Origin: Aquisphaera giovannonii | GTDB taxonomy: Bacteria; Planctomycetota; Planctomycetia; Isosphaerales; Isosphaeraceae | Direction of reading: 5' to 3' | Length of the DNA stretch: 64,000 bases | NCBI RefSeq assembly: GCF_008087625.1 | Contig: NZ_CP042997.1 | Location: 4,898,001 to 4,962,000, forward strand | In this document: positions 1 to 64,000 of the stretch, piece by piece | How the letters are laid out: the number at the start of each line of letters is the position of its first letter | How positions within the stretch are numbered: position 1 is the first letter of the stretch | Program-made: the position numbers and the translations under genes | Notes under the pieces: generated by a model | Told to the model about the DNA's origin: nothing | Seen by the model: the letters and a program-made list of their open reading frames with translations, nothing else | Databases searched by the model: none

Positions 1-1
1 G

Positions 2-76
2 AAGTGGAAGGCCGACGCGCCGAAGTCCGCCCCCGCGAGCCCCTCGCCGCCGACGCCGCCCTCCGCCCCGCGCTGA
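2..76 (+). CDS. C-terminal tail of an upstream gene (partial, tentative)
   Basis: The second reading frame is open from the window edge to a TGA at 74-76 and reads as a basic, Pro/Ala/Ser-rich tail (KWKADAPKSAPASPS and onward). That composition fits the end of a protein whose body lies outside the window. Nothing identifies its function, and the call rests only on the open frame and on the 150-bp gap before the next start. Confidence 0.25.
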   Translation, partial: KWKADAPKSAPASPSPPTPPSAPR

Positions 77-229
77 CCGTCGCCACGCCGCCGGGAGGCG
101 CCCACGTCCCGTCGCCGCCGGACCTCCCGGCGGGCGACCCCGGGGCCGCCGAGTCGGGCCCGGCACGACACGCGTCGCGTCGCGTCGGGAGCGTCGCGGA
201 GGAATCGGGATCATCCGGAGCCGCCGGCC

Positions 230-1576
230 ATGCGAAAGCCCTGGTGCACCGCCCATGTCGTCCTCGTCCTGGCATCCCTGGCGCCGAATGCCGCATGGTC
301 CCAGGACCGCGGGGCGGGCAAGGCCCCGGAGCCGGCCCCGGAGGAGGTGAGGCAGGCGATCGTCGCCCTGCGGAACACCGACATCGCGAACAGCAAGGGC
401 TGGGCGACGGCCTCGCGCACGCTCACGCGGATCGGGAAGGCTGCCGTGCCCCCCTTGATCGAGGAGCTGGAGCGCACGACGGCCGATCGCCCCCTCCGCA
501 CGCTCGGTTTCACGCTCCGGGCCATCAACGACCCGAGGGCGGTCCCGGCCCTGATCCGGGCGATCCCGCGCACGCTGATGCCGCCCGGGAGCGATTTCGG
601 ATTGCGGATGGACGACCCGGAGCTGCTCGCCTTCCTGAGGAAGCATGACCTCGACGAGGAGGACAGGGGGGACGGCTTCCACCTGGGCCGGTCCTACCGC
701 GAGATCACCGGCGCGCTCCACGCCATCACGGGCCGGCGATTCAACGAGGACGAGCTGAACTTCATCAGCCTCTCCGGGACGCCCAAGCAGCAATGGCTCC
801 AGCGCTGGCTCTTCCACGGCCTGGCCTCCCGATGGGCCCTCTGGTGGAAGAAGAACTGGCGGACGTTCACGGACGACCCGGCCTACTCGAAGATCAGCCT
901 GCCGCTCCTGCCGGACGCCCCCCCCGTCGCCGCGATCGCGGCCGAGCAGCCGTTCCCGACCGGGGAGAACGTCCGCGCGACGGGCTCGCACGCCAACGTG
1001 ATCCTCGGGCCGCCGCAGGCCGAGAAGAATTACCGGGCCTTCAAGGACCTGGACACCGGGAGGGAGATCCGCTGGCCCGCGGAGCTGCCCGAGGCGGCCG
1101 CGGGCGCGGAGGTCGCGGCGTTCGCGGCGAGGGAGAACTTCGACCTCAGGGGCGTCGAGTACGAGCCCCCGGGATCCGATCGCCCCCATTTCGCCCTCCA
1201 GGGGCTCGGGATGCGCGCGTGGCAGGTCGGCAATGACCTCTACGGCAGGATCGAGGCCGACCTCCGCGCCGGGAAGGTCCCGGACCTCGACCGCCCGGCC
1301 GGCGAGATGCTGGTCGACCTCGACCCCGCGACGGGGGCGTATCACCCGGAGAACAAGGCGACGTTCCTCTTCGTCACGAGGGAGGGGACGACCGGCATCC
1401 TCCAGCTGACCGGCCTGGTGACCGAGCTGTTCCGACCCGAAGACCTCGGCCGGCCCCTCGTCGAGGATCCCCCCGATCCCCCGGGCCGGACGGCCCCCCT
1501 GAAGTTGACCAGGGGCTTCAGCCGCGGCATCCAGATCCAGTACAAGTTCCTCGTCGAAGGCGGCCAGGACCGCTAG
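230..1576 (+). CDS. Secreted HEAT-repeat protein
   Basis: 448 residues. The start ATG has GGAG nine bases upstream. Residues 1-25 form a signal peptide (basic start, hydrophobic VVLVLASLAP core, cleavage near AWSQ). Residues ~40-130 look like HEAT/PBS-lyase-like helical pairs: AAVPPLIEEL and ALIRAI helices with the family-typical wording 'NDPRAVPALIRA'. The remainder (130-448) is a globular region I do not recognise, rich in charged loops and with a WALWWKKNWRTF aromatic stretch near residue 200. HEAT repeats usually serve as protein-binding scaffolds, so an extracytoplasmic binding role is inferred. It stands alone, upstream of two decayed genes. Confidence 0.7.
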   Translation: MRKPWCTAHVVLVLASLAPNAAWSQDRGAGKAPEPAPEEVRQAIVALRNTDIANSKGWATASRTLTRIGKAAVPPLIEELERTTADRPLRTLGFTLRAINDPRAVPALIRAIPRTLMPPGSDFGLRMDDPELLAFLRKHDLDEEDRGDGFHLGRSYREITGALHAITGRRFNEDELNFISLSGTPKQQWLQRWLFHGLASRWALWWKKNWRTFTDDPAYSKISLPLLPDAPPVAAIAAEQPFPTGENVRATGSHANVILGPPQAEKNYRAFKDLDTGREIRWPAELPEAAAGAEVAAFAARENFDLRGVEYEPPGSDRPHFALQGLGMRAWQVGNDLYGRIEADLRAGKVPDLDRPAGEMLVDLDPATGAYHPENKATFLFVTREGTTGILQLTGLVTELFRPEDLGRPLVEDPPDPPGRTAPLKLTRGFSRGIQIQYKFLVEGGQDR

Positions 1577-1722
1577 CTACGCGGCGAGGATCGGCGTCGG
1601 CCGGAGGATCGGCGTCCGCCCTTCTCGCGCGCAGGGGAGGGGGGCTGGCACTCGCGGGGGCGCGACGACCGAGCCGCGGCCGATCGAGCCCCCTGCAAGC
1701 CCGCGCCGAGGCCGCCGGGCGT

Positions 1723-2169
1723 GACTACGGCGCCAACTCCGCCGGCCACGGCTTCGCCGCGACGGACGGGACCACATCCACGCCGATCGATTTCCCCGCC
1801 GCGGTGCCTCCGCCGCCCGGCGACGTGACGGCCGGGACCTTCGCCCGGGGGATCAACGATTCCGGCCGGGTCGTCGGCTACGCCGCCGGCCACCCCATCG
1901 GGATCACCGGATTCCAGCTCGACGGGGCCGACCTCTCGCCGGCCAACGCCCCGGGCGCATTCCAGGCCCTCGCCTTCGGGATCAACGACGCCGGCGACTT
2001 CGCGGGACGCGGCTCGAACGTCCACGGCTTCGTGAAGATTGGCAGCGAGTTCACGACGCTCGACGTCCCCCCCGCCCTCGCGGCCACGGCCCAAGGCATC
2101 AACGGCCACGGGGCCATCGTCGGCACGTTCCTGGAGAACGGGAAGACGCACGGCTTCGTCACCGCCCCC
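1723..2169 (+). pseudogene. Remnant of a HAF-type repeat (PEP-CTERM-like) secreted protein
   Basis: The frame carries three or more copies of the GINDxGxxVG / HGF pattern typical of 'extracellular HAF' repeat proteins: GHGFAATDG, GINDSGRVVGYAAG, GINDAGDFAG, GINGHGAIVGTFLENG and HGFV. No signal peptide or plausible start precedes the first repeat, since the upstream frame is open but without protein-like sequence. After HGFVTAP the frame turns into arginine-rich noise, so the C-terminus is lost too. I read it as a decayed fragment. It lies directly between the HEAT-repeat gene and a LysR fragment. Confidence 0.6.
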
Positions 2170-2251
2170 ACCGCCGCCGCGGTGCCCGGGCGTGGATCGG
2201 CCGGCGCCCGGCCACGCCGCCCCGGCCGTGACGGGACCGGCGGGCGACCCG

Positions 2252-2578
2252 GCGGCGGCCTGGGACGTGGCGGGGCCGTCGGGGAGGTCGCGCATCGCGG
2301 TGGATCCGGTCCTCCGCCTGTCCTCGCTCGTCATGGTCCGCGACGCCGCCCTGGCGGGCGTCGCTCGCCTCCCGTCATCCCTCGTCGGCCGGGACCTGGC
2401 CGAGGGACGGCTGCTGCACTGGGGCGACGTCGCCGGGCCCGACGTCGCCCTCTGGATCCTCTACCCCTCGCGCCGCCTCCTGAGCGCGCGAGCCTCCGCA
2501 TTCCTGGATTACATGAAGGAATGCTTCCCCAAGGGCACGCCCGACGAGCTGGCGGCGTACCTCGGCGATGCCCGCTGA
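2252..2578 (+). pseudogene. C-terminal fragment of a LysR-type regulator
   Basis: The frame ending at 2578 matches the last ~100 residues of the LysR substrate-binding domain. It has an RLSSLVMVRDAALAGVA helix, then LPSSLVGRDLAEGRLLHW, the family-typical LYPSRRLLSARASAFLDY and a final helix. The DNA-binding helix-turn-helix and the first half of the effector domain are absent, because the preceding frame belongs to the HAF remnant in another phase. It is therefore a remnant, and together with the HAF fragment it marks a decayed junction. The 281 bases after it (2579-2859) hold no recognisable gene. Confidence 0.65.
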
Positions 2579-2859
2579 GCCCGCCGCCCCGCGTCCGCGC
2601 CGCCCCCTCCCCGTGTCCCCGCCCGCAGGCCCGCCGTCGAGGGAGTGAAGCGACGCCACGGTCGGGCAGGCCGGTGCAGGGGAAGAAGCCCCGCTCGCCA
2701 GCCGCTCTGCCACGGCCACCCGTCGCGCCATCGACTGCCTCCGGAAGATCGCCCCGAGCGGCGTGGACACGCAGCGGACGGCGACTCGACCGGCCGCGGG
2801 TGCGCTCAGTAGAATAGGGAGTCGTCGATGATGCGGAAGGTCGATCGAGGGTCGATCCC

Positions 2860-3216
2860 ATGAGCGGACTGGCGTTCCAGGCGGAAGCTCCTCCCTTGAG
2901 GGCCGATGCGGGGGGGACGGTCCGGGTCGGTGAGACTCGCCTCACGCTCGACCTGATCGTCGAGCAATACGAGAACGGCATGACGCCGGAAGACCTCGTC
3001 CGCGCCTACGACGCCCTCGCGTTGACCGACGCCTACGCCGTCATCGCCTACTATCTCCGGCATCGCGACGAAGTGCGGGCCTACCTCGCGGGGCGGGCGG
3101 TCGAGGCGTGGGACCTTCGGCAAGAGATCGAGGCCCGGGGCCCTCGCCCATCCAGGGCGGCGCTGCTGGCCCGCCGCGGCGAGCGGGAGGGTTCGGATGC
3201 TCCGGCTAGCGAGTGA
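2860..3216 (+). CDS. DUF433 family antitoxin-like protein
   Basis: 118 residues. The core (about residues 25-85) has the DUF433 layout: GTVRVGETRLTLDLIVEQYENG, then a MTPEDLVRAYDAL helix and a DAYAVIAYYLRHRDEV helix-turn-helix-like end. DUF433 proteins are short DNA-binding proteins that are often the antitoxin partner of DUF5615 PIN-like toxins. The next gene is exactly that and overlaps this one by 20 bases (3197-3216), which argues for a translationally coupled toxin-antitoxin pair. The acidic/arginine-rich C-terminal tail would contact the toxin (inference). Confidence 0.8.
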   Translation: MSGLAFQAEAPPLRADAGGTVRVGETRLTLDLIVEQYENGMTPEDLVRAYDALALTDAYAVIAYYLRHRDEVRAYLAGRAVEAWDLRQEIEARGPRPSRAALLARRGEREGSDAPASE

Positions 3217-3560
3217 CGCCGACGTCCACGGCGAGCTGATCCGCGGCCTCCGGCGCCGCCAGCCGGCCCTCGACTTGATCCGCGTCCAGGACGCCCTCCC
3301 GGAAGGGACGCCCGATCCCGAAGTCCTCGCCTGGGCTGCGGCCGAGAGGCGGGTGTTGCTCACCCCATGATCGCAACACCATGGTCGGATTCGCCTGGCA
3401 TCGCGCGACGGTCGAGGGCCTCTTCATGCCCGGCCTGATCGTCACGACGGCCGACCAATCCATCGGGTCCGCGATCGAGGACATCCTCCCGATCGCCGAA
3501 TGCATGCCCGAGGCCGAGATCCAGGACCGGGCCGTCGTGTTCCTGCCCGTCACCGGCTGA
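3197..3560 (+). pseudogene. DUF5615 PIN-like toxin, frameshifted
   Basis: The first frame (ATG 3197) reads MLRLASDADVHGELIRGL and runs to AAAERRVLLTP, then stops at a TGA (3368-3370). Removing one C from the CCCC run at 3363-3366 restores THDRNTMVGFAWHR and an uninterrupted frame to TGA 3558-3560, giving about 120 residues, the usual DUF5615 length. The family's acidic residues are visible: DAD near the N-terminus and THDRN in the middle, on opposite sides of the shift. This is either a real inactivating +1 insertion or a homopolymer sequencing error. The paired DUF433 antitoxin upstream is intact. Confidence 0.75.
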
Positions 3561-3608
3561 CCCGGCGAGCCGGGCGGATCGACGGTCCTTGAAAGCTTTG
3601 CGTCGCTC

Positions 3609-4163
3609 ATGCGCGTCCGATTCACCCTCTCCCGCCTCATGATCCTCATCGCCCTGCTGGGGTTGGGCCTTGGGGTCCTGCCGCACGACCTGCCCCACCT
3701 CATCGATGTGCTGATGCTCTTGGTGCTGCCCGCGCCGTTCCTCGCCGGAGTCGGGTACGCGATCTACCGCGTTTCCCGCCTACGCCTGAGATATCGCCTG
3801 CCCATCGAGCTTGCGACCCTCATCGGCCTGCTGTGGCTTTCGGCCGAGGCCAGGAGGCCGTACTGGCATGCGTCCGAGGAGCATCGTTGCCGGCGGCTCG
3901 CGGCGAGGGCGCACGCCGCTTCCGCCCGCAACCGGGAAACCCGATCGGCGCTGGATCGTGAAGCCGCCTGGTTCACTCGCCAGGCGGCCAACTTGTATTG
4001 GCGGGGCTTTCGGCTCGGCCTCACCCAGGGCCCCAGGGCGAATGAGGCCGAGATACGGCGCGAGACCCGATTCATCTACGATCTGGATGCGGCGGAATCG
4101 ATGAGGAGACACGAGGCGACATTACGGGGGCTGCTCGGCACGGGACCAGACCCCGAGGAATGA
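3609..4163 (+). CDS. Small membrane protein of unknown function
   Basis: 184 residues. Three hydrophobic segments are visible: residues ~7-24 (LMILIALLGLGLGVL), ~33-52 (LMLLVLPAPFLAGVGYA) and ~66-78. An arginine- and glutamate-rich helical domain (80-184), probably cytosolic, follows. The N-terminal pattern 'RxRFTLSRLMILIAL' is very common in planctomycete membrane proteins. No catalytic motif is seen and no function can be given. It sits between the broken DUF5615 toxin and the hemerythrin gene. Confidence 0.6.
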   Translation: MRVRFTLSRLMILIALLGLGLGVLPHDLPHLIDVLMLLVLPAPFLAGVGYAIYRVSRLRLRYRLPIELATLIGLLWLSAEARRPYWHASEEHRCRRLAARAHAASARNRETRSALDREAAWFTRQAANLYWRGFRLGLTQGPRANEAEIRRETRFIYDLDAAESMRRHEATLRGLLGTGPDPEE

Positions 4164-4326
4164 CGATTCGTCGCGGAACAAGGCTTGCGTGGACATCCCG
4201 AAGGGGGCGAAGCGGGGCGACGCATGGGCGTCGTTACCGCAGCGGCGGCCCCCGATTACCATGGCCCCGCAGCCGGCTCGCCGGGCCGGGGCATTTGAAG
4301 ACCTGACTTCAACGGTGGCAAACCAC

Positions 4327-4887
4327 ATGTTCGAGTTCTTGACCGCGAATCCGGCCGTGGCCCTCCTGAAGGCGGATCACGACCGGGTGAAGGAGCTGTT
4401 CGACCGGTTCGAGGCGGCGAAGACCCGGCCGGCGAGGGTGAAGATCGTCCGCGCGGCGCTGGTCGAGCTGAAGGTCCACGCCGCGATCGAGGAGGAGCTG
4501 TTCTACCCGGCCGTCCGCAAGCCGGTCGGCAAGGACATCATGAACGAGGCCGACGAGGAGCACCACGTCGCCAAGCTCCTGATCGCCGAGCTCGACGCGA
4601 TGGACGGGACGGAGGACCACTTCGACGCCAAGTTCCACGTCCTGGCGGAGAACGTCCGCCACCACATCCAGGAAGAGGAAGGCGAGATGCTGCCGAAGGC
4701 CCAGAAGGTCAAGCTGGACTTCGCGGCCCTCGCGGACAAGATGACCGCCCGCAAGGAGAAGCTCCTCGCCTCCGGCGTGCCCCCCGTCGGCGAGGACGCC
4801 ATGGTCAAGGCCTCCCGCGGCAAGGGCGACTCGTCCGCGCGGGCCGCCAAGCGGAAGCCGCCGAAGCTCCCGAAACGCCGGTCATGA
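4327..4887 (+). CDS. Hemerythrin HHE-domain protein
   Basis: 186 residues from ATG 4327 (MFEFLTANPAV). The frame is open further upstream to 4189, but that extension reads as non-protein and the fold starts here. The domain shows the di-iron ligand series of a four-helix hemerythrin: KADHDRVKELF (H), HAAIEEELFYPA (HxxxE), EADEEHHVAKLL (H) and VRHHIQEEEGEML (HxxxE). Such domains bind O2, NO or act in oxidative stress sensing. The C-terminal ~45 residues are Lys/Arg/Ser-rich and probably disordered. There is no membrane segment, so it is cytosolic. Confidence 0.85.
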   Translation: MFEFLTANPAVALLKADHDRVKELFDRFEAAKTRPARVKIVRAALVELKVHAAIEEELFYPAVRKPVGKDIMNEADEEHHVAKLLIAELDAMDGTEDHFDAKFHVLAENVRHHIQEEEGEMLPKAQKVKLDFAALADKMTARKEKLLASGVPPVGEDAMVKASRGKGDSSARAAKRKPPKLPKRRS

Positions 4888-4924
4888 CCCGGGACGCGGG
4901 TTGGCTCCGTCGGGTCTCGTTGAG

Positions 4925-5074
4925 TCTCGTAGTGTGGGTCAGCGAAGCGCAGCCCACCGCAATCTCGTAGTGTGGGTCAGCGAAGCGCAGCCCACCGCAA
5001 TCTCGTAGGGTGGGTCAGCGAAGCGCAGCCCACCGCAATCTCGTAGGGTGGGTCAGCGAAGCGCAACCCACCAT
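4925..5074 (+). repeat. Four tandem REP units downstream of the RAYT gene
   Basis: Four head-to-tail units start at 4925, 4963, 5001 and 5039, an exact 38-base period. Each contains GTGGGTCAGCGAAGCGCA followed by GCCCACC or ACCCACC, which folds as GGTGGGT..ACCCACC with an inner GCG/CGC pairing. The third and fourth units carry GTAGGG where the first two have GTAGTG. Inverted copies lie on the other side of the RAYT gene at 5668-5755. Confidence 0.85.
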
Positions 5075-5094
5075 TCCGCAGTTCTTACCGCCGC

Positions 5095-5643
5095 TCATTC
5101 GCCCGGCTGCGTGACGGGCGGGGTCGGCTCCGTCCTCCCCCAATCCGCGGCATATTGCCCGAGCCGGACATGCCGCAAGAAGCTGGACCACGGCCAGTCC
5201 GCGGGCCTCCTGGCGAGTCCGTGCTTGACCGGGTTGTAGTGGATGTAATCCGCATGTCGCTCCAGGTCGTCCTCGTCCTGGATCCGATGCTCCCAGAACC
5301 TTCGCTGCCAGATGCCGCGCTCCCCCTTCCGGACTCGCGAGGCCGACGGGTCCGTTTCGCTCCCCCCTTCGTCGAGCCAGTGCTCGGTGAACGCCCCTTT
5401 GATCCACCGCCACCGGCCGGAGAAGTCGGAGTCGCCTCGCGGGAGTGACCAGATGCAGTGCAGATGATCGGGGAGCAGCACCGCCGCGATCGTCCGGAAC
5501 GGGCGCTTCGATCGAACCGTCCGCATCACGACTCCGAGCCGCTTCACGGCCGCCGGATCGAGGAACATCGGGGCGCGATCCTGTGTCACCACGGTGAAGA
5601 AGTAGGTCGCGCCGGGCACGTGCCAGAGACGATATTCCGACAT
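5095..5643 (-). CDS. REP-associated tyrosine transposase (RAYT)
   Basis: 182 residues, a full-length Y1-transposase-fold protein of the IS200-related RAYT group. Visible motifs are VPGATYFFTVVT at the start, the HUH metal-binding site in LLPDHLHCIWSLP, and the tyrosine-bearing HADYIHYNPVKHGL helix near residues 130-145, followed by WPWSSF. RAYTs cut and join single-stranded REP hairpins and spread them between genes. Here the gene is bracketed by its presumed substrates: four REP units on its 3' side and two inverted ones on its 5' side. The catalytic residues all look intact. Confidence 0.9.
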   Translation of the reverse strand: MSEYRLWHVPGATYFFTVVTQDRAPMFLDPAAVKRLGVVMRTVRSKRPFRTIAAVLLPDHLHCIWSLPRGDSDFSGRWRWIKGAFTEHWLDEGGSETDPSASRVRKGERGIWQRRFWEHRIQDEDDLERHADYIHYNPVKHGLARRPADWPWSSFLRHVRLGQYAADWGRTEPTPPVTQPGE

Positions 5644-5667
5644 CGGGGCCTCAGGCCATTCCGGTAT

Positions 5668-5755
5668 GGTGGGCTGCGCCTCGCTGACCCGCCGTACGAG
5701 ACTCAGGGCATTCCGGGACGGTGGGTTGCGCTTCGCTGACCCACCCTACGAGACT
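5668..5755 (-). repeat. Two REP units upstream of the RAYT gene, inverted relative to the 4925 array
   Basis: Units at 5668-5703 and 5720-5755 read GGTGGGCTGCGCCTCGCTG.. and GGTGGGTTGCGCTTCGCTG.., each ending TACGAGACT. They are the reverse complement of the units at 4925-5074, so RAYT plus repeats forms a symmetrical element of about 830 bases (4925-5755). The first unit has diverged more than the second. Confidence 0.8.
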
Positions 5756-5781
5756 CGGGTTCGCCAGGGCCCGGCGTTGAT

Positions 5782-5802
5782 CTATCCTACTGCGTAGGAT
5801 AG
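5782..5802. promoter_or_regulatory. Perfect palindrome upstream of the HigB-like toxin, probable antitoxin operator
   Basis: CTATCCTAC-TGC-GTAGGATAG: two perfect 9-base arms around a 3-base centre, ending 12 bases before the toxin ATG at 5815. HigA-type antitoxins repress their own operon by binding such palindromes. The position and symmetry make it the likely operator of the 5815-6622 module. Confidence 0.65.
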
Positions 5803-5814
5803 GGTGGGTCTTCG

Positions 5815-6176
5815 ATGAAAGCCGTGTTCATCGAGTCGCGCGAGTTCACCGAGTGGGTCAAGAACTACCTGACCGACGAGGCGCTCTCGTCGCTGCAACG
5901 CGACCTCCTGAACGACCCGGAGAGCGGGCTGTGATGCCGGGTTGCGGTGGCTTGCGGAAGGTCCGCGTCGGCGATACCCGACGTGGCAAGGGCAAGCGAG
6001 GAGGGATCCGGGTTATCTATCCCCACGTGCCGGAAGCCAACGTCGTCTATCTGATGGACATTTACGGCAAGGATGAGCAGCAAGACCTCTCCGCAGTCGA
6101 GAAGAGGTTCTTGAAGTCTCTTGCTCTTCGGTACAATCAAGAGGCCATCCAACACGCCCAGAAGGAGAGGCCATGA
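5815..6176 (+). pseudogene. HigB/RelE-like toxin, frameshifted
   Basis: The first part (ATG 5815) reads MKAVFIESREFTEWVKNYL and on to RDLLNDPESGL, stopping at TGA 5932-5934. A second ATG overlaps it (TGATG, 5934) and continues as MPGCGGLRKVRVGDTRRGKG, then KRGGIRVIYP to 6176. Together they make one complete ~119-residue HigB/RelE-fold toxin: family members read '..NPE-GxVIPGTGGLRKxR..GKRGGxRVIYY'. One base is missing at about 5930-5932. The catalytic half is intact but lacks the N-terminal helices. The gene overlaps the antitoxin start by four bases. Confidence 0.8.
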
Positions 6177-6622
6177 AGTCCCCCAAAGTCCGGAGGCCGC
6201 TTGCCGAGAGATTGAAGACGAGCCTGGAAGAAGCGATCCAGCATGCCCGAGACGAGATCACGCTGAAGGTCACCGTCGTCGAACTGCCGGACGAGCCCCC
6301 CGAGATCGACGCCCCGACCCTGGTCGCCATCCGGGACCAGTCGAGGATGTCGCAGGCCGTCTTCGCCCGGTTGCTCAACGTGTCGTCCAAGACCGTGCAG
6401 AGCTGGGAACAAGGACTCCGGACCCCTTCCCATGCCGCACGCCGCCTGATCCAGATCTACATCCAGCACCCCGAGGCTGTCTGCCAGACCGTGGGACTGC
6501 CCCCGGTCAAGCTCCAGGGCGTGACGATCGAGAAGGAGGCTACGGGACGTCACAGGATCGTGGTCCGAGGCGCCGGGACGGTCCTGAAGGCGAAGGCCCC
6601 TCGACCGAAGCCCGCCCGCTAG
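6173..6622 (+). CDS. HigA-like antitoxin, XRE-family regulator
   Basis: 149 residues. Residues ~63-120 form the helix-turn-helix: APTLVAIRDQSRMSQAVFA, then LLNVSSKTVQSWEQGLRTPS, with the family-typical 'Q..FA..L.VS..T...WE.G.R.P' spacing. The N-terminal 60 residues (helical, with EEAIQHARDEITLK) should bind the toxin. The C-terminal ~45 residues are basic. The start overlaps the toxin stop (ATGA), so the pair is co-translated. The palindrome at 5782-5802 is its likely target. It is intact although its toxin is frameshifted. Confidence 0.85.
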   Translation: MKSPKVRRPLAERLKTSLEEAIQHARDEITLKVTVVELPDEPPEIDAPTLVAIRDQSRMSQAVFARLLNVSSKTVQSWEQGLRTPSHAARRLIQIYIQHPEAVCQTVGLPPVKLQGVTIEKEATGRHRIVVRGAGTVLKAKAPRPKPAR

Positions 6623-6834
6623 ACGCAGCCGGGGTCACGCGAGGTGAGATCGGGTTGTGTCTGCAAGCGCCATCCGGCCCGAGCGGAGCCGGGGCAGGTT
6701 ATGCTTCCGGCCCTGCCGGGTTGGGAAAACCTAAAGCTTGGCCTGAGCCGCGGGCTTTGCAAATCGTTTCGTGAAACTTCCCACCGAGCGAACGTATATC
6801 ATCATAGTCAACCTACTGCGCATTGAGCCATAAC

Positions 6835-8652
6835 ATGTCGTCTGTCTTGAATGGGCCACAGATGAAGGAGCTGAGCCAGGCTATTGAGGCTGCCTACACG
6901 ATGGCTGACCTGGCTCGTCTACTGAAATACGAGTTGGATATAGACTTGGAGCGTGAATTCGGCACTGGAAGTTTGACTTCGGTAGTCTTTAACATGATAA
7001 ACTGGTTTAATGCAAGGGGACACATCAATGATCTTTTACGTGTGATCACTAATGATCGTCCCGAGAATCACATGGTGCAGCAGGTAGTACACAGACTCTT
7101 GGATCGCCTGCCATCCCAAGGCTCTGGATCATCCGAATCAGTTGCGCGTGGATCGCAGGATACTGTTCCTCTGCAGAATCTACCCACCCGAGCCACTGAA
7201 ATAGTAGGTAGAGATGATGCGTTAAAGCAGATCTCCGCATGTTTTAACGAATCTCGGGCGCGAGGATTGCCCAGCGAGTACGTGGTTCATGGGCACGGCG
7301 GTCTCGGCAAAACATCGCTGGCTGTCGAATACGCACTCCTGCACGCAGGGAAATACCCCGGAGGAGTATTTTTCTTGCGATGCTCAATGCAACTAGATAA
7401 CGCGATATCGGAACTCGACTTCTACAAGACACAGCGCCAAAATAACTTAGACAATAACTCTCCCACAGTATTATTTAAGAAGCATCTTTTAGACTCCACT
7501 AAACCTGTCCTTCTTATACTGGACGACGTTCAGACCTTACAAGAATGGACCAATATTCACGGCTCGGGATTTGCATCTATAAAAGGCGTCGATGTTTTAA
7601 TAACCACCAAGCTCTCGCGTCTGCCTGTATCCCAAGTGTATCCTCTGTGCCCACTAACTACAGAGGACGGCATTTCGCTCCTCTCCAAATTTCGTGCGGA
7701 CGCAAATTCGAACAGCAATCACGAAGCATCCGCAGAGATTGCCCACCGGGTCGGCGGCATTCCATTTGCATTATCCATCATAGGCATCTACATGAGAAAG
7801 AACCCAGCATTACCCTGGCGCGAATACCAAAAGAGCTTAACGGAGCATGGCCTAGAGACGCTCCGCCAAACAGAAGAACTCGCGGGCACAATCCCTGGAA
7901 AATATGCAGTGCCCATCGACAAAATTATGAATGACTTGCTTCAGTCGCTCTCTGAAGCGGAAAGACGGGCAATCGAGTATACCGCGATACTATCGACCAT
8001 TAATCCGATGGAGTATATACTGATCGGCATTCTTAAACATGACAAAAGCCTTGCATTTAGACCAATTCCAGGCTACTCCGATCCTGCAACTTCTATAATC
8101 GATACCCTGGCAAGAGATGGGATACTGCTTTCCCAAGGAGAGCGAGGACTGCGACATCTAGGCTTGCACGAATTGCTCCGCCAGAAGGTTTTAGACGACC
8201 TACGCAGCAACCGCAAGAATCTAGATTCGTTGCACGCTGGCCTATTCCAGTACGCGTTCTACCTAATGGACTTTGAGCCCATTGCAACCTCGGAGGTCGA
8301 GGACAAAATTAAGACGATGAGGCTGCTAACTTCACACTCGTACTCCCTTGAAATTCTTCAGTTGCTCCACCGCGAGGGGCATATACACGACCTCGATTCG
8401 GTTATTGCGTTCCGCAATCAACATCTGGACTCCATAATATCGGCAAGAAAACTAGCGACTCGCCTTGGTGGTGAGACAGTGTTCAAATTGAGTTACAGGT
8501 TTCCGCTTCAAGTTCATCTTTCCATTCAGGTCTGCGTGAAAACTCAGGACATCACACGAGCCCAAGAGTTGATAGCACACCACAACGGCAGAATGACGGT
8601 TACCGAAGCAAAAGAAGGGACAATCTATATCATTTTCATCACTACTTCTTAA
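6835..8652 (+). CDS. STAND-type NTPase with N-terminal effector-associated (EAD1-like) domain
   Basis: 605 residues from ATG 6835 (an upstream TTG at 6823 is less likely). Residues ~8-85 match EAD1, a death-like adaptor fold: helices with LSQAIEAAYTMADLARLLKY, GSLTSVVFNMINWFNARGHI and a final DLLRVITNDRPEN. After a ~35-residue linker comes an NB-ARC-like P-loop module: Walker A GHGGLGKTSL at ~153, Walker B LLILDDV at ~227, a sensor LITTK, a GxP motif in VGGIPFALSI, then a winged-helix region to ~440. The C-terminal ~160 residues lack obvious TPR, WD or LRR repeats. The last ~60 (KLSYRFPLQVHLSIQ to EGTIYIIF) may be a small alpha/beta domain. The line at 7381 has only 28 G+C of 60, against about 50 of 60 in typical neighbours, so recent transfer is likely. 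Known EAD proteins act in bacterial conflict/immune signalling; the partner effector is not visible here. Confidence 0.8.
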   Translation: MSSVLNGPQMKELSQAIEAAYTMADLARLLKYELDIDLEREFGTGSLTSVVFNMINWFNARGHINDLLRVITNDRPENHMVQQVVHRLLDRLPSQGSGSSESVARGSQDTVPLQNLPTRATEIVGRDDALKQISACFNESRARGLPSEYVVHGHGGLGKTSLAVEYALLHAGKYPGGVFFLRCSMQLDNAISELDFYKTQRQNNLDNNSPTVLFKKHLLDSTKPVLLILDDVQTLQEWTNIHGSGFASIKGVDVLITTKLSRLPVSQVYPLCPLTTEDGISLLSKFRADANSNSNHEASAEIAHRVGGIPFALSIIGIYMRKNPALPWREYQKSLTEHGLETLRQTEELAGTIPGKYAVPIDKIMNDLLQSLSEAERRAIEYTAILSTINPMEYILIGILKHDKSLAFRPIPGYSDPATSIIDTLARDGILLSQGERGLRHLGLHELLRQKVLDDLRSNRKNLDSLHAGLFQYAFYLMDFEPIATSEVEDKIKTMRLLTSHSYSLEILQLLHREGHIHDLDSVIAFRNQHLDSIISARKLATRLGGETVFKLSYRFPLQVHLSIQVCVKTQDITRAQELIAHHNGRMTVTEAKEGTIYIIFITTS

Positions 8653-8695
8653 CTCTCCGGACGCGAAGCAGTAGCGGCGAAACGACTGCATTTGG

Positions 8696-9300
8696 GTCAT
8701 AAGCCAGCCGGCCGCGTCGCCCCGGGTGATGGCTCACCCGGGGCTCCCGCAGATCCGGACGTGCGGATTTCCCGCATCCGGCTCGTCATCTCAGGAGTCC
8801 GCGGCCTGCGCGGTCCGTCGTCGTTGCGTGGACATGGCCCCGGTCTCGGTGCACCGGTCCTGTTTCCCTCCGACGGGTTCCGAGATGGCGCCTCCTTCCC
8901 TCCACGGGGTCCCTCGGGCTGGTTCCCCCGCTTCGTCGGTACTATGAGGCGCTCCGACTCCCCGCCGCCCGTCTCGCCTCGCTTCGTTTCCTTCGCTCGG
9001 CGATACCACCGCCGCGACCTTCGTTCGTCCCCGACGGCCCCGGTCGCGGGGCCGCGGATCATCCCGGCGTTGGTATGCCGGTATCTCCTGCCGGCTCTGC
9101 GGTGGAGGCGTCGGGGCCTCCCAAGTCCCCGGGGGACCCCTCGCGACCATTCGCCCTGCTCTCCGACCCCGGCGCGACCGTGCGGCCCCTGTGGGTCCAG
9201 GTGCGGGCGGCACGGCTCGGCCCCCGCGGCTGACCAAGGCGAGGGCTCGGTGCGAGGAGATTGCGGGGCTCAATCACACGGCGTCTGGTCTCGCTGTCTA
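8696..9300 (-). other. ORF-less group II intron-like element (domains V-VI clear, 5' end approximate)
   Basis: On the minus strand, 8784-8752 reads GAGCCGGATGCGGGAAATCC then GCACGTCCGGATC. This is a domain V hairpin: the GAGCC/GGATC basal stem, a bulge and a GAAA tetraloop. It is followed by a perfect 10-bp hairpin (8743-8720, CCCCGGGTGA/TCACCCGGGG) in the place of domain VI. Just upstream the strand encodes the phrase GNQPEGPRGGKEAP, which resembles the leader read-through seen before intron-encoded reverse transcriptases (from memory). Here it runs directly into domain V, so the reverse transcriptase is missing. The 5' boundary is not located; a GTGTG at about 9280 is one candidate. 9300-9635 shows no other feature. 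Confidence 0.55.
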
Positions 9301-9635
9301 CGCTTCGCAGGGGCGGTCGCCCGCCCGCCACGCAAGACTCGCTTCCGGCTGCTGGCCCGGCTCTTCCGGGCGGGATTGGTTACCCGCAGGGTTCCCGACG
9401 AAAGGTTTCAAGCCATGGCTCTCCTCTCTCCTGAGCTTCTTGGCGCAAGGTCAGGTCTGGCTTCTGGTTTTCCTGAGGCAGCCGCGAAGCGGCCAGGACC
9501 AGGGTTGATTGCCCGGGACGACGTGCCGGTAGTCGGTATCAGCAACACCTTGGAAAACGTGTCAAGAATCGGCAGCGGTCATCTGCAAAACCGAGTTCGG
9601 CGACGGGGGACCGTGCCGACGGAGGTCGCAGGCCG

Positions 9636-10229
9636 TCAGTCGCCCGGGAGCAGGTCGGCGACGGCGACTCGGGCGACGACCGCCCCGTCCACGACGAGTT
9701 CGGACGCGTCCCCCTCGGCGAGGACCCGGGGCGTGGCGTCGCGGTGGAAGACCTCGTGCCGGCGGTCCCGGACGTTTATGATCCCGTAGGCTGGATCACC
9801 CCCGGCGAGGTAGACCGCCGCGCGGCGACGGTCCTCGGCCAGGGAGCTGTCGGCCATCTCGACTACCAGGGCGACGTCGCCCAGCCCCGGGTCGCGGACC
9901 TTGTAGTCGTCGGCCCGGCCCCGCGTCACGGACCGGTCGGGCTCCGGCAATCCCTCGCTCGCCGGCATCTGCACCGGCGTCTCGGCCCCGAGGTGCCAGC
10001 CCGCGGGCAACCCCCGCTCGATCGCCTGCCGGCCCTTGATCGAGGCCCGCGAATGGTCCCGCCGCTCGGCCCTCTTGCGGACGATCCTCCCTTCGATCAG
10101 CTGGATCGGCGCGCCCTCCTCGATCGTGCCTTCCTCGATCCATGCCTCGTAGTCCGACAGGCGGACATCGCCCGGACGGCCTCGCGATCCCGCGGGTTTT
10201 CGAAGTCCGTCGGCACGGCCGCCGTTCAT
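9636..10229 (-). CDS. Uma2-family (DUF820) putative restriction-endonuclease-fold protein
   Basis: 197 residues. It has the Uma2 layout: LSDYEAWIEEGTIEEGAPIQ and LIEGRIVRKRAE at the start, then WHLGAETPVQMPASEGLPEPD, with the PD residues of the PD-(D/E)xK fold (PEPDRSV), then GDVALVVEMADSSLAEDRR, where VVE supplies the acidic residue, and an AGGDPAYGIINVRDRRHEVF strand. The usual lysine after E is replaced by MADSS, as is common in this expanded planctomycete/cyanobacterial family. The start overlaps the previous stop by four bases (ATGA). Its role is uncertain; Uma2 proteins are abundant and mostly uncharacterised. Confidence 0.85.
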   Translation of the reverse strand: MNGGRADGLRKPAGSRGRPGDVRLSDYEAWIEEGTIEEGAPIQLIEGRIVRKRAERRDHSRASIKGRQAIERGLPAGWHLGAETPVQMPASEGLPEPDRSVTRGRADDYKVRDPGLGDVALVVEMADSSLAEDRRRAAVYLAGGDPAYGIINVRDRRHEVFHRDATPRVLAEGDASELVVDGAVVARVAVADLLPGD

Positions 10230-10633
10230 GCCAGGTCGTCGAACGGCTCGGGCTTGCCCGGCGGCTGCGCGCGGAGGGCGGACCAGAACGGCCAGGCCGT
10301 CGACAAGAGCATGCCGAGGATGGCCGCGACCTCCTTCCAGGTGCCCCTCGCGACGACGGCCGCCACGGGCACGCCGAACAGGAACAGGCCGAATCCCATC
10401 ATGAACCAGCGGGGGATCGGGCGTCCGGACCAGAGCACCGAGCCGAGCCAGCCGAGCCCCGCGGCGACGGACGCGACGGCCGCGGCGATCCCGAGGCCCC
10501 GCAGGTCCGCCTGCACGAGGGAGACCGCCAGGATGAGCGCCATCGGCAGGCCGATGACGGCGGCCAGGAGGAAGAGGATCCCCGCGAAGACGCGAGGGAG
10601 CGCCAGGCCCTGCTTGCCGAGGGTCGTGTCCAC
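10226..10633 (-). CDS. Small integral membrane protein
   Basis: 135 residues from GTG 10633, chosen because GAGGAGG lies 7-8 bases upstream; the longer frame to 10780 adds sequence made of intergenic repeat. Four hydrophobic segments are visible: VFAGILFLLAAVIGLPMALI, GIAAAVASVAAGLGWLGSVL, FMMGFGLFLFGVPVAAVVA and a final ILGMLLSTAWPFWS. There is no motif of known function. It is translationally coupled to the Uma2 gene through an ATGA overlap, which is an unusual partnership. Confidence 0.6.
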   Translation of the reverse strand: MDTTLGKQGLALPRVFAGILFLLAAVIGLPMALILAVSLVQADLRGLGIAAAVASVAAGLGWLGSVLWSGRPIPRWFMMGFGLFLFGVPVAAVVARGTWKEVAAILGMLLSTAWPFWSALRAQPPGKPEPFDDLA

Positions 10634-10787
10634 CGCCGTCCCTCCTCTCGATGGGTGTAGGCCGTACGAGTCTACCGCGCGAGGCCTCGCGAGTCTGCCC
10701 AGCAGGCCGGGCCCCGCGGGGCCGGCTCGCGTCGTCGGCCCCTGGGGGAACCGGCTTGATCCGGGATGCTCGCGGGCCATGGCCCAT

Positions 10788-10967
10788 CCGGTCGCCGGGC
10801 GGAGCCGGCTCCCACGGGGCGGGCGGACTTCTCACGGCTCGGCCTCCAGGCGGTGGCTGGCGCGGTCGCCGGGCGGAGCCGGCTCCCACGGGGCGGGCGG
10901 ACCTCCTGCCGCTACGCGTCCAGGCCGCGGGCGGCGCGGTCGTCGGGCGGAGCCGGATCCCGCGGGG
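10788..10967. repeat. R1 repeat, three half-units in tandem
   Basis: Three direct copies of CGGTCGCCGGGCGGAGCCGG followed by CTCCCACGGGG begin at about 10788, 10863 and 10936, a spacing of roughly 73-74 bases. The third has diverged (CGTCGGGCGGAGCCGGATCC). The same core occurs as long inverted repeats at 27028, 45763 and 51915. The region 10634-11146 contains no other recognisable feature. Confidence 0.7.
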
Positions 10968-11146
10968 CCAGGGACTCGCACGCCGCGCGACCGCGATGCG
11001 TCCTGGCACGGCGCCGGGGGCGTGCCGCAAAATCCTCGCACGCCCGTGAAACCGGCGGGCCGGGGCGGGGGATCGTCTGGGTAAATCATGCGAGAGAGCG
11101 CGCTCGTCTCGCGGAGATGCCCACCCTCGATGCGGAGGCCCCGACG

Positions 11147-12200
11147 ATGACGACCGAGGCCCAGGTCCTCGCGAACAGGCGGAACGCGAAGCTCTCCACC
11201 GGACCCAGGACGAAGCGGGGCAAGGCCCGCTCGCGTCGCAACGGCTACGGGCCGGGGGGCAAGCGGCGCGAGGCGGACGGGCCGAGGGTCCGCGAGGCCG
11301 ACCCGCGGGGCATCCAGGAGCGGGTGGCGAGGTTCCTGGGGGCCGCGATCTCGGCCGGCGACCAGGAGGAGGCGAGGCTGCTGAGGAAGGCCGCGGAGCT
11401 GTCCGCGAAGATCGAGGAGGCCGAGCGGGCCGAGGCGGCGTACCTGGAGCGGGCCGTCCGCCGCGCGGAGGAGAGGCGGGAGGCGGCCCGGTCGGGGTCG
11501 GCCGCCCGGGCGGCGGAGCTGTCCGGCCGGCTGCTGGCGTGGGAGGAGTCCACCGACGACGACGACCCATCCGACGGCGCGAGGCGGATCGTCGCCGAGC
11601 TGGAGGACTCGCGCGAGGGCCGGGCCTGGCTGCTGCGGACCTGGATGCGGCTGCGGGGGGCCTTCGAGGGCGGCCGTCGCTTCGACGCGCTCGACCGGTA
11701 CCGGATCGGCCGGATGCTCGGCTTCGACCCGATCGACGCGACGATGATCCCGCCGGCCAACGAGGCCTTCCGGGCCCTCAATGCCCTGCACGAGGGCGGC
11801 GAGGCGGCCTGCGAGGCGTTCTTCGCCCGGGCCCGGGAGCTGGCCTCGGGATGCCACCCGATGATCCGCCGCTCGCTCGTGTGGCGCGCGGAGGGCGAGC
11901 CGTTCGGGTCGGCGGAGGAGGCGAGGGCGTTCCTGCTGGCCCTGGCGGACGGGCGGATCCGCCGGCTGGAGATGCTCCAGTCCGAGACCGACGCCGAGCG
12001 GGCCGATCGCGAGGCCCTCGCCGCGAGCGCGGCGGTCGAGCGCCTGCGCCGCGAGGCGGCGCGGATGAGCAAGGAGTTCTTCCGGGTCCTGGAAGACCTC
12101 CGCCGGGTCCGGAAGCGATCGCCGGAGTCGGGAGCGGGCGGGCCCGCGACCCGGGGCGAGCCCCGGGGGATGCCCGAGCCTTCCCCGACCCCTCCGAGGC
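11147..12200 (+). CDS. STGPRT-motif protein of unknown function (3' end not defined by a stop)
   Basis: The N-terminus MTTEAQVLANRRNAKLSTGP leads into RTKRGKARSRRNGYGPG, the 'NxxxSTGPRTxxGKxxSxxNAxxHG' motif found in large families of planctomycete proteins of unknown function. GGAGG lies 8 bases before ATG 11147; another ATG is at 11117. Residues ~45-340 are mostly charged helices, with coiled-coil-like stretches such as EEARLLRKAAELSAKIEEAE. The protein-like part ends near 12200 (KEFFRVLEDLRRVRKRS). The frame continues without a stop through Pro/Arg-rich sequence (12200-13258) into the next gene, ending at 14917, so the true end is uncertain: a lost stop or frameshift is likely. Confidence 0.6.
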
Positions 12201-13258
12201 GATCGCCCGCCCGCCTCGACCTTCCCCGTCGTGAGGGCGAGGCGACCGGGAATGACAGGCTGGCCGGGCCCACGAGGCTCGACGAGCCGGCGGCCCAGGG
12301 CCTGCCGGCGCCGGGGCCGGGCCCCCGAGCTGCTGCGGGAGTCTCCTCCGTCGACCCTTCGGAATACGCGCCCGAACACCTCGGCGCGGGCCCGTCGGAG
12401 CGGCACCGTCCCGCATCATCCGACGACCCCCTGACACTTCGGCGAGGCCTCCCGGTGGCCGGGGCGTCGCCTGCAGCTCCTCCCCGGCCACCCGGGCCGC
12501 GGGACGAAACTGCGACGCGTCGGGCCCTCGCGAGGCCGAGCCAACCGTCAAGGCCGGCCAGGGGACGGGCCGGCCGCATCGGGACGACCCCGGCGCTGGG
12601 TGGCCGGGTCGGAGCGACGCGACGCCCCGGGATCGCCGCGGCGGCAGGGCGGCCGGGGCCGGCCTTCAGGCCTCCGGCCGCTCCGAATCCCCGGCGACCC
12701 CGGAGCATCGCCTGCGGGCCTGCCCCGACCACGCGGACTGCGGGGACCACAGGGTCTGAGGAGGCGTGGCAAGCCCGCCGGGCCGGGCCCGGGCGGGCCC
12801 GTGCTGACTGTATGGCTCACCTGAGGGACGAACAATCCGTCTCGAGTCGACCCCGGCGAAGCCCTTCGAAAACCGCGGTCAGGATGTTACGGCATCATGA
12901 GTTACGCGGCGAAATTCGAAGCAGGAGGCGCGACGAGCGGAGCCACGCCGGGGCCGGAGCAGGTTCCCGGGGCCTGGGGCCGCCCGGGGGTGCCACGGCG
13001 AGGCGGCGACGGCCTCCGAACCGCTCACCGGCGAGGATGGAGACGATTCGAGGCGGGGCCCTTCCGCCCCCAATCCCCGCAGATCCCGCCGCCGGCCAGG
13101 GCCCGCGAGGGGTCCGGCATGCCCCCGACGCTTGCGGCACATGGACTCATCCCAGGAATCCCCCCTTGCCGATATTCCCTGCGTTGCGGCGGGGACGGAG
13201 GATTCGTCCCGGCCATCGGCACCGGCATCGGCCCGGGGACGTCAGGAGGACGGGGCGC

Positions 13259-14917
13259 ATGATGGGCCTATTCCCAGGCGCGAGGAGATCCCTCGCCGTC
13301 TCGCTGCTGCTCGGGGCCGCCGCGGGCCCCGGCATGGGCCAGGAGGCGGTCCCGTCGTCGCCGGCGCTGCCGCCGGCGAGCCCCGCGGCCCTGGCCCCGT
13401 CACCGGCACCCTCCGCGTCGCCGCGCCCGGTGCGGCCGGGGTCCGCGACCTCCTCGCCGCTGGCCTCCTCGCCGCGGATCAACCCCGCGCCGTTCGGGCC
13501 GGACGACCGCCGGTTCCCGATCACCTTGGCGGCGGCGCTGCGGCTCTCCGACGCCCGGCCCCTCATCGTGGCCGCCGCCCAGGCGAGGGTCTGGGTCGCC
13601 GAGGCGGAGCTGACCCGGGCGAAGGTGCTCTGGCTGCCGGACCTGAACATCGGCTTCGACTACATCCGCCACGACGGCGGCGGCCCGGACTTCAACAAGG
13701 GGCTCATGACCGCCCCCAGCACCAACTTCTTCTACGCCGGCGCCGGCCTCTGGGGGAACGACCTGGGCATGATCCACACCACCGACGCCATCTACGAGCC
13801 GCTGGTGGCGCGGCAGCGTTTGAATGCGGCCCACTGGGACACCCAGGCCGCCAAGAACGACGCCCTGCTCCGGACCGCCGACGCCTACTTCGAGGTCCAC
13901 CGCAGCCGGGGCACCTTCGCCGCGCACCTCTACCTGCTGGACCTGGGGGGCAAGCTGATCGACGAGGTCGCCTCGCTGGGCCGGGACCTGGTGCCGGCGT
14001 ACGAGGTGGACCGGGTGCGCAACTTCGTCGCCGACCTCCAGCAGCAGGCCGTCTCGGCCCGCGAGCAGTGGCGGGTCAACAGCGCGGGGCTCACGCGGGT
14101 CCTCCGGCTGGACCCCCGGGCCGTCCTGGAGCCGCTGGAGCACGACCACTCCCAGATCACCCTGCTGGACCCCGGCCGGACGCTGGACGACCTGATGGCC
14201 GTCGCGCTCGTCAACCGCCCGGAGCTGGCCTCGCGGCGGGCCTCGATCGCCGCGGCCGAGGCCGCGATCCGCCGCGAGAAGGCCCGGCCGTTCATCCCCC
14301 AGATCGGGATCGCCGGGTTCCAGACGCCGTTCGAGATGCTCCAGGCGGGGATCTTCGGCCTGGGCCCCAACAGCAGCCTGAACCAGTGGGTCGGCCGGTC
14401 GGACATCAGCCTCCAGCCCCTCTGGCAGCTCCGCAACGTCGGGTTCGGCAACCTGGCGATGATCAAGGCCCAGCGGGGCATGCAGTCGATGGCGATCGTG
14501 GACCTCTTCGACGCCCAGGACGGGGTGGCGGAGGAGGTCACCGCGTCGCGGGCCCGCCTCCAGTCCGCCGCCGCCCGCGTCTACCAGGCCGACCGGGCCG
14601 TCCGGACCGGGCTCATCACCTACAACGGCACGACCGAGGGCCTGCGGCAGACCAGCCGGTTCGGCGACGTCCTGGTCCTCATCAGCCGTCCGCAGGAGGC
14701 CGTCTACGCCCTGGAGCTGCTCCAGCGGGCCTTCGCGGAGTACTACACGACCGTCGCGGAGTACAACCGCGCCCAGTTCGCCCTCTTCCACGCCCTGGGA
14801 TACCCGGCCCGCGAGATCGCCCAGCTCCGCCCGCCCGGCGAGGCCATCCCGGTGGACACCACGCGGCCCGAATACCTGCCGCCCGTGGGCAACGGCCCGC
14901 CGCCGGCCTCGCGATGA
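13259..14917 (+). CDS. TolC-like outer-membrane efflux protein, copy 1
   Basis: 552 residues from the ATGATG at 13259/13262, with AGGAGG nine bases upstream and a signal peptide (RRSLAVSLLLGAAAGPGMG). A Pro/Ala/Ser-rich linker (25-85) follows, then the TolC fold: LAAALRLSDARPLIVAAAQ (the classic 'AL..NP.l..A' opening), long coiled helices ending in VAEEVTASRARLQSAAARVY, and a second repeat from LVNRPELASRRASIAAAEA. TolC trimers form the outer-membrane exit duct of efflux or secretion systems. No inner-membrane pump or adaptor gene lies nearby. It shares long identical stretches with the next gene, so the two are tandem duplicates. Confidence 0.8.
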   Translation: MMGLFPGARRSLAVSLLLGAAAGPGMGQEAVPSSPALPPASPAALAPSPAPSASPRPVRPGSATSSPLASSPRINPAPFGPDDRRFPITLAAALRLSDARPLIVAAAQARVWVAEAELTRAKVLWLPDLNIGFDYIRHDGGGPDFNKGLMTAPSTNFFYAGAGLWGNDLGMIHTTDAIYEPLVARQRLNAAHWDTQAAKNDALLRTADAYFEVHRSRGTFAAHLYLLDLGGKLIDEVASLGRDLVPAYEVDRVRNFVADLQQQAVSAREQWRVNSAGLTRVLRLDPRAVLEPLEHDHSQITLLDPGRTLDDLMAVALVNRPELASRRASIAAAEAAIRREKARPFIPQIGIAGFQTPFEMLQAGIFGLGPNSSLNQWVGRSDISLQPLWQLRNVGFGNLAMIKAQRGMQSMAIVDLFDAQDGVAEEVTASRARLQSAAARVYQADRAVRTGLITYNGTTEGLRQTSRFGDVLVLISRPQEAVYALELLQRAFAEYYTTVAEYNRAQFALFHALGYPAREIAQLRPPGEAIPVDTTRPEYLPPVGNGPPPASR

Positions 14918-15177
14918 GCCCGTCCCGGGTGGGCCGTGCTCGGATCGCAAGCCGATCCCTGCCGAGGCGCATCGAGCCCCCCGCAGCTTGACGCGGGGGG
15001 AAATGAACATCTCTCCCTCTCCCGCTCGGCGGGAGAGGGGACAGAGGGACGCGGCCCCGCCAGCGGGCGAAGATCAGCCTGGTAAGCCGGAGAGCCCGGA
15101 TTCACTTCACCCTCCCCAAAGGGGGGATTCAGCGGAGTCTGCCGGGGCGGACTCCGAGGGAGCGGAGAGCGAGGACC

Positions 15178-17073
15178 ATGGACCACACGACCGAGCAGCT
15201 CGCGGGCGAGACGTCGCGGACCACGGCCCCGGCCGCGGCCCGGGCGGTGCGCGTCGCGGGGCGTGCGGCCCTCGCCTCCGCCCTCCTCCTGACGGCGGGC
15301 GCCGCCCCCGCGGCGGACGGGCCCGAGCAGCCCGCGCCGGTCGCCGGCTCCTTGCCGTCGGCCGTGTCTTCGGACATCGAGCGGTTCGTCCGGGCCAACG
15401 GCCTGGACCGGCCCCCGCCGGCCTCCGCCCCCGCGCGGCCACCGCTCGCCGGACGCCCCGCGCAGGGCACCGCGACGAGGCCGGCGCCCCTCGCGCCGCC
15501 CCGGGTGGCCGCCGCCCCGGCGCAGGAGCCCGGCGCGGGCGGCGGCGCCCCGCGGGCGACGATGCCGCCGGGGATGCCGGCGGGGCCCCGGCGGGCCGAC
15601 CGGGCCCCGGCCACCTCGCCGCTGGCCGCCGCCCCGCGGGTGCAGGCGCCGCCGCTCGCGCCGGAGGACCTCCGGTTCCCGATCAACCTCGCGGCGGCCC
15701 TGCGGCTCTCCGACGCCCGGCCGCTGGTCGTGGCGGCCGCCCAGGCCCGGGTCTGGGTCGCCGAGGCCGCGCTCACCCAGGCCAAGCTCCTCTGGGTCCC
15801 GGACCTCAACCTCGGCTTCAGCTACATCCGCCACGACGGCGGCGGGCCGGACTTCAACAAGGGGCTCATGACCGCCCCCAGCGTCAACTTCTTCTACGCG
15901 GGCGCCGGGCTGACCGGCTACATCGCCACCACCGACGCGATCTACGAGCCGCTGGTGGCGCGGCAGCTCCTGAACGCGGCCCACTGGGACGCCCAGGCCG
16001 CCAAGAACGACGCGCTGCTCCGGACCGCCGAGGCCTACTTCCGGGTCCACCGCAGCCGGGGCACCTACGCCAGCCTGCTGTACACCGTGGGCCTGGGCGG
16101 CAAGCTCGTCGTCGAGCTCGAGGCCCTGGGCCGCGACCTGGTCCCGGCCTACGAGGTCCAGCGGGCGCGGAACACCGTCGCGGAGCTCCAGCAGCAGGCC
16201 GTCTCCGCCCGCGAGCGGTGGCGCGTGGACAGCGCCAGCCTGACCCGCGTGCTCCGCCTGGATCCGAGGGCCGTCCTCGAGCCGCTGGAGCGCGACCACT
16301 CCCAGGTCACGCTGCTCGACCCCGCGAGGCCGCTGGACGACCTGATGGCCGTGGCGCTGGCCAACCGGCCGGAGCTGGGCTCGAGGCGGGCCTCGGTCGC
16401 CGCCGCCGAGGCCGGCATCCGCCGCGAGAAGGCCCGCCCGCTGCTGCCCACCGTGCTGCTCAACGGCTTCCAGACCCCCGGCGGCATGCTCTTCCAGGGG
16501 GGCATCTTCGGCCTGGGCCCCAACGGCAGCCTGAACCAGTGGGTCGGCCGCGACGACGTCAGCGTCCAGTGCATCTGGCAGCTCGAGAACTTCGGCGTGG
16601 GCAACCTCGCCCGGATCAAGGCCCAGCGGGGCATGCAGTCGCAGGCGATCGTGGACCTGCGGCGCGCCCAGGACCGGGTGGCCGAGGAGGTCACCGCGGC
16701 GAGGGCCCGGCTCCAGTCCGCCGCCGCGCGGGTCCGCCAGGCCGACCGCTCCGTCCGCGCCGGGGCGTACGCCTTCAACGGCGCCTTCGAGGGCCTCCGC
16801 CAGACCAGCCGCTTCGGCGACGACGTCCTGGTCCTCATCAGCCGTCCGCAGGAGGTCGTCTACGCCCTGGAGCTGCTCCAGCGGTCGTTCAACGAGTACT
16901 TCGCCACCGTGGCCGAGTACAACGGCGCCCAGTTCGCCCTCTTCCACGCCCTGGGCTACCCGGCCCGCGAGGTCGCCGAGCTCCGCCTCCCCGGCGAGCC
17001 CGTCCCCGTGGACGTCGCCCGCCCCGGCTACCTCCCGCCCGTCGGCCACGGCCCGCCGCCGGCCACCCGCTGA
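15178..17073 (+). CDS. TolC-like outer-membrane efflux protein, copy 2
   Basis: 631 residues. Residues ~1-45 hold a signal sequence with an unusually long polar lead (hydrophobic core ALASALLLTAGAAPAA). A Pro/Ala-rich region of ~110 residues follows, longer than in copy 1, then the TolC domain from PINLAAALRLSDARPLVVAA to the end. Many blocks match copy 1 exactly (IRHDGGGPDFNKGLMTAPS, DAIYEPLVARQ, LNQWVGR, VLVLISRPQE). Differences cluster in a shorter loop after FFYAGAGL and in the equatorial residues. Copies 1 and 2 are separated by 260 bases that include a CTCTCCCGCTCGGCGGGAGAG hairpin (15011-15034). Confidence 0.8.
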   Translation: MDHTTEQLAGETSRTTAPAAARAVRVAGRAALASALLLTAGAAPAADGPEQPAPVAGSLPSAVSSDIERFVRANGLDRPPPASAPARPPLAGRPAQGTATRPAPLAPPRVAAAPAQEPGAGGGAPRATMPPGMPAGPRRADRAPATSPLAAAPRVQAPPLAPEDLRFPINLAAALRLSDARPLVVAAAQARVWVAEAALTQAKLLWVPDLNLGFSYIRHDGGGPDFNKGLMTAPSVNFFYAGAGLTGYIATTDAIYEPLVARQLLNAAHWDAQAAKNDALLRTAEAYFRVHRSRGTYASLLYTVGLGGKLVVELEALGRDLVPAYEVQRARNTVAELQQQAVSARERWRVDSASLTRVLRLDPRAVLEPLERDHSQVTLLDPARPLDDLMAVALANRPELGSRRASVAAAEAGIRREKARPLLPTVLLNGFQTPGGMLFQGGIFGLGPNGSLNQWVGRDDVSVQCIWQLENFGVGNLARIKAQRGMQSQAIVDLRRAQDRVAEEVTAARARLQSAAARVRQADRSVRAGAYAFNGAFEGLRQTSRFGDDVLVLISRPQEVVYALELLQRSFNEYFATVAEYNGAQFALFHALGYPAREVAELRLPGEPVPVDVARPGYLPPVGHGPPPATR

Positions 17074-17330
17074 GCGCCGCCGGGGCGGGCCGGGGGCCAT
17101 CCCGGGCCACCGCCCCGGGCGCGTTAAAGTCCCCCCGGCCCGCGCGACGATAACCCAGGATACACCTCCTTGTGCGCCACCCCTCCAAAGGCCCCATCCC
17201 CCATTTTTCCGCCGACTTGCGGAGAAAGGACGCGCGGCGATCGGCCCCTCTTGCGTTTGTTCCTGCGGGCGACGCACCGGCAAGGATGGCCGGGGCGCGA
17301 CGAAGGGACCTCGCAAAAGGAGTTGATGGG

Positions 17331-18758
17331 ATGATCTCATTTTTGAACGCCGCCGCGACGGGCGAGGGTGACGGTGCGGCCCCGGGCACGGGCCGCCGCA
17401 AGGTGCGCAGGGCCTCGACCTGCGAGGCGCTGGAGGGCCGCCAGCTCCTCAACGGGAGCTGGGGCGGCGGCATGGGATGGGGCCGGACGGACGCCGCCCC
17501 GATCTCGGCCGCGGACGCGGCCGGCGGCCCCGCCCAGTTCCGGTCGATCGGCGGCCAGGACGGCCCGCGCCTCGACGCCTCCTCCGGGCCGATGAGCTTC
17601 CGCGTCGCGCCCGGCCAGTCGTCCGGCGGCCCCGCCTCGACCGCCGGCACCGCCCCCGGCGACCCGGCCGCCGCCGGCACCACGACCGCCGCCGGCACCG
17701 ACGCGACCGCCGCCGACATGCAGGCCTGGCGGACCCTCCGGATCGACTCCGAGGCCCTCAAGGGGATGGTCCCCGCGACGCTCCAGGCCTCGATCAAGTC
17801 GGACGTGGCCATCATCGACAAGGCCCTCCTCACGCTGGGCCAGGCGAAGGACGCCACGACCACGGGCGGCTCCTCCGCGTCGTCCGCCGACGGCTCGTCC
17901 GCGACCACCGACGGGTCGGCCGCCACGACGACCGCGGACGGCTCGGCGACAACGACCGCGACCGCGGACGGCTCGGCGACCGCGACCGCGACGACGACGG
18001 ACGCGCTCACGAAGCTGACGACGCTCCTCCAGGAGGCCCAGGTCTCCGACGGCGTGATCTCCGGGATCAAGGCCGACATCCAGAGCTACCAGTCCGCGAT
18101 CGCGTCGGCCGACGCGACCCTGTTGAACAAGATCACGAGCGAGCGGGCCGCGCTGATCTCGGGCCTCTCGACGGACCAGCAGGCCGCGATGACCAAGTAC
18201 GGGGCCGGCCTGGACGGCCTCGGCGGCAACCTCGGCATCAACCTCGACGCCGACGCCGCGACCCGCGTCACGGTCGCCCCGACGAACACCCAGGGCGGCC
18301 CCGCCGACACCGCCCGGGCCCGGCCCATCTTCACCATGGATCACCAGGGCGCCGTCCCGGTCGCGACGACCGTCCAGGCCACCCCCATCGCCGCCGGCCA
18401 GGGCGACGCGACGGTGACGACGAGCGCGCAGGCCACGCCCGTCGCCGCCGGCCAGGGCGCCGTCCCGGTGGCGACGACCGCGCAGGCCACGCCCGTCGCC
18501 AGCGGCCAGGCCGGCGCCACGCTCGCCACGAGCGACGCGGGGGCCACCGGGCCGATGGCGGACGCGAGCGGCCAGGGCGGCCCCGGCATGAGCGCCCGGG
18601 GCCGGCGGGTGCACGGCGGCTCGGGCATGACGGCGGCGTCCGACGTCGCGAGGGCCGGGGGCGGCCGGCTCGCCCGGGCGTCGTCCAACAATACCGGCGG
18701 CCCGGGCAGCTTCGGCCGCTTCCACGGCGGGAGGGGCTTCGGCCGATCCGGGAGGTGA
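17331..18758 (+). CDS. LEPR-XLL-type protein with Ala/Thr repeat region
   Basis: 475 residues from ATG 17331, with AAGGAG ten bases upstream. The N-terminus carries RRASTCEALEGRQLLNG, the planctomycete 'LExRxLL' signature that usually starts large exported proteins. A Gly/Ala-rich stretch follows, then a helical segment (~residues 130-310, MQAWRTLRIDSEALKGMVPA and IKADIQSYQSAIASADATLL) with a low-complexity Thr/Ala/Asp insert (TTADGSATTTATADGS). Near residues 340-400 there is an imperfect repeat of QATPVAAGQG type (four copies). The end is Gly/Arg-rich. No enzyme domain is seen; a surface or structural role is only a guess. Confidence 0.65.
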   Translation: MISFLNAAATGEGDGAAPGTGRRKVRRASTCEALEGRQLLNGSWGGGMGWGRTDAAPISAADAAGGPAQFRSIGGQDGPRLDASSGPMSFRVAPGQSSGGPASTAGTAPGDPAAAGTTTAAGTDATAADMQAWRTLRIDSEALKGMVPATLQASIKSDVAIIDKALLTLGQAKDATTTGGSSASSADGSSATTDGSAATTTADGSATTTATADGSATATATTTDALTKLTTLLQEAQVSDGVISGIKADIQSYQSAIASADATLLNKITSERAALISGLSTDQQAAMTKYGAGLDGLGGNLGINLDADAATRVTVAPTNTQGGPADTARARPIFTMDHQGAVPVATTVQATPIAAGQGDATVTTSAQATPVAAGQGAVPVATTAQATPVASGQAGATLATSDAGATGPMADASGQGGPGMSARGRRVHGGSGMTAASDVARAGGGRLARASSNNTGGPGSFGRFHGGRGFGRSGR

Positions 18759-18793
18759 GTCGCCCCCCAACCCGGCTCCCCCTCGGCCGGCCG

Positions 18794-18842
18794 CATCCCA
18801 TCCCCGCCCGGGAGTCCTCCCTCCCGGGCCGGGGGCGGGATG
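18794..18842 (+). terminator. Strong GC hairpin after the 17331 gene
   Basis: GCCCGGGAG (18806-18814) pairs perfectly with CTCCCGGGC (18821-18829) around a 6-base loop, and the flanks CATCCC/GGGATG extend the stem. It begins 36 bases after the stop codon and lies before a convergent gene. No T-run follows, so it is a hairpin terminator candidate only. The rest of 18759-19009 shows nothing recognisable. Confidence 0.4.
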
Positions 18843-19009
18843 CTCCTCCGTCGGCACCCCGATCGGCGGGGCCCCGCGCGGGCCCGACGCCGCCCGCCCA
18901 CGACGAGGCGATGCAGCATCTCTTACTTATGAATTGTCGAAAAATGCTCGCGAATATCGATCGATCGCCCCGGGCCGGGGCGGGCTCGCGGGGCTCGGGG
19001 CCGCCCTCG

Positions 19010-19930
19010 TCAGGCCCGCACGCGGCCCCCCGGCCGGGCCCAGGAGAGCGGCCGGCCGGACGTCTTCTCGCGGAAGGAGGCGCAATCGAGCGGGACGCCG
19101 AGCATGGCCCCAAGGCGTTCCAGGTCGGGGTCGAAGGCCCGCGCGAGCCGCTCGCGGAGGGCGGGGGGGACCGTCGGCGGGGTATCCTTGACCTTCCAGT
19201 GGGACTTCAGGCGGTCGGCCCAGGCCCGGGGGAGGCATCGCCTTCGCAGGCCGGTGAGGACCGGCAGGCGGACGATCGCGTTGCGGAGGGGGTCGTGGCG
19301 GAGCCGCTCGCGGCCCACGTTCTGCGGCCGCAGGCCGTGGTCCCAGGCCATGGGCCCGGGCGCCCCCAGGAACCGGCCGATGCGGGCCAGCTCGTCGTCG
19401 GGGCGCTGGGCCAGGCGGTCGAAGAAGACCGGCAGCACGGCCGACGGGCCGTAGGCCTCCAGGTAGGGCGCGACCTGCATCGCGTAGCGGCCGTAGTCGA
19501 TGAGCTCCGGATGCTCCTCGACCGCGTCCTCCAGCCCCCCCGAGACCCGGCCCACGGTGACCTCGTGGAAGTAGTGCGAGACCAGGCGGTCGATCGGGTG
19601 CCGCATGACGTAGATCAGCTTCACCCGGGGCAGGGCCCGCACCATGCGACCCAGCGTGTTCGGGTGGTTGGGCCGCTTCGTGTAGTGGGTGCTCGACTCC
19701 CCCCGGAGGTCCGAGGGCCCGGCGCCGTCGAAGCAAGAGGCGTACCAGCCCAGCCCGCGGGCGTAGCGGTCGTCGTCGCTGAAGAAGTTCGGCTCCTTGG
19801 GCCGGCTCATCGACAGGCCCGGCTGCCTGGCCAGTTGCTCGTGCAGGGTGGTCGTCGCGCACTTCATGGCGCCGATGACCAGGAAATGGGGCAGCCGGTG
19901 CGGCCCCCGGGGCTCGGTCTCGGTATGCAT
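19010..19930 (-). CDS. Sulfotransferase-domain protein
   Basis: 306 residues from ATG 19930 (MHTETEPRGPHRL). The PAPS 5'-phosphosulfate loop reads FLVIGAMKCATTTLHEQL (residues ~15-32; K-x-x-T-T). The acceptor-side KEPNFFSDD follows, and the 3'-phosphate-binding segment is VKLIYVMRHPIDRLVSHYFH, with R and S in the expected places. The C-terminal RPQNVGRER resembles the conserved end of bacterial sulfotransferases acting on carbohydrates or other exported molecules. The gene is convergent with the LEPR-XLL gene at 17331 and divergent from the one at 20283; no substrate can be named. Confidence 0.85.
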   Translation of the reverse strand: MHTETEPRGPHRLPHFLVIGAMKCATTTLHEQLARQPGLSMSRPKEPNFFSDDDRYARGLGWYASCFDGAGPSDLRGESSTHYTKRPNHPNTLGRMVRALPRVKLIYVMRHPIDRLVSHYFHEVTVGRVSGGLEDAVEEHPELIDYGRYAMQVAPYLEAYGPSAVLPVFFDRLAQRPDDELARIGRFLGAPGPMAWDHGLRPQNVGRERLRHDPLRNAIVRLPVLTGLRRRCLPRAWADRLKSHWKVKDTPPTVPPALRERLARAFDPDLERLGAMLGVPLDCASFREKTSGRPLSWARPGGRVRA

Positions 19931-20282
19931 GGCCCGTCGTCCTGCCGGGTGTACGGCCCGGCCATCCGGGGAGGATGCCGGGACCTCCATGTTGATGAGC
20001 GAAGGCGGGGGAGGGACGAGGGTGGGGCGGTGCCGGGGAGTCCCTGGGGCAAGGTAGTTGCCCCGGCCCGCCCCACCTTTCGTCTGCAGGTATCAGCGGA
20101 AGAACGGCCCGGAGGCGCGCGCGCTTCGGGGAAATTCTCGGCGGCGGCCTCCGGTTGTCGCCATCGGCGGACGTGCTACAGTTCACCTGGATGCCTCGGG
20201 GACGATCGGCTAGACTCGGAGCCCAGATCTCGCGCAATTCCCCGGTTGGGGTCCTGGATCGATCCGACCACGATTTCAAGGG
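19931..20282 (+). other. Divergent intergenic region, promoter candidates only
   Basis: 352 bases between the sulfotransferase and the LEPR-XLL/sigma/kinase operon. No gene, repeat of the named families or clear sigma-70 box pair is visible. It must hold the promoters of both divergent units. Confidence 0.4.
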
Positions 20283-21701
20283 ATGGAACGATCGATGCGG
20301 AAGCCTCGCGTCGCAGGCTGCCTCGGAAGGCCGAGCATGGAGCCCCTGGAGGACCGGCGGCTCCTCAGCGGGCTCGTCGGGCCCGTGGAGCCGGTCAACC
20401 CGGTGGTGGTCGTGGTCCGGACGAGCTTCGTGGGCCCGCTGACCGCCGGCGTGGCGCCCGGCACTCCCATCGATGGCCCGGCGCCCCTGGTCGTGGTCCG
20501 CGGGTGGTCGCATCCCGACTCGCCCGACGCGGGCGGCCCCTTCGGCGGGCAGGGCTCGGCGGGCTACGGGCCCGGGTCGGGATGGTCGCCCTCCGACCGC
20601 CCCGCGGAGAGCCTGGGGCTGCCGAGGTCATTCGCCTACGGGACTTCCCTGGGGGCGGGGGCCTCGACGCCCTGGTCGTCCGCGCCGACCCTCTCCGAGG
20701 CCTTCTCGGCCCGCCCCTGGTCCGGGGGCTGGGGCGGGGGAGCGGGCATGGACCGCCCCTGGCTGAAGGGCGCGGAGCCGGCCCACGGCTGGATGTCCAT
20801 CGCGGAATCCGCCTTCTCGCCCTGGAGCGAGCCGGGCCAGTCGACGCAGGGCGGCGGCCCGTCGTATCGGGGCGAGGCCCCCTCGCAGGCCCAGGAGCAG
20901 CAGGCGGCCATGCTCTCGCAGGGGGCGGAGGCGGCCTGGCAGCGCCCGCACGACGGCGCGGGGCCGATGCTGGCGAGCGTCGCGGCCATCGCCCTGGGCG
21001 GCCCCCCCCGGGACCCCTTGCCGCCGCTCGCCTCGCCGACCCGGCCGGCCGACGCCCCCTCGGCGGCCGCGGCCGCCGCGCAGGCCCTGCCGCCGACGCC
21101 CTCGGCGGCCGCGGCCGCGAGCCTCTCCAAGGAGAATGCCCCGAGGGCCTCGCTGGGCGTCGTCGAGGCCCTGGCGAGGGGCGGCATGCTCGAGCTCTCC
21201 ACGGGATTGCAGCCCGGCCTGCTCCTGGGCAACGTGGTCTCGGGCCTGCTCCCCGGCGGCTCCCTGCCCGCGCAGCCCGCCCCCGTCGCCGGCCATGGCC
21301 ACGGCCGCGCGGCCGACCCGGGCCAGGCCGCCGCCCAGATGGAGGGGCTCACGGCCGACGCCGCCGCGGCGGCCGGGGAGCTCGCGGCGCCCGAGGGCGC
21401 CGGCCCGATCGCCGAGGCCCTCCCCGCGGACGGGCGCTCGCTCCGGGCGGCCATCGAGCGGCTGCTCGACGGCTTCAACGACGTCGACGTCGCGCCGGCC
21501 GGGGCCGACCCGGCGGCCGAGGCCCGGGGCGGCCCGGTCTCCGTCGGCATCCTCGGCCTGCTCGCCATGACCCTGGCGGCCCGGCACCGCCTCCGGTCCA
21601 GGAGGCCCGCGGCCTCCGCCCGTCGCCGCGAGGGCCGCGAGGGCGACCAGGCCCTGGAGCTCCCGGAGCTGCCGGGGAGCTGGTCCACGAGGCTCACCTG
21701 A
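20283..21701 (+). CDS. LEPR-XLL-type protein with C-terminal membrane anchor, first gene of a sigma/kinase operon
   Basis: 472 residues (ATG 20283; MRKPRV at 20295 is an alternative). SMEPLEDRRLLSGLVGP near residue 20 is the LEPR-XLL-like signature. The middle is Gly/Pro/Ser/Ala-rich with no recognised fold. Near the end, VSVGILGLLAMTLAARHRL forms one membrane helix followed by an Arg-rich tail (RSRRPAASARRR), the usual topology of an anchored exported protein. The stop is one base before the ECF sigma start. The gene may therefore be the target, sensor or anti-sigma-like partner of the sigma factor and kinase behind it (inference from position only). Confidence 0.65.
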   Translation: MERSMRKPRVAGCLGRPSMEPLEDRRLLSGLVGPVEPVNPVVVVVRTSFVGPLTAGVAPGTPIDGPAPLVVVRGWSHPDSPDAGGPFGGQGSAGYGPGSGWSPSDRPAESLGLPRSFAYGTSLGAGASTPWSSAPTLSEAFSARPWSGGWGGGAGMDRPWLKGAEPAHGWMSIAESAFSPWSEPGQSTQGGGPSYRGEAPSQAQEQQAAMLSQGAEAAWQRPHDGAGPMLASVAAIALGGPPRDPLPPLASPTRPADAPSAAAAAAQALPPTPSAAAAASLSKENAPRASLGVVEALARGGMLELSTGLQPGLLLGNVVSGLLPGGSLPAQPAPVAGHGHGRAADPGQAAAQMEGLTADAAAAAGELAAPEGAGPIAEALPADGRSLRAAIERLLDGFNDVDVAPAGADPAAEARGGPVSVGILGLLAMTLAARHRLRSRRPAASARRREGREGDQALELPELPGSWSTRLT

Positions 21702-21702
21702 C

Positions 21703-22353
21703 ATGACCGTCGATCACCTGGACGAGCTGATCGAGCGCCTCAACGACGGCGACGTCGCGGCCGCGGAGCGGGCCTTCCTCGCCTACGAGCCCTACCTGCG
21801 GATGGCCATCCGCCGCCAGCTGACCGGCCCGCTCCGCTCCAAGCTGGACTCCATGGACATCGTCCAGTCCGTCTGGGCCGACGTCCTCTGCCGGTTCCGC
21901 GACGCCGGCTGGCGGTTCACCGACCGGACGCACCTGCGGGCCTTCCTCATGCGGGTCGCCCGCAACCGCCTCATCGACCGCCGCCGCGAGCACCACCGCG
22001 CCATCGAGCAGGAATCCCCGCTGGACGACGCCGCCCTCCAGGAGCTCCCCGCCGGCGCCGAGCCCCGCCCCAGCGAGGTCGCCCAGGGCCGCGAGCTCTG
22101 GGAGCGGATGCTCGAGAAGTGCCCGCCGGAGCACCGCGAGATCCTCCGCCTCAAGCGACAGGGCATGAAGCTCGCGGAGATCTCCGCCCGCACGGGCCTG
22201 CACGAGGGGAGCATCCGCCGGATCCTCTACGACCTGGCCAGGCGCCTGGCCGTCCCCCGCAGGACGATCTCCCGGCCCTCGCAGAACGACGCCGACGCGG
22301 ACGCGGATGCCGTCCCGGGGCGGGATGCGACGGGCGACCCGCCCGAGGAGTGA
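21703..22353 (+). CDS. ECF-type RNA polymerase sigma factor
   Basis: 216 residues. Region 2 spans ~15-95: FLAYEPYLRMAIRRQL, then SMDIVQSVWADVLCRF (the '-DIVQSVF-' -10 recognition wording of planctomycete ECFs) and LRAFLMRVARNRLIDRRR. Region 4 spans ~135-185: WERMLEKCPPEHREILRLKR, then GMKLAEISARTGLHEGSIRR, a clear helix-turn-helix for the -35 element. It sits one base after the LEPR-XLL gene and seven bases before a Ser/Thr kinase. ECF factors paired with Ser/Thr kinases are a known planctomycete arrangement in which phosphorylation can replace an anti-sigma factor. Confidence 0.9.
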   Translation: MTVDHLDELIERLNDGDVAAAERAFLAYEPYLRMAIRRQLTGPLRSKLDSMDIVQSVWADVLCRFRDAGWRFTDRTHLRAFLMRVARNRLIDRRREHHRAIEQESPLDDAALQELPAGAEPRPSEVAQGRELWERMLEKCPPEHREILRLKRQGMKLAEISARTGLHEGSIRRILYDLARRLAVPRRTISRPSQNDADADADAVPGRDATGDPPEE

Positions 22354-22360
22354 CCGCCGA

Positions 22361-24907
22361 ATGGACGACCCGGTCTCGGTGCACGTCCGGGAGATGGCCT
22401 CGGCCTGGGCCCGCGGCCGCCCCGTCGCGGCCGAGGACGTGCTGGCCGAGCACCCGGAGCTGAACACCGAGCAGGCCGTCCGCCTCGTCTACGAGGAGGT
22501 CTGCCTCCGCCGCGAGGCCGGCCAGGCCGTCGCCACGGCGGAGGTCGTCCGCCGCTTCCCCCAGTTCCGGGACGAGCTCGAATTCCTCCTCGACGCCGAC
22601 CGCCTGATGCGACCGCTGGCGAAGGCCGCCGAGCTGCCCGAGGCCGGCGAGGACCTCGGACCGTTCCGCCTCCTCGCCGAGCTCGGCCGGGGGGCCTCCG
22701 GCCGGACGTACATCGCCGCCGAGCCCGCCCTGGCGGATCGCCAGGTCGTCCTCAAGGTCATGGCCGCCGACCAGGAGGAGCACCTCTCCCTGGCCCGGCT
22801 CCAGCACACTCACATCATCCCACTCTTCTCCGAGCATACGTTCGCCGACCGCGGCCTGCGGGCCCTCTGCATGCCGTACCTCGGCGGCGCCAGCCTCGGC
22901 GCGGTCCTGGAGGCCGTCGCGAAGGTCCCGCCGGGGGGGCGACGCGGGCGGGACATCCTGGACGCCATGGACGCGGCGCAGAAGGGCCGCCCCGCGCCGG
23001 CCTCGTCGGACGGCCCGTACCGCCGCTACCTGGAGCAGGCCCCCTACGTGAAGGCCATCTGCTGGATCGGCGCCTGCCTGGCCGACGCGCTGCACGAGGC
23101 CCACGCCCACCGCCTCGTGCACATGGACGTGAAGCCCTCCAACGTCCTGATCGCCGGCGACGGCCTCCCCATGCTGCTGGACTTCCACCTGGCGCGGAAC
23201 CCGATCAAGCCCAGCGAGGCGGTCGCCGACCGCCTGGGGGGCACCCCCGGCTGGATGGCCCCCGAGCAGGCCGCCGCCATGGACGCCGTCGGCGCCGGCC
23301 GGCCCGTGCCGGGGGCCGTGGACCACCGGGCCGACATCTACGCGCTGGGCCTGCTGCTCCGCGAGGCCCTCGGCGGCCCGGGGATGCTCGCCGCCCCGCC
23401 CGCCGCCGCGGCGAGGCTCCGCGCCCGCAACCCGGAGGTCAGCGTGGGGCTGGCCGACGTCCTCGACCGCTGCACCGCACCGAGGCCCGAGGACCGCTAC
23501 CCGGACGCGGCCGAACTCGCCGACGACCTGCGCCGGCACATCACCGACCAGCCCCTCCGCGGCGTCCCCAACCGCAGCCCGGCCGAGCGTTGGCGGAAGT
23601 GGCGGCGCCGACGCCCCGGGGGCCTCATCCGGACGGCGTCCTGGGCGCTCGCGGCCGCGTTCTTGGCGGGCGGCGCGGCGGCCGCATGGGCGTACTTCGG
23701 CCAGCGGGTGGACGAGGTCGTGGATCGGCTGCACGTCGCCCAGCGGCTCCGCCGGGAGCACCGGTATTCGGAGGCGGCCGACCTGCTGAGGCTGGCCCTG
23801 GCGAGGGCCGACGGCGTCCCCGCCGTCCACGGCCTGCGCCGGGAGCTGGGCGCGGAGCTGCACGCGGCCGAGCTCGGCCGGAAGGCGACCGAGCTGCACG
23901 AGCTCGCGGAGATCGTCCGCTTCCGCCACAGCCTGCCGACCGCGGCGGCCGCCGCCGACCCGGGGATCCGCCAGCTCCTGGACCGCTGGGAGGCGACCTG
24001 GGGGCTGCGGGCGACGCTCCTGGGCCAGCCCGCCGGCACCCTCGACGCGGAGACCGAGCAGGCCATCAGGACCGACCTCCTGGAGCTCGCCCTCCTCTGG
24101 GCCGACCTGCGGGTCCGGCAGGCGCCCCGGGGGCGAGGGGAAGGGCAGTCCGGGGCCGCGGCCGCGGGGGCCCGCGAGGAGGCCCTGGCGGTGCTGGACG
24201 AGGCGGACAAGCTCTGCGGCCCGAGCCCCGCCCTGAACCGCCAGCGCCGGGCCCTGCGGCAGGCCGCCGGCGGCGCCCCCGAGGACGCGCGCCCGGATCC
24301 GCCGCCGCGGTCCGCCTGGGAGCACTACGACCTGGGCCGCTACTACCTCCGCGCCGGGATGATCGCGGAGGCCGCCGCCGAGCTCGACGAGGCCGTCGCG
24401 CTGAACCCCTCGGACTTCTGGGCGAACTTCCAGCAGGGGCTCTGCGCCTACGCCCTGGGCCGCTTCGAGGACGCGATCGCCGCCTTCCGGGCGTGCATCG
24501 CGCTGAACCCCGAGGCGGCCTCCCCCTACTACAACCGCGCCCTCGCCGAGGAGGCCACCGGCCGGGCCGCCCACGCCCTGGACGACTACCGGCTCGCCCT
24601 GGCGAGGGACCCGGGGATGACGTCCGCGCTCCTCAACCGGGGCAAGCTCCTCCTCGAGGCGAGGCGCCCCGCCGAGGCCGCCGCCGACCTGGAGAGGGCG
24701 CTGCCGACCACGACCGACCGGCCGACCCTCGCCCGGATCGAGTACGCGCTCGCCCTGGCCCGCCTCGCCCTGGGCGACCGCCCCGCCGCCCTCGCCGCCG
24801 CCCGCAAGGCCGCCGCCCTCGGCCACCCCCAGGCCCGCGACCTCGCCGACCGCCTCTCCCGCGGGGACGCCCATCGCACCTACGTCGACGCATATTCTCT
24901 CTTGTAG
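22361..24907 (+). CDS. Membrane Ser/Thr protein kinase with TPR repeats
   Basis: 848 residues from ATG 22361. A helical N-terminal domain (1-95) is followed by a Hanks-type kinase domain: glycine loop LGRGASGRTY (~110), catalytic Lys in VVLKVM (~131), catalytic loop HMDVKPSNVLI with D256 and K258, and DFH in place of DFG at 274-276. APE is present as GWMAPEQ. One membrane helix at ~425-447 (ASWALAAAFLAGGAAAAWAY) leads to an outer domain with TPR-like helices, clearest at ~650-830 (YYLRAGMIAEAAAELDEAVA, LALARDPGMTSALLNRG). The TPRs may sense a ligand or protein. The stop codon lies inside an inverted repeat arm. It follows the ECF sigma gene by seven bases. Confidence 0.85.
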   Translation: MDDPVSVHVREMASAWARGRPVAAEDVLAEHPELNTEQAVRLVYEEVCLRREAGQAVATAEVVRRFPQFRDELEFLLDADRLMRPLAKAAELPEAGEDLGPFRLLAELGRGASGRTYIAAEPALADRQVVLKVMAADQEEHLSLARLQHTHIIPLFSEHTFADRGLRALCMPYLGGASLGAVLEAVAKVPPGGRRGRDILDAMDAAQKGRPAPASSDGPYRRYLEQAPYVKAICWIGACLADALHEAHAHRLVHMDVKPSNVLIAGDGLPMLLDFHLARNPIKPSEAVADRLGGTPGWMAPEQAAAMDAVGAGRPVPGAVDHRADIYALGLLLREALGGPGMLAAPPAAAARLRARNPEVSVGLADVLDRCTAPRPEDRYPDAAELADDLRRHITDQPLRGVPNRSPAERWRKWRRRRPGGLIRTASWALAAAFLAGGAAAAWAYFGQRVDEVVDRLHVAQRLRREHRYSEAADLLRLALARADGVPAVHGLRRELGAELHAAELGRKATELHELAEIVRFRHSLPTAAAAADPGIRQLLDRWEATWGLRATLLGQPAGTLDAETEQAIRTDLLELALLWADLRVRQAPRGRGEGQSGAAAAGAREEALAVLDEADKLCGPSPALNRQRRALRQAAGGAPEDARPDPPPRSAWEHYDLGRYYLRAGMIAEAAAELDEAVALNPSDFWANFQQGLCAYALGRFEDAIAAFRACIALNPEAASPYYNRALAEEATGRAAHALDDYRLALARDPGMTSALLNRGKLLLEARRPAEAAADLERALPTTTDRPTLARIEYALALARLALGDRPAALAAARKAAALGHPQARDLADRLSRGDAHRTYVDAYSLL

Positions 24908-25063
24908 GGTGCGTGAAGCGGGACGCGGACGCACCGCGACCGGCCCGTCCTCGTGGGCGGCCCCGGATTCACCCCATGCAAGGCCCGCGACCTCGACGCC
25001 CTTGCCCGCCCCCCGCGACGCGGCGGCCCGGTGCGTCCGCGCCCCGCTTGACGCACCCTACAA
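24902..25063. repeat. 162-bp inverted-repeat element between convergent genes
   Basis: The left arm 24902-24936 (TTGTAGGGTGCGTGAAGCGG..) and the right arm 25029-25063 are inverted copies matching at 33 of 35 positions. They enclose ~92 bases of unrelated sequence. The kinase stop codon (24905-24907) lies in the left arm, and the M56 stop lies 24 bases beyond the right arm. The GTAGGGTGCGTCAAGCG wording recalls REP palindromes. It could also work as a bidirectional terminator. Confidence 0.75.
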
Positions 25064-25086
25064 AAGAGATTCGAACGATCAAATGC

Positions 25087-27669
25087 TCATTTTCTGCCAG
25101 CCTCGGGAGTCTCGCGGAGTACGACCACATGCTCCTTGCCGTCGGCGGTGATCCGGGCGCCCTTGAGCTGGTAGCCCTCCTTGTTGAAGGTGTACAGGAT
25201 GTCGTCGGCCGGCGCCCACGGCCAGCGATAGCGGCCCTCGCCGTCGGCCTGCCGGGGGATCTTTGCATCCGGGTATCCGGCCTGATTGCCGACATAAAGC
25301 CAGTTGCCGCCTTGCCAGATGTTGAACGAGACGTCCACGCCGGGCACCGGCTTTCCGGCGGGATCGACGAACTGAATCCGCAGGTCCTTGCCCGGACCGA
25401 GGCGAATCTCCAGGGGCTCCAGCCCGGGCCGGATGTCGATCTCCCGCCTCGCGGGCATCCAGCCCGGGCCGACGACCCAGAGGGCCTGCGCCTCGGACGG
25501 CAGCGGCGGGAGTGTAAAGCGACCCTGCTCGTCCGACTGGACGGCCTGGCCGCCGACACCCAGGTCCGCCGGAGGAACATTCGGGATGATCACGGCCCCC
25601 GCGACCGGCTTGCCGTCCGGGTCGATGACTGTGCCGCGGACGACGGCGGTCGGCCGCATCGTCAGGACGGCCGCCTGGCCGCGGAGCGCCTGGGCGTTCG
25701 GACTGCCCGGCCCGGCATGGAGTGCTTCCCGGTTCGCACCGACGGCATAACCGGCGCGAATGGGCAGGAGCTGGAGAACGGGCTCCGGGAGGACCTTTGT
25801 CGAGCCCTCGAAGACCCAGCGGCCGGTCGGCGCACCATCGAAGGACCAGCGGCCGGTCGCGTCGGACCGCGGGGCATGCTCGTCGGCCGCGAGCCGACCG
25901 TCGACCTTCGCCCGCCCACTGGCCCCCTCGGGCTGGCCGAAGGACGTGACCTCGACCCTCACCCCTTCGATGGGCCGGCCCTCCGGGTCGCGGACCGTGC
26001 CGCCGATGGTGCTCCCGCGATCCATCCGGAAGGTGAACTCCGGAGGCAAGGGCTCTCGCCGACTGTCCCGGTGTCCATCCACGGGGACCGGCCCGGAAGC
26101 CGTGCCGTCGCCATTGATGGAGACCACACGAGTGACGAAGAAGACGAACGTCGAAGGCCTGTCGACGCCGCCCCAGTGGGCCAGCATCGGCACGCAATGC
26201 TCGGCACGCGCCCGGAGGTCGAAGTCGGAGATGCCCCCGGGCAGCGGGATGCGCACCTGCCCTCGCCCGTCGGTCACGAAACGGGTGTCCCCCCGATACT
26301 CCGGCTCCGCGCTGATGTCGGCCTTGATGCTCACGCCGGGCATCGGCTTGCCGTCGGGGCCGACGGCCTTCACGAGGATCGACCGGCCCTCGGCATCGGG
26401 CGGCTCGGGCTTCGCAGCGGTCGGGGCCGCGGGCGGCTGCGGACTCGGCTGGGGCTCGTCGGCCCTGGCGACGAGGCGCATCGACGCGGCCAGCGAGCCG
26501 GCACCGAGGGAGAGGGCGAGGAGGCCGAGGATCGCGGCGAGAGGCGTCCGCGTGGCGGTGCTCCGGCCGGCGTCCAGCAGGCCGGCGATCCGCGTCTCGA
26601 GCTTCCCCCGCCAGTGGAGGATGCCGGCCGCCGCGACGAGCGGGCCGGCGTCGCGGCCGGTCGCGAGCTCCGCCAGGTGCAGGAGCGTCTCGCCGTAGCC
26701 GATCGCGTCGCGATCCCGGAGGACGTGGTTGTCGCACAGCTCCTCGCGGGCCCGCTCCAGCTCGCGGCCCAGGAGATGGACCGGCACGATCGGCCAGTAC
26801 AACGCCCGCGCGATCCCTTGCAGCAGGACGACCAGCGGGTCGCGGCGTCGCGCGTGGGCCATCTCGTGGACCAGCACGTCGCGGAGCTCGTCCGCCGAGA
26901 CCGCCCCGGCCAGGCCCTCGGGCAGGATCACCGCCGGCCGCAGGATGCCGACCGCGACCGGCGTGGCGAGGCCCGGAGCGACGAGAACCGGCGTGATACG
27001 ACGACGCCCACGCGAGGAGCGAGCCCCTTGGGAGCCGGCTCCGTCCGGCGACCGGGCGAGCCGAGGCCGGCGCAGTCGCCGGGCGGAGCCGGCTCCGACA
27101 TCGTCCCCGATGCGGCCCAGGGCGGCGGTTACCGCGGGGTCGTCGACCGGCCTCGCGGAGAGCCGCAGCGACCTCGCCCGTCGGACGCCACGCGTCAGGC
27201 CCAGGAGCAATACCAGGGTGCCGAGGCCCCAGATCCCCAGGACGATCGCGATCGCCGCACGGTGAGGGGAATGGACGTCCGAATGACCACCGACCGGCAT
27301 GGCCGCCTCGGCTCGCGACGTCTCCCCGGGCCGCGGGGGCAGGGGGCTGATCGGGGCGAGGGCCTCGTCGGCATTCGGCAGGGGCTCGCTCGCCGCGACG
27401 GCCCGCGTCGTGGGCAGGACCGGGACCGCGATCGCCAGCCCCGCCCAGGCGACCAGGCCAGCCAAGGCCGGCATCGCCAGACAACCCGCCAGGGCACAGA
27501 GCAGCACCGCATGCCGCGGCGCGGGCCGGCGGGAGAGCCACCGCAGCCTCGCGGCGAGCACGGCGGCCGTCGCCAGCAGGGCGGCGCCCAGGGCGACCGC
27601 CGCCAGATGTGTCGCGGCCGCGTCGCCGGGATAGAGCAGATCCATCGTCGTCATCCAGGACATCGCCAT
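25087..27669 (-). CDS. BlaR1-like M56 family metallopeptidase with carboxypeptidase-regulatory-like domains
   Basis: 860 residues from ATG 27669, overlapping the BlaI stop by four bases. It has N-terminal membrane helices (AAVALGAALLATAAVLA, HAVLLCALAGCLAMPALAGL, AAIAIVLGIWGLGTLVLLLG). The zinc protease motif is VLVHEMAHARRRDP with H268, E269 and H272, and ERAREELCDNHVL supplies the third ligand region. After a further helix (LAAILGLLALSLGAGSLA, ~400) comes a long extracytoplasmic half with Ig-like domains: GPDGKPMPGVSIKA, VRDPEGRPIEGVRVEV, VIDPDGKPVAGAVII and VDPAGKPVPGVDVSF. BlaR1-type proteins sense a signal outside and cleave the BlaI-type repressor. Residues ~191-219 come from an R1 repeat lying in frame. 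Confidence 0.85.
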   Translation of the reverse strand: MAMSWMTTMDLLYPGDAAATHLAAVALGAALLATAAVLAARLRWLSRRPAPRHAVLLCALAGCLAMPALAGLVAWAGLAIAVPVLPTTRAVAASEPLPNADEALAPISPLPPRPGETSRAEAAMPVGGHSDVHSPHRAAIAIVLGIWGLGTLVLLLGLTRGVRRARSLRLSARPVDDPAVTAALGRIGDDVGAGSARRLRRPRLARSPDGAGSQGARSSRGRRRITPVLVAPGLATPVAVGILRPAVILPEGLAGAVSADELRDVLVHEMAHARRRDPLVVLLQGIARALYWPIVPVHLLGRELERAREELCDNHVLRDRDAIGYGETLLHLAELATGRDAGPLVAAAGILHWRGKLETRIAGLLDAGRSTATRTPLAAILGLLALSLGAGSLAASMRLVARADEPQPSPQPPAAPTAAKPEPPDAEGRSILVKAVGPDGKPMPGVSIKADISAEPEYRGDTRFVTDGRGQVRIPLPGGISDFDLRARAEHCVPMLAHWGGVDRPSTFVFFVTRVVSINGDGTASGPVPVDGHRDSRREPLPPEFTFRMDRGSTIGGTVRDPEGRPIEGVRVEVTSFGQPEGASGRAKVDGRLAADEHAPRSDATGRWSFDGAPTGRWVFEGSTKVLPEPVLQLLPIRAGYAVGANREALHAGPGSPNAQALRGQAAVLTMRPTAVVRGTVIDPDGKPVAGAVIIPNVPPADLGVGGQAVQSDEQGRFTLPPLPSEAQALWVVGPGWMPARREIDIRPGLEPLEIRLGPGKDLRIQFVDPAGKPVPGVDVSFNIWQGGNWLYVGNQAGYPDAKIPRQADGEGRYRWPWAPADDILYTFNKEGYQLKGARITADGKEHVVVLRETPEAGRK
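27028..27096. repeat. R1 palindromic repeat inside the M56 coding sequence
   Basis: GGGAGCCGGCTCCGTCCGGC (27030-27049) and its inverted partner CGCCGGGCGGAGCCGGCTCC (27077-27096) frame a short spacer, exactly the structure of the intergenic copies at 45763 and 51915. Here it is translated in frame as an Arg/Ser/Gly-rich segment between RIGDDVG and TPVLVAPGLATPV, where M56 proteins normally have a short turn. Confidence 0.75.
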
Positions 27670-28079
27670 CACGAGCCTCCCTTCTTCGCCCTCGTGGCGC
27701 GGGCCTGCGCCAGCATCTCGCGGATCCGCATCAGCTCCCCGGCGCTCAGGCCGCGGTCGTCCAGGAGCGCCGCGACGAGCGCCTCGGCCGAGCCGCCGCA
27801 GACCGTGTCCACGACCTCGCGGACCTTCTGCCCGATCGTCGCCCGCCTCGGCTGCGCCGCCGAATACAGGAACGTCCGGCCCTCCTCCCGGTGCCGCAGC
27901 CAGCCTTTCTCCTCCATCCGCTCCAGCAGCGTCCGCACCGTGTTCCTCGCCACCGGCCGCGTCGCCGAGAGCACCTCCCGCACCTCGCTCGCCGAGACCT
28001 CGCCCCGGTCCCAGACGATCTCCATGATCTCCGCCTGCGCCGGCGACAGCCCCGACGCCCCGCCCCGCGACCCGCCCAT
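27669..28079 (-). CDS. BlaI/MecI/CopY-family repressor
   Basis: 136 residues from ATG 28079, with GAGGGG six bases upstream; a GTG at 28085 is possible. The winged helix spans residues ~10-75: LSPAQAEIMEIVWDRGEVSA, then EVREVLSATRPVARNTVRTL and LLERMEEKGWLRHREEGRTF with LYSA, matching the BlaI signature 'LT.AE..IM.ilW..g'. The C-terminal helices (VREVVDTVCGGSAEALVAAL) make the dimer that the partner protease cleaves. It is co-translated with the M56 gene (ATGA). An inverted repeat at 28101-28136 lies just upstream and is its probable operator. Confidence 0.9.
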   Translation of the reverse strand: MGGSRGGASGLSPAQAEIMEIVWDRGEVSASEVREVLSATRPVARNTVRTLLERMEEKGWLRHREEGRTFLYSAAQPRRATIGQKVREVVDTVCGGSAEALVAALLDDRGLSAGELMRIREMLAQARATRAKKGGS

Positions 28080-28100
28080 CGGCACCCCCTCGCCACATGA

Positions 28101-28136
28101 CTACAGAATGTCGCCGATCATGACGACAGTGCGTAG
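28101..28136. promoter_or_regulatory. Imperfect inverted repeat upstream of the BlaI gene, probable operator
   Basis: CTACAGAATGTCG (28101-28113) and CGACAGTGCGTAG (28124-28136) are inverted copies with 10 of 13 positions matching and a 10-base spacer. The arms keep the TAC..TGT feel of BlaI/MecI operators (TACA..TGTA core). The position, 22 bases before the start codon of the repressor gene, suits autoregulation. Confidence 0.5.
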
Positions 28137-28300
28137 CCATGTCAATGGGGCCGGCCCCGGCGCGATCGGAGAGGGCCGTGCAAGAAAGTCGAGAGGTGAA
28201 CGGGCGGCCTTGTCCTTGCCCCACGCGTGGCCGCGTCCTTCTTGCCCCTTCCCCCACCGCGAGGCTTTGATTTCCCACAAGTCGAGGCGGGGACCTTTGA

Positions 28301-28333
28301 GGTCCCCTCCCCACACCGTGGGGGGAGGGGACC
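28301..28333. repeat. Long GC hairpin in the BlaI upstream region
   Basis: GGTCCCCTCCCC (28301-28312) pairs with GGGGAGGGGACC (28322-28333) around ACACCGTGG. It resembles the outer part of the 51-bp repeats at 32060 and 32640. Apart from this and the BlaI operator candidate, 28080-28503 contains nothing recognisable. Confidence 0.6.
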
Positions 28334-28503
28334 GGAGGATCGTGGACCAGGTCGTGGGGGAGCATGGCACTCTTCGAAAACCTGGCCGGGGACCTGGAAA
28401 CTTCCGGCCCTCGCCCGTTATGTGGTTGGTCGTTGACTCGCGCCCGCGGCGGGGGCACCCTGGGGCGGCGAGGCGGGCACATCACGAAGGAAGGAGCTCG
28501 GCG

Positions 28504-29943
28504 ATGGGCGGATGGCGGTCGAGGCTCGCGGTGTCGACCCTCGGGGTCGGCCTGGTGCTGCTCTTTCCACCGGGGGCATCGGCCCTGATCACCGGCGGGG
28601 TCGGCAATACGCCGATCGGCGACCCGGGGTGGCCGAAGGGGGCGGCGGCGATCTTCAACCACCCGGCGCGGATCGCCTGGTGGGAGGGGCCGCCGTTCGG
28701 CGGCGGGCAGTGGCACGCCGAGTGCCGCGGGGACGCGAAGACGCTCAACGCCATCCTCGCCGGCCTCTCGCGGATGGAGGGGAAGAACAGGCGCGTGCAC
28801 GTGCACGACGGCGTCGGCGCGAGCTTCTGGATCAACCCGAACCGGGAGGAGCAGAAGGCCCTCGACGCGCGGATCGACTGGATGTTCGTCGTCTGGGACC
28901 CGCGGAGCTGGCAGCGGCTCCGGGGGCTCCCGGCGGACCTGAACCCGACGGACCCGGCCGACGCCGAGGCGGGGCCGCCCACGGAGCTGCACGTCTGGGT
29001 CGGCGGCAACATCAAGTGGGCCGACGTCCGCGTGCCCGAGGGCCTGAAGGTCGTGGACGGGCGACTGGAGTCGCACGGCTACAAGGAGGCCGACGGGACG
29101 GTCCTGGAGGGGAATGCCTACGACCTCGCGACGAAGGCCCCGGTGGCCGCGAAGGTCCAGCTCCGTCGCGTCGAGCCGAGGAAGGGCCGATACGACCATC
29201 CCGTCGCGACCGAGGTCGCGGCCGACGCGAAGGGCCACTGGGCCTTCAAGAACGTCCCGGCGGGCTGGTACCAGCTCGTGGCCCTGGCGGACGGCTTCGC
29301 GCCGCGGGCCCTGGGCTACGCCCAGCCCGACGGCCAGCCCCGGCTCCAGACGTTCGCCGCCGGGCTGGCTCGCCCGGGCGAGCTCGCCGGCCGCGTGACC
29401 GACGAGTCGGGCCAGCCGTTGGAGGGCGTGGACGTCCGGATCGACAACCTCACCGCGTCCGCCGACGGGGCCGCGCCGGGGCGCTACGAGGTGCCCGACA
29501 CGCTCGAGTGCAAGACCGGCCCCGACGGCACGTTCCGCGTCGAGGGTTTGCCCGTCGGCAACGCCACGATCTGGGTCCGCAAGTTCGCCTACGTCCGGCC
29601 CGGCCTGGGGCCGAACGTCAAGGTCCCGGCGAAGGACGTAAAGCTCACGATGAAGAAGTCCGCCCGGCTGCGGGTCGTCGTGGACTTCGCCGGCACGAAA
29701 CGCCCGGCGGAGTACCTCGTGGAGCTCGAGCCGGAAGGGGGCAACGTCGTTGGGAGCTGGGGCGGCTCGTCGCAGCTCGACGAGAAGAACCAGGTCCAGT
29801 TCTCCGACGCCCCGCCGGGCCGATACCTCGTCCGCGGCAAGCCGAATCCGTCCGACGGCAGGGACGTGACCGGCCCGGTCAAGGTCGAGCTCGAGGGGGG
29901 CCGGCTCACCGAGGTGACCCTCAAGCCGGGCGAGAAGAAGTGA
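28504..29943 (+). CDS. Secreted protein with carboxypeptidase-regulatory-like domains
   Basis: 479 residues from ATG 28504, with AAGGAG nine bases upstream. A signal peptide (RLAVSTLGVGLVLLFPPGASA) is followed by a region of unknown fold containing WWEGPPFGGGQWHAEC and VHVHDGVGASFWINP, then two beta-sandwich (CarboxypepD_reg-like) repeats: GTVLEGNAYDLATKAPVAAK and ELAGRVTDESGQPLEGVDVR, with matching 'GHWAFKNVPAGWYQL' and 'GTFRVEGLPVG' ends. The same domain type forms the sensor half of the M56 protein next door. The two genes are divergent, so a shared response is possible but unproven. Confidence 0.7.
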   Translation: MGGWRSRLAVSTLGVGLVLLFPPGASALITGGVGNTPIGDPGWPKGAAAIFNHPARIAWWEGPPFGGGQWHAECRGDAKTLNAILAGLSRMEGKNRRVHVHDGVGASFWINPNREEQKALDARIDWMFVVWDPRSWQRLRGLPADLNPTDPADAEAGPPTELHVWVGGNIKWADVRVPEGLKVVDGRLESHGYKEADGTVLEGNAYDLATKAPVAAKVQLRRVEPRKGRYDHPVATEVAADAKGHWAFKNVPAGWYQLVALADGFAPRALGYAQPDGQPRLQTFAAGLARPGELAGRVTDESGQPLEGVDVRIDNLTASADGAAPGRYEVPDTLECKTGPDGTFRVEGLPVGNATIWVRKFAYVRPGLGPNVKVPAKDVKLTMKKSARLRVVVDFAGTKRPAEYLVELEPEGGNVVGSWGGSSQLDEKNQVQFSDAPPGRYLVRGKPNPSDGRDVTGPVKVELEGGRLTEVTLKPGEKK

Positions 29944-30208
29944 CGGCATGTCCGTCCGCCGCTCCGTCACGACTCGAGGCTCGCGCAGGCCCCTCCGGGA
30001 TCGCCTCGGCCTCCCAGGCGGGCCCGCGCCGGTTGAGCCGGCGGAGGCGATCCCGTGGTGTCGCTGCGCTCCACCACAGCCACCCATCGCTCGTGCATCA
30101 GCCGGCCGGGCTGGCGTCTCCATCCGGGTGGCTGCGGCAGAGCCGGAGGCGATGCCGCGGCATCGCCGGGGCGCCCAGGAGGGCCTCCCTCGCCGCCCCG
30201 GCCTTCCC

Positions 30209-30350
30209 GACCGCCCGGCGACCCCGCCGGCCTCGGCTCGCGCGGTCGCCGCACGGAGGCGGCTCCTCCAATCCTCCAATCCTCTCCTCTCCGGCTCTTC
30301 TCCTCCTCCCCGTCTTCTCCGTGCCCTCCGTGCCTCTGTGGTGAGTCCTT
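30209..30350. repeat. R1 and R3 repeats between 28504 gene and aldehyde dehydrogenase
   Basis: 30209-30267 is a diverged R1 unit (CCCGGCGACC ... CGCGGTCGCCGCACGGAGGC). It is followed directly by an R3 copy (30297-30350, TCTTCTCCGTGCCCTCCGTG then CCTCTGTGGTGAGTCC). The whole gap 29944-30476 is non-coding; 30050-30160 also contains short GC-rich inverted stretches (GGCGATCCCGTGGTGTCGCT). Confidence 0.6.
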
Positions 30351-30476
30351 CCCGTCCTTCCCTCCCCCTGTGCGCGGATTCCAGCCGGGACCGGCGGATC
30401 GGGCAAGACAGCGGGCTTGCCCGGCCGTTACCATTCGAAGGATTGACCCAGAGCCACGGTGAGGAGGTCGGACGCG

Positions 30477-31931
30477 ATGGCCGAGACGACGACGGGGACC
30501 AGGATGTACATCGATGGCCGCTGGTGCGACGCCGCCGGCGGCAAGACGCTGGCGGTGATCAACCCGGCGGATGAATCGACGGTCGCCGAGGTCGCCTACG
30601 GCGGCCGCGAGGAGGCGATGCGGGCCGTGGACGCCGCCGCCAAGGCCATGCCGGCGTGGCGGGCCACCTCCGTCTACGAGCGGGCGAAGGTCCTCAAGAA
30701 GACGGCCGAGCTGATCCGCGGCCGGGCCGACGAGCTCGCCCGCGTCATGACGATGGAGCAGGGCAAGCCGGTCCCCGAGGCGAAGGCCGAGGTCCTCGCC
30801 ACGGCCGACACCTTCGAGTGGTTCGCCGAGGAGGGCAAGCGGGCCTACGGGCGCGTGATCCCCCACTGGACGGGCAACCGCCGGCACTACGCGATCCACC
30901 ACCCCGTGGGCGTCGTCGGCACGATCACGCCGTGGAACTTCCCGATGGCGCTGGCCAGCCGGAAGATCGCCCCGGCGCTCGCCGTCGGCTGCACGGTGGT
31001 CAGCCGGCCGGCCGACCAGACGCCGCTGATCATGATCGGCATGTTCGAATGCCTCGCCGAGGCGGGCGCGCCCGCGGGCGTGGCGAACCTCGTGATCGGC
31101 CCGGCGCGGCAGGTCGCGGACGTGTATTTCGAGCGCCCGGAGGTCCGCAAGATCAGCTTCACCGGCTCCACGGAGGTCGGCAAGGAGCTGATCCGCCGCT
31201 CGGCCGACCAGGTGAAGCGCCTCAGCATGGAGCTGGGCGGCCACGCCCCCTTGATCGTCTTCCCGGACGCCGACGTGGAGCAGGTGGCGAAGGCCGCGGT
31301 GATCGGCAAGTTCCGGAACAACGGCCAGGTCTGCGTCGCCCCGTCCCGGTTCTACGTCCACGAGAAGCTCGCCAAGGACTTCACCGAGGCCTCGGTCGAG
31401 CTGACGAAGGCCCTCAAGATGGGCAACGGCCTGGAGCCGGGCGTCCAGGTCGGCCCGATGTTCGAACAGAAGGCGCTGGACAAGACGACCGCCCTGATCG
31501 AGGACGCCCGCGGCCACGGCGCCAAGGTCCTCACCGGCGGCGGCCGATCGACCCGTTTCGACAAGGGCTACTTCTTCGAGCCGACCGTGCTCACCAACGT
31601 GAACGGCTCGATGAAGCTGATGACCGAGGAGCCGTTCGCCCCGGTCATGCCGATCCTCGACTTCTCGAAGATCGACGACGTCATCGCCGCCGCGAACAAC
31701 ACGCCCTATGGCCTGGCCGCCTATGTCTTCACCAATGACCTGACGGTCGCGACCCGGATGGCCGAGGGCCTGGAGGCCGGCATCATCGGCATCAACGACC
31801 CCGTGCCCGCGACGCCCCAGTGCCCCTTCGGCGGCATGAAGGAGTCCGGCATGGGCCGCGAGCTGGGCGTCGAGGGCCTGGAGGCGTACCTCGAGACGAA
31901 GTACGTGTCCGTGGGGCTGCGGGAGGGCTGA
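30477..31931 (+). CDS. NAD(P)-dependent aldehyde dehydrogenase, succinate-semialdehyde type
   Basis: 484 residues from ATG 30477, with GAGGAGG nine bases upstream. Full-length ALDH: TPWNFPMALASRKIAPALA (cofactor site), FTGSTEVGKELIRRSADQVK, general-base Glu in LSMELGGHAP and the catalytic Cys in NNGQVCVAPSRF, ending with CPFGGMKESGMGRELGVEGL. It is closest in wording to GabD-type succinate or 2-oxoglutarate semialdehyde dehydrogenases. The usual KP(A/S) lysine that binds the cofactor ribose is Arg here (VVSRPADQTP). A role as the 2-oxoglutarate semialdehyde step of hydroxyproline catabolism (cluster at 45.9-49.3 kb) is possible, though it is 14 kb away. Confidence 0.85.
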   Translation: MAETTTGTRMYIDGRWCDAAGGKTLAVINPADESTVAEVAYGGREEAMRAVDAAAKAMPAWRATSVYERAKVLKKTAELIRGRADELARVMTMEQGKPVPEAKAEVLATADTFEWFAEEGKRAYGRVIPHWTGNRRHYAIHHPVGVVGTITPWNFPMALASRKIAPALAVGCTVVSRPADQTPLIMIGMFECLAEAGAPAGVANLVIGPARQVADVYFERPEVRKISFTGSTEVGKELIRRSADQVKRLSMELGGHAPLIVFPDADVEQVAKAAVIGKFRNNGQVCVAPSRFYVHEKLAKDFTEASVELTKALKMGNGLEPGVQVGPMFEQKALDKTTALIEDARGHGAKVLTGGGRSTRFDKGYFFEPTVLTNVNGSMKLMTEEPFAPVMPILDFSKIDDVIAAANNTPYGLAAYVFTNDLTVATRMAEGLEAGIIGINDPVPATPQCPFGGMKESGMGRELGVEGLEAYLETKYVSVGLREG

Positions 31932-32059
31932 GCGGCGGCGGGCGGGCGCCGGCCATCAAGCGGCCGGCGCCCTATCACGGCCCCGGCGGGCCATGGTCGC
32001 CGGGCGCTCCGTCCCCCCGACTTCTGCCCTGTCATGACCCCAGGCGAGTCCGCGCACCG

Positions 32060-32110
32060 CTGGTCCCCTCCCCCCTGGTGGGGGAGGGTTAGGGAGAGGG
32101 GGCGACCGCC
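32060..32110 (+). repeat. Left 51-bp inverted repeat flanking the DUF559 gene
   Basis: Begins CTGGTCCCCTCCCCCCTGGT and ends GGGGGCGACCGCC. It matches the reverse complement of 32640-32690 at all 51 positions. It contains an internal hairpin, CCCTCCCCC/GGGGGAGGG. Together the two arms delimit a unit of 631 bases. Confidence 0.9.
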
Positions 32111-32143
32111 TCGGCCAAGCGGATCCAACCTCGATCGTAGCCC

Positions 32144-32512
32144 TCACCGGCCCCCGCGAAGCCCCGATGCAGGGGGCCGCAACTCCCGCTCGATGGCCTC
32201 CAGGACAGCCTCCGTCTCCGTCAGCACGACATTGTTCCAGAACCGGATCACCCGGTATCCCTCTCCTTCGAGCCATCGCGTCCGCTCGAGGTCGTATTCC
32301 AGTCGCTCGGCATGCTGACCCCCGTCCAGCTCGATGATGAGCCGCGACCGGTGCGAGACGAAATCGACGACATAGATACCCATGGGCTCCTGCCGGCGGA
32401 ACTTCTCGCGGGCGAAGCGACGGGCGCGGATGTGCCTCCACAAGCGACGTTCCGCATCGGTCATCTCGCGGCGGAGCTGACGGGCGAAGTCGCGAGGGAT
32501 CTTCGAGCTCAC
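32144..32512 (-). CDS. DUF559 (VSR-like endonuclease fold) protein
   Basis: 122 residues from GTG 32512; an ATG at 32464 gives a shorter form that drops the first helix. Family markers: EMTDAERRLWRHIRARRF (the 'T.AE..LW..LR' opening), FRRQEPMGIYVVDFVSHRSR, LIIELDGGQHAER (the D..E.DG.QH active-site strand of the very-short-patch-repair fold) and GYRVIRFWNNVVLTETEAVL. The catalytic D and E/Q residues are intact. DUF559 proteins are widespread and without firm function. Both sides carry a perfect 51-bp inverted repeat, so the gene may be part of a mobile unit. Confidence 0.85.
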   Translation of the reverse strand: MSSKIPRDFARQLRREMTDAERRLWRHIRARRFAREKFRRQEPMGIYVVDFVSHRSRLIIELDGGQHAERLEYDLERTRWLEGEGYRVIRFWNNVVLTETEAVLEAIERELRPPASGLRGGR

Positions 32513-32639
32513 CCCAGGTGCCCCACCAATCGGAGGACTTCCCGGGCCCCAGCGACGGAGCCCCTTCAGGCCTGATAGGACGAGATGGCATCGGAAGCAA
32601 GGAGATTCCGTTCCGGACGAGGGGATCTCACGCAGCCGG

Positions 32640-32690
32640 GGCGGTCGCCCCCTCTCCCTAACCCTCCCCCACCAGGGGGGAGGGGACCAG
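32640..32690 (-). repeat. Right 51-bp inverted repeat flanking the DUF559 gene
   Basis: Starts GGCGGTCGCCCCCTCTCCCT and ends GGGGAGGGGACCAG, a perfect reverse complement of 32060-32110. The bases inside both arms differ (TCGGCC against CCGGCT), so the repeat ends sharply. 32691-32902 holds no other feature. Confidence 0.9.
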
Positions 32691-32902
32691 AAAAGCACGG
32701 CCTCGTGTGTGGGGACTGACAGGCCGGGAGAAGCCGGTCGGTAGCCCCCAGGGGCACGCCCCATCGCCGGGCTCAGATGGCTCCCCAAGAGGCGAACCCG
32801 CTCCCGGTCACCCGGCGTTGCCCCGCGACGCGGAGCCGTGTAATCTCGGTCCGTTCCGACACCCTCACGACGGCATCGCGTCGGCCGAAAGACGCGTCGA
32901 AA

Positions 32903-33199
32903 TTGGGCATCCGGATCGAGGTGGAGGAGGGCGAGCCGATCGCGGCGGCCCTCAAGAGGTTCCGTCAGCAGCTCCGAGCCGAAGGCGACCATCCGCTTCA
33001 TCGCCACAAGTGGCACAAGCCGAACCCTCGCTTCTACACGAAGCCGAGCGTCCTCAACCGCCGTCGCCGGTGGATCATCCGCGCCAAGAAGCGCAGCCCC
33101 TGCGGGATGAGCCCGGACCCGGACTACGACTGGGTCGACGACATGGAAATGCGGCCGCGACGGTCCTGGGGCCGCGTGGGCCGGCACGTCATCACCTGA
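32903..33199 (+). CDS. rpsU: Ribosomal protein bS21-like
   Basis: 98 residues from TTG 32903 (LGIRIEVEEGEPIAAALKRF). The frame is open upstream to 32777 but reads as non-protein there. IEVEEGEPIAAALKRFRQQL is the bS21 N-terminal helix pattern, followed by the very basic HRHKWHKPNPRF, VLNRRRRWIIRAKKR region that binds 16S rRNA near the anti-Shine-Dalgarno site. bS21 is usually ~60-70 residues; the extra ~30 C-terminal residues (DYDWVDDMEMRPRRSW) are unusual. No other ribosomal gene is nearby, so it may be a second copy. Confidence 0.7.
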   Translation: MGIRIEVEEGEPIAAALKRFRQQLRAEGDHPLHRHKWHKPNPRFYTKPSVLNRRRRWIIRAKKRSPCGMSPDPDYDWVDDMEMRPRRSWGRVGRHVIT

Positions 33200-33303
33200 A
33201 GAGACGGGCATCCGCGTTGGGCGGCCGTGATGGAAGCGAGGAGACGCCGGGATCGCCTCGGCACGCGCGGGCACCGGGCGGAGTTGCCCTACGCCGCCGC
33301 CCC

Positions 33304-34776
33304 TCACTCCGGCAGCGGCTGGCCGCGGGTCTCCGGGGCGAACGGGACGAGGAGCAGGCCGAGCACGTAGATGAAGCTCAGGCAGAGCGCCGCGGGGCGG
33401 ATCGGCGTGGCGTAGCCGAGGCCCGTGAACAGGAGCGTCAGCTTGCCCAGCACCAGGGGGCCGGTCGCGGTGATGTAGCGGGCGATGTTGTAGCAGAAGC
33501 CGGTGCCCGTGGTGCGGAGCCGGGTCGGATAGAGCTCCGGCAGGTACACGATGATCACGCCGAAGATCCCGCACGTGCAGAAGCCCAAAAGCGGCAGCAT
33601 CCAGTAGACGTCCGCGCCCTTCGAGAGCGTGCCGAAGACGAGCCAGACCGAGGCCATCGCCATCGCGTACGCCAAGGCGAAGGACTTCCGCCGGCCGAAC
33701 CGGACGGCCACGAACGTGCAGAGCGGCGCCCCCAGGAACGAGCCGACGTCCTGGAGCATCGTCCCCCAGCCGACGAGCCGATCATCCTCGCGCTTCCACG
33801 AGGTGGCGAGCGCCGCGGCCTCCTCGGGCGTGCCCGCCCTCTGCCGCGCCAGGGCGTCCAGGTCGCGGGCCGGCGGGTCGGCGAAGGCCGGGGCGGGAGT
33901 CGCGAGCCGGCGCTCCGTCAGCATGCCCCCGCGGACGAGCTCCGGCGTGAACAGGCCGATGCTCCAGAGGCCGATCTGGCCGACCATGCCCAGCGTCATC
34001 CCGACGAGCGTCCGCCGCCGCAGCACCGGGTCGCGGAAGATCGCCCGCAGGTCGCCCAGCCGGAGCTCGGGGCGGGCCGGGGCGCCCTCGGCGGCCTCCT
34101 CGCGGGCGCGGTCCCGGGCGCGGAGCCAGCGGTCCGGTTCCGGGACGCGGAGGCGGATCGGGATCACCATCAGGCTGGGCAGGGCCCCGAAGAAGAACAG
34201 GATCCGCCAGCCGGCCACGCCGATCGCGGTCCCCTGCGGGCCGACCAGGAGGGAGAGCCCGGAGCCGATGATCGCGCCGATCGACGACGACGCCTGGACC
34301 GCCCCGAGGGCGAAGGCGCGGGCCCGCGCGGGCATGGCCTCGGCGACGAGGGCCACGCCCGCGGCGTATTCCCCGCCGATCCCCATCCCGCAGAGGAAGC
34401 GATACGCGGCGAACTCCGGCCAGGAGCGGGCCAGCCCCGAGAGCGCCGTGAAGACGCTGTAGAGTATGATCGTCCAGGTCATCGTGCGGACCCGCCCGTA
34501 GCGGTCGCCGAGGAGCCCGAAGAGGAGCCCCCCGGTCGCCCAGCCCGCGATGAACAGGCCGGTCGCCCAGCCCGCATACGAGGGCAGGTCCGCCTCCAGG
34601 CCCGGCAGCAGGGCCCGCAGGGCGGGCGTGCGCGCCACGACGAAGATCCGCTGGTCCATGGCGTCGAAGAGCCAGCCGAGCATCGCGGCGAGGAGGATCC
34701 ACCGGTGCGATCGGGTCAGCTCGCCCCACCACGGGGCATCCGCCGGGATGGGCTCTGTCGTCTCGGTGCGCGTCAT
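33304..34776 (-). CDS. MFS transporter, sugar/metabolite:H+ symporter type
   Basis: 490 residues from ATG 34776 (MTRTETTEPIPADAPWW). About 12 membrane helices. Signature loops: GWLFDAMDQRIF in TM1, GLLGDRYGRVRTMTWTIILY (the G-x-x-x-D-x-x-G-R MFS motif), FLCGMGIGGEYAAGVALVAE in TM4 and VYLPELYPTRLRTTGTGFCY in TM11, all typical of the sugar porter/SV2-like and aromatic-acid symporter groups. An extended central loop (~residues 225-330) is longer than usual. Substrate unknown. Confidence 0.85.
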   Translation of the reverse strand: MTRTETTEPIPADAPWWGELTRSHRWILLAAMLGWLFDAMDQRIFVVARTPALRALLPGLEADLPSYAGWATGLFIAGWATGGLLFGLLGDRYGRVRTMTWTIILYSVFTALSGLARSWPEFAAYRFLCGMGIGGEYAAGVALVAEAMPARARAFALGAVQASSSIGAIIGSGLSLLVGPQGTAIGVAGWRILFFFGALPSLMVIPIRLRVPEPDRWLRARDRAREEAAEGAPARPELRLGDLRAIFRDPVLRRRTLVGMTLGMVGQIGLWSIGLFTPELVRGGMLTERRLATPAPAFADPPARDLDALARQRAGTPEEAAALATSWKREDDRLVGWGTMLQDVGSFLGAPLCTFVAVRFGRRKSFALAYAMAMASVWLVFGTLSKGADVYWMLPLLGFCTCGIFGVIIVYLPELYPTRLRTTGTGFCYNIARYITATGPLVLGKLTLLFTGLGYATPIRPAALCLSFIYVLGLLLVPFAPETRGQPLPE

Positions 34777-34884
34777 CGAGGGGTCTCTCCGCAGGCTCGA
34801 CGGGCGGGGCGGCCGGCCCTCGTCGCTCCGCCTTCTCCTGCCGCCAACCTGATCTTCACCACGAGCGGGGCCGCTATCCTCCGT

Positions 34885-35009
34885 CCCCTCTCCCGCTCGG
34901 CGGGAGAGGGCCAGGGTGAGGGTCTTCCAGCCGAAGCCTCGCGGCCCCTCGTCATCCGAGGCCCGCTCCGCCCTCACCCCACCCCTCTCCCGCTCGGCGG
35001 GAGAGGGAG
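34885..35009. repeat. REPIN-like pair of inverted hairpins
   Basis: Two copies of CTCTCCCGCTCGGCGGGAGAG, at about 34887-34908 and 34985-35006. Their outer flanks are in inverted order (..GGGCCAGGGTGAGGG / CCCTCACCCCACCCC..), separated by ~75 bases. The same arrangement recurs at 42391-42561. The rest of 34777-35086 shows nothing else. Confidence 0.7.
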
Positions 35010-35086
35010 ATGGGTTTTCGGTCCGAGGTCGGGGAGACCTCGTCAAAACGTGGAGTCGCGGATCGGCTCTCCGGCTCAGGCCCCGC

Positions 35087-35566
35087 TCACCCCGGGTCCA
35101 GCATCCGCCGGTACTTGCCGGCGTAGTAGAGCAGGGGCTCGCCGCCGTGGTACTCGCCGCCGACGATCTCGCCGACGAAGATGAGGTGGTCGCCGCCGGG
35201 GAGGATCTCGTGGACCCGGCAGTCGAGGAAGGCGAGGCTGTCGGCCAGGATCGGGGCGCCCGTGACGCCCGGCAGCAGGGACAGGCCCTCGAAGTCCTTC
35301 GGCCCGGGGGTGGCGAACCGCCGGGAGACGTCCTCCTGCTCCCTCGTCAGGATGTTCACCGCGAAGCAGCGGTTGGCCTGGAGGAAGTCCATCGAATGGG
35401 CGCGCTTGTCCACGGCGACCAGCACGAGCGGCGGGTCGAGCGAGAGCGAGGCGACCGAGTTGGCCGTCAGGCCGTGCGGCCCCGCCGGCCCGCCGGTCGT
35501 CACCACGGTGACGCCCGTGGCGAAGTGCCCCATGATCCTGCGCTGGCGGGCCGAGTCGAATGCCAT
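35087..35566 (-). CDS. Flavin reductase-like FMN-binding protein
   Basis: 159 residues from ATG 35566 (MAFDSARQRRIMGHFATGVT). Split-barrel flavin reductase signature: MGHFATGVTVVTTGG, GLTANSVASLSLDPPLVLVA (flavin isoalloxazine-binding), FAVNILTREQEDVSRRFA, DCRVHEILPGGDHLIFVGEI and a C-terminal PLLYYAGKYRRM. Such proteins reduce FMN/FAD with NAD(P)H, often for a monooxygenase. No oxygenase gene is adjacent. It lies between the MFS transporter and the WD40 gene on the same strand. Confidence 0.85.
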   Translation of the reverse strand: MAFDSARQRRIMGHFATGVTVVTTGGPAGPHGLTANSVASLSLDPPLVLVAVDKRAHSMDFLQANRCFAVNILTREQEDVSRRFATPGPKDFEGLSLLPGVTGAPILADSLAFLDCRVHEILPGGDHLIFVGEIVGGEYHGGEPLLYYAGKYRRMLDPG

Positions 35567-35808
35567 CGGGTGCGGAGCCTCGCGGGTCGGTTCGGGATCG
35601 GTCGGTCGATCGGCGGGACGTTCCACGGCCACCGCCCCGCGCCGGGCCGTTCCGGGCCGGCTGGGGGCCATGGATTGTACACGATCGCCGGACGGCGCCG
35701 CGATCCGAGGCGTGGGCGTTCGCGAGGCGGGGAGGCGGGCGGCGAATCCGGCTGCCGCCGACCAGGGGCGACTTGCCGGTGGATGGCGCAGGCCGAGGCG
35801 GCCGGATG

Positions 35809-35851
35809 CCCCCCCCTGTATTCCGCCCTTCGCAAAGGGGGGAATCCGGGA
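35809..35851. repeat. R2 half-unit
   Basis: CCCCCCTGTATTCCGCCCTTC then GCAAAGGGGGGAATCCGG is one hairpin of the R2 family seen in full at 39463, 48182 and 61191. The surrounding gap 35567-35925 has no gene. Confidence 0.6.
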
Positions 35852-35925
35852 TGGGCCGCCCCAGGGCCTGAGGGATTGGCGTCGCGGGGCAGTCCTTCGT
35901 CTTCCCGATGTGGCCGTCCGGCTCC

Positions 35926-37038
35926 TCAGCGTCGCGGCCGCCCGGAGAGCACCTCGACGAGGTCCCAGCGGCGGACGTAGCCGTCGTTGCCGCCGGTGAG
36001 GACGGCCGGGGCGCCCTGGGCGACGGCGAGGGCCTTGACCCAGCCGGAATGGGCGGGGAACTCGGCCTGGCGGGAGAGCGAGAGGGCGTTCCAGGAGCCG
36101 AGGGTGCCGTCGTCCTCGCCCGCGATCAGGTGCAGGCCGTCGGGGGTGAACCCCAGGCAGGTCGCGGAGAAGCCGCGGGTCGGGAGGAAGCCGCGGCTCC
36201 GCTGCTCCGGGACGTTCCAGACGTCGATCCCGCGGCCGCAGAGCGAGGCCGAGGCGAGGCTGCGGCCGTCGGGGGAGAAGGCCACCGCCAGGACGACCTG
36301 CTGGGAGGCGACGAAGGTCAGCGGGGCGGCGTCCGGCCGGCCGACGTCCCCCCAGACGCGGACGATGCCGTCCTCGCAGCCGCAGGCGAGCTGCCGCCCG
36401 TCGGGGCCGAAGGAGAGCGACGTGGCCGGCGCCCCGCGGAGGTCGAGGGTCGCCCGCGGCCCGGCCGAGGCGACGTCCCAGATGCGGACCTTGGTGTCGC
36501 CGCCGGCGGAGGCGAGGGTCCGGCCGTCGGGGGAGAAGGCCAGCGAGAGGACCATCTCCGTGCCGCCGGCCAGCGAGGCCCGACGTTCGCCCGAGGCCAT
36601 GTCCCACAGGCTGACCGAGCCGTCCACGTTCCCCGCGGCCAGCGTCCGGCCGTCGGCCGCGGCCGCCAGGCATCGCGAGCCGGTGGGCATGTGCTCCGGC
36701 AGGGACCGCATGCTCCACGCCTGGTCCTCGCCCTTCTGCCAGACCACGACCGGCCGGTCCCGTCCGGTCGCCGCCGCGCGGCCGCCGTCCGGCGTCACCG
36801 CCACCGCGGTCACGTCGGCCGCCAGCTTGAAGTCGCCCCGCGACGAGGGCGCCGCCCCGACGTCCTCCGTCTCCGGCCAGACCACCGGCAGGACCACGAA
36901 GACCAGCACCGCGATCGCCAGGATCGGCGAGGGGAGCGACAGCCACCATCGCCGGCGAGGCCGGCGGGGAGCCCGCCCGGGGAAATCGGGGCCGAAATCG
37001 GCGTGCTCGTCGCGACGCCCGGGAGCATGACGCGGCAT
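35926..37038 (-). CDS. WD40-repeat protein with N-terminal membrane anchor
   Basis: 370 residues. A basic N-terminus (RRPRRRWW) is followed by one membrane helix (PILAIAVLVFVVLPVVW, ~35-52). About seven WD40 blades fill the rest: VTPDGGRAAATGRDRPVVVW, AADGRTLAAGNVDGSVSLWD, FSPDGRTLASAGGDTKVRIW, FGPDGRQLACGCEDGIVRVW, FSPDGRSLASASLCGRGIDV, FTPDGLHLIAGEDDGTLGSW and a last ending GGNDGYVRRWD. It would form a beta-propeller outside the membrane; the ligand is unknown. No kinase is fused, unlike many planctomycete WD40 proteins. Confidence 0.85.
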   Translation of the reverse strand: MPRHAPGRRDEHADFGPDFPGRAPRRPRRRWWLSLPSPILAIAVLVFVVLPVVWPETEDVGAAPSSRGDFKLAADVTAVAVTPDGGRAAATGRDRPVVVWQKGEDQAWSMRSLPEHMPTGSRCLAAAADGRTLAAGNVDGSVSLWDMASGERRASLAGGTEMVLSLAFSPDGRTLASAGGDTKVRIWDVASAGPRATLDLRGAPATSLSFGPDGRQLACGCEDGIVRVWGDVGRPDAAPLTFVASQQVVLAVAFSPDGRSLASASLCGRGIDVWNVPEQRSRGFLPTRGFSATCLGFTPDGLHLIAGEDDGTLGSWNALSLSRQAEFPAHSGWVKALAVAQGAPAVLTGGNDGYVRRWDLVEVLSGRPRR

Positions 37039-37660
37039 GGAATGCCCCTTCCGTGAGTTGAGGGGGGTCGCGGACCCGCCACCCCATACTCGAGTCTAGG
37101 TCGTCGCCGGGAGTCCGGGGGCGGAATCGCGGCCCCGCCGCGTTTCCTGCGATCGATCGACACGTCCTGATCGCACCTCAACCGATTCCCGTCAAGGCGG
37201 GCTTCGATGGAAACGATCCGGCCCTCTCCCGGTCGCCCGGGGGAGGGGCCGCGATGCCGACCTCGTTGCGACGCACGACCCGGGCGGAGGGACCGGCGGA
37301 CTGCCGCCGCCCGGCCTCGCTCGCCGCCCCGCCTTCATCCCATCCACAGCCTTACCTTCATAGTATCTTAAAGCGTCGCCGGGGGAACGGGCGGGCCGAA
37401 AACTTCGGAAAAATTCATGGATGGGTTGCGACGACCGGCGGGGCGGCGGGCGCCCGACGGGGCCGACGTCGGCGAAACGCCGGCTCGCGCCTGCGCGAAG
37501 GCCTCGCCTCACCCACGCTCCCGGGGCCCGAGAGTCGCCCGGGCCCGTTGGTGGCCCCGGCCGGGGGGGCCGTCCGGGCCATGCGCCCGACGAGGGGCCC
37601 GGTCGCCGGGCGGGGCCGGCTCCCGTGGGCACCCCGGTCCCGCCGCGACGACCGCGACCG
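37039..37660. other. Gene-free stretch with one R1 half-unit
   Basis: 622 bases without a credible gene. 37600-37629 (GGTCGCCGGGCGGGGCCGGC and onward) is a diverged R1 half-unit. 37221-37253 (CCCTCTCCCGGTCGCCCGGG) is a hairpin. The rest shows no feature. Confidence 0.5.
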
Positions 37661-39259
37661 TCAGTGGGTGTTGCCGGCGGTGATGCCCGGCCAGTCGTCG
37701 GTGCGGAAGGGGGTCAGGGGGAGGCCCGCCTGGCTGTAGACGTTGCAGACCGGGTTGTCGGCCCAGGCGTAGCGGACGGCGGCCGGGTCGGAGACGGAGT
37801 CGGACCAGACCTCGATCGTGTTATCCCCGGTGACCTTCGCCTGCGCCTTGACGAACTTGCGATCCGCGCCGGCGACGGCGAACCCGCGCAGCTCGTCCAC
37901 GTCGAAGGGCCGGAAGCCGCCGTCCACGTGGTCGAAGGTGAGCACGGCCTTGCGGCCCTCCACCTTCATGGACCGGTAGGTCGGGCTCTGGCAGGGGACG
38001 GGGACGCCGTAGTCCTTCGCCAGCGCCCAGCGGGCCAGCCGCTTGGCGACGTCCTGCTTGTTCCGCGGGTGGATGTCCCTGCCCTCGCCCAGGTCGATGA
38101 TCACGGCCTCGCCGGTGTGGGGCAGCTTCAGGGTCATCGTCTGGGCCTCGCGGAGCTCCGCCCAGCCGCTCTCGACGGGCCTGTCCTTCTCCTCCATGAA
38201 GTCGGCGAGCTGCACCCAGTAGAACGAGAAGTCGCCCTGGCCCCAGAGGTCGCGCCAGGTCTCGATCATCAGGGGGAACATATGACGATACTGATACGCC
38301 CGGCCCGAGTTGGACTCGCCCTGGTACCAGATCGCGCCGCGGATCCCGTAGCCGATGGTCGGCAGGAGGACGCCGTTGAAGATGTTCCCCGGCCGGGAGT
38401 TGCCGTGCATGTCCCAGTCCGGGTTGTGCGGCTCCTGGGGGGCGGGCTTGCCCTCGGCCTTGGCCTTCGCCGCGGCGGCCTCCCACTTGTCGTGGGCCTT
38501 CTTCGCCTGCGGGTAGTTCGCCTCGGCCTGCGCCCAGTGGTCCAGCAGCGGCTTGTACCGCGGGTCGGCGGCGAGCTTCTCGCGGGGGATCCAGGCCTCG
38601 CAGGCGGAGCCGCCCCAGGCGTCGTTGATCAGGCCGACGGGCACGCCGAGGGTCTGGTGGATCTGCCGGCCGAAGAAGTAGCCGACGGCCGAGAACCCGC
38701 CGACGGTCTCCGGCGAGCAGACCTCCCACCTGCCCTGGAAGTCCTTCTGCGGCTCCTGCGTCCCCCGGTTCGGGACGGTGATCAGGCGGATGCCCGGGAA
38801 CTTCGCCGCGCGGATCTCCAGGTCGGCGTCGTTCGCGCTGCCGACGTTCCACTGCATGTTCGACTGGCCGGAGCAGACCCAGACCTCGCCGGAGAGGACG
38901 TCGCTCAGGGTGACGGTGTTCTTCCCCTTGACCGTGATCGTGTAGGGGCCGCCGGTCTCCAGGGCGTCGAGGCTGACCTCCCACCGGCCGTCGGCGCCGG
39001 CCTTCGCGGACTTCGGCTGGTGGTCGCCGGGGGCGACGCTGACGGTGATTTCCTCGCCCGGATCCGCCCATCCCCAGATCTTGTCGGCCTGGCCGCGCTG
39101 GAGGACCATGTGGTCGCCGAAGATCGCCGGCAGCTTCACGTCGGCCCGCGCCGGGGCCGCCGCCATCATCAGGGCCGCCGCGAGCGCGGCCAGGCCCGTC
39201 GTCATCCCGGCGCCGGCGGGGTGCCGCCGCGTGCCATCCGCATCACGAACACGTCGCAT
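37661..39259 (-). CDS. Sialate O-acetylesterase (SASA domain), secreted
   Basis: 532 residues from ATG 39259. A signal peptide ([20 protein letters not shown], after ~18 polar residues) precedes an N-terminal beta domain ([32 protein letters not shown]) and the SGNH-hydrolase domain: nucleophile Ser in [38 protein letters not shown] (oxyanion) and the D..H pair in [18 protein letters not shown]. It removes O-acetyl groups from sialic acid or other polysaccharide residues. Planctomycetes carry many such exported esterases for polysaccharide degradation. Confidence 0.9.
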
Positions 39260-39462
39260 CGAATCGGTTCTCCCCTTGGACTTCGAAGAAGGCCACGCCC
39301 GGGCCGCCGGACGCTCGCGAGAGGGCCGATCATGGGCCGGGCCGGCCCCCCACAGTCTAGGGCATCCGCGGGCCCCCCCCAAGGGGCTGGTCGGGCGGGG
39401 GGCCGGGCCGGCTCGCGCTACCCACCGCCTCCCTGTCCCGTTCGGCGGGGGAGAACGAAACC

Positions 39463-39561
39463 TTCCCCCCTACGAAGGGGGGATACAGGGGGGTGTATCC
39501 GATTGCCTCGGCCTGGACAGGACACCCCCTCCAACTCCCCCTTCGTAAGGGGGAGAGCCGG
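39463..39561. repeat. R2 repeat, full unit
   Basis: Two hairpins (CCCCCCTACGAAGGGGGG near the left end, CCCCCTTCGTAAGGGGG near the right) enclose GATTGCCTCGGCCTGGACAG. It lies between the sialate O-acetylesterase and DUF2207 genes; 39260-39613 holds nothing else. Confidence 0.75.
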
Positions 39562-39613
39562 ATTGGAGTCCCCCATCAGGGGCGGGACGGGCGAAGGGGC
39601 CGCCGCGCCCGCC

Positions 39614-41437
39614 TCACCAGCTCGACCCGCCGCCGCCGCCGAAGCCGCCGCCGCTGGATCCGCCGCCGCCGAAGCCTCCGCTCGACCAGCTGTAGCCGCC
39701 ACCGCCGCCGGAGTTGACGTCGACGCGGGGCTGGGTGGGGAAGGTCTGGTTCATCATCCAGATCGAGCGGTCCAGGTCGTTGACCAGCATCCAGGTGTTG
39801 AAGTCCATCGGGCTGGCCGGCCGGTACCAGTCCGGGGGCTGGGTGTACAGGTCCGCGAACGCCTTGCCCCAGCGCCTGGACAGGCCGAAGACGATCGCGT
39901 AGGGGAGCAGGCGCTCGAAGACCCCCTGGCGCTCCTGCTCGCGGATGTCGTCCGCCTCGGCCCGGCTGATGTACTCCTGCAATCCCGCGATCTTCTCCCA
40001 GGCGATCCGCCCCTTCCTCGTCCGCCGCGGCATCACCCGGCTGGTGACCGCGACGGCCGCGAGCGACGAGATCCCCGCGACGATCATCGGCAGCGGGAAC
40101 ACCCGGCCGACGATCGCGAGCTGGATCGCCGCCGCGACCGCCAGCGCGGCGAGGACCGCGACGATCCCGAGCGCCAGCGACGCGCCCCGGACGGTCTCCG
40201 GGCTGCCGTCGAAGTAGCCGTCCCGGCTCAGGCCGCCGTAGAGGTCCCCCTTGACCTGGGAGAGCACGGGGTAGAACTTCTCCCGCAGGTCGCTCAGGAG
40301 CACCTCGTCCCCGTCGGCGAAGATCCGGTTGTAGAGCAGACGCTCGAAGCCCTTCAGGCCCTCGACCGGCTTCCGCTTCGTGAAGCGGTAGTCGCCGCCG
40401 GAGGAGAACCACGAGCCGGACTTCTGCTCCTCGATCCGGAGGTACCCGCGGACGGCCAGGTCGATGATCGTGGCGGAGATGTCGCGGAGGTCCACCTTCT
40501 CGTCGACGAGCGTGCCGACCTCGGCCGGTCGCAGGCCGTCGGGGGCGTCGTAGTTCACGACGACGGTCCCCATGCCGGGCAGGTCGCGGCCCCGGGTCAG
40601 CCAGGCGAGCAGGCAGGCGGCCAGCGTGAGCGGGAAGACCGCGTAGGGGAAGTTGTCCGTCAGCCACCAGGTGAATTCCTTCCACCGGCCCGGGCGGGCG
40701 ACGGCGTCCGACGGCATCGTGATCTCGACGGTGATGCCCTCGCGGGGGCGGAGGCGCGGGGTGGTGAACTCGATCGTCCGCGCATTGATCACGCGCTTCC
40801 GGAAGTCCTTGCCGGTCGCCTTGAACGAGCCCGTCCAGGCGTCGGAGGACGACTCCAGGTCGTTCATCTCGCGGGGGAGGTGGATGGTGACCCTCGAGCC
40901 CTCGATGGGGACCTCCCACTCGGTCCCCGTCGCGTTCCAGCGGAGGACGGCGAAGTCCCCGTCCTGCCAGGCGTGGTTCCCCTCCCAGAGGATCGCGCGC
41001 TCCACCCGGTAGCGGATCCGGTAGCGGTTGCGGCCGCGGACGACGCGGCCCGCGCTGCCGATCCGGATCTTCATCAGGTTCTCCTCGTGGGAGACCGAGG
41101 CCTCGTACTCGGCGGGGGCCGACGGATCGCCGTCGTCCACGCCCAGCAGGCGGACCCGCAGGTCGTACTCGTGCATGGCCACGGCGTAGCGGACGGGGAT
41201 CACGCGGACGATGCCGTGCTTGGGCTCGCCGAAGTCGGCGTCGATGACCTCGGTGACGTCGATCGCGGCGTCCGGGCGGATGTCGAGGTCCACGTCGAAG
41301 GAGCGGATGAGCCAGCCGCCGTCGGCGCGGGCCGCGGCCGGGCCGGGCGCCGGCCCCGGGGCCAGGCCCAGGGCGCAGGCGAGGAGCCAGGCCATCCCCA
41401 GGAGCGTCGCCGGTGCGGGGAACGGTCTGCGTCTCAC
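39614..41437 (-). CDS. DUF2207-domain membrane protein
   Basis: 607 residues. A signal peptide (LLGMAWLLACALGLAPGP) is followed by the extracytoplasmic DUF2207 beta domain: IRSFDVDLDIRPDAAIDVTE, YRIRYRVERAILW and EWEVPIEGSRVTIHLP. Membrane helices lie near 255 (FPLTLAACLLAWLT), at ~425-445 and ~450-470 (LALGIVAVLAALAVAAAIQL, IVAGISSLAAVAVTS). The cytosolic region contains VGTLVDEKVDLRDISATIID, the typical winged-helix-like part, and a Gly/Ser-rich end (GGFGGGGSSGGGFGGGGGSS). DUF2207 proteins nearly always pair with LemA, as here (40-base gap, same strand); the function is unsettled. Confidence 0.9.
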   Translation of the reverse strand: MRRRPFPAPATLLGMAWLLACALGLAPGPAPGPAAARADGGWLIRSFDVDLDIRPDAAIDVTEVIDADFGEPKHGIVRVIPVRYAVAMHEYDLRVRLLGVDDGDPSAPAEYEASVSHEENLMKIRIGSAGRVVRGRNRYRIRYRVERAILWEGNHAWQDGDFAVLRWNATGTEWEVPIEGSRVTIHLPREMNDLESSSDAWTGSFKATGKDFRKRVINARTIEFTTPRLRPREGITVEITMPSDAVARPGRWKEFTWWLTDNFPYAVFPLTLAACLLAWLTRGRDLPGMGTVVVNYDAPDGLRPAEVGTLVDEKVDLRDISATIIDLAVRGYLRIEEQKSGSWFSSGGDYRFTKRKPVEGLKGFERLLYNRIFADGDEVLLSDLREKFYPVLSQVKGDLYGGLSRDGYFDGSPETVRGASLALGIVAVLAALAVAAAIQLAIVGRVFPLPMIVAGISSLAAVAVTSRVMPRRTRKGRIAWEKIAGLQEYISRAEADDIREQERQGVFERLLPYAIVFGLSRRWGKAFADLYTQPPDWYRPASPMDFNTWMLVNDLDRSIWMMNQTFPTQPRVDVNSGGGGGYSWSSGGFGGGGSSGGGFGGGGGSSW

Positions 41438-41477
41438 GGTCGTCTCGCCTCCTCTGCTCTCGAGGGCCGGCGTCGCG

Positions 41478-42122
41478 TCAGGGCGTGCCGGGCGTCGCGT
41501 CGGCCGGGGCGGGGGGGTTGCTCGCGGTCGCCGCCGCGCCGGCGCCGGCGCCCGGCGCCGGCGTGGCGGCGGGGGCGAAGTCCACCTTCGGCGCCGCTCG
41601 CTCGGCGTCGTCGAGCTGGAAGTAGGGCCGCTCGCCGAACCCCATCGCCGAGGCCACCAGGTTGGAGGGGAACCCCTGGACCAGGGTGTTCAAATCGCGG
41701 ATCACCGCGTTGTAGTAGCGGCGGGCGTACTGGACGTTGTCCTCGATCTCCACGAGCGAGCCCTGGAGCTCCTGGAAGTTCCGGCTGGCCTTCAGGTCGG
41801 GATACGCCTCGGCCACGGCGAAGAGCCGGCCGACGGCCGACGAGAGGCCCCGCTCGGTCTCCCCGCGCTGGGGCAGCGAGGCCGCCTGCGTGGCTTTCGC
41901 CCGCGACTCGACCACGCCCTCCAGCGTGCCCGACTCGTGCCGGGCGTACCCCTTGACCGCCTCCACGAGCGACGGGACGAGGTCCCATCGCCGCTTGAGC
42001 TGCACGTCGATGTCGCTCCACGCCCCGTCGGCCCGCCTGTTCAGGCCGACCAGCCGGTTGTAGGTCCACGCCACGTAGAGCAGGGTCAGCGCGATCGCGC
42101 CGCCGAGGATCCACCAGAACAC
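41478..42122 (-). CDS. LemA family protein
   Basis: 214 residues. One N-terminal membrane helix (MFWWILGGAIALTLLYVAW) is followed by the LemA helical bundle: YNRLVGLNRRADGAWSDIDV, QLKRRWDLVPSLVEAVKGYA, LFAVAEAYPDLKASRNFQEL, QGSLVEIEDNVQYARRYYNA and VRDLNTLVQGFPSNLVA, a near-perfect match to the family. The last ~45 residues are a Pro/Ala-rich tail. It is the first gene of the LemA-DUF2207 pair. Confidence 0.95.
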   Translation of the reverse strand: MFWWILGGAIALTLLYVAWTYNRLVGLNRRADGAWSDIDVQLKRRWDLVPSLVEAVKGYARHESGTLEGVVESRAKATQAASLPQRGETERGLSSAVGRLFAVAEAYPDLKASRNFQELQGSLVEIEDNVQYARRYYNAVIRDLNTLVQGFPSNLVASAMGFGERPYFQLDDAERAAPKVDFAPAATPAPGAGAGAAATASNPPAPADATPGTP

Positions 42123-42390
42123 GAGCAGCCTCCTTCGCGTGCCGCGACCGCCAACGAGCCCGCGGCAGGCAGTCTAACCGAGAGGGAGAGGGGCACGGAA
42201 GGGGCGGGGCGGCGGCCAACTGGCCGGCCGAGCTATGATCCACGCGAGGTCTCGGTCGACTTTCCTATTCGGCCTGGGCCATTCATCCTGCCAACTTCCC
42301 CGCACGACGCTAGGCCTCAACCCGCAAGCGGGGACCGCCGTGGCATGTCGCCAGGCCCTCCTCATGCACGATCCGCGAGCGGAACGATAT

Positions 42391-42561
42391 CTCCCTCTCC
42401 CGCTCGGCGGGAGAGAGGGGTGGGGTGAGGGCCTTCGATCGCCCCGGCCCCGCGGAGGGCTTTCGATCGCGAGTTCGCCGCATTCGCGAGGTCATACGGT
42501 CCGCGATCGGAGGCCCGTCCTACCCTCACCCCACCCCTCTCCCGCCGAGCGGGAGAGGGAG
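42391..42561. repeat. REPIN-like element with ~40-bp inverted arms
   Basis: The left arm CTCCCTCTCCCGCTCGGCGG.. continues to GTGGGGTGAGGG; the right arm ..CCCTCACCCCACCCCTCTCC ends GCGGGAGAGGGAG. The two ends are inverted copies around ~85 bases. One further CTCTCCCGCCGAGCGGGAGAG hairpin follows at 42580-42600. The gap 42123-42717 contains no gene. Confidence 0.7.
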
Positions 42562-42717
42562 AGGGAGTCTCGCCTCCGGCTCTCCCGCCGAGCGGGAGAG
42601 GGAGAGGGAGAGGGAGACTCGCCTCCGGCTCGAGGATGCGGACAAATCGACAGCGGGAGGCGGCATCCTTTCGGAGAGAAGACGTAAGCTGGCAAGTCCG
42701 AAAGGAGCATCCGAGGC

Positions 42718-44112
42718 TCATCCCCCCCCCGACGGCACGTACGTCAGCCCCCCCGAGGGGAAGATCCGCACCGAAGGCTCGCCGCCATGACCGGTCCTCG
42801 CCGCGGCGGCGATGGCGGCGGACCAGAGCTTCGATGGGTCGTCGAAGATCCGGACGGGGCCGAGGCGGGGGCCGATGCGGTCGAAGAGGGGGGGGGCGTA
42901 CACGAGGACGGCCCGGTCGACGACCAGCTCGCGCGCCCATCGGAGCATGAACGCGGCCGGCGAGCCCTTCGCCGAGAGCACGCGCTCGGCCAGCGGCACG
43001 GCGCGGCGGATGCCCCAGCCGCCGGCGGCGCCGGTGGCCGCGATCAGCCGCATCGCGGTCCGCGGGAACGAGCGGTCGATCTCCTCGGGGTCGGTCCAGA
43101 AGAGGCCCGCGAGCACGCCCCCGGGCCGGCTCGCCGCCCGGTGGTGGAGCAGCACCTTGAAGCTCTGCATCGGGTCGCCCGGCCAGGGGTGATTGCCGGC
43201 CGCCACGATGTCCGCCGGCGCCGCGGCCGGCGCCCGGAACCGCCGCCTCGCCTCGGCGGCGAGCGCGTCCTGCACCCGCTCGGGATGGCCGGCGGCCACC
43301 CGGAAGACCTGGCCCGGCGCGCCCAAGAGGTGGCTGATCGAGAAGCACGGCCCGAGCCGGCCCGCGGCCTCGTGGATCGCCCGCCGCATCGGGTTGGACG
43401 CCGCGTCGCCGCCGAGCAGCCGGCCGGCGTCGCGGCCCTCCTCGCCCGTGATCCCACGCCGGTGCAGGGCCCCGAGCGTGCTCCGGTGGCTCGTCCCGGG
43501 GAAGATCAGCTTGTAGCCGCCGCCGAAGCCCGCCTGGAGGTGCGGCAGCACCGACCCGATCAGGATCCGCAGCCCGGCCCGGGCCACCGGCGCGAAGACA
43601 CGCACCGGCAGGCCCGTCGCCGTCGCCCCCAGGTCGTCGTAGGCCGAGAGGTCGTCCACCGGCGGGCTGTGGCACTCGTACGCCGCGGCGACCTCCGGGC
43701 CGACCCGACGCTCCATCGCCGCGCGGTCCACCGCGTGGTGACGCCCGACCCCGGCGACGATCGCGACGTCCCCCGCGGCGACGCCCGCGGCCTGGAGCTC
43801 CCGCAGCACGGCCGGCAAGGCCTCGCGGACGGGCGTCCAGCGCGAGGGGTCGTCCACGACGACCGCGACCCTCATCCCCGGCCGGGCGAGCTCCCGCAGG
43901 CGGCCCATGCCGTCCGGCGTGCCGAGCGCCGCCGCGAGCGCGGCCGGGTAGTCGGCGAGCGCCCCGTCCAGGTCCGGCCGGACGACGTCCCCCTCGCAGA
44001 CCGTCGCCCCCGGCGGGAAGGCCAGCCGGAGCGAGCCGGCCGGCCCCCAGGGGACCTCGCACGACGAGACGGGCGGCCCGTTGCGTCCACCGGACCCGTC
44101 GGACTCGGACAT
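42718..44112 (-). CDS. LarA-like (DUF2088) nickel-pincer racemase family protein
   Basis: 464 residues from ATG 44112 (MSESDGSGG). Family features: an N-terminal DUF2088 fold with RELARPGMRVAVVVDDPSRW and VAIVAGVGRHHAVDRAAMER (the HH site), ECHSPPVDDLSAYDDLG, then IGSVLPHLQAGFGGGYKLI, matching LarA's 'H..AGYSGG.K' with the lysine that bonds the nickel-pincer cofactor. LarA enzymes racemise or epimerise 2-hydroxyacids. The accessory larB/C/E genes are not in the window. The C-terminal region (MRLIAATGAAGGWGIRRAVP) is longer than in LarA of Lactobacillus. Substrate unknown. Confidence 0.8.
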   Translation of the reverse strand: MSESDGSGGRNGPPVSSCEVPWGPAGSLRLAFPPGATVCEGDVVRPDLDGALADYPAALAAALGTPDGMGRLRELARPGMRVAVVVDDPSRWTPVREALPAVLRELQAAGVAAGDVAIVAGVGRHHAVDRAAMERRVGPEVAAAYECHSPPVDDLSAYDDLGATATGLPVRVFAPVARAGLRILIGSVLPHLQAGFGGGYKLIFPGTSHRSTLGALHRRGITGEEGRDAGRLLGGDAASNPMRRAIHEAAGRLGPCFSISHLLGAPGQVFRVAAGHPERVQDALAAEARRRFRAPAAAPADIVAAGNHPWPGDPMQSFKVLLHHRAASRPGGVLAGLFWTDPEEIDRSFPRTAMRLIAATGAAGGWGIRRAVPLAERVLSAKGSPAAFMLRWARELVVDRAVLVYAPPLFDRIGPRLGPVRIFDDPSKLWSAAIAAAARTGHGGEPSVRIFPSGGLTYVPSGGG

Positions 44113-44370
44113 GCGTTCCAAGATCGTGACCCTCCATGCCCCGGCGCCGCCGCCCGCAGATCCGCCAGGATCGATCGCCCCGCGAGCGGCCGTCGCGGCA
44201 GGATCCCACCATCCCGCAAAACCCGACCGCGGGCAACCGCGGGCGGCCGTATCCCGGCACAGGCCGCGTGCAGAGGGGGCCGAGGAAAACCGATAGGGTG
44301 AGGCAAAGGATCGCTCGGGAACCGTCCTCGACGGTCGGGGCCCAGGCCGCGGGATGGAGCGCGTCACACG

Positions 44371-45732
44371 ATGGATCGATCGATGCGGGGCCGGAGGCGG
44401 CCGTGGGCGTACCGGCCCGGGAATGAGTCGCTGGAGGATCGCCGGCTGCTCAGCGGCGGCACGTGGCCCCCGTACATCCCCCGCGCCGAGCTCCGCGCGT
44501 TGCTCCATCAGGGGACGCCCGCGGTGCGCCCGAACACGCCGGTGCTCCCCTACGGCGTCGCGGCCAAGGTGGCGACCTACGTGGACCCGACGGCCCGGAT
44601 CGTCAACGGCTACGCGGTGATCGTCGGCTCGCCCGGCTTCATCGGCCCTTATGCCACGCTGGACGCCCACGGCGGGCTCATCCAGGTCGGCAACAGCTCG
44701 GTGATCCTGGACAACGCCGCGATCGTCGCCAACACGGTGCACGCCGGCACGGCGCCGGCCCCCGAGGCCCGGATCGGCAGCTTCGTGTACGTCGGCTACG
44801 GCGCGACGATCCAGGGCCCCAGCACGGTCAGCTCCTACGACGCCACCAGGCCGACCTCGATCGGCCCCGGCGCCGTGATCGACGGGGCCACGATCCAGCA
44901 GGGGGCGATCGTCTCGGCGCTCGCCCGCGTGGGGCCGGGCGTGACGGTGCCGTCGGGGATCCGCGTCCTGCCGGGCGCGGACGTCGCGACCGACGCGGAG
45001 GCCTCCGACCCGGCGCTCGGCAAGGTCGTCGCGGCGACGTCGTCGGACCTTTCGGACGTCACCAAGCAGCTGACGAACAACCTGCTGCTGGCCCAGGGCT
45101 ACGTCACGCTCTACCAGGGCCAGTCGGCCACGGGCGTCAGCGCCGGGGTGCCGACCACGGTCTCGGGCATCTACTACGGGAACCTCGCGGCCGTCTCCGG
45201 CGTGTCGCGGCAGCCGGGCTCCCCCACGGCCTCCACGGCCTTCCTGCCGCCCGGCAAGGGGGCCCAGTTCCCGAGGCCCCGCGGGGGCCTCGCCCAGAGC
45301 ACCCTCTACAACTTCCACGCCAGGGTCACCGGCCAGGCCCTCTTCCACCAGCGGGCCCGGGCCGTGCAGGCGAACTCCGGCCGCGGCGTCGCCATCCGCG
45401 CCGACCAGGGCCAGCCGATCACCATCGGCTCCATCGCCGGCCTCGGCAACGGCGTCACCATCAACTCGCCGGGCGGCGGCGCGCTCACCATCGGCCAGGC
45501 CTTCACCGCCGGGAACAAGGCCACGATCCTGGGCGACGGCACCCGGACGGCCGTGATCGGCGACAACGTCTCGATCGGCAGCGGCGCCGTGGTCTCGGGC
45601 TCGTCCCTGGGCAGCGGCACGACGGTCGGCGACCGTGCGTACGTCCTCAACTCCACCTTCCCGGCCAACTCGAGGATCCCCGCCGGGGCCATCTACATCA
45701 ACAACGCGCTCGTCGGCACCGTGCAGTGGTGA
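44371..45732 (+). CDS. LEPR-XLL-type protein with hexapeptide beta-helix
   Basis: 453 residues. SLEDRRLLSGGTWPPY near residue 21 is the LEPR-XLL signature. Residues ~65-210 are left-handed beta-helix (hexapeptide) rungs like gamma-carbonic anhydrase/acyltransferase folds: VDPTARIVNGYAVIVGSPG, FIGPYATLDAHGGLIQVGN, SSVILDNAAIVANTV, ARIGSFVYVGYGATIQGP and AVIDGATIQQGAIVSA. A second helix covers ~340-450 (TIGSIAGLGNGVTINSPGGG, VIGDNVSIGSGAVVSGSSL). The His triad of carbonic anhydrase is not evident. Such an exported beta-helix could be structural or carbohydrate-active; the function is unknown. It is divergent from the LarA-like gene. Confidence 0.65.
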   Translation: MDRSMRGRRRPWAYRPGNESLEDRRLLSGGTWPPYIPRAELRALLHQGTPAVRPNTPVLPYGVAAKVATYVDPTARIVNGYAVIVGSPGFIGPYATLDAHGGLIQVGNSSVILDNAAIVANTVHAGTAPAPEARIGSFVYVGYGATIQGPSTVSSYDATRPTSIGPGAVIDGATIQQGAIVSALARVGPGVTVPSGIRVLPGADVATDAEASDPALGKVVAATSSDLSDVTKQLTNNLLLAQGYVTLYQGQSATGVSAGVPTTVSGIYYGNLAAVSGVSRQPGSPTASTAFLPPGKGAQFPRPRGGLAQSTLYNFHARVTGQALFHQRARAVQANSGRGVAIRADQGQPITIGSIAGLGNGVTINSPGGGALTIGQAFTAGNKATILGDGTRTAVIGDNVSIGSGAVVSGSSLGSGTTVGDRAYVLNSTFPANSRIPAGAIYINNALVGTVQW

Positions 45733-45762
45733 GCGGCACAGGCAGGCCTTGATCTCCCAGAC

Positions 45763-45838
45763 TCGTGGGAGCCGGCCCCATCCGGCGACCGGGCGGGCAG
45801 CGGCTCACCGGGTCGCCGGACGGAGCCGGCTCCCACGA
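45763..45838. repeat. R1 repeat, full inverted unit
   Basis: TCGTGGGAGCCGGCCCCATC (45763) and ..GGACGGAGCCGGCTCCCACG (to 45837) form ~28-base inverted arms around a ~20-base centre. It is located 30 bases after the beta-helix gene stop and before the convergent oxidase gene, so it may also act as a terminator. Confidence 0.75.
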
Positions 45839-45877
45839 GGGGGGAGACGCCGCCCGCCTGCAATTTGCTCCCGACGC

Positions 45878-47140
45878 TCAGAATCTCCCGACCGCGTACG
45901 GCGCCGGGTCGATGTGCGGGGCCTCGCCGCCGACGAGCTCCGCGACGAGCTTGCCGGTGGCCGGGCCCATGGTCATGCCGAGCATGTTGTGGCCGGCGGC
46001 GACCAGGACGTTGGGGGTCGCGGGCGGGGCCCCGATCAGGGGGAGGCCGTCGGGCGTCATCGGCCGCCAGCCCCACCACGAGTCCTCCGGCGCGCCGGTC
46101 GTCTGCGGCTTCAGGTAGCGGTTGGCCGTCTCGGTGAGCACGCCCAGGCGGCGGGGGTCCAGGCTGGCGTCGGGGCCGACGAGCTCCATCATGGAGCCGA
46201 TCCGGAAGCCCGAGTGGAAGGGGCTGACGGCGACCCGGTCCTCCTCGAAGATCATCGGCACGCCCGGGCTGCCCTCGGGCCTCGGGTAGGTCACCGAGTA
46301 GCCCTTGCCTGGCTGGATCGGGACCTTGCAGCCGAGCTCGCGCGCCAGGCCCGGCGTCCACGCCCCGGTCGCCACGACGACCCGCCCGGCCGGGATCTCG
46401 CCGCCGTCCGTCCGCACGCCGGCCGCCCGGCCGGCCTGCCGGAGGAAGCCCGTCACCTTGCGGTTCTCCAGGATCGACACGCCCAGGCCCTCCAGGACCC
46501 GCTTCAGCTCGGCCATGAGCCGGTCCGGCCGGAGCTGGGCGTCCCCCTCGTAGAGCCATCCCCCCGGCAGGCCCGGCTTCAACGCCGGCTCGAACGCCGC
46601 CAGGGCGTCGCCGTCGAGCCGCCGCGCGGGGGTGTCGAACCGCTCGCGGAGCAGGTGGTCCACCTCCGCGTAGTGGTCCATCGCCGCCCGCGTCCGGAAG
46701 ACGAAGAGCAGGCCGTTGCGGTCCCACTCGCAGTCCAGGTCCTCGGCCGCGATGACCTCGTCGTAGAGGGCCCGCGACGACTTCGTGAGCGCCAGGATCG
46801 GCCCGGCGGCGGCCATCATCGCGGCCTCGTTGCAGTTGCGGGCGAACCGGAGGAACCAGCCGGGATGGCTGAGCACCGTCCCCAGGCCGATCCGGATCGG
46901 CGAGCCCTTCCGCATCATCGTCCGCAGGGTCGTGCCGATCGCCCCCGGCCCGGCCAGGGGCAGGACGTGGCTCGGGCAGATATATCCGCAGTTCCCGCGC
47001 GAGCAGGCCCCGCCGAAGGGGCCCGCGTCCACGACGGTCACGGCGTGCCCGGCCTTCGCCAGATAGTAGGCGGAGAAGGCCCCGACGACCCCCCCGCCCA
47101 CGATCACCACGCGATCCTCATCCGACGCGGTCGCGGTCAT
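45878..47140 (-). CDS. FAD-dependent D-amino-acid (D-hydroxyproline) dehydrogenase/oxidase
   Basis: 420 residues from ATG 47140, overlapping the epimerase stop (ATGA). DAO/DadA fold: the FAD Rossmann motif VVIVGGGVVGAFSAYYLAKA at the N-terminus, FGGACSRGNCGYICPSHVLP, the substrate-domain strand VPIQPGKGYSVTY, and the C-terminal WWGWRPMTPDGLPLIGAPPA with the G-x-x-NVLVAAGHNMLGMTMGPAT motif that closes the flavin site. Position in a cluster with a hydroxyproline epimerase and a DapA-type deaminase identifies the likely substrate as cis-4-hydroxy-D-proline, oxidised to pyrroline-4-hydroxy-2-carboxylate. Confidence 0.85.
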   Translation of the reverse strand: MTATASDEDRVVIVGGGVVGAFSAYYLAKAGHAVTVVDAGPFGGACSRGNCGYICPSHVLPLAGPGAIGTTLRTMMRKGSPIRIGLGTVLSHPGWFLRFARNCNEAAMMAAAGPILALTKSSRALYDEVIAAEDLDCEWDRNGLLFVFRTRAAMDHYAEVDHLLRERFDTPARRLDGDALAAFEPALKPGLPGGWLYEGDAQLRPDRLMAELKRVLEGLGVSILENRKVTGFLRQAGRAAGVRTDGGEIPAGRVVVATGAWTPGLARELGCKVPIQPGKGYSVTYPRPEGSPGVPMIFEEDRVAVSPFHSGFRIGSMMELVGPDASLDPRRLGVLTETANRYLKPQTTGAPEDSWWGWRPMTPDGLPLIGAPPATPNVLVAAGHNMLGMTMGPATGKLVAELVGGEAPHIDPAPYAVGRF

Positions 47141-48081
47141 GATCGGATCCCCTCCCGGAACGGGTCGGCCGGGTCGAAGAGCAGCGTGGCCTCGGCCGTG
47201 ACGTACGCCTCGCCGGTGATGGTCGGGATGATCCGGCCGCCGCCCTCCGCCCGGCGATAGGTCCCCTCGAAGACGCTGCCGATGACGCTCTCCTGCCGCC
47301 AGGCCTGGCCCTCGTCCAGCTTCCCCTCGGCGGCCAGGCAGGCGAGCTTGGCGCTCGTGCCGGTGCCGCAGGGGCTGCGGTCGTACGCGCCGCCCGGGCA
47401 GAGCACGTAGTTCCTCGCGTGGTTCGCCGGGTCCTCCGGCGGCCCGAACAGCTCGACGTGGTCGATCTCCGCGCCCCCGGCGCCCGTGACGCCGCCCTCC
47501 TCGAGCGCCCGGCGGATCAGGGTCGTCCGCCGCAGGAGGCCCTCGGCGGAGCCCAGCTTCAGCTCCAGATCGGCCGCGGGGGTGAGGAAGAACCAGTTGC
47601 CGCCCCAGGCGACGTCGCCGGTGATCGGCCCGACGCCCGGCACGTCCACGGCCACGCCGGCCTTGAGCCGGTAGCTCGGGACGTTCTCGATCGACACCCG
47701 CGCCCCGCCGCGGTACTCGAAGCCGACGACGCCGACCGGCGTGTCCAGCCTGTACGAGCCCGGCCCGATCTTCCCCATGTGCGCCAGCGTCACCGCCACG
47801 CCGATCGTCCCGTGCCCGCACATGCCGAGCACGCCGACGTTGTTGAAGAAGATTACCCCCGCGACGCACCCGGGCTCGTGCGGCTCCACGAGCATCGCGC
47901 CGACCACGACGTCGGACCCGCGGGGCTCGTTGACCACCGCCGACCGGAAGCGGTCGAACCGCTCGCGGAAGGCCTCCCGACGCGCCGACAGCGGCCCGCC
48001 GCCGAGGTCCGGCCCCCCCGAGGTCACCACCCGCGTCGGCTCGCCGCCGGTGTGGGAATCGATCACCTGGACCCTGTCCAT
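47137..48081 (-). CDS. Proline racemase family, probable 4-hydroxyproline 2-epimerase
   Basis: 314 residues from ATG 48081; AGGAGG is eight bases upstream, better spaced than for ATG 48087. Family signature: VQVIDSHTGGEPTRVV at the start. The acid/base pair is Cys88 in MCGHGTIGVA and Cys238 in DRSPCGTGTSAK. Having both cysteines (not Thr at the second site) means racemase/epimerase rather than the trans-3-hydroxyproline dehydratase. It interconverts trans-4-hydroxy-L-proline and cis-4-hydroxy-D-proline. It is co-translated with the FAD oxidase downstream. Confidence 0.9.
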   Translation of the reverse strand: MDRVQVIDSHTGGEPTRVVTSGGPDLGGGPLSARREAFRERFDRFRSAVVNEPRGSDVVVGAMLVEPHEPGCVAGVIFFNNVGVLGMCGHGTIGVAVTLAHMGKIGPGSYRLDTPVGVVGFEYRGGARVSIENVPSYRLKAGVAVDVPGVGPITGDVAWGGNWFFLTPAADLELKLGSAEGLLRRTTLIRRALEEGGVTGAGGAEIDHVELFGPPEDPANHARNYVLCPGGAYDRSPCGTGTSAKLACLAAEGKLDEGQAWRQESVIGSVFEGTYRRAEGGGRIIPTITGEAYVTAEATLLFDPADPFREGIRS

Positions 48082-48181
48082 CGCCATCGCCTCCTGTCGC
48101 CGACCGGCCCCGGCCCGCCTGCGGTTCATCCCGATAGGCCGGCGTCATGAATCACGCGAGGGGGGAACGCCCAGAGGATGC

Positions 48182-48371
48182 TTCCCCCCTTACGAAGGGG
48201 GGATACAGGGGGGTGTTTTCGATCGCCTCGGCCTGGACCAAGACACCCCCTCCAACTCCCCCTTCGTAAGGGGGAGAGCCGGAATGGCTTCTCCGGCCCT
48301 GTAATCGTCCTCGCCTCCCCGGGGCTTCTCTCCCCCTCTTCTCCGTGCCCTCCGTGCCTCCGTGGTGAGCC
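48182..48371. repeat. R2 and R3 repeats between epimerase and deaminase genes
   Basis: 48182-48283 is a full R2 unit (CCCCCCTTACGAAGGGGGG ... CCCCCTTCGTAAGGGGG around GATCGCCTCGGCCTGGACC). 48326-48371 is an R3 copy (TCTTCTCCGTGCCCTCCGTG then CCTCCGTGGTGAG), which ends seven bases before the deaminase stop codon. Together they fill the gap between the two genes. Confidence 0.7.
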
Positions 48372-48377
48372 CGCCCC

Positions 48378-49280
48378 TCACCCCTTCGGCCGCGTCTCGA
48401 CGCCCTTGCGGATGACCGCCAGGATCCGCTCGCGTTCCTCGCCGGACAGGGTCTGCCGCGGCCCGCGGACCCACTCGGCGCCGAGGCCGGCCTCCTGGAC
48501 GAGGAGCTTGATGTACTGGACGAACTTGGGGTGGGTGTCCAGCTTCATGAGCGGGGCGAACCAGCGGTAGAGGGCCTTCGCCTCGTCCCACTTGCCGGCC
48601 CGGGTCAGATCCCAGAGCCGCTGGTTCTCGGCCGGGAAGGCGATGCCGGAGCCGGCCACCCAGCCGTCGATGCCGTTGAGGGCGCATTCCATGATCAGGT
48701 CGTCCACGCCGGCGAACATCGCCAGGCGGTCGCCGACCAGGAGCCGGATCTCGGTGATCCGCCGGGGGTCGCCGGAGCTCTCCTTCATGGCGACCAGGTT
48801 GGGGATCTCCAGGTAGCCCTCCAGCTTCGCCGGCGTCACGTCCACCGTGTAGGCGATCGGGTTGTTGTAGAGCATCCAGGGCAGGTCGGCCGCCGTCGCC
48901 GCCGCCTTGAAGTAGGCGAACGCCTCGGCCTCGTCCGGCCGGTAGACCATCGGCGGCATGATCATGACGCCCGAGGCGCCGTTCTTCGCGTAGTCGCGGA
49001 CGCACCGGACCGCCGCGGCGGTGGAGGACTCGGCCACGCCGCCGAGCACCGGCACCTTGCCGCCGGCCGCCCTGACGATCGCCGCGAGGACCTCCTGCTT
49101 CTCGTCCGGGGTCATCGACTGGTTCTCGCCGAGCGAGCCGCAGGCGACGATCCCCCCCACGCCCGAGGCCACCAGGGCCTCCGCGTGCCGGGCCGTCGCC
49201 GCCAGGTCGAGCGACCGGTCCTCGCGGAGCTGGGTGGTGATCGCCGGGAAGACGCCAGACCAGTTCGGATTCTGTGCCAT
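48378..49280 (-). CDS. DapA-family lyase/deaminase, probable pyrroline-4-hydroxy-2-carboxylate deaminase
   Basis: 300 residues from ATG 49280 (MAQNPNWSGVFPAITTQL). A (beta/alpha)8 DHDPS/NAL-family enzyme: VASGVGGIVACGSLGENQSM, VLGGVAESSTAAAVR, the conserved tyrosine in LYNNPIAYTVDV and the Schiff-base Lys166 in LVAMKESSGDPRR. DapA itself would have a G(T)TGE active-site segment; here GSLGEN. In the context of a hydroxyproline epimerase and D-amino-acid oxidase, the HypD role (to 2-oxoglutarate semialdehyde plus ammonia) fits best. It is the first gene of the minus-strand cluster. Confidence 0.8.
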   Translation of the reverse strand: MAQNPNWSGVFPAITTQLREDRSLDLAATARHAEALVASGVGGIVACGSLGENQSMTPDEKQEVLAAIVRAAGGKVPVLGGVAESSTAAAVRCVRDYAKNGASGVMIMPPMVYRPDEAEAFAYFKAAATAADLPWMLYNNPIAYTVDVTPAKLEGYLEIPNLVAMKESSGDPRRITEIRLLVGDRLAMFAGVDDLIMECALNGIDGWVAGSGIAFPAENQRLWDLTRAGKWDEAKALYRWFAPLMKLDTHPKFVQYIKLLVQEAGLGAEWVRGPRQTLSGEERERILAVIRKGVETRPKG

Positions 49281-49460
49281 GAATGAGTCCCTCAGCCTCG
49301 AACTCGGCCCGATCGCCGGGCCCGTCCCGTCTTGTCCCCCGAGCGTCCACGCGACATCATGGATTCTGCCCGGGGCGGCCGCCGAAGTCTTGGCGATTTC
49401 CGGGAATGCGACTGGATTCCGCGCACAGTCGGGCACGAGGTCAGAATCGAGGGCCTTGCG

Positions 49461-50207
49461 ATGCGGACCGACCCGGCGGCCGAGCTGTTCGCCCGCCTCG
49501 CGGAGCCGTTCACGGGCGAGGCCCTCTTCGACCGCCTGGACGGGGTCGTCTACTTCGTCAAGAACGAGCGGGCGGAGTACGTGCTCGTGAACCGGACGCT
49601 CGTGGAGCGCTGCGGGGCCTCGGACAAGTCGGAGCTGATCGGCCGGACGGCCGAGGACCTCTTCCCGGCGCCGCTGGGGCGGACCTACCGCGAGCAGGAC
49701 GAGGCCCTGATCCGCTCCGGCGAGGCGATCTCGGGCCAGCTCGAGCTCCACCTGTACCCGGGCGGCCGGACCGGCTGGTGCCTGACGAACAAGCTGCCGC
49801 TCCGCGACCGCGGCGGCCAAGTCGTCGGCCTCGTCGGCTCGTCGCAGGACCTCCGCCCGCCGGCCGAGGCGGAGGACGGCTACGACGACGTCGCGCGCGC
49901 CGTGCAGTTCGCCCGCGACCGCCTGGAGGAACGCCCCTCGGTGGAGGCCATGGCGGAGGTCGCCGGCCTGTCGGCCTACCAGCTCGACCGCCGCATCCGC
50001 CGCCTCTTCGGCCTCACCCCCGGCCAGCTCCTGCTGAAGCTCCGCATCGACGCCGCCGCCGAGCAGCTCCGCCACACCGACCGCCCCGCCGCCCAGGTCG
50101 CCCTGTCCTGCGGCTACTCCGACCAGAGCGCCTTCTCCCGCCAGTTCCGCCGCACGATCGGCCTGACGCCGTTGGAGTATCGCGAGGCGTATCGGCCCGG
50201 GGGATGA
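49461..50207 (+). CDS. AraC-family regulator with N-terminal PAS domain
   Basis: 248 residues from ATG 49461 (MRTDPAAELFARLAEPF); the frame extends further upstream with poor sequence. Residues ~20-130 are a PAS-like domain: LFDRLDGVVYFVKNERAEYV, LVNRTLVERCGASDKSELIG and RTAEDLFPAPLGRTYREQDE. Residues ~150-245 hold the two AraC helix-turn-helices: SVEAMAEVAGLSAYQLDRRI and the DQSAFSRQFRRTIGLTPLEY signature. It is divergent from the hydroxyproline cluster (180 bases between the starts), so it is probably its activator, with the PAS domain sensing hydroxyproline or an intermediate (inference). Confidence 0.9.
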   Translation: MRTDPAAELFARLAEPFTGEALFDRLDGVVYFVKNERAEYVLVNRTLVERCGASDKSELIGRTAEDLFPAPLGRTYREQDEALIRSGEAISGQLELHLYPGGRTGWCLTNKLPLRDRGGQVVGLVGSSQDLRPPAEAEDGYDDVARAVQFARDRLEERPSVEAMAEVAGLSAYQLDRRIRRLFGLTPGQLLLKLRIDAAAEQLRHTDRPAAQVALSCGYSDQSAFSRQFRRTIGLTPLEYREAYRPGG

Positions 50208-50355
50208 ACGGGCGTGGCGCTCTCCTCAACGATGGCATGGACGCCACCCGTGAACCCCGAACGTCGCGATGCCTCCACGGATGAGATTGACCGATCCCCT
50301 GGAATATCCTAAAAAGTCCGGCACCTTGAGCCTGCTCTTAACCAGGAGGGTCGCG

Positions 50356-51096
50356 ATGTGGGGCATGAAGCCGGGTCGGTCCGTGGTCGTGATCGCCGTC
50401 CTCGCGACACTCGTCGCCATCTCGGGAGGGGGGCAGGCGTCGGCAGCCGTGCTGCATTCGTACACGAGCCTCGCCACGATGGACGACGCGCCCAACTACA
50501 CCCTGTCGATTTGGAGCAGTAACGTCGGCGGAGAGCCGGCGTCGTACTGGTCCGGGGGCGAGGTGCACCTCGGCAGCTTCTACGGGGGCATGAGGTACTC
50601 GCAGTTCCCGGACACCTGGCCGACGCCCGACGTCACGTACAAGAACGTCCCGTTTACGATCCAGATCATGCCGACCGTGACCCTGCCGTCGAGCCCGGGC
50701 GGGTACCAGTATACCCTGGGCGTGACCGGCCCGGCGTACGACGGTGCCGTGCTCCACGGCGTCCTCAACGGGACCTTCCACTCCGACGGCGGGTCGGACG
50801 TGACGGCGACCTTCACGTCCGTGACCCCCTTCGACGTCGCGAATTACTACCGCCAGGACCTGAAGGTCTCGTACACGGTCGATCCGTCGCTGCCCAACCT
50901 GTTCCCGATCGAGAACATCGTCCTGCCGGGTCCGATCCACGTGAACCCGACCTCGTTCACGGACATCAACATCCAGATGTTGCACGTCCCGGAGCCGACC
51001 TCACTCCTCATCTTCCTGCCGCTGTTCGCCGCGTTGGGCTCCCGCTCGAGGGCCTTCCGGCGGAGCCTCGCGGGGGCCCTCGTCGCGACGCGATAG
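50356..51096 (+). CDS. PEP-CTERM exported protein
   Basis: 246 residues from ATG 50356, with AGGAGGG six bases upstream. Signal peptide VVVIAVLATLVAISGGGQAS. The body (~30-220) is a beta-rich domain with no recognised family (SYWSGGEVHLGSFYGGMRY, FTIQIMPTVTLPSSPGGYQY). The C-terminus VPEPTSLLIFLPLFAALGSR then RAFRR is a complete PEP-CTERM sorting signal: Pro-Glu-Pro, a membrane helix and a basic end, processed by an exosortase. The protein is thus probably surface or matrix material. No exosortase gene is in the window. Confidence 0.85.
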   Translation: MWGMKPGRSVVVIAVLATLVAISGGGQASAAVLHSYTSLATMDDAPNYTLSIWSSNVGGEPASYWSGGEVHLGSFYGGMRYSQFPDTWPTPDVTYKNVPFTIQIMPTVTLPSSPGGYQYTLGVTGPAYDGAVLHGVLNGTFHSDGGSDVTATFTSVTPFDVANYYRQDLKVSYTVDPSLPNLFPIENIVLPGPIHVNPTSFTDINIQMLHVPEPTSLLIFLPLFAALGSRSRAFRRSLAGALVATR

Positions 51097-51295
51097 GGAG
51101 GGCACGGTCCGCATGGTGAGGCGGGCTCGGCCGGGACGCCCCCTCGCGCCGGGCCGGCGTCCGACTTCTCGCCCCGGTGGAGTCACCGCCCGCGGCCCCC
51201 GCGGGTACAATGGAAGGCCGCTCGGGCGGGGCAGCGCCGTGCCCGCTTTGGGCCGGTCCCCCGCGGTGGCAAGAAGAATTCGGGGCGGCAAGCAC

Positions 51296-51493
51296 ATGGA
51301 CACCTTCACGATCGAACTCCCCGAAGAGCAGGCCCGGCGGCTCCGCGAGCAGGCGGAGGAGGCCGGGGTCACTCCCGAAGAGATGTTGCGCTTCACGATC
51401 CAGGAGTGGCTGACTCGCCCGGGCCAGGATTTCGCGCGGGCCGCCGCGTACGTGCTGCAGAAGAACCGGGAACTCTACCGGCGGCTGGCGTAG
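51296..51493 (+). CDS. Small antitoxin-like protein (partner of Doc)
   Basis: 65 residues from ATG 51296 (MDTFTIELPEEQARRLREQA). The short beta-strand 'DTFTIELPEEQ' followed by two helices (EEAGVTPEEMLRFTIQEWLT) is the ribbon-helix-helix layout of many type II antitoxins. It ends four bases before the Doc-like toxin start, the usual antitoxin-first order. The frame upstream to 51113 is GC noise and is not included. Confidence 0.7.
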   Translation: MDTFTIELPEEQARRLREQAEEAGVTPEEMLRFTIQEWLTRPGQDFARAAAYVLQKNRELYRRLA

Positions 51494-51497
51494 CACG

Positions 51498-51890
51498 ATG
51501 CGTTACCTGACGATGGGAGAAATCCTGGAACTGCACCGGATGGTCATCGACCAATCGGGAGGTCGTTCGGGGGTCCGGGATCCCAACGGGTTGGATTCCG
51601 CCCTGGCCCAGCCGCGCATGGCCTTCGGCGGATCTGACCTTTACCCGACGGTCGTGGAAAAGGCCGCGGCCCTGGGTTTCTCCCTGGTCATGAACCATCC
51701 GTTCGTGGACGGGAACAAGCCGATCGGACACGCGGCCATGGAGACGTTCCTGGTGATCAACGGGTATGAGATCGTCGCCTCCACGGACGAGCAGGAGCGG
51801 GTCATCCTCGACCTGGCCGCGGGCCTCCTCAGGCGAGAGGCGTTCACCGAATGGCTGCGAGCCCGCCTGGGCGATCTGAGGACCGCGTAA
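51498..51890 (+). CDS. Doc (death-on-curing) family toxin, Fic fold
   Basis: 130 residues. The Fic/Doc active-site loop is HPFVDGNKPIGHAAMETFLV (canonical HxFx(D/E)GNKR; here the Arg of 'GNKR' is Pro). The opening MRYLTMGEILELHRMVIDQS, the loop GVRDPNGLDSALAQPRMAFG and the flanking VVEKAAALGFSLVMN all match Doc. Doc proteins phosphorylate EF-Tu and block translation until neutralised. With the 65-residue antitoxin four bases upstream it forms a complete, apparently intact type II module. The K-P-I replacement of K-R-T could alter phosphate binding. Confidence 0.85.
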   Translation: MRYLTMGEILELHRMVIDQSGGRSGVRDPNGLDSALAQPRMAFGGSDLYPTVVEKAAALGFSLVMNHPFVDGNKPIGHAAMETFLVINGYEIVASTDEQERVILDLAAGLLRREAFTEWLRARLGDLRTA

Positions 51891-51914
51891 CCGGACGCCA
51901 GCCTTCTTGCCGCC

Positions 51915-51984
51915 CCGTGGGAGCCGCCTCCGTGCGGCGACCGGGTGAGCCCCGGCCGGCGCGGTCGCCGCACGGGGGCGGCGC
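51915..51984. repeat. R1 repeat, full inverted unit
   Basis: CCGTGGGAGCCGCCTCCGTG (51915) and ..GCGGTCGCCGCACGGGGGCG form inverted arms around CCGGGTGAGCCCCGGCC. It is located between the Doc gene stop and the convergent CBM9-like gene. Confidence 0.7.
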
Positions 51985-51991
51985 CGACGCG

Positions 51992-53068
51992 CTACTCCCG
52001 CCGTAGCCGCGAGTCCTCGCCCACGCTCCACACGCCGATGGCCTTCGCCTCGCCTTCGTCGAGCGGCCTGAGCGTCGCTTGGTAGCCGCCGGGCCTCGCC
52101 TCCAGCTTCAGCTCGTGGCGGGGCAGCCCCGCGGGGGGCTCGGGAAGCGTCAGCGCCTCCGCCCGATCGGCCCAGCGGCCGTTCTTGTCGCGGTAGGCCT
52201 TCTGGGCGTGATAGACCTGCATCAGGCGCGAGCGGACGGGCAGCGACGGATCCGATCGCAGGGCGACGGTGCCCGCCCCCGGGGCGACGTCGGAAAACTG
52301 GACGATGCCCCAGTACTCGGGCCGGTGCATGTCCACGACGCCCTGGGGCGACCAGACCCAGTTGTCTTCCTTCGTGCCGGGGACCTTGCGGTACTTGCCG
52401 CCGTCGAGCTCGTGCTTCCACTCGACCCGGGAGAAGTTGATCCGCCACTGGTCGCCGTCCTTCGGGGGCGCCGGCCTGTGGGCGTGCTCGCCCAGCACCT
52501 TCCAGGGGAGGGCGAACTCGACCGTCCAGCCTTTATCCTCGTCGCGGGGGTCGTTGATCGTGCCCTCGACGTGGACGCCCGTCTTCAGGCCGGGCACCTC
52601 CCAGGCGTCCACGGCGGGGCCGCCGTTGCGGTAGGGCTTCGGCAGGTACAGGTCCCACTCCGTGTTCAGGGCGTTGATCTCGAGCTCGTAGTACTCGTGG
52701 TTGTCGCCGTCGGGGTCGAGGAAGATCTCGAAGTCGTTGTCCTGGAAGATGACCGAGTCGTGCTTGGTCAGGGTCCCCCAGACGTGGGGCTCGTCGAGCT
52801 TCGCGGCGACGTAGAGGTACTGGTCGTCCCAGAGCATCTTCGCGCGGGTCGCGAACCGAGGCTTCGGGCGGACGTCCCCCTCGATGTCCTCGAACGGCTC
52901 GGTCCACGGGGCGCCCTGCCAGGCCGGGTCGTCGAGCTTGCCGTCGATGACGATCGGCGCGGGCGTCTTATGGGCGACATAGCCCCGCGGCACCGCCGGG
53001 GCCTGGGCGCGGGCGGCCCCGGTCGCGACGAGGACCGCGGGCAGGATGAATGCGATGCGACGCATCAT
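51992..53068 (-). CDS. Secreted carbohydrate-binding family 9-like protein
   Basis: 358 residues with signal peptide (RRIAFILPAVLVATGAARAQ). CBM9-like domain ~25-235: APIVIDGKLDDPAWQGAPWT, the fold's classic opening, ATRAKMLWDDQYLYVAAKLD, SVIFQDNDFEIFLDPDGDNH, ALNTEWDLYLPKPY and WTVEFALPWKVLGEH. A C-terminal region contains YWGIVQFSD and a short domain with YHAQKAYRDKNGRWADRAEA. CBM9 modules bind sugar chain ends; stand-alone versions are common in polysaccharide-degrading planctomycetes. No catalytic residues are seen. Confidence 0.85.
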   Translation of the reverse strand: MMRRIAFILPAVLVATGAARAQAPAVPRGYVAHKTPAPIVIDGKLDDPAWQGAPWTEPFEDIEGDVRPKPRFATRAKMLWDDQYLYVAAKLDEPHVWGTLTKHDSVIFQDNDFEIFLDPDGDNHEYYELEINALNTEWDLYLPKPYRNGGPAVDAWEVPGLKTGVHVEGTINDPRDEDKGWTVEFALPWKVLGEHAHRPAPPKDGDQWRINFSRVEWKHELDGGKYRKVPGTKEDNWVWSPQGVVDMHRPEYWGIVQFSDVAPGAGTVALRSDPSLPVRSRLMQVYHAQKAYRDKNGRWADRAEALTLPEPPAGLPRHELKLEARPGGYQATLRPLDEGEAKAIGVWSVGEDSRLRRE

Positions 53069-53122
53069 GGGTCTTCCCCTTCGAAGTCGGCCTCTGTGTT
53101 TCTCCTCGGCGAGAAATCAATT

Positions 53123-53216
53123 CCGGCTCTCCCCCTTACGAAGGGGGAGTTGGAGGGGGTGGATTCTCCAGGCCGAGGCGATCGAATACACCCCCCTTTA
53201 TCCCCCCTTCGTAGGG
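53123..53216. repeat. R2 repeat interrupted by the IS element (left part)
   Basis: CCGGCTCTCCCCCTTACGAA .. CCCCCCTTCGTAGGG is an R2 unit in the opposite orientation to 48182. It is cut at 53216 by the IS; the last 11 bases (CCTTCGTAGGG) recur at 54757-54767, where the repeat's remaining G-run follows. Confidence 0.8.
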
Positions 53217-54756
53217 CAGTGCTGTAAGGGTCTCGGCATTCTGCGACGGGGCGGCAGATAGTAGCATAAACTCTTATTTGGTATCGGGTTGAGTCCCTAG
53301 CAGGAGGCCCCGCGTTATGGACGACGACGTCTTTTCCACCGTCGTTCTTGAGAAGCTTCCTTTGGCGGAGTCGGTGTGGCGCCTGCTCCACTACACGATG
53401 GATGAAGCCTGGCTGGTGGACCTCTGGGATCGGAACCGCGGCCGCTGCTACGAGCGCGAATTGAAATTCAGCACGCTGGCCCATCTCGTCTCCGACGCCC
53501 TGCTGCAGCACGACGGGAGTGGCCGAAAGTCCTTCGAGCGGGCGCAGGAAGAGAGGATCTTGAACGTCTCGATCCCCTCGCCCTACGCGAAGCTCGCGAC
53601 GCTCCCCGTGGCCCTGAGCGAGGCCTTTCTCGAGGGAGGCAGCCGGCGGATGCAGGCGGTCTTGCCCGAGGACCTGGCCGTCGATCCCCTGCCGCCCTGC
53701 TTGGAGGGCTACGACGTCTTTGGCGCCGACGGCAAGGCGGTCAAACACGTCAAGCGGTTGCTCAAGTCGTTGCGCAACCTGCAGGCGGGTATCCTGGGCG
53801 CGCGCGCCTCGGTGGGCTTGAACCTGAGGACGGGGCTGGTCGTGGGCATGGTCGGCCATCTCGACGGCGAAGCCGGCGAGGCGGCGCTGACCGAGGACCT
53901 CCTGCCCCGTCTGGCCACGGCCGCGGCCCGGTCGGGGAAGCCGTGGGTGGCCGTGCTCGACCGGCTCTACTGCAACTTGAGCTTCCCGCGGCGGGTGCTG
54001 GACGCCGGGGGCCATTTCCTCATCCGCTACTGCAGCAATACGACCTTCGTCCCCGATGCGAAGAGGCCGGCCCGTGCCGGCCGCGACTCCCGCGGGAGGC
54101 GGATCGTTCAGGAGTGGGGGTGGCTGGGCAAGGTCGAGAAGGGTAGTCGGGTGTACGTGCGCCGGATCACGCTCGACCTCGGCGGCGGCAAGTCGATCGG
54201 CGTCGTCACGGATCTGTTGGATGAGGAGGAGTTCCCCGCGGAGGCCCTGCTCGCGACGTATCACGGCAGGTGGGGGATCGAGGAGGCCTTTCACCAGATC
54301 ACCGAGGTGTTCTCGTTGAAGCGCCTGATCGGCACCGGGCCGAAGGCCGTGCTCTATCAGATGTCGTTCTGCCTGCTGTTGTACAACGCGTTGCAGGTGG
54401 TGCGGCTTCACCTGGCCTCGCATCAGGCATGCGCGGCGGAGAAGATCTCCAACGAGAAGCTGTTCGACGACGTGCAGCGGCAGATGATCTCGGTCGACGA
54501 GTTGATCGAGGCGGACGTCCTGCTTGGCATGCTCGGTGCGGTGCCGTCCGCGGATGAGTTGCGCTCGCGTTTGCAGGAGCGCCTGGGCGGGGTATGGAGC
54601 AAGCGCTGGTGGAAGGCGCCGAGCTCCGGGGGAGGCGGGCACAAGAAGGAGAAGAAGCGCGTGCTCGGTAACCATACCTCGACCTACCGTGTGCTTCAGC
54701 AAGCCCGCGAATAAGATATGAACTCCTGAGGCACCTGCAAGACCCTTACAGCACTG
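53217..54756 (+). mobile_element. IS4-type insertion sequence, complete, 1540 bp
   Basis: The terminal inverted repeats CAGTGCTGTAAGGGTCT (53217-53233) and its inverted copy (ending 54756) match over 17 bases. An 11-bp target duplication, CCTTCGTAGGG, flanks the element (53206-53216 and 54757-54767). The single transposase gene fills nearly all of it. Intact ends, duplication and open reading frame suggest recent insertion. The target is a member of the R2 repeat family. Confidence 0.9.
53317..54714 (+). CDS. IS4-family transposase
   Basis: 465 residues. DDE-type catalytic residues are visible: first Asp in DVFGADGKAVKHVKRL (~133), second Asp in WVAVLDRLYCNLSFPR (~210) and Glu in YHGRWGIEEAFHQIT (~325), the region matching the Y-R-E signature of IS4 enzymes although the final Lys spacing is not canonical. 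TDLLDEEEFPAEALLATYH precedes it. C-terminal residues (SSGGGGHKKEKKRVLGN) are basic. It is close to full length for this family and uninterrupted, so probably active. Confidence 0.9.
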   Translation: MDDDVFSTVVLEKLPLAESVWRLLHYTMDEAWLVDLWDRNRGRCYERELKFSTLAHLVSDALLQHDGSGRKSFERAQEERILNVSIPSPYAKLATLPVALSEAFLEGGSRRMQAVLPEDLAVDPLPPCLEGYDVFGADGKAVKHVKRLLKSLRNLQAGILGARASVGLNLRTGLVVGMVGHLDGEAGEAALTEDLLPRLATAAARSGKPWVAVLDRLYCNLSFPRRVLDAGGHFLIRYCSNTTFVPDAKRPARAGRDSRGRRIVQEWGWLGKVEKGSRVYVRRITLDLGGGKSIGVVTDLLDEEEFPAEALLATYHGRWGIEEAFHQITEVFSLKRLIGTGPKAVLYQMSFCLLLYNALQVVRLHLASHQACAAEKISNEKLFDDVQRQMISVDELIEADVLLGMLGAVPSADELRSRLQERLGGVWSKRWWKAPSSGGGGHKKEKKRVLGNHTSTYRVLQQARE

Positions 54757-54835
54757 CCTTCGTAGGGGGGGAAGCGGATTTGACTCTTCCCCGTTCCAAA
54801 GTGAAGGTCAACGACTCTCGGGGCCCACCGCGCCC

Positions 54836-56752
54836 TCACCGCGCGATCGGCCTCATGATCTGCTCCAGGACGTCCGGCTTGCCCTCGTCGCGGACGAGCT
54901 CCAGGTACTTCGGCCCGCCGTCGTAGGCGATGGAGAGCGTCCGGAAGCGGTCCCCCTCCAGGATGAGGAGGTCGATCTTGCGGAGCGCGACGCTGTCGGC
55001 CAGGGCGTCCTCCAGCCGCTGGGGGCTGAAGACGCGATCATTCACGCCGATCATCTTCATGCCGGGTGCGAGCCCGGCGCGGTCGCCGGGCATGCCCGGG
55101 ACGATGTTGCTGACGCGGCCGTCGGGCGTGAAGCTGAGGCCGAGCGAGTGCTCCGCCGAGGCGCCGTGGCGGCCCCGGCTCCGCCCGCCGTCCTCGGTCG
55201 CGTGGGGCGTGGGCGAATACTGGAGGCGGTAGCCGAGGCGCGTCACCAGCTCCAGCGGCAGGGCGTCGAGGGGTTTCTCCACCCGGCCGGCGAGGAACGC
55301 GTCCCAGTCGTGGTCGGCCGCCTGCTTCAGCAGCGAGACGACCTCGGCCCGCTCGTACGGGTCCGCCTGCTGGCCCGGCGCCCCCTTCCTGCCCAGGAAC
55401 GCCCGCGCGAAGTCGTCCAGGCTCCGCCGCCCCTCGGTCTTCGCCCGGATGATGGCGTCGGCCTCCATCCAGATGAGGGCGCCCTCGTAGTAGTAGTCCT
55501 GGCTCCGCCGCAGGTCGGTCCAGTTCGGGCTGCCGCCCCGCAGGATCGACGAGGCGATCGCCGTGTCCTCCAGCGGCCGCCACTTCCGACCGGCCTGGAG
55601 CATCAGGCTGCCGATCCGGTCGGTCAGCGTCTCGCGGTACTCCTTGGCGGTCGCCAGGCCGGACCGCACCATGATCACGTCGCCGAGGTACTGCGTGAGG
55701 CCCTCGTAGACCCAGAGCAGGGAGGTCCGCATCGGCGTGTGGAAGTCCGGCGTACACTGCCCGAGCGGGCGGCGGTACTTGCCGCACCACGAGTGCACGT
55801 ACTCGTGCGGGATCAGGTTCGCGATCCACCCCTTGCGGCGGCGCGCGTCGATCAGGTCGCGCTCGCCGACGCCGTTGATGCTGGAGGCCAGGTGCTCCAG
55901 GCCGAGGTTGCCCAGGTCGTCGCTGCACGTGACCAGGAAGTCGAACCGGTCGTAGTGGCAGTTCTTGAACAGGGCCCCGGCCTCGCGGACCATCCGGCCG
56001 TACAGGTCCAGCACGTCGGGCGGCAGGGCGACGGCCGTCGGGGACTCGGAGGCGACGTGGAACCGCGCCCGGGGATAGGCCCCGGTCGACAGGTCGTAGG
56101 TCTTCAGCAGCTCGCCGGCGATCAGCGGGGAGTCGCCCAGCACCTCCAGCGAGACGGGGTCGAAGGTGATCAGCCCGTCCTTCTCGGTGCCCCCCCGCAG
56201 CGCCGTGGCGTATTTCCATTTCGGCGGGAGCCGCAGCGAGAGCTCGACCTTGATGTCGGCCGCGGCCGGCCCGTCGGGGTAGACGAGGCAGGTGGGCCAG
56301 TTGATGATGCCGACCATGGCGTTGCCGAAGCTCAGGTGGCCGCTCGCCTCCTCCGCCGCGACGTTGCAGATGGTGTCCAGCCGGATCTCGACCTCGCCGG
56401 CCCCGGCCGGGACCTCGCAGCGATGCCGGTAGAGGTCCACCTCGTCCCGCCGCCAGGGGATGGGCGAGCCGTCGCGGGCGTGCACGCGGAGGCCGCCGAT
56501 CGTGTCCAGCGGGCCGCTCGGCCCGTGCGTGCCGGGGATCCACCTGGGGTACCAGAAGTCGAACGGGCCGGGCCCCCTGGCCAGCCGCACCGTCGTGTGG
56601 ATCAGCCGTCGCGGCAGCTCGCGGGCGTCCACCTCCACCCGCAGGGTGGGCCCGGCGGCCGCGGCCGAGAGGCCGGGGGCGGCGAGGGCGATCAGGGCCA
56701 GGATTGCGGCCGCGCGGACCTTCGATGCACCGGTCGATTGCCGGACGTTCAT
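54836..56752 (-). CDS. M61-family (glycyl aminopeptidase-like) metallopeptidase with PDZ domain
   Basis: 638 residues from ATG 56752 (MNVRQSTGASKVRAAA). A signal peptide (AAAILALIALAAPGLSAAAA) is followed by the N-terminal M61 beta domain (LRVEVDARELPRRLIHTTVR) and the catalytic domain with HEYVH at 316-320 in LIPHEYVHSWCGKY; SLLWVYEGLTQYLGDVIMVR carries the third ligand Glu. A C-terminal PDZ-like segment (~515-620) includes LGLSFTPDGRVSNIVPGMPG and GDRAGLAPGMKMIGVNDRVF. M61 enzymes are exported aminopeptidases. The gene lies just after the IS insertion, and its reading frame is undamaged. Confidence 0.9.
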   Translation of the reverse strand: MNVRQSTGASKVRAAAILALIALAAPGLSAAAAGPTLRVEVDARELPRRLIHTTVRLARGPGPFDFWYPRWIPGTHGPSGPLDTIGGLRVHARDGSPIPWRRDEVDLYRHRCEVPAGAGEVEIRLDTICNVAAEEASGHLSFGNAMVGIINWPTCLVYPDGPAAADIKVELSLRLPPKWKYATALRGGTEKDGLITFDPVSLEVLGDSPLIAGELLKTYDLSTGAYPRARFHVASESPTAVALPPDVLDLYGRMVREAGALFKNCHYDRFDFLVTCSDDLGNLGLEHLASSINGVGERDLIDARRRKGWIANLIPHEYVHSWCGKYRRPLGQCTPDFHTPMRTSLLWVYEGLTQYLGDVIMVRSGLATAKEYRETLTDRIGSLMLQAGRKWRPLEDTAIASSILRGGSPNWTDLRRSQDYYYEGALIWMEADAIIRAKTEGRRSLDDFARAFLGRKGAPGQQADPYERAEVVSLLKQAADHDWDAFLAGRVEKPLDALPLELVTRLGYRLQYSPTPHATEDGGRSRGRHGASAEHSLGLSFTPDGRVSNIVPGMPGDRAGLAPGMKMIGVNDRVFSPQRLEDALADSVALRKIDLLILEGDRFRTLSIAYDGGPKYLELVRDEGKPDVLEQIMRPIAR

Positions 56753-56953
56753 CCCGTGGATCCTCAAGGGGTCGGTCGGAGTCGGGCCATCGCGGCGCGG
56801 GAGCGGGGCGACGCGGCTGGGGAGGCGTTCATGGTAGTCCCTCGCCGGGGCCGTCGCCAGTCGCGGTTGCAAACCGCGGCCCCGGCATGAATGATGGTGG
56901 GGCGAACCGCGCCGGGACGACGCACGACCGCAGCGACATCGGAGCGAATCTTC

Positions 56954-58282
56954 ATGGGCGATCCGTTTTCCTCGGAGCGGCCGACGTCCGTCCGCCTGGG
57001 GGTGCTCGGCTTCCTGGCCGCCATGACCTTCGTCCTCTACCTGGACCGGCTCTGCATCGGCCAGGCCGCGCCGCTCATCCAGAAGGAGCTGGGCATCTCG
57101 GACACCTGGATGGGCGTGGTCTTCGCCGCGTTCAGCCTGTCCTACGTGGTCTTCGAGGTCCCCACCGGGCGCTGGGGCGACCGCTTCGGCTCGCGCGGGG
57201 TCCTCACGCGGATCGTGATCTGGTGGTCGTGCTTCACGGCGCTGACGGGGGCGGCGAGCGGCCTGGCCATGCTGCTGACGATCCGCTTCCTCTTCGGGGC
57301 GGGCGAGGCCGGGGCGCTGCCGAACTCGGCGAGGGTCCTCAAGGAGTGGTTCCCGGAGTCCACCCGGGGCAGGGCCCAGGGGATCATCACCACGGCCATG
57401 ATGGCCGGCGGCGCGGTGGCGCCCCGGATCTCGCAGTGGCTGATCAACGCGCTGGGCTGGCGCTGGACCTTCGCCAGCTTCGGGCTCCTCGGCCTGACCT
57501 GGGCGGCCCTCTTCTACGCCTGGTTCCGCGACGACCCCGCGGAGCACCCCGCCGTCAACGACGCCGAGCGCCGGCTGATCGCCGAGGGGAGGGCCAGGCC
57601 CGCGGACGCCGCCGTCGTCCACGCGCCGATCCCCTGGCGGCGGACGCTGGGGAATCCCAACATCTGGCTGCTCGGCGTGGCGATGCTGACGATGTCCGGC
57701 ATCTACACCATGCTGGGCTCCTGGTATCCCAAGTACCTCCAGTCCGCGCGCGGGGTGACCGCGGACGACTCGAGCTGGCTGTCGAGCATGGTCCTGGGGG
57801 CCGGGGCGGCGGGCTGCCTGCTGGGCGGCTGGCTGACCGACACCCTGGTGCGGGTCACCGGCAACCGTCGCTGGGGGCGGACCGCGCAGGCGACCGCCGG
57901 TGCCGGGCTGACGGCGGCCTGCCTCTTCCTGAGCCTCCGGACGGACTCGGTCTTCCTCTCCTCGGTCCTCGTCGCGGCCGCCTGCTTCGGCGTGCAGGTC
58001 CAGGTCCCCGCCTGGTGGGCGAGCGCCACCCAGGTCAGCGGGCGGCACGTCGGGGCCCTCTTCGGGCTCATGAACACGGTGGGCAACATCGGCGGGATCC
58101 TCTCACCGCCCTTCCTCGGCTTCTTCGCCGACGTCATGAAGGCCCGCGGCTATTCCGGCCGCGACCAGTGGGATCCCGGCCTGCTCGTCTACGCCGTCGT
58201 GGCGATCCTGGGCCTGGTCCTCTGGAGCCTGATCGACCCCACCCGCGGCGTGGACGAGGCGGAAGCCGGCGAGGCGGCCTGA
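56954..58282 (+). CDS. MFS transporter, anion:cation symporter (ACS) type
   Basis: 442 residues from ATG 56954 (MGDPFSSERPTSVRLGVLGF), with GGAG nine bases upstream. Twelve helices. ACS/hexuronate-type marks: TFVLYLDRLCIGQAAPLIQKE (TM1), FSLSYVVFEVPTGRWGDRFG then SRGVLT (loop 2-3 MFS motif), FLFGAGEAGALPNSARVLKE, WFPESTRGRAQGIITTAMM and GLMNTVGNIGGILSPPFLG. ACS transporters carry sugar acids such as hexuronates or glucarate. It is one base upstream of the UDP-GlcNAc epimerase gene. Confidence 0.85.
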   Translation: MGDPFSSERPTSVRLGVLGFLAAMTFVLYLDRLCIGQAAPLIQKELGISDTWMGVVFAAFSLSYVVFEVPTGRWGDRFGSRGVLTRIVIWWSCFTALTGAASGLAMLLTIRFLFGAGEAGALPNSARVLKEWFPESTRGRAQGIITTAMMAGGAVAPRISQWLINALGWRWTFASFGLLGLTWAALFYAWFRDDPAEHPAVNDAERRLIAEGRARPADAAVVHAPIPWRRTLGNPNIWLLGVAMLTMSGIYTMLGSWYPKYLQSARGVTADDSSWLSSMVLGAGAAGCLLGGWLTDTLVRVTGNRRWGRTAQATAGAGLTAACLFLSLRTDSVFLSSVLVAAACFGVQVQVPAWWASATQVSGRHVGALFGLMNTVGNIGGILSPPFLGFFADVMKARGYSGRDQWDPGLLVYAVVAILGLVLWSLIDPTRGVDEAEAGEAA

Positions 58283-58283
58283 C

Positions 58284-59447
58284 ATGGAACGCCCGGCGGT
58301 CATGACGGTCTTCGGCACCCGGCCCGAGCTGATCAAGCTCGCGCCGGTGGTCCGCGCGCTGGAGGGCCTCTCCCCGTCGCTCCGCGCGGTGACCGTCAGC
58401 ACGGGCCAGCACCGCGAGCTGCTCGCCCCGTTCCTGGATACCTTCCGGGTCCGGGTGGACCACGCGCTTCACGTCATGACGCCCGGGCAGACGCCCAACC
58501 AGGTCTGCTCCCGGATCCTCGCGGCGCTCGACCCGGTGCTCGACGCGGAGCGGCCGGCGATGGTGCTGGTGCAGGGGGACACGACCTCCGCGCTGGCCGG
58601 GGCGCTGGCGGCCTTCCACCGCGGCGTCCGGGTCGGCCACGTGGAGGCGGGCCTCCGCTCCGGCGACCGCGCCAACCCGTTCCCGGAGGAGATGAACCGC
58701 CGGCTCATCTCGCGCCTCGCCGACTTCCACTTCGCCGCGACGGAGCGGAACCGCGCGAGCCTGCTGGCCGAGGGCGTCCCGCCGGAGGCCATCGTCGTGA
58801 CGGGCAACCCGATCGTCGATGCGCTCGGGGCGATCCTCGGGGCAGGGGCCGGATCGCCGTCGCCCTCGCTGAAGCCCATCCTCGACGCGACGCGGGGCCT
58901 GAAGCGGATCGTCCTGACGACGCACCGCCGCGAGAGCTTCGGCGGGGCGCTCGCGGCGAACCTCCGGGTGCTCCGCGACTTCCTCGCCCGCCGCGAGGAG
59001 TTCGGCCTGATCTTCCCGGTGCATCCCAATCCGGAGGTCCGCCGGCAGGCGGCGGAGATCCTGGCGGGGCGGCCGCGGGTCCACCTGGTCGAGCCGCTCG
59101 ACTACCCGGCGTTCCTCGGCCTCCTCGCGGCCGCGACGCTGATCGTCTCCGACTCCGGCGGGGTCCAGGAGGAGGCCCCGAGCCTGGGCAAGCCGGTCAT
59201 CGTCCTCCGCACCAACACCGAGCGCCCGGAGTCCGTAGCCGCCGGCTTCGCGCGGCTCGCCGGCGGCGACCCCGCCGAGCTCGCCCGCCTGCTGGACGAG
59301 GCCTGCACGCCCGGCTCCTGGGCGACCACCCTCCGCGCCGGGGCCAACCCCTACGGCGCCGGCGACGCCGGCCCGCGCATCGCCCGGGCCGTGGCGGAGA
59401 TCCTGGGCGTGCCCGTGAGCGAACTCGCGCAGGATGGGGGGGAGTGA
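58284..59447 (+). CDS. wecB: UDP-N-acetylglucosamine 2-epimerase (non-hydrolysing)
   Basis: 387 residues. GT-B fold epimerase with conserved blocks: VMTVFGTRPELIKLAPVVRA, VSTGQHRELLAPFLDTF, MVLVQGDTTSALAGALAAFH, RVGHVEAGLRSGDRANPFPE, EMNRRLISRLADFHFAATE, VLTTHRRESFGGALAANL, FPVHPNPEVRR and LIVSDSGGVQEEAPSLGKPV, with Glu and His residues all present. It converts UDP-GlcNAc to UDP-ManNAc for surface polysaccharides. It begins one base after the MFS stop, so the two are co-transcribed; no glycosyltransferases are adjacent. Confidence 0.9.
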   Translation: MERPAVMTVFGTRPELIKLAPVVRALEGLSPSLRAVTVSTGQHRELLAPFLDTFRVRVDHALHVMTPGQTPNQVCSRILAALDPVLDAERPAMVLVQGDTTSALAGALAAFHRGVRVGHVEAGLRSGDRANPFPEEMNRRLISRLADFHFAATERNRASLLAEGVPPEAIVVTGNPIVDALGAILGAGAGSPSPSLKPILDATRGLKRIVLTTHRRESFGGALAANLRVLRDFLARREEFGLIFPVHPNPEVRRQAAEILAGRPRVHLVEPLDYPAFLGLLAAATLIVSDSGGVQEEAPSLGKPVIVLRTNTERPESVAAGFARLAGGDPAELARLLDEACTPGSWATTLRAGANPYGAGDAGPRIARAVAEILGVPVSELAQDGGE

Positions 59448-59629
59448 GGATCCTCCCCCGCCCGCCGACATCTCCGTCTAGGCCCTCGACCCCGAACTCC
59501 GGTCCCGTCCCCACCGCGGGGGAGGGGGCCGGAAGGGGCGGCTCGCACAGGGATGGGAGGCCCGCACAGGATCGGCTTCCGGCCATGGAGTCGAACCGGT
59601 TTGACCTCCCCCGTGCCCACCTCCCCGGG

Positions 59630-59685
59630 TCTTCTCCTCCCCCTCTTCTCCGTGTCCTCCGTGCCTCTGTGGTGAGTCCCTCCCT
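59630..59685. repeat. R3 repeat
   Basis: TCTTCTCCTCCCCCTCTTCT then CCGTGTCCTCCGTGCCTCTG and TGGTGAGTCC, the same wording as at 30297 and 48326. It stops just before the oxidoreductase stop codon; the gap 59448-59687 holds nothing else. Confidence 0.65.
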
Positions 59686-59687
59686 CC

Positions 59688-61016
59688 TCAGACCTCGAGG
59701 CGCCAGGGCGACCGCATCTCGCGGGAGAGCATGGCGTTGCCCTTCTCGGCGTGGGGGCCGACGAAGTGCTGGGCGACGGGGTCCCAGTTGAGCGGCAGGC
59801 CGGTCCGCAGGGCGATCACGCCGATGTGGCAGACCGACACGGATCGATAGCCGACCTCGACGTCGCAGATGCACCGCTTGCGGCTGGCGATGCAGTCCAT
59901 GAAGTTCCCCATGTGGTCGTTCGAGACGTACAGCCGGTTCGCGTCCTTCGGCAGGGGCTCCTCCAGGAGCTTGGGGTCGGAGGCCTCGATCCGCTCGCGG
60001 TTGACGAAGATCCAGCCCTTGTCGCCGATGAACCGGTTGCCGTTCTCGCCGTCGCTGGTGGTGACCAGCCTCGCCCCGTTGCCGTACAGGTAGCTGACGG
60101 CGAAGTGCGGGTGGCAGTTGTAGGTGTTCGGCTCCTTCGAGGGCTGCTCGCCGGTGGCCGTGACGAAGACCGGGCCGGAGCCGTCCATGCCGAGGCCCCA
60201 CTGGGCGATGTCGTTGTGGTGGGCGCCCCAGTCGGTCATCTTGCCGCCGGAGTACTCGTACCACCAGCGGAACTCATAATGGCACTTCTCCTTGACGTAG
60301 GGGACGTCCGCGGTGGGCCCCTTCCAGAAGTTCCAGTCCAGGCCCTCCGGCGGGGACGACTCCTTGAACGGGCCGCCGCGGGGGTTGTCGCCGATGCGGG
60401 CCTCGACGGTGTGGACCTTGCCGATGCGGCCGTTCCGGACGAGCTCGCAGGCGAGGCGATAGCGGGCGTCGGAGCGCTGCTGGCTGCCGGTCTGGAAGAC
60501 GCGGTCGTACTTGCGGGCGGCCTTGACCATGGCCTTGCCCTCCTCGATCGTCAGCGACATCGGCTTCTCGCAGTAGACGTCGCAGCCGTGCTTCATGGCC
60601 TCGATGGCCACCAGCGCGTGCCAGTGGTCCACCGTGCCGACGGTGACGGCGTCGAGCTTCTCCTTGGCGAAGAGCTCGCGGAAGTCGCCGTACTGGCGGC
60701 AGTCCTTGCCGATGGTGTGGGCGGCCTTGGCGCGGTGGCCGGCGTCCACGTCGCAGACGGCGACGAACTCGACGTTCGGCTTGCTCTTGGCCCACTTCAT
60801 GATGCCCGTGCCCTGGCCGCCGACGCCGATGGCCGCCATCACGAGCTTGTCATTCGGCCCGCGGCGGCGAGCCTGCGCGTCCTCGGCCTCGCGCTCGCGC
60901 TCGGCCGCGAAGAGGTCGCGGGCGTACCAGAGGGGGAGGCCGGCGCCGACCGTCAAGGCGGCGAGCGACCGGTCCATGAATCCGCGGCGGGACAGGTTGG
61001 AGGGCTTGGGCTGCAT
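59688..61016 (-). CDS. Gfo/Idh/MocA family oxidoreductase, Tat-exported
   Basis: 442 residues. It has a Tat signal at the N-terminus: SNLSRRGFMDRSLAALTVGA with the twin arginine. The NAD-binding Rossmann core starts at VMAAIGVGGQGTGIMKWAKS; the conserved EKP motif appears as GCDVYCEKPMSLTIEEGKA, and TGSQQRSDARYRLACELVRN, YSGGKMTDWGAHHNDIAQW and GWIFVNRERIEASDP are typical of the large planctomycete 'Gfo/Idh/MocA' group. These NAD(P)-dependent enzymes act on sugars or sugar acids in the periplasm. It may serve polysaccharide breakdown with the esterase and CBM9 proteins. Confidence 0.9.
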   Translation of the reverse strand: MQPKPSNLSRRGFMDRSLAALTVGAGLPLWYARDLFAAEREREAEDAQARRRGPNDKLVMAAIGVGGQGTGIMKWAKSKPNVEFVAVCDVDAGHRAKAAHTIGKDCRQYGDFRELFAKEKLDAVTVGTVDHWHALVAIEAMKHGCDVYCEKPMSLTIEEGKAMVKAARKYDRVFQTGSQQRSDARYRLACELVRNGRIGKVHTVEARIGDNPRGGPFKESSPPEGLDWNFWKGPTADVPYVKEKCHYEFRWWYEYSGGKMTDWGAHHNDIAQWGLGMDGSGPVFVTATGEQPSKEPNTYNCHPHFAVSYLYGNGARLVTTSDGENGNRFIGDKGWIFVNRERIEASDPKLLEEPLPKDANRLYVSNDHMGNFMDCIASRKRCICDVEVGYRSVSVCHIGVIALRTGLPLNWDPVAQHFVGPHAEKGNAMLSREMRSPWRLEV

Positions 61017-61190
61017 CTCGGAGCTCCGCTCGGTGGGGAATCTCAGCGACCCGGACGATGGGGGCCGCGGGCGAGTGTGACTGCGCCATCATAGCGGGCG
61101 CCGCGAGGCGAAGATACGAGACGGTCCGGATCGGTTAGGCGCGGCGGATGCCGCTCCGGCTCCCATGGTGACAGGGAGAGCCGGAACTCC

Positions 61191-61352
61191 TTCCCCCTAC
61201 GAAGGGGGGATACAGGGGGGTGCTTTCGATCGCCTCGGCCTGCGCCATCCACCCCCTCTAACTCCCCCTTCGCAAGGGGGAGAACCGGATTCGATCGCCT
61301 CGGCCGGGACCAACACACGCCCTCTGACTCCTCCTTCGTAAGGGGGAGAACC
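61191..61352. repeat. R2 repeats in tandem (about 1.5 units)
   Basis: A full unit (CCCCCTACGAAGGGGGGATA .. CCCCCTTCGCAAGGGGG, 61195-61281) is followed by a partial one repeating GATCGCCTCGGCCGGGACCA and CTCCTTCGTAAGGGGG (61293-61346). The remainder of 61017-61415 shows nothing else. Confidence 0.75.
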
Positions 61353-61415
61353 GGATTCGATCGCCGGGGCCCGCGAGGACGACCCTCTCCGCTTGCCCCC
61401 GGCCCATATGGGCGC

Positions 61416-62189
61416 TCACTTCGGCGTGCGGGTTCCGCCGGGCGGCGTGCCGTCGAGGCCGAGGGCGATCGTCGCGGCGGTGCCGAGGGCGACGGCCATC
61501 CGGGCGAGGAGCCGCGTGGCGACCGTCTTCGAGAGGGGCTCGGCCGTCTCGGCGAGCGGATCGAGGAAGATCCCGACGACCTCGTAGACCGCCGTCCCGA
61601 CGAGGGCCCCGACGAGGCCGAGGATCGCCAACCGGGCGATCCCCCCGCGGCCCCGGCCGATGCCGAAGGCCAGGCCGCCGATCAGGCCCAGCACGCCCCA
61701 GAACGTGCCGTGCATGGCCAGCGGGATCATCATGTCCTGGTAGACCTGGGCCTGATAGTAGGAGAGGAACGGCCTGACGAGGGCCAGCGGGAGGCCCGCC
61801 CCGGCCAGGCCGCCCAGCAGCAGGCCGAAGGACCCGGCGGCCACGCCGCGCCGGAGGTCGCCGCCGGCGAGCCCGCCGGCGAGGCCCATCACCAGGCCCA
61901 GGCCGCATCCCAGCACCGCGTACTCCAGCGCGGCGTTCCTCGTCGTCGCGATCGCGTGGGTCCGCGCCGTGTTGAGCACCACCGGGGCGCCGTTGAGCGA
62001 GCCCGATTCCCCGGCCTCCGGGAACCAGCCGTAGAGAACCTCGCCCAGGCCGAAGGCCACGAGCCCGGCCGCCAGGCCGCCCAGCAGCGCCACGGCGGCC
62101 GGATTCCGCCGGCGCACGCCGGCGGGCACATCGCTCACGCCGGGCGACGAATCACTCACCATGACGACCTCCGCACGAGCATGATCCAT
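61416..62189 (-). CDS. Multi-spanning membrane protein of unknown function
   Basis: 257 residues, with a possible shorter start at MVSDSSPGV. Four to six Gly/Ala/Leu-rich membrane segments: VALLGGLAAGLVAFGLGEVL, YAVLGCGLGLVMGLAGGLAG, AGSFGLLLGGLAGAGLPLAL, GTFWGVLGLIGGLAFGIGRG and LAILGLVGALVGTAVYEVVG. The loop with GWFPEAGESGSLNGAP lies outside the first helix. Nothing in it points to a specific function. Confidence 0.65.
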   Translation of the reverse strand: MDHARAEVVMVSDSSPGVSDVPAGVRRRNPAAVALLGGLAAGLVAFGLGEVLYGWFPEAGESGSLNGAPVVLNTARTHAIATTRNAALEYAVLGCGLGLVMGLAGGLAGGDLRRGVAAGSFGLLLGGLAGAGLPLALVRPFLSYYQAQVYQDMMIPLAMHGTFWGVLGLIGGLAFGIGRGRGGIARLAILGLVGALVGTAVYEVVGIFLDPLAETAEPLSKTVATRLLARMAVALGTAATIALGLDGTPPGGTRTPK

Positions 62190-62622
62190 GTAGATGGAGG
62201 GCAGGAGGCCCTATCATGACCTCCGGACGACGCAAATCCAAGCCCCGGGAGGATTGGGACGGAATCCACGGCCGTCTTGACAGGCCTCGGCGGACGCGCG
62301 ATGATGATCGCGCGGAGATCGATTCGAAAGGTCGGCTGCGGGTCACCCTTGCAGGAAGCTGCCTACCTCGGATCGCCAGGCCCGCGAGATGGTCCGGAGC
62401 GGCCCCGGCCAGAGTCGGCCAGGAGCGTGCGATGCATCGCACATCCGGGGGCGGGATCCGCCCGACGCGCGATCGTCGGGACGGTCTCGAGGCTCTCCAT
62501 TCCGGAGGGCTCTCCCCTCGGCCCACTCCGATCGGGGTGTGTCCTCCGGCGCCACCCGGGCCAGGCGCGAACGGTCTCGTTTCGTCAAATCATCATCTTT
62601 GCCTTACTAACGAGTCTATCCC
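62190..62622 (+). other. Gene-free region upstream of the lipoprotein gene
   Basis: 433 bases in which only Arg/Pro-rich reading frames occur, none convincing. It contains a short palindrome TGCGATGCATCGCA (62427-62440) and an AT-richer end (62577-62622) that probably carries the promoter of the next gene. No repeat of the R families is present. Confidence 0.4.
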
Positions 62623-62826
62623 ATGAACCAAATCATCGATCGGCGCCGCTTTTGCGGACTCACCGGACTCCTGGCTCTCGGCGGGCTCGTCGCCTCCGGC
62701 TGCGGCGAGGACATGTCCCAGACCAAGAACATCCAGGTGGACACGCCGCCCCTCGAGAGCGCCAAGGACTCGATGGAGAATTACAGGAAGCAGCACGAGA
62801 ACGACTCGAAGTCGAAGAAGAGGTGA
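62623..62826 (+). CDS. Small lipoprotein
   Basis: 67 residues. The N-terminus MNQIIDRRRFCGLTGLLALG then GLVASGCGEDMS has a lipobox (VASGC) with the acylated Cys near residue 27, preceded by an RRRF stretch that could also be a Tat signal. The mature part (~40 residues) is charged and helical (PPLESAKDSMENYRKQHEND). Small lipoproteins of this kind often precede DUF1559 genes in planctomycetes (from memory); the next gene is one. No function is known. Confidence 0.75.
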   Translation: MNQIIDRRRFCGLTGLLALGGLVASGCGEDMSQTKNIQVDTPPLESAKDSMENYRKQHENDSKSKKR

Positions 62827-63034
62827 GGGGGAGCCCTCCGGCTCCGGAGGGCCCGGACCGCTCCACCGCCTTCGACCGCCCGCGCCGACTCGATCGCTGC
62901 TCGCCACGGCCTCCTCGCATACTCATCATTACGTGTAGAGGCCGCGCGCGATTCCCAGGATGCAATGTGATGGCGGTGTTCGCCGCCATCGTCTCGGTCG
63001 TCTCATCATCGTCTTCCTTCAAGGGGCACAGTTC

Positions 63035-64000
63035 ATGAGCAAAGTCTCGAGATCGCGGAGCGGCTTCACGCTGATCGAGCTGCTGGTCGTGATCGCCATC
63101 ATCGCCGTCCTCATCGCGCTACTGCTCCCGGCCGTGCAGTCGGCCCGCGAGGCCGCCCGCCGCGCCCAGTGCGTCAACAACCTGAAGCAGATCGGGCTGG
63201 CGCTCCACAACTATCACACGACCAGCAACTCCTTCCCGATGGGGGTCTCCGCCACCATCAACCCGCTGAATGGCAGCAACCCCTGCATCCAGTGGATGGG
63301 CTGGAGCGCCCAGGGCCTGATGCTGTCCTACATTGAGGCTGGTCCGCTCTACAACGCGATCAACTTCACGATGGATCCGATCAACTCGCCGACGTGGCCG
63401 TACAACACCACGGTGACCACGGCCCGGCTGGCCGCGTTCCTCTGCCCCTCCGACCCGCTCGCCGGCAAGCAGTACACGAACAACTACCACGCCTGCGTCG
63501 GGACGACGGCAACGGCCGACTGGGGCACCGACGGCAACCGGTGCACGGGCAAGGATTCGACCGGCCTGTTCAGCTACATCAACACCTACGGGCTGACGGA
63601 CTGCCAGGACGGGTCGTCGAACACGGTCGCCTTCAGCGAGGCGGTCGTCGGCAACGGCAGCAACCAGAAGAAGAACTACGCCAGCGGCACGAACCTCCCG
63701 GACGGCGCGCAGGGCGGGATCCAGGACGCCTGGTCGCTGGTCCCCACCGGCCAGCAGGCGCCGGGCACGTTCGTCAGCGTGCTCCAGACCTGCACCGCCC
63801 GGTTCCTGCAGGCGACCGACGGCAACGGCCTGTCCAACAGCCGCGGCCGGTTCTGGGCCTGGGGCTCCGACGGCGAGACCATGTTCAACACGCTCGTGCC
63901 CCCGTCGTCCAACCAGTACCAGTGGTCGGCCTGCCGGTTCGGCTGCGGCGGCTGCGGCTGGGATTCGTCCGACCACTCGCACATCTCCAACGCCAACAGC
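63035..64000 (+). CDS. DUF1559 prepilin-like protein (3' end beyond window)
   Basis: 322 residues to the window edge. The N-terminus is a type IV prepilin signal: [19 protein letters not shown], with Glu at position 5 after the GF cleavage point. Then come [20 protein letters not shown] and [13 protein letters not shown], the DUF1559 hallmark. The rest is the DUF1559 beta-domain with many Cys ([33 protein letters not shown]). DUF1559 proteins are the largest planctomycete-specific family and are thought to be pilin-like surface proteins. No stop is present before base 64000. Confidence 0.9.

Follow-up and report, generated by a model that had tools for sequence, protein, structure and literature searches.

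Several described systems come close to the locus reported here. REPIN-RAYT elements combine short palindromic repeats, found mostly as inverted doublets with some decayed single copies, and a partner gene, usually single-copy and encoding a Y1 (HUH) transposase, that lies between copies of these repeats; the type of partner varies with the type of repeat (PMC3116915, available text). A second family is the E. coli intrastrand triplex motif TM_ECO, earlier named BoxC or PIT. As described in the available text of PMC4666352, these repeats have been known since the 1990s with neither a partner gene nor an explanation of how they spread, triplex formation by the E. coli motif has been reported in vitro without in vivo support, and the repeats are genetically unstable between strains. 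The same text reports a lack of mobility genes in the vicinity of the repeats, gives no partner gene, and does not mention DUF, ycjD or endonuclease. IS elements and MITEs also place a gene between inverted repeats and have short gene-free derivatives.

On the nuclease side, EDxHD homing endonucleases such as I-Bth0305I (PMC3943268, available text) carry a catalytic domain that is homologous to DUF559 by sequence profile and fold comparison, and in the available part of a 2022 paper a DUF559 gene is already assigned to the EDxHD family. The Vsr mismatch endonuclease has its fold in common with DUF559 and belongs to a different family. We know of no link between Vsr and repeats, and to our knowledge DUF559 itself is a widely found, uncharacterised family.

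The locus described below differs from each of these systems. Its arms share with BoxC/PIT/TM_ECO the exact consensus form, the inverted pairs, the wide occurrence and the instability between strains, whereas the motif as described in the available text of PMC4666352 has no partner gene and the partner here is DUF559. Compared with REPIN-RAYT (PMC3116915, available text), the Y1 transposase is replaced by an EDxHD/Vsr-type nuclease, and the repeat is built from a C block and two G blocks that together can fold into a purine-motif triplex. Unlike the I-Bth0305I type, as far as the available text of PMC3943268 describes it, DUF559 is little more than a catalytic domain without a tethered DNA-binding region, and the gene is framed by repeats with no intron or intein. 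In contrast to IS elements and MITEs, the unit has no transposase and no convincing target duplication. The best reading appears to be a REPIN-RAYT-like system built on an unrelated nuclease. No statement of a link between DUF559 and the triplex repeat was found in the literature searched, with subscription journals mostly outside its scope; the parts and the layout are known separately, and the pairing appears to be new.

The 631-bp unit and its repeat family in Aquisphaera giovannonii

The unit occupies positions 32060-32690 of the window, the whole 64-kb stretch of A. giovannonii DNA that was analysed. As the initial annotation had described, its left arm (32060-32110, plus strand) and right arm (32640-32690, minus strand) form an inverted pair with 51 of 51 positions identical, and a single gene lies between them. 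This gene, at 32144-32512 on the minus strand with an inferred GTG start, encodes a DUF559 protein (YcjD/COG2852 family) of 122 aa with a predicted EDxHD/Vsr-type nuclease fold. A clean divergence outside the arms, also claimed, was not borne out: a 78-nt imperfect inverted repeat (32038-32115, plus strand, 87% complementary to 32635-32712, minus strand) runs beyond both arms, and farther away a block of weak similarity appears again on either side. A short ORF adjoins the unit (32777-33199) and gives a weak ribosomal protein S21 match (E 4.5e-6) just under the Pfam cut-off.

Each arm is ordered as a C/T block, its complement R1, TTA and a second G block R2. In the left arm these are the C block at 32066-32074, a loop at 32075-32079, R1 at 32080-32088, TTA at 32089-32091 and R2 at 32092-32100; the right arm holds the same structure inverted (C block 32676-32684, R1 32662-32670, R2 32650-32658). 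The arms had been credited with a strong hairpin, of which the 9-bp stem is real but the folding energy is unremarkable for its composition (z -0.40 as RNA, 53 nt; z -1.07 as DNA, 51 nt; z -2.13 for the 27-nt DNA core). The special feature of the arm is the G block that follows the hairpin as a third block. Both arms match the published form CCCTCNCCC / loop / GGGNGAGGG / loop / GGGNGAGGG exactly, the left one at 32066-32100, and no other match was found in the window with a second loop of 2-4 nt. This consensus is that of the TM_ECO motif (PMC4666352, available text).

Allowing up to 3 mismatches, the window contains two copies of the core GGGGAGGGTTAGGGAGAGGGGG, with 0.01 expected. In the 10.5-Mb genome the core motif was found in 92 copies (47 forward, 45 reverse), and the reversed control pattern in 1 and 1. 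These counts rule out chance or a local feature as the origin of the pair. The copies form 36 convergent pairs, with their G strands facing inward, and 20 single copies; outward-facing arm pairs within 200 bp were absent from the genome. In 35 of the 36 pairs the arms are 106-118 bp apart, and the remaining pair, at 567 bp, is the DUF559 unit. It is the one inverted pair among 36 that holds a gene, which disposes of the proposal that any gene between arms would do and settles in the annotation's favour its own check of whether the arms also flank unrelated genes. Besides its single full-length DUF559 gene, the genome has one longer relative with a weak match. The parallel with RAYT and its REPs drawn in the annotation is apt, in that inverted doublets prevail and a single full-length partner gene lies inside its own repeats; RAYTs show the same layout with other repeats. 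The annotation's reading of the locus as a small mobile or gene-conversion unit is supported in part.

Among 19 distinct readable short pairs, arm-to-arm identity was 28-43 of 51 positions, against which the identical arms of the DUF559 unit are unusual for this genome. The extension CGACCGCC was present at exactly one inner end in 16 of these 19 pairs and at both in none, while the DUF559 unit has it at both ends. Together with the 51/51 identity, this indicates that the arms of the unit were probably made alike, by gene conversion or recent assembly, and that insertion of a gene into a short pair would not by itself account for the unit.

A second inverted pair of the same architecture, of the CCCTCTCCC / GGGAGAGGG / GGGTGAGGG class, was identified by eye at 34886-35007 (no strand assigned). 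It lies downstream of an MFS transporter gene, holds no gene, and does not match the strict triplex pattern, its loop being too long. Relatives occur elsewhere in the genome at 73-84%. Since this pair belongs to another stem class, the genome holds at least two triplex-type repeat families.

In a second genome of the same genus, the DUF559 unit matches at 75%, and only over window positions 32086-32692. Other parts of the contig carrying it match other places of the A. giovannonii genome, and the neighbours of the unit in the window are found on different contigs. The flanking aldehyde dehydrogenase gene and the transporter gene are separated in this way, and the intergenic sequence could not be aligned. 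No clean empty site of the unit was found in this genome or in E. coli. On these alignments the pattern would fit relocation or separate acquisition of the arm-bounded unit.

The window protein matched PF04480 at 142.7 bits over residues 35-139 of the scanned frame. Its Pfam matches, DUF559 and a weaker MTES_1575 REase, are nuclease families only, and 54 of 102 aligned residues are identical to E. coli YcjD. A profile search identified the I-Bth0305I catalytic domain (3r3p, E 3.7e-5). The structure model of the window DUF559 (mean pLDDT 85) returned NGO0050 (3hrl) as the top match in a fold search, followed by 3r3p (E 3.4e-4) and Vsr (1cw0, E 0.025; 1vsr, E 0.028). Among 147 DUF559 domains, 12 contained a stop or unreadable codon, which counts against a REPIN-RAYT-like reading. 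In all 135 intact domains R14, E21, W25, F38, R40, Q41, D50, E61, G64 and H67 are invariant, and D63 and D74 are conserved in 134; the conserved E, D and H residues are likely the catalytic ones.

DUF559 genes and triplex repeats in other genomes

That DUF559 genes elsewhere should have such arms was an expectation of the initial annotation, and in many phyla they do. Loci were taken from named genomes of many phyla as the best 80 of 565 confirmed matches, and the sample therefore leans to close relatives. Within these best 80 of 565, the arm motif lay within 600 bp of DUF559 at 58 loci and on both sides at 34, with a density of 1.26 per kb near the gene compared to 0.061 per kb more than 1 kb away. 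A motif-free test was also applied, in which the sequences before and after the gene were compared as mutual inverted repeats and a score >20 was taken as a pass. Bracketing was detected by this test at 53 of the 77 usable loci (L124, which scored only via a run of N, was dropped, and L069 and L129 have short flanks) compared to 11 of 1941 equally sized control sites elsewhere in the same loci; the p value of 2e-74 is nominal because neighbouring sites and loci are related. A clear bracketing repeat was absent from the other 24 of these 77 loci from the best 80 of 565, which counts against a REPIN-RAYT-like reading.

Planctomycete units, taken as the 66 best-scoring full-length matches, were bracketed in 42 of 66 cases compared to 0 of 48 control sites once three tandem loci had been dropped; with them, 21 of 197 control sites passed, an effect of the five DUF559 genes that stand in tandem at one locus. 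The motif at up to 4 mismatches was absent within 600 bp of 34 of the 66 units, which also counts against that reading. Long multidomain proteins with a partial DUF559 match were bracketed in 0 of 15 cases. From a plasmid collection, six loci (Neisseria, Deinococcus, three Cyanobacteria and Azospirillum) were chosen out of 44 rows to span genera, along with two E. coli rows; by eye, all six showed a C block and two G blocks within ~200 bp, and 3 of 6 passed the inverted-repeat test.

Some individual loci were distinctive. In two cyanobacterial loci (L313, L315) almost pure blocks of the form CCCCC..GGGGG-CTA-GGGGG lie near DUF559, apparently a cyanobacterial version of the same architecture. 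In Legionella anisa (L117, ~7850-8520) DUF559 lies within a ~147-nt inverted repeat, far longer than the triplex motif, with a score of 128. At L228 (G195:C5:328900-340100), a tandem array spanning less than 11 kb comprises five nearly equal DUF559 genes that individually lack clear flanking inverted repeats; tandem units were also found in L226 and L229.

The third block of the repeat was compared with R1 at asymmetric stems of DUF559 loci, where R2 can be recognised as either a mirror or a direct copy of R1. A purine-motif triplex requires a mirror, with A opposite A or T, and the purine-motif pairing rule for T is named in the available text of PMC4666352. Among 182 stems, the mirror was the better description for 78 and the direct copy for 5, with 99 ties; the p value of this comparison is nominal because the stems overlap and the loci are related. 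Examples are CCTTCCCCC..GGGGGAAGG-TTA-GGATGGGGG in L088 and TCCTCCCCC..GGGGGAGGA-TTA-AGGTGGGGG in L079. As judged from these stems, the third block at DUF559 loci follows the mirror rule of the BoxC/PIT/TM family, with A read as A or T.

Arm type also varies with the gene. Arms were classed by stem and mapped on a FastTree of 147 DUF559 domains, with 300 shuffles within phyla. The upstream arm class (72 loci) required 18 changes on the tree compared to a mean of 24.9 in shuffles, and the downstream class (78 loci) 21 compared to 29.9; none of the 300 shuffles was as low in either case. This co-inheritance could be mere linkage. In four delta- and betaproteobacterial loci (L064, L083, L086, L103) the upstream arm is GGGGGAAGG and the downstream arm GGGGGAGGA, and the left and right ends are thus distinct and conserved.

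Co-occurrence was assessed with repeat excess defined as at least 10 motif copies over the control pattern (motif reversed) and full-length DUF559 as a best E <= 1e-17, a cut-off that admits a few fragments. Across 218 planctomycete genomes, including the window's own, an excess was present in 25 of 71 with full-length DUF559 compared to 15 of 147 without (stratified by family, odds ratio 5.1, p 3e-5). A gammaproteobacterial class sample around a Dyella genome, with the centre genome dropped, gave 24 of 53 compared to 12 of 176 (odds ratio 11 without family stratification, p 8e-10). Genomes with weak DUF559 matches only did not differ from those with none (4/48 vs 11/99 in planctomycetes; 3/23 vs 9/153 in the gammaproteobacterial sample). 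Two sets of genomes count against the REPIN-RAYT-like reading, namely the 15 planctomycete and 12 gammaproteobacterial-sample genomes with an excess and no full-length DUF559, and the 46 of 71 and 29 of 53 DUF559 genomes, respectively, without an excess of the exact motif. Genus g32 comprises four repeat-rich genomes without a DUF559 match, one with an intact gene and one with an internal stop, a pattern that the gene's loss following spread of the repeats could explain. In three genomes of genus g23 (G212, G096, G215) the reversed control pattern is far commoner than the motif, 37 vs 1 in G212; a further G-rich family of repeats whose blocks stand in the reverse order may be responsible.

E. 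coli ycjD and alleles of repeat pairs

E. coli YcjD belongs to the same DUF559 family, as an NCBIfam equivalog. In K-12, ycjD lies at 1,351,407-1,351,760, and triplex repeat no. 9 of the published set (1,351,204-1,351,239; PMC4666352, available text) is ~170 bp downstream. A full-quality triplex repeat is present on the downstream side only, which counts against a REPIN-RAYT-like reading. The ycjD stretch (>=80% of the query) is present in 3364 of 5426 E. coli genomes, and other lineages have the eefRABCD operon in its place (PMC12817139, available text). Two further spread-row loci were covered through their annotation.

Repeat pairs at other E. coli loci differ between strains. At fepB-entC, the 186 bp carrying the pair are missing from 19 of 40 spread rows and present in 20, the remaining row being a small record that does not include the locus; the filled and empty states are clean, with at most a 3-bp TAA repeat. 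At hrpB-mrcB an allele ~100 bp shorter was found in 10 of 30 spread rows and a smaller change in one, and lldD-trmL has several shorter alleles; the alleles of these two loci differ at their junctions. No convincing target duplication was found at the fepB-entC, hrpB-mrcB or lldD-trmL pairs, and the filled and empty alleles could be deletions. One alx-sstT allele resembles slippage between CCCTCTCCC blocks that left one hairpin. A longer alternative alx-sstT allele in E. coli C2 (L298) carries unrelated inserted sequence at the repeat site.

Explanations of the association

The 631-bp unit may be the gene-bearing form of a dispersed repeat family, with a usually solitary DUF559 gene (PD-(D/E)XK fold) between two inverted BoxC/PIT copies, and the gene-less short pairs would stand to it as REPINs stand to RAYT genes, as non-autonomous relatives. 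When an arm becomes single-stranded in replication or repair, the C block and R1 would form a hairpin and R2 would complete a purine-motif triplex. DUF559 would recognise either this fold or the duplex sequence of the arm and cut at or near it, and repair copying from another repeat would then spread, restore or homogenise the pairs, by homing or gene conversion rather than classical transposition. From the association we infer binding, cleavage and copying, and DUF559 rather than another enzyme as the driver of spread. Action of DUF559 on the arm, whether folded as a single strand or present as duplex, with cut-and-copy repair then spreading, restoring and evening out the repeats, is considered reasonably probable. 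Its frequent position between two copies of the repeat makes DUF559 a strong candidate for the enzyme by which triplex repeats are spread or maintained.

A broader proposal is put forward more tentatively, at somewhat under even chances. DUF559 and triplex repeats may together be one cross-phylum class of selfish or domesticated elements, a second, independent invention of the REPIN-RAYT kind in which an EDxHD/Vsr-type nuclease would recognise an intrastrand triplex and spread it by cut-and-copy, with K-12 ycjD/BoxC as a living or fading example. The link would offer a second route, unrelated to Y1 transposases, for filling bacterial genomes with small palindromic repeats. Linking DUF559 to BoxC/PIT gives both a testable function, that of a nuclease acting on triplex-capable DNA, and the link can be tested in E. 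coli K-12.

The main rival is that DUF559 homed into repeat pairs made otherwise. The repeats would then be fragile, unstable DNA that owes its spread to a different agent or to slippage during replication, and DUF559 a homing endonuclease gene that invaded the pairs as its target without moving them. The homology to I-Bth0305I, the replacement of the usual spacer of a short pair by DUF559, the instability at triplex repeats described in the available text of PMC4666352 and the repeat-rich genomes without DUF559 are all consistent with such an invasion. Against it, two samples show repeats to be more abundant where DUF559 is present, arm type within phyla goes along with the DUF559 tree, and the arms of the unit both carry CGACCGCC inside, a state seen in none of the short pairs, 16 of 19 of which have it at one end. 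Invasion of this kind is accordingly rated as unlikely.

Somewhat less likely still is that DUF559 is a cellular repair or defence nuclease, similar to Vsr, whose units spread horizontally by recombination between ubiquitous repeats, the protein being inactive in the process. The predicted fold is Vsr-like, the Caulobacter DUF559-containing protein VsrA acts on DNA (PMC12907096, available text), homologous arms could act as recombination sites, and ycjD occupies the place of eefRABCD in other E. coli lineages. The long multidomain relatives of DUF559 are unbracketed, however, and units lie at non-orthologous places within a genus. A defence annotation was rejected, as there was no PADLOC match.

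Reading the arms as ordinary bidirectional terminators or regulatory hairpins that stand by chance at both DUF559 ends is very improbable. The C-rich hairpins do lie near the ends of the DUF559 gene, but a terminator has no use for a third G block or a mirror rule, no T tract follows the arm hairpin, and control sites lack such bracketing; a simple terminator was rejected on these grounds. In addition, earlier work saw no promoter or terminator activity of PIT elements, according to the available text of PMC4666352 (2015).

With DUF559 as the preferred partner of the repeat, the Y1 gene family was considered as a second candidate. In planctomycetes a Y1/RAYT-type gene also goes with the repeat, with odds ratios of 2.6 to 8.5 by cut-off (at E<=1e-10, repeat excess in 36/150 vs 4/68, odds ratio 5.1; at E<=1e-20, odds ratio 2.6). 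Genome-level association alone therefore does not single out DUF559, and Y1 loci from repeat-carrying genomes were for this reason compared directly. Where Y1 is strong, repeat excess with and without DUF559 was 16/45 vs 10/55 (p 0.07); where it is not strong, 9/26 vs 5/92. The DUF559 effect is thus weaker in the presence of a strong Y1, which counts against the preferred reading. REP/RAYT repeats carry a GTAG-type tag, and none is present in the window arm.

The direct comparison included 20 full-length Y1 genes (L317-L336) from planctomycete genomes carrying the repeat. As expected of RAYTs, 19 of 20 were bracketed by inverted repeats of their own, different in sequence and mostly of the TAGCC..GGGG kind, which indicates that the inverted-repeat test works. 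The DUF559 arm motif was within 600 bp of none of the 20, compared to 10 of 14 DUF559 units of the same genomes, of which 8 of 14 passed the inverted-repeat test. Mobilisation of the repeats in trans by a RAYT (Y1 transposase), with DUF559 as a passenger, would suit the commonness of Y1-type genes and their association with the repeat, but is scarcely credible given this 0/20 vs 10/14 difference, on which RAYT was rejected as the mover, the separate Y1 repeats, the persistence of the DUF559 association where Y1 is not strong and the untagged arms. Judged from their flanking sequences, DUF559 and RAYT each keep their own repeats.
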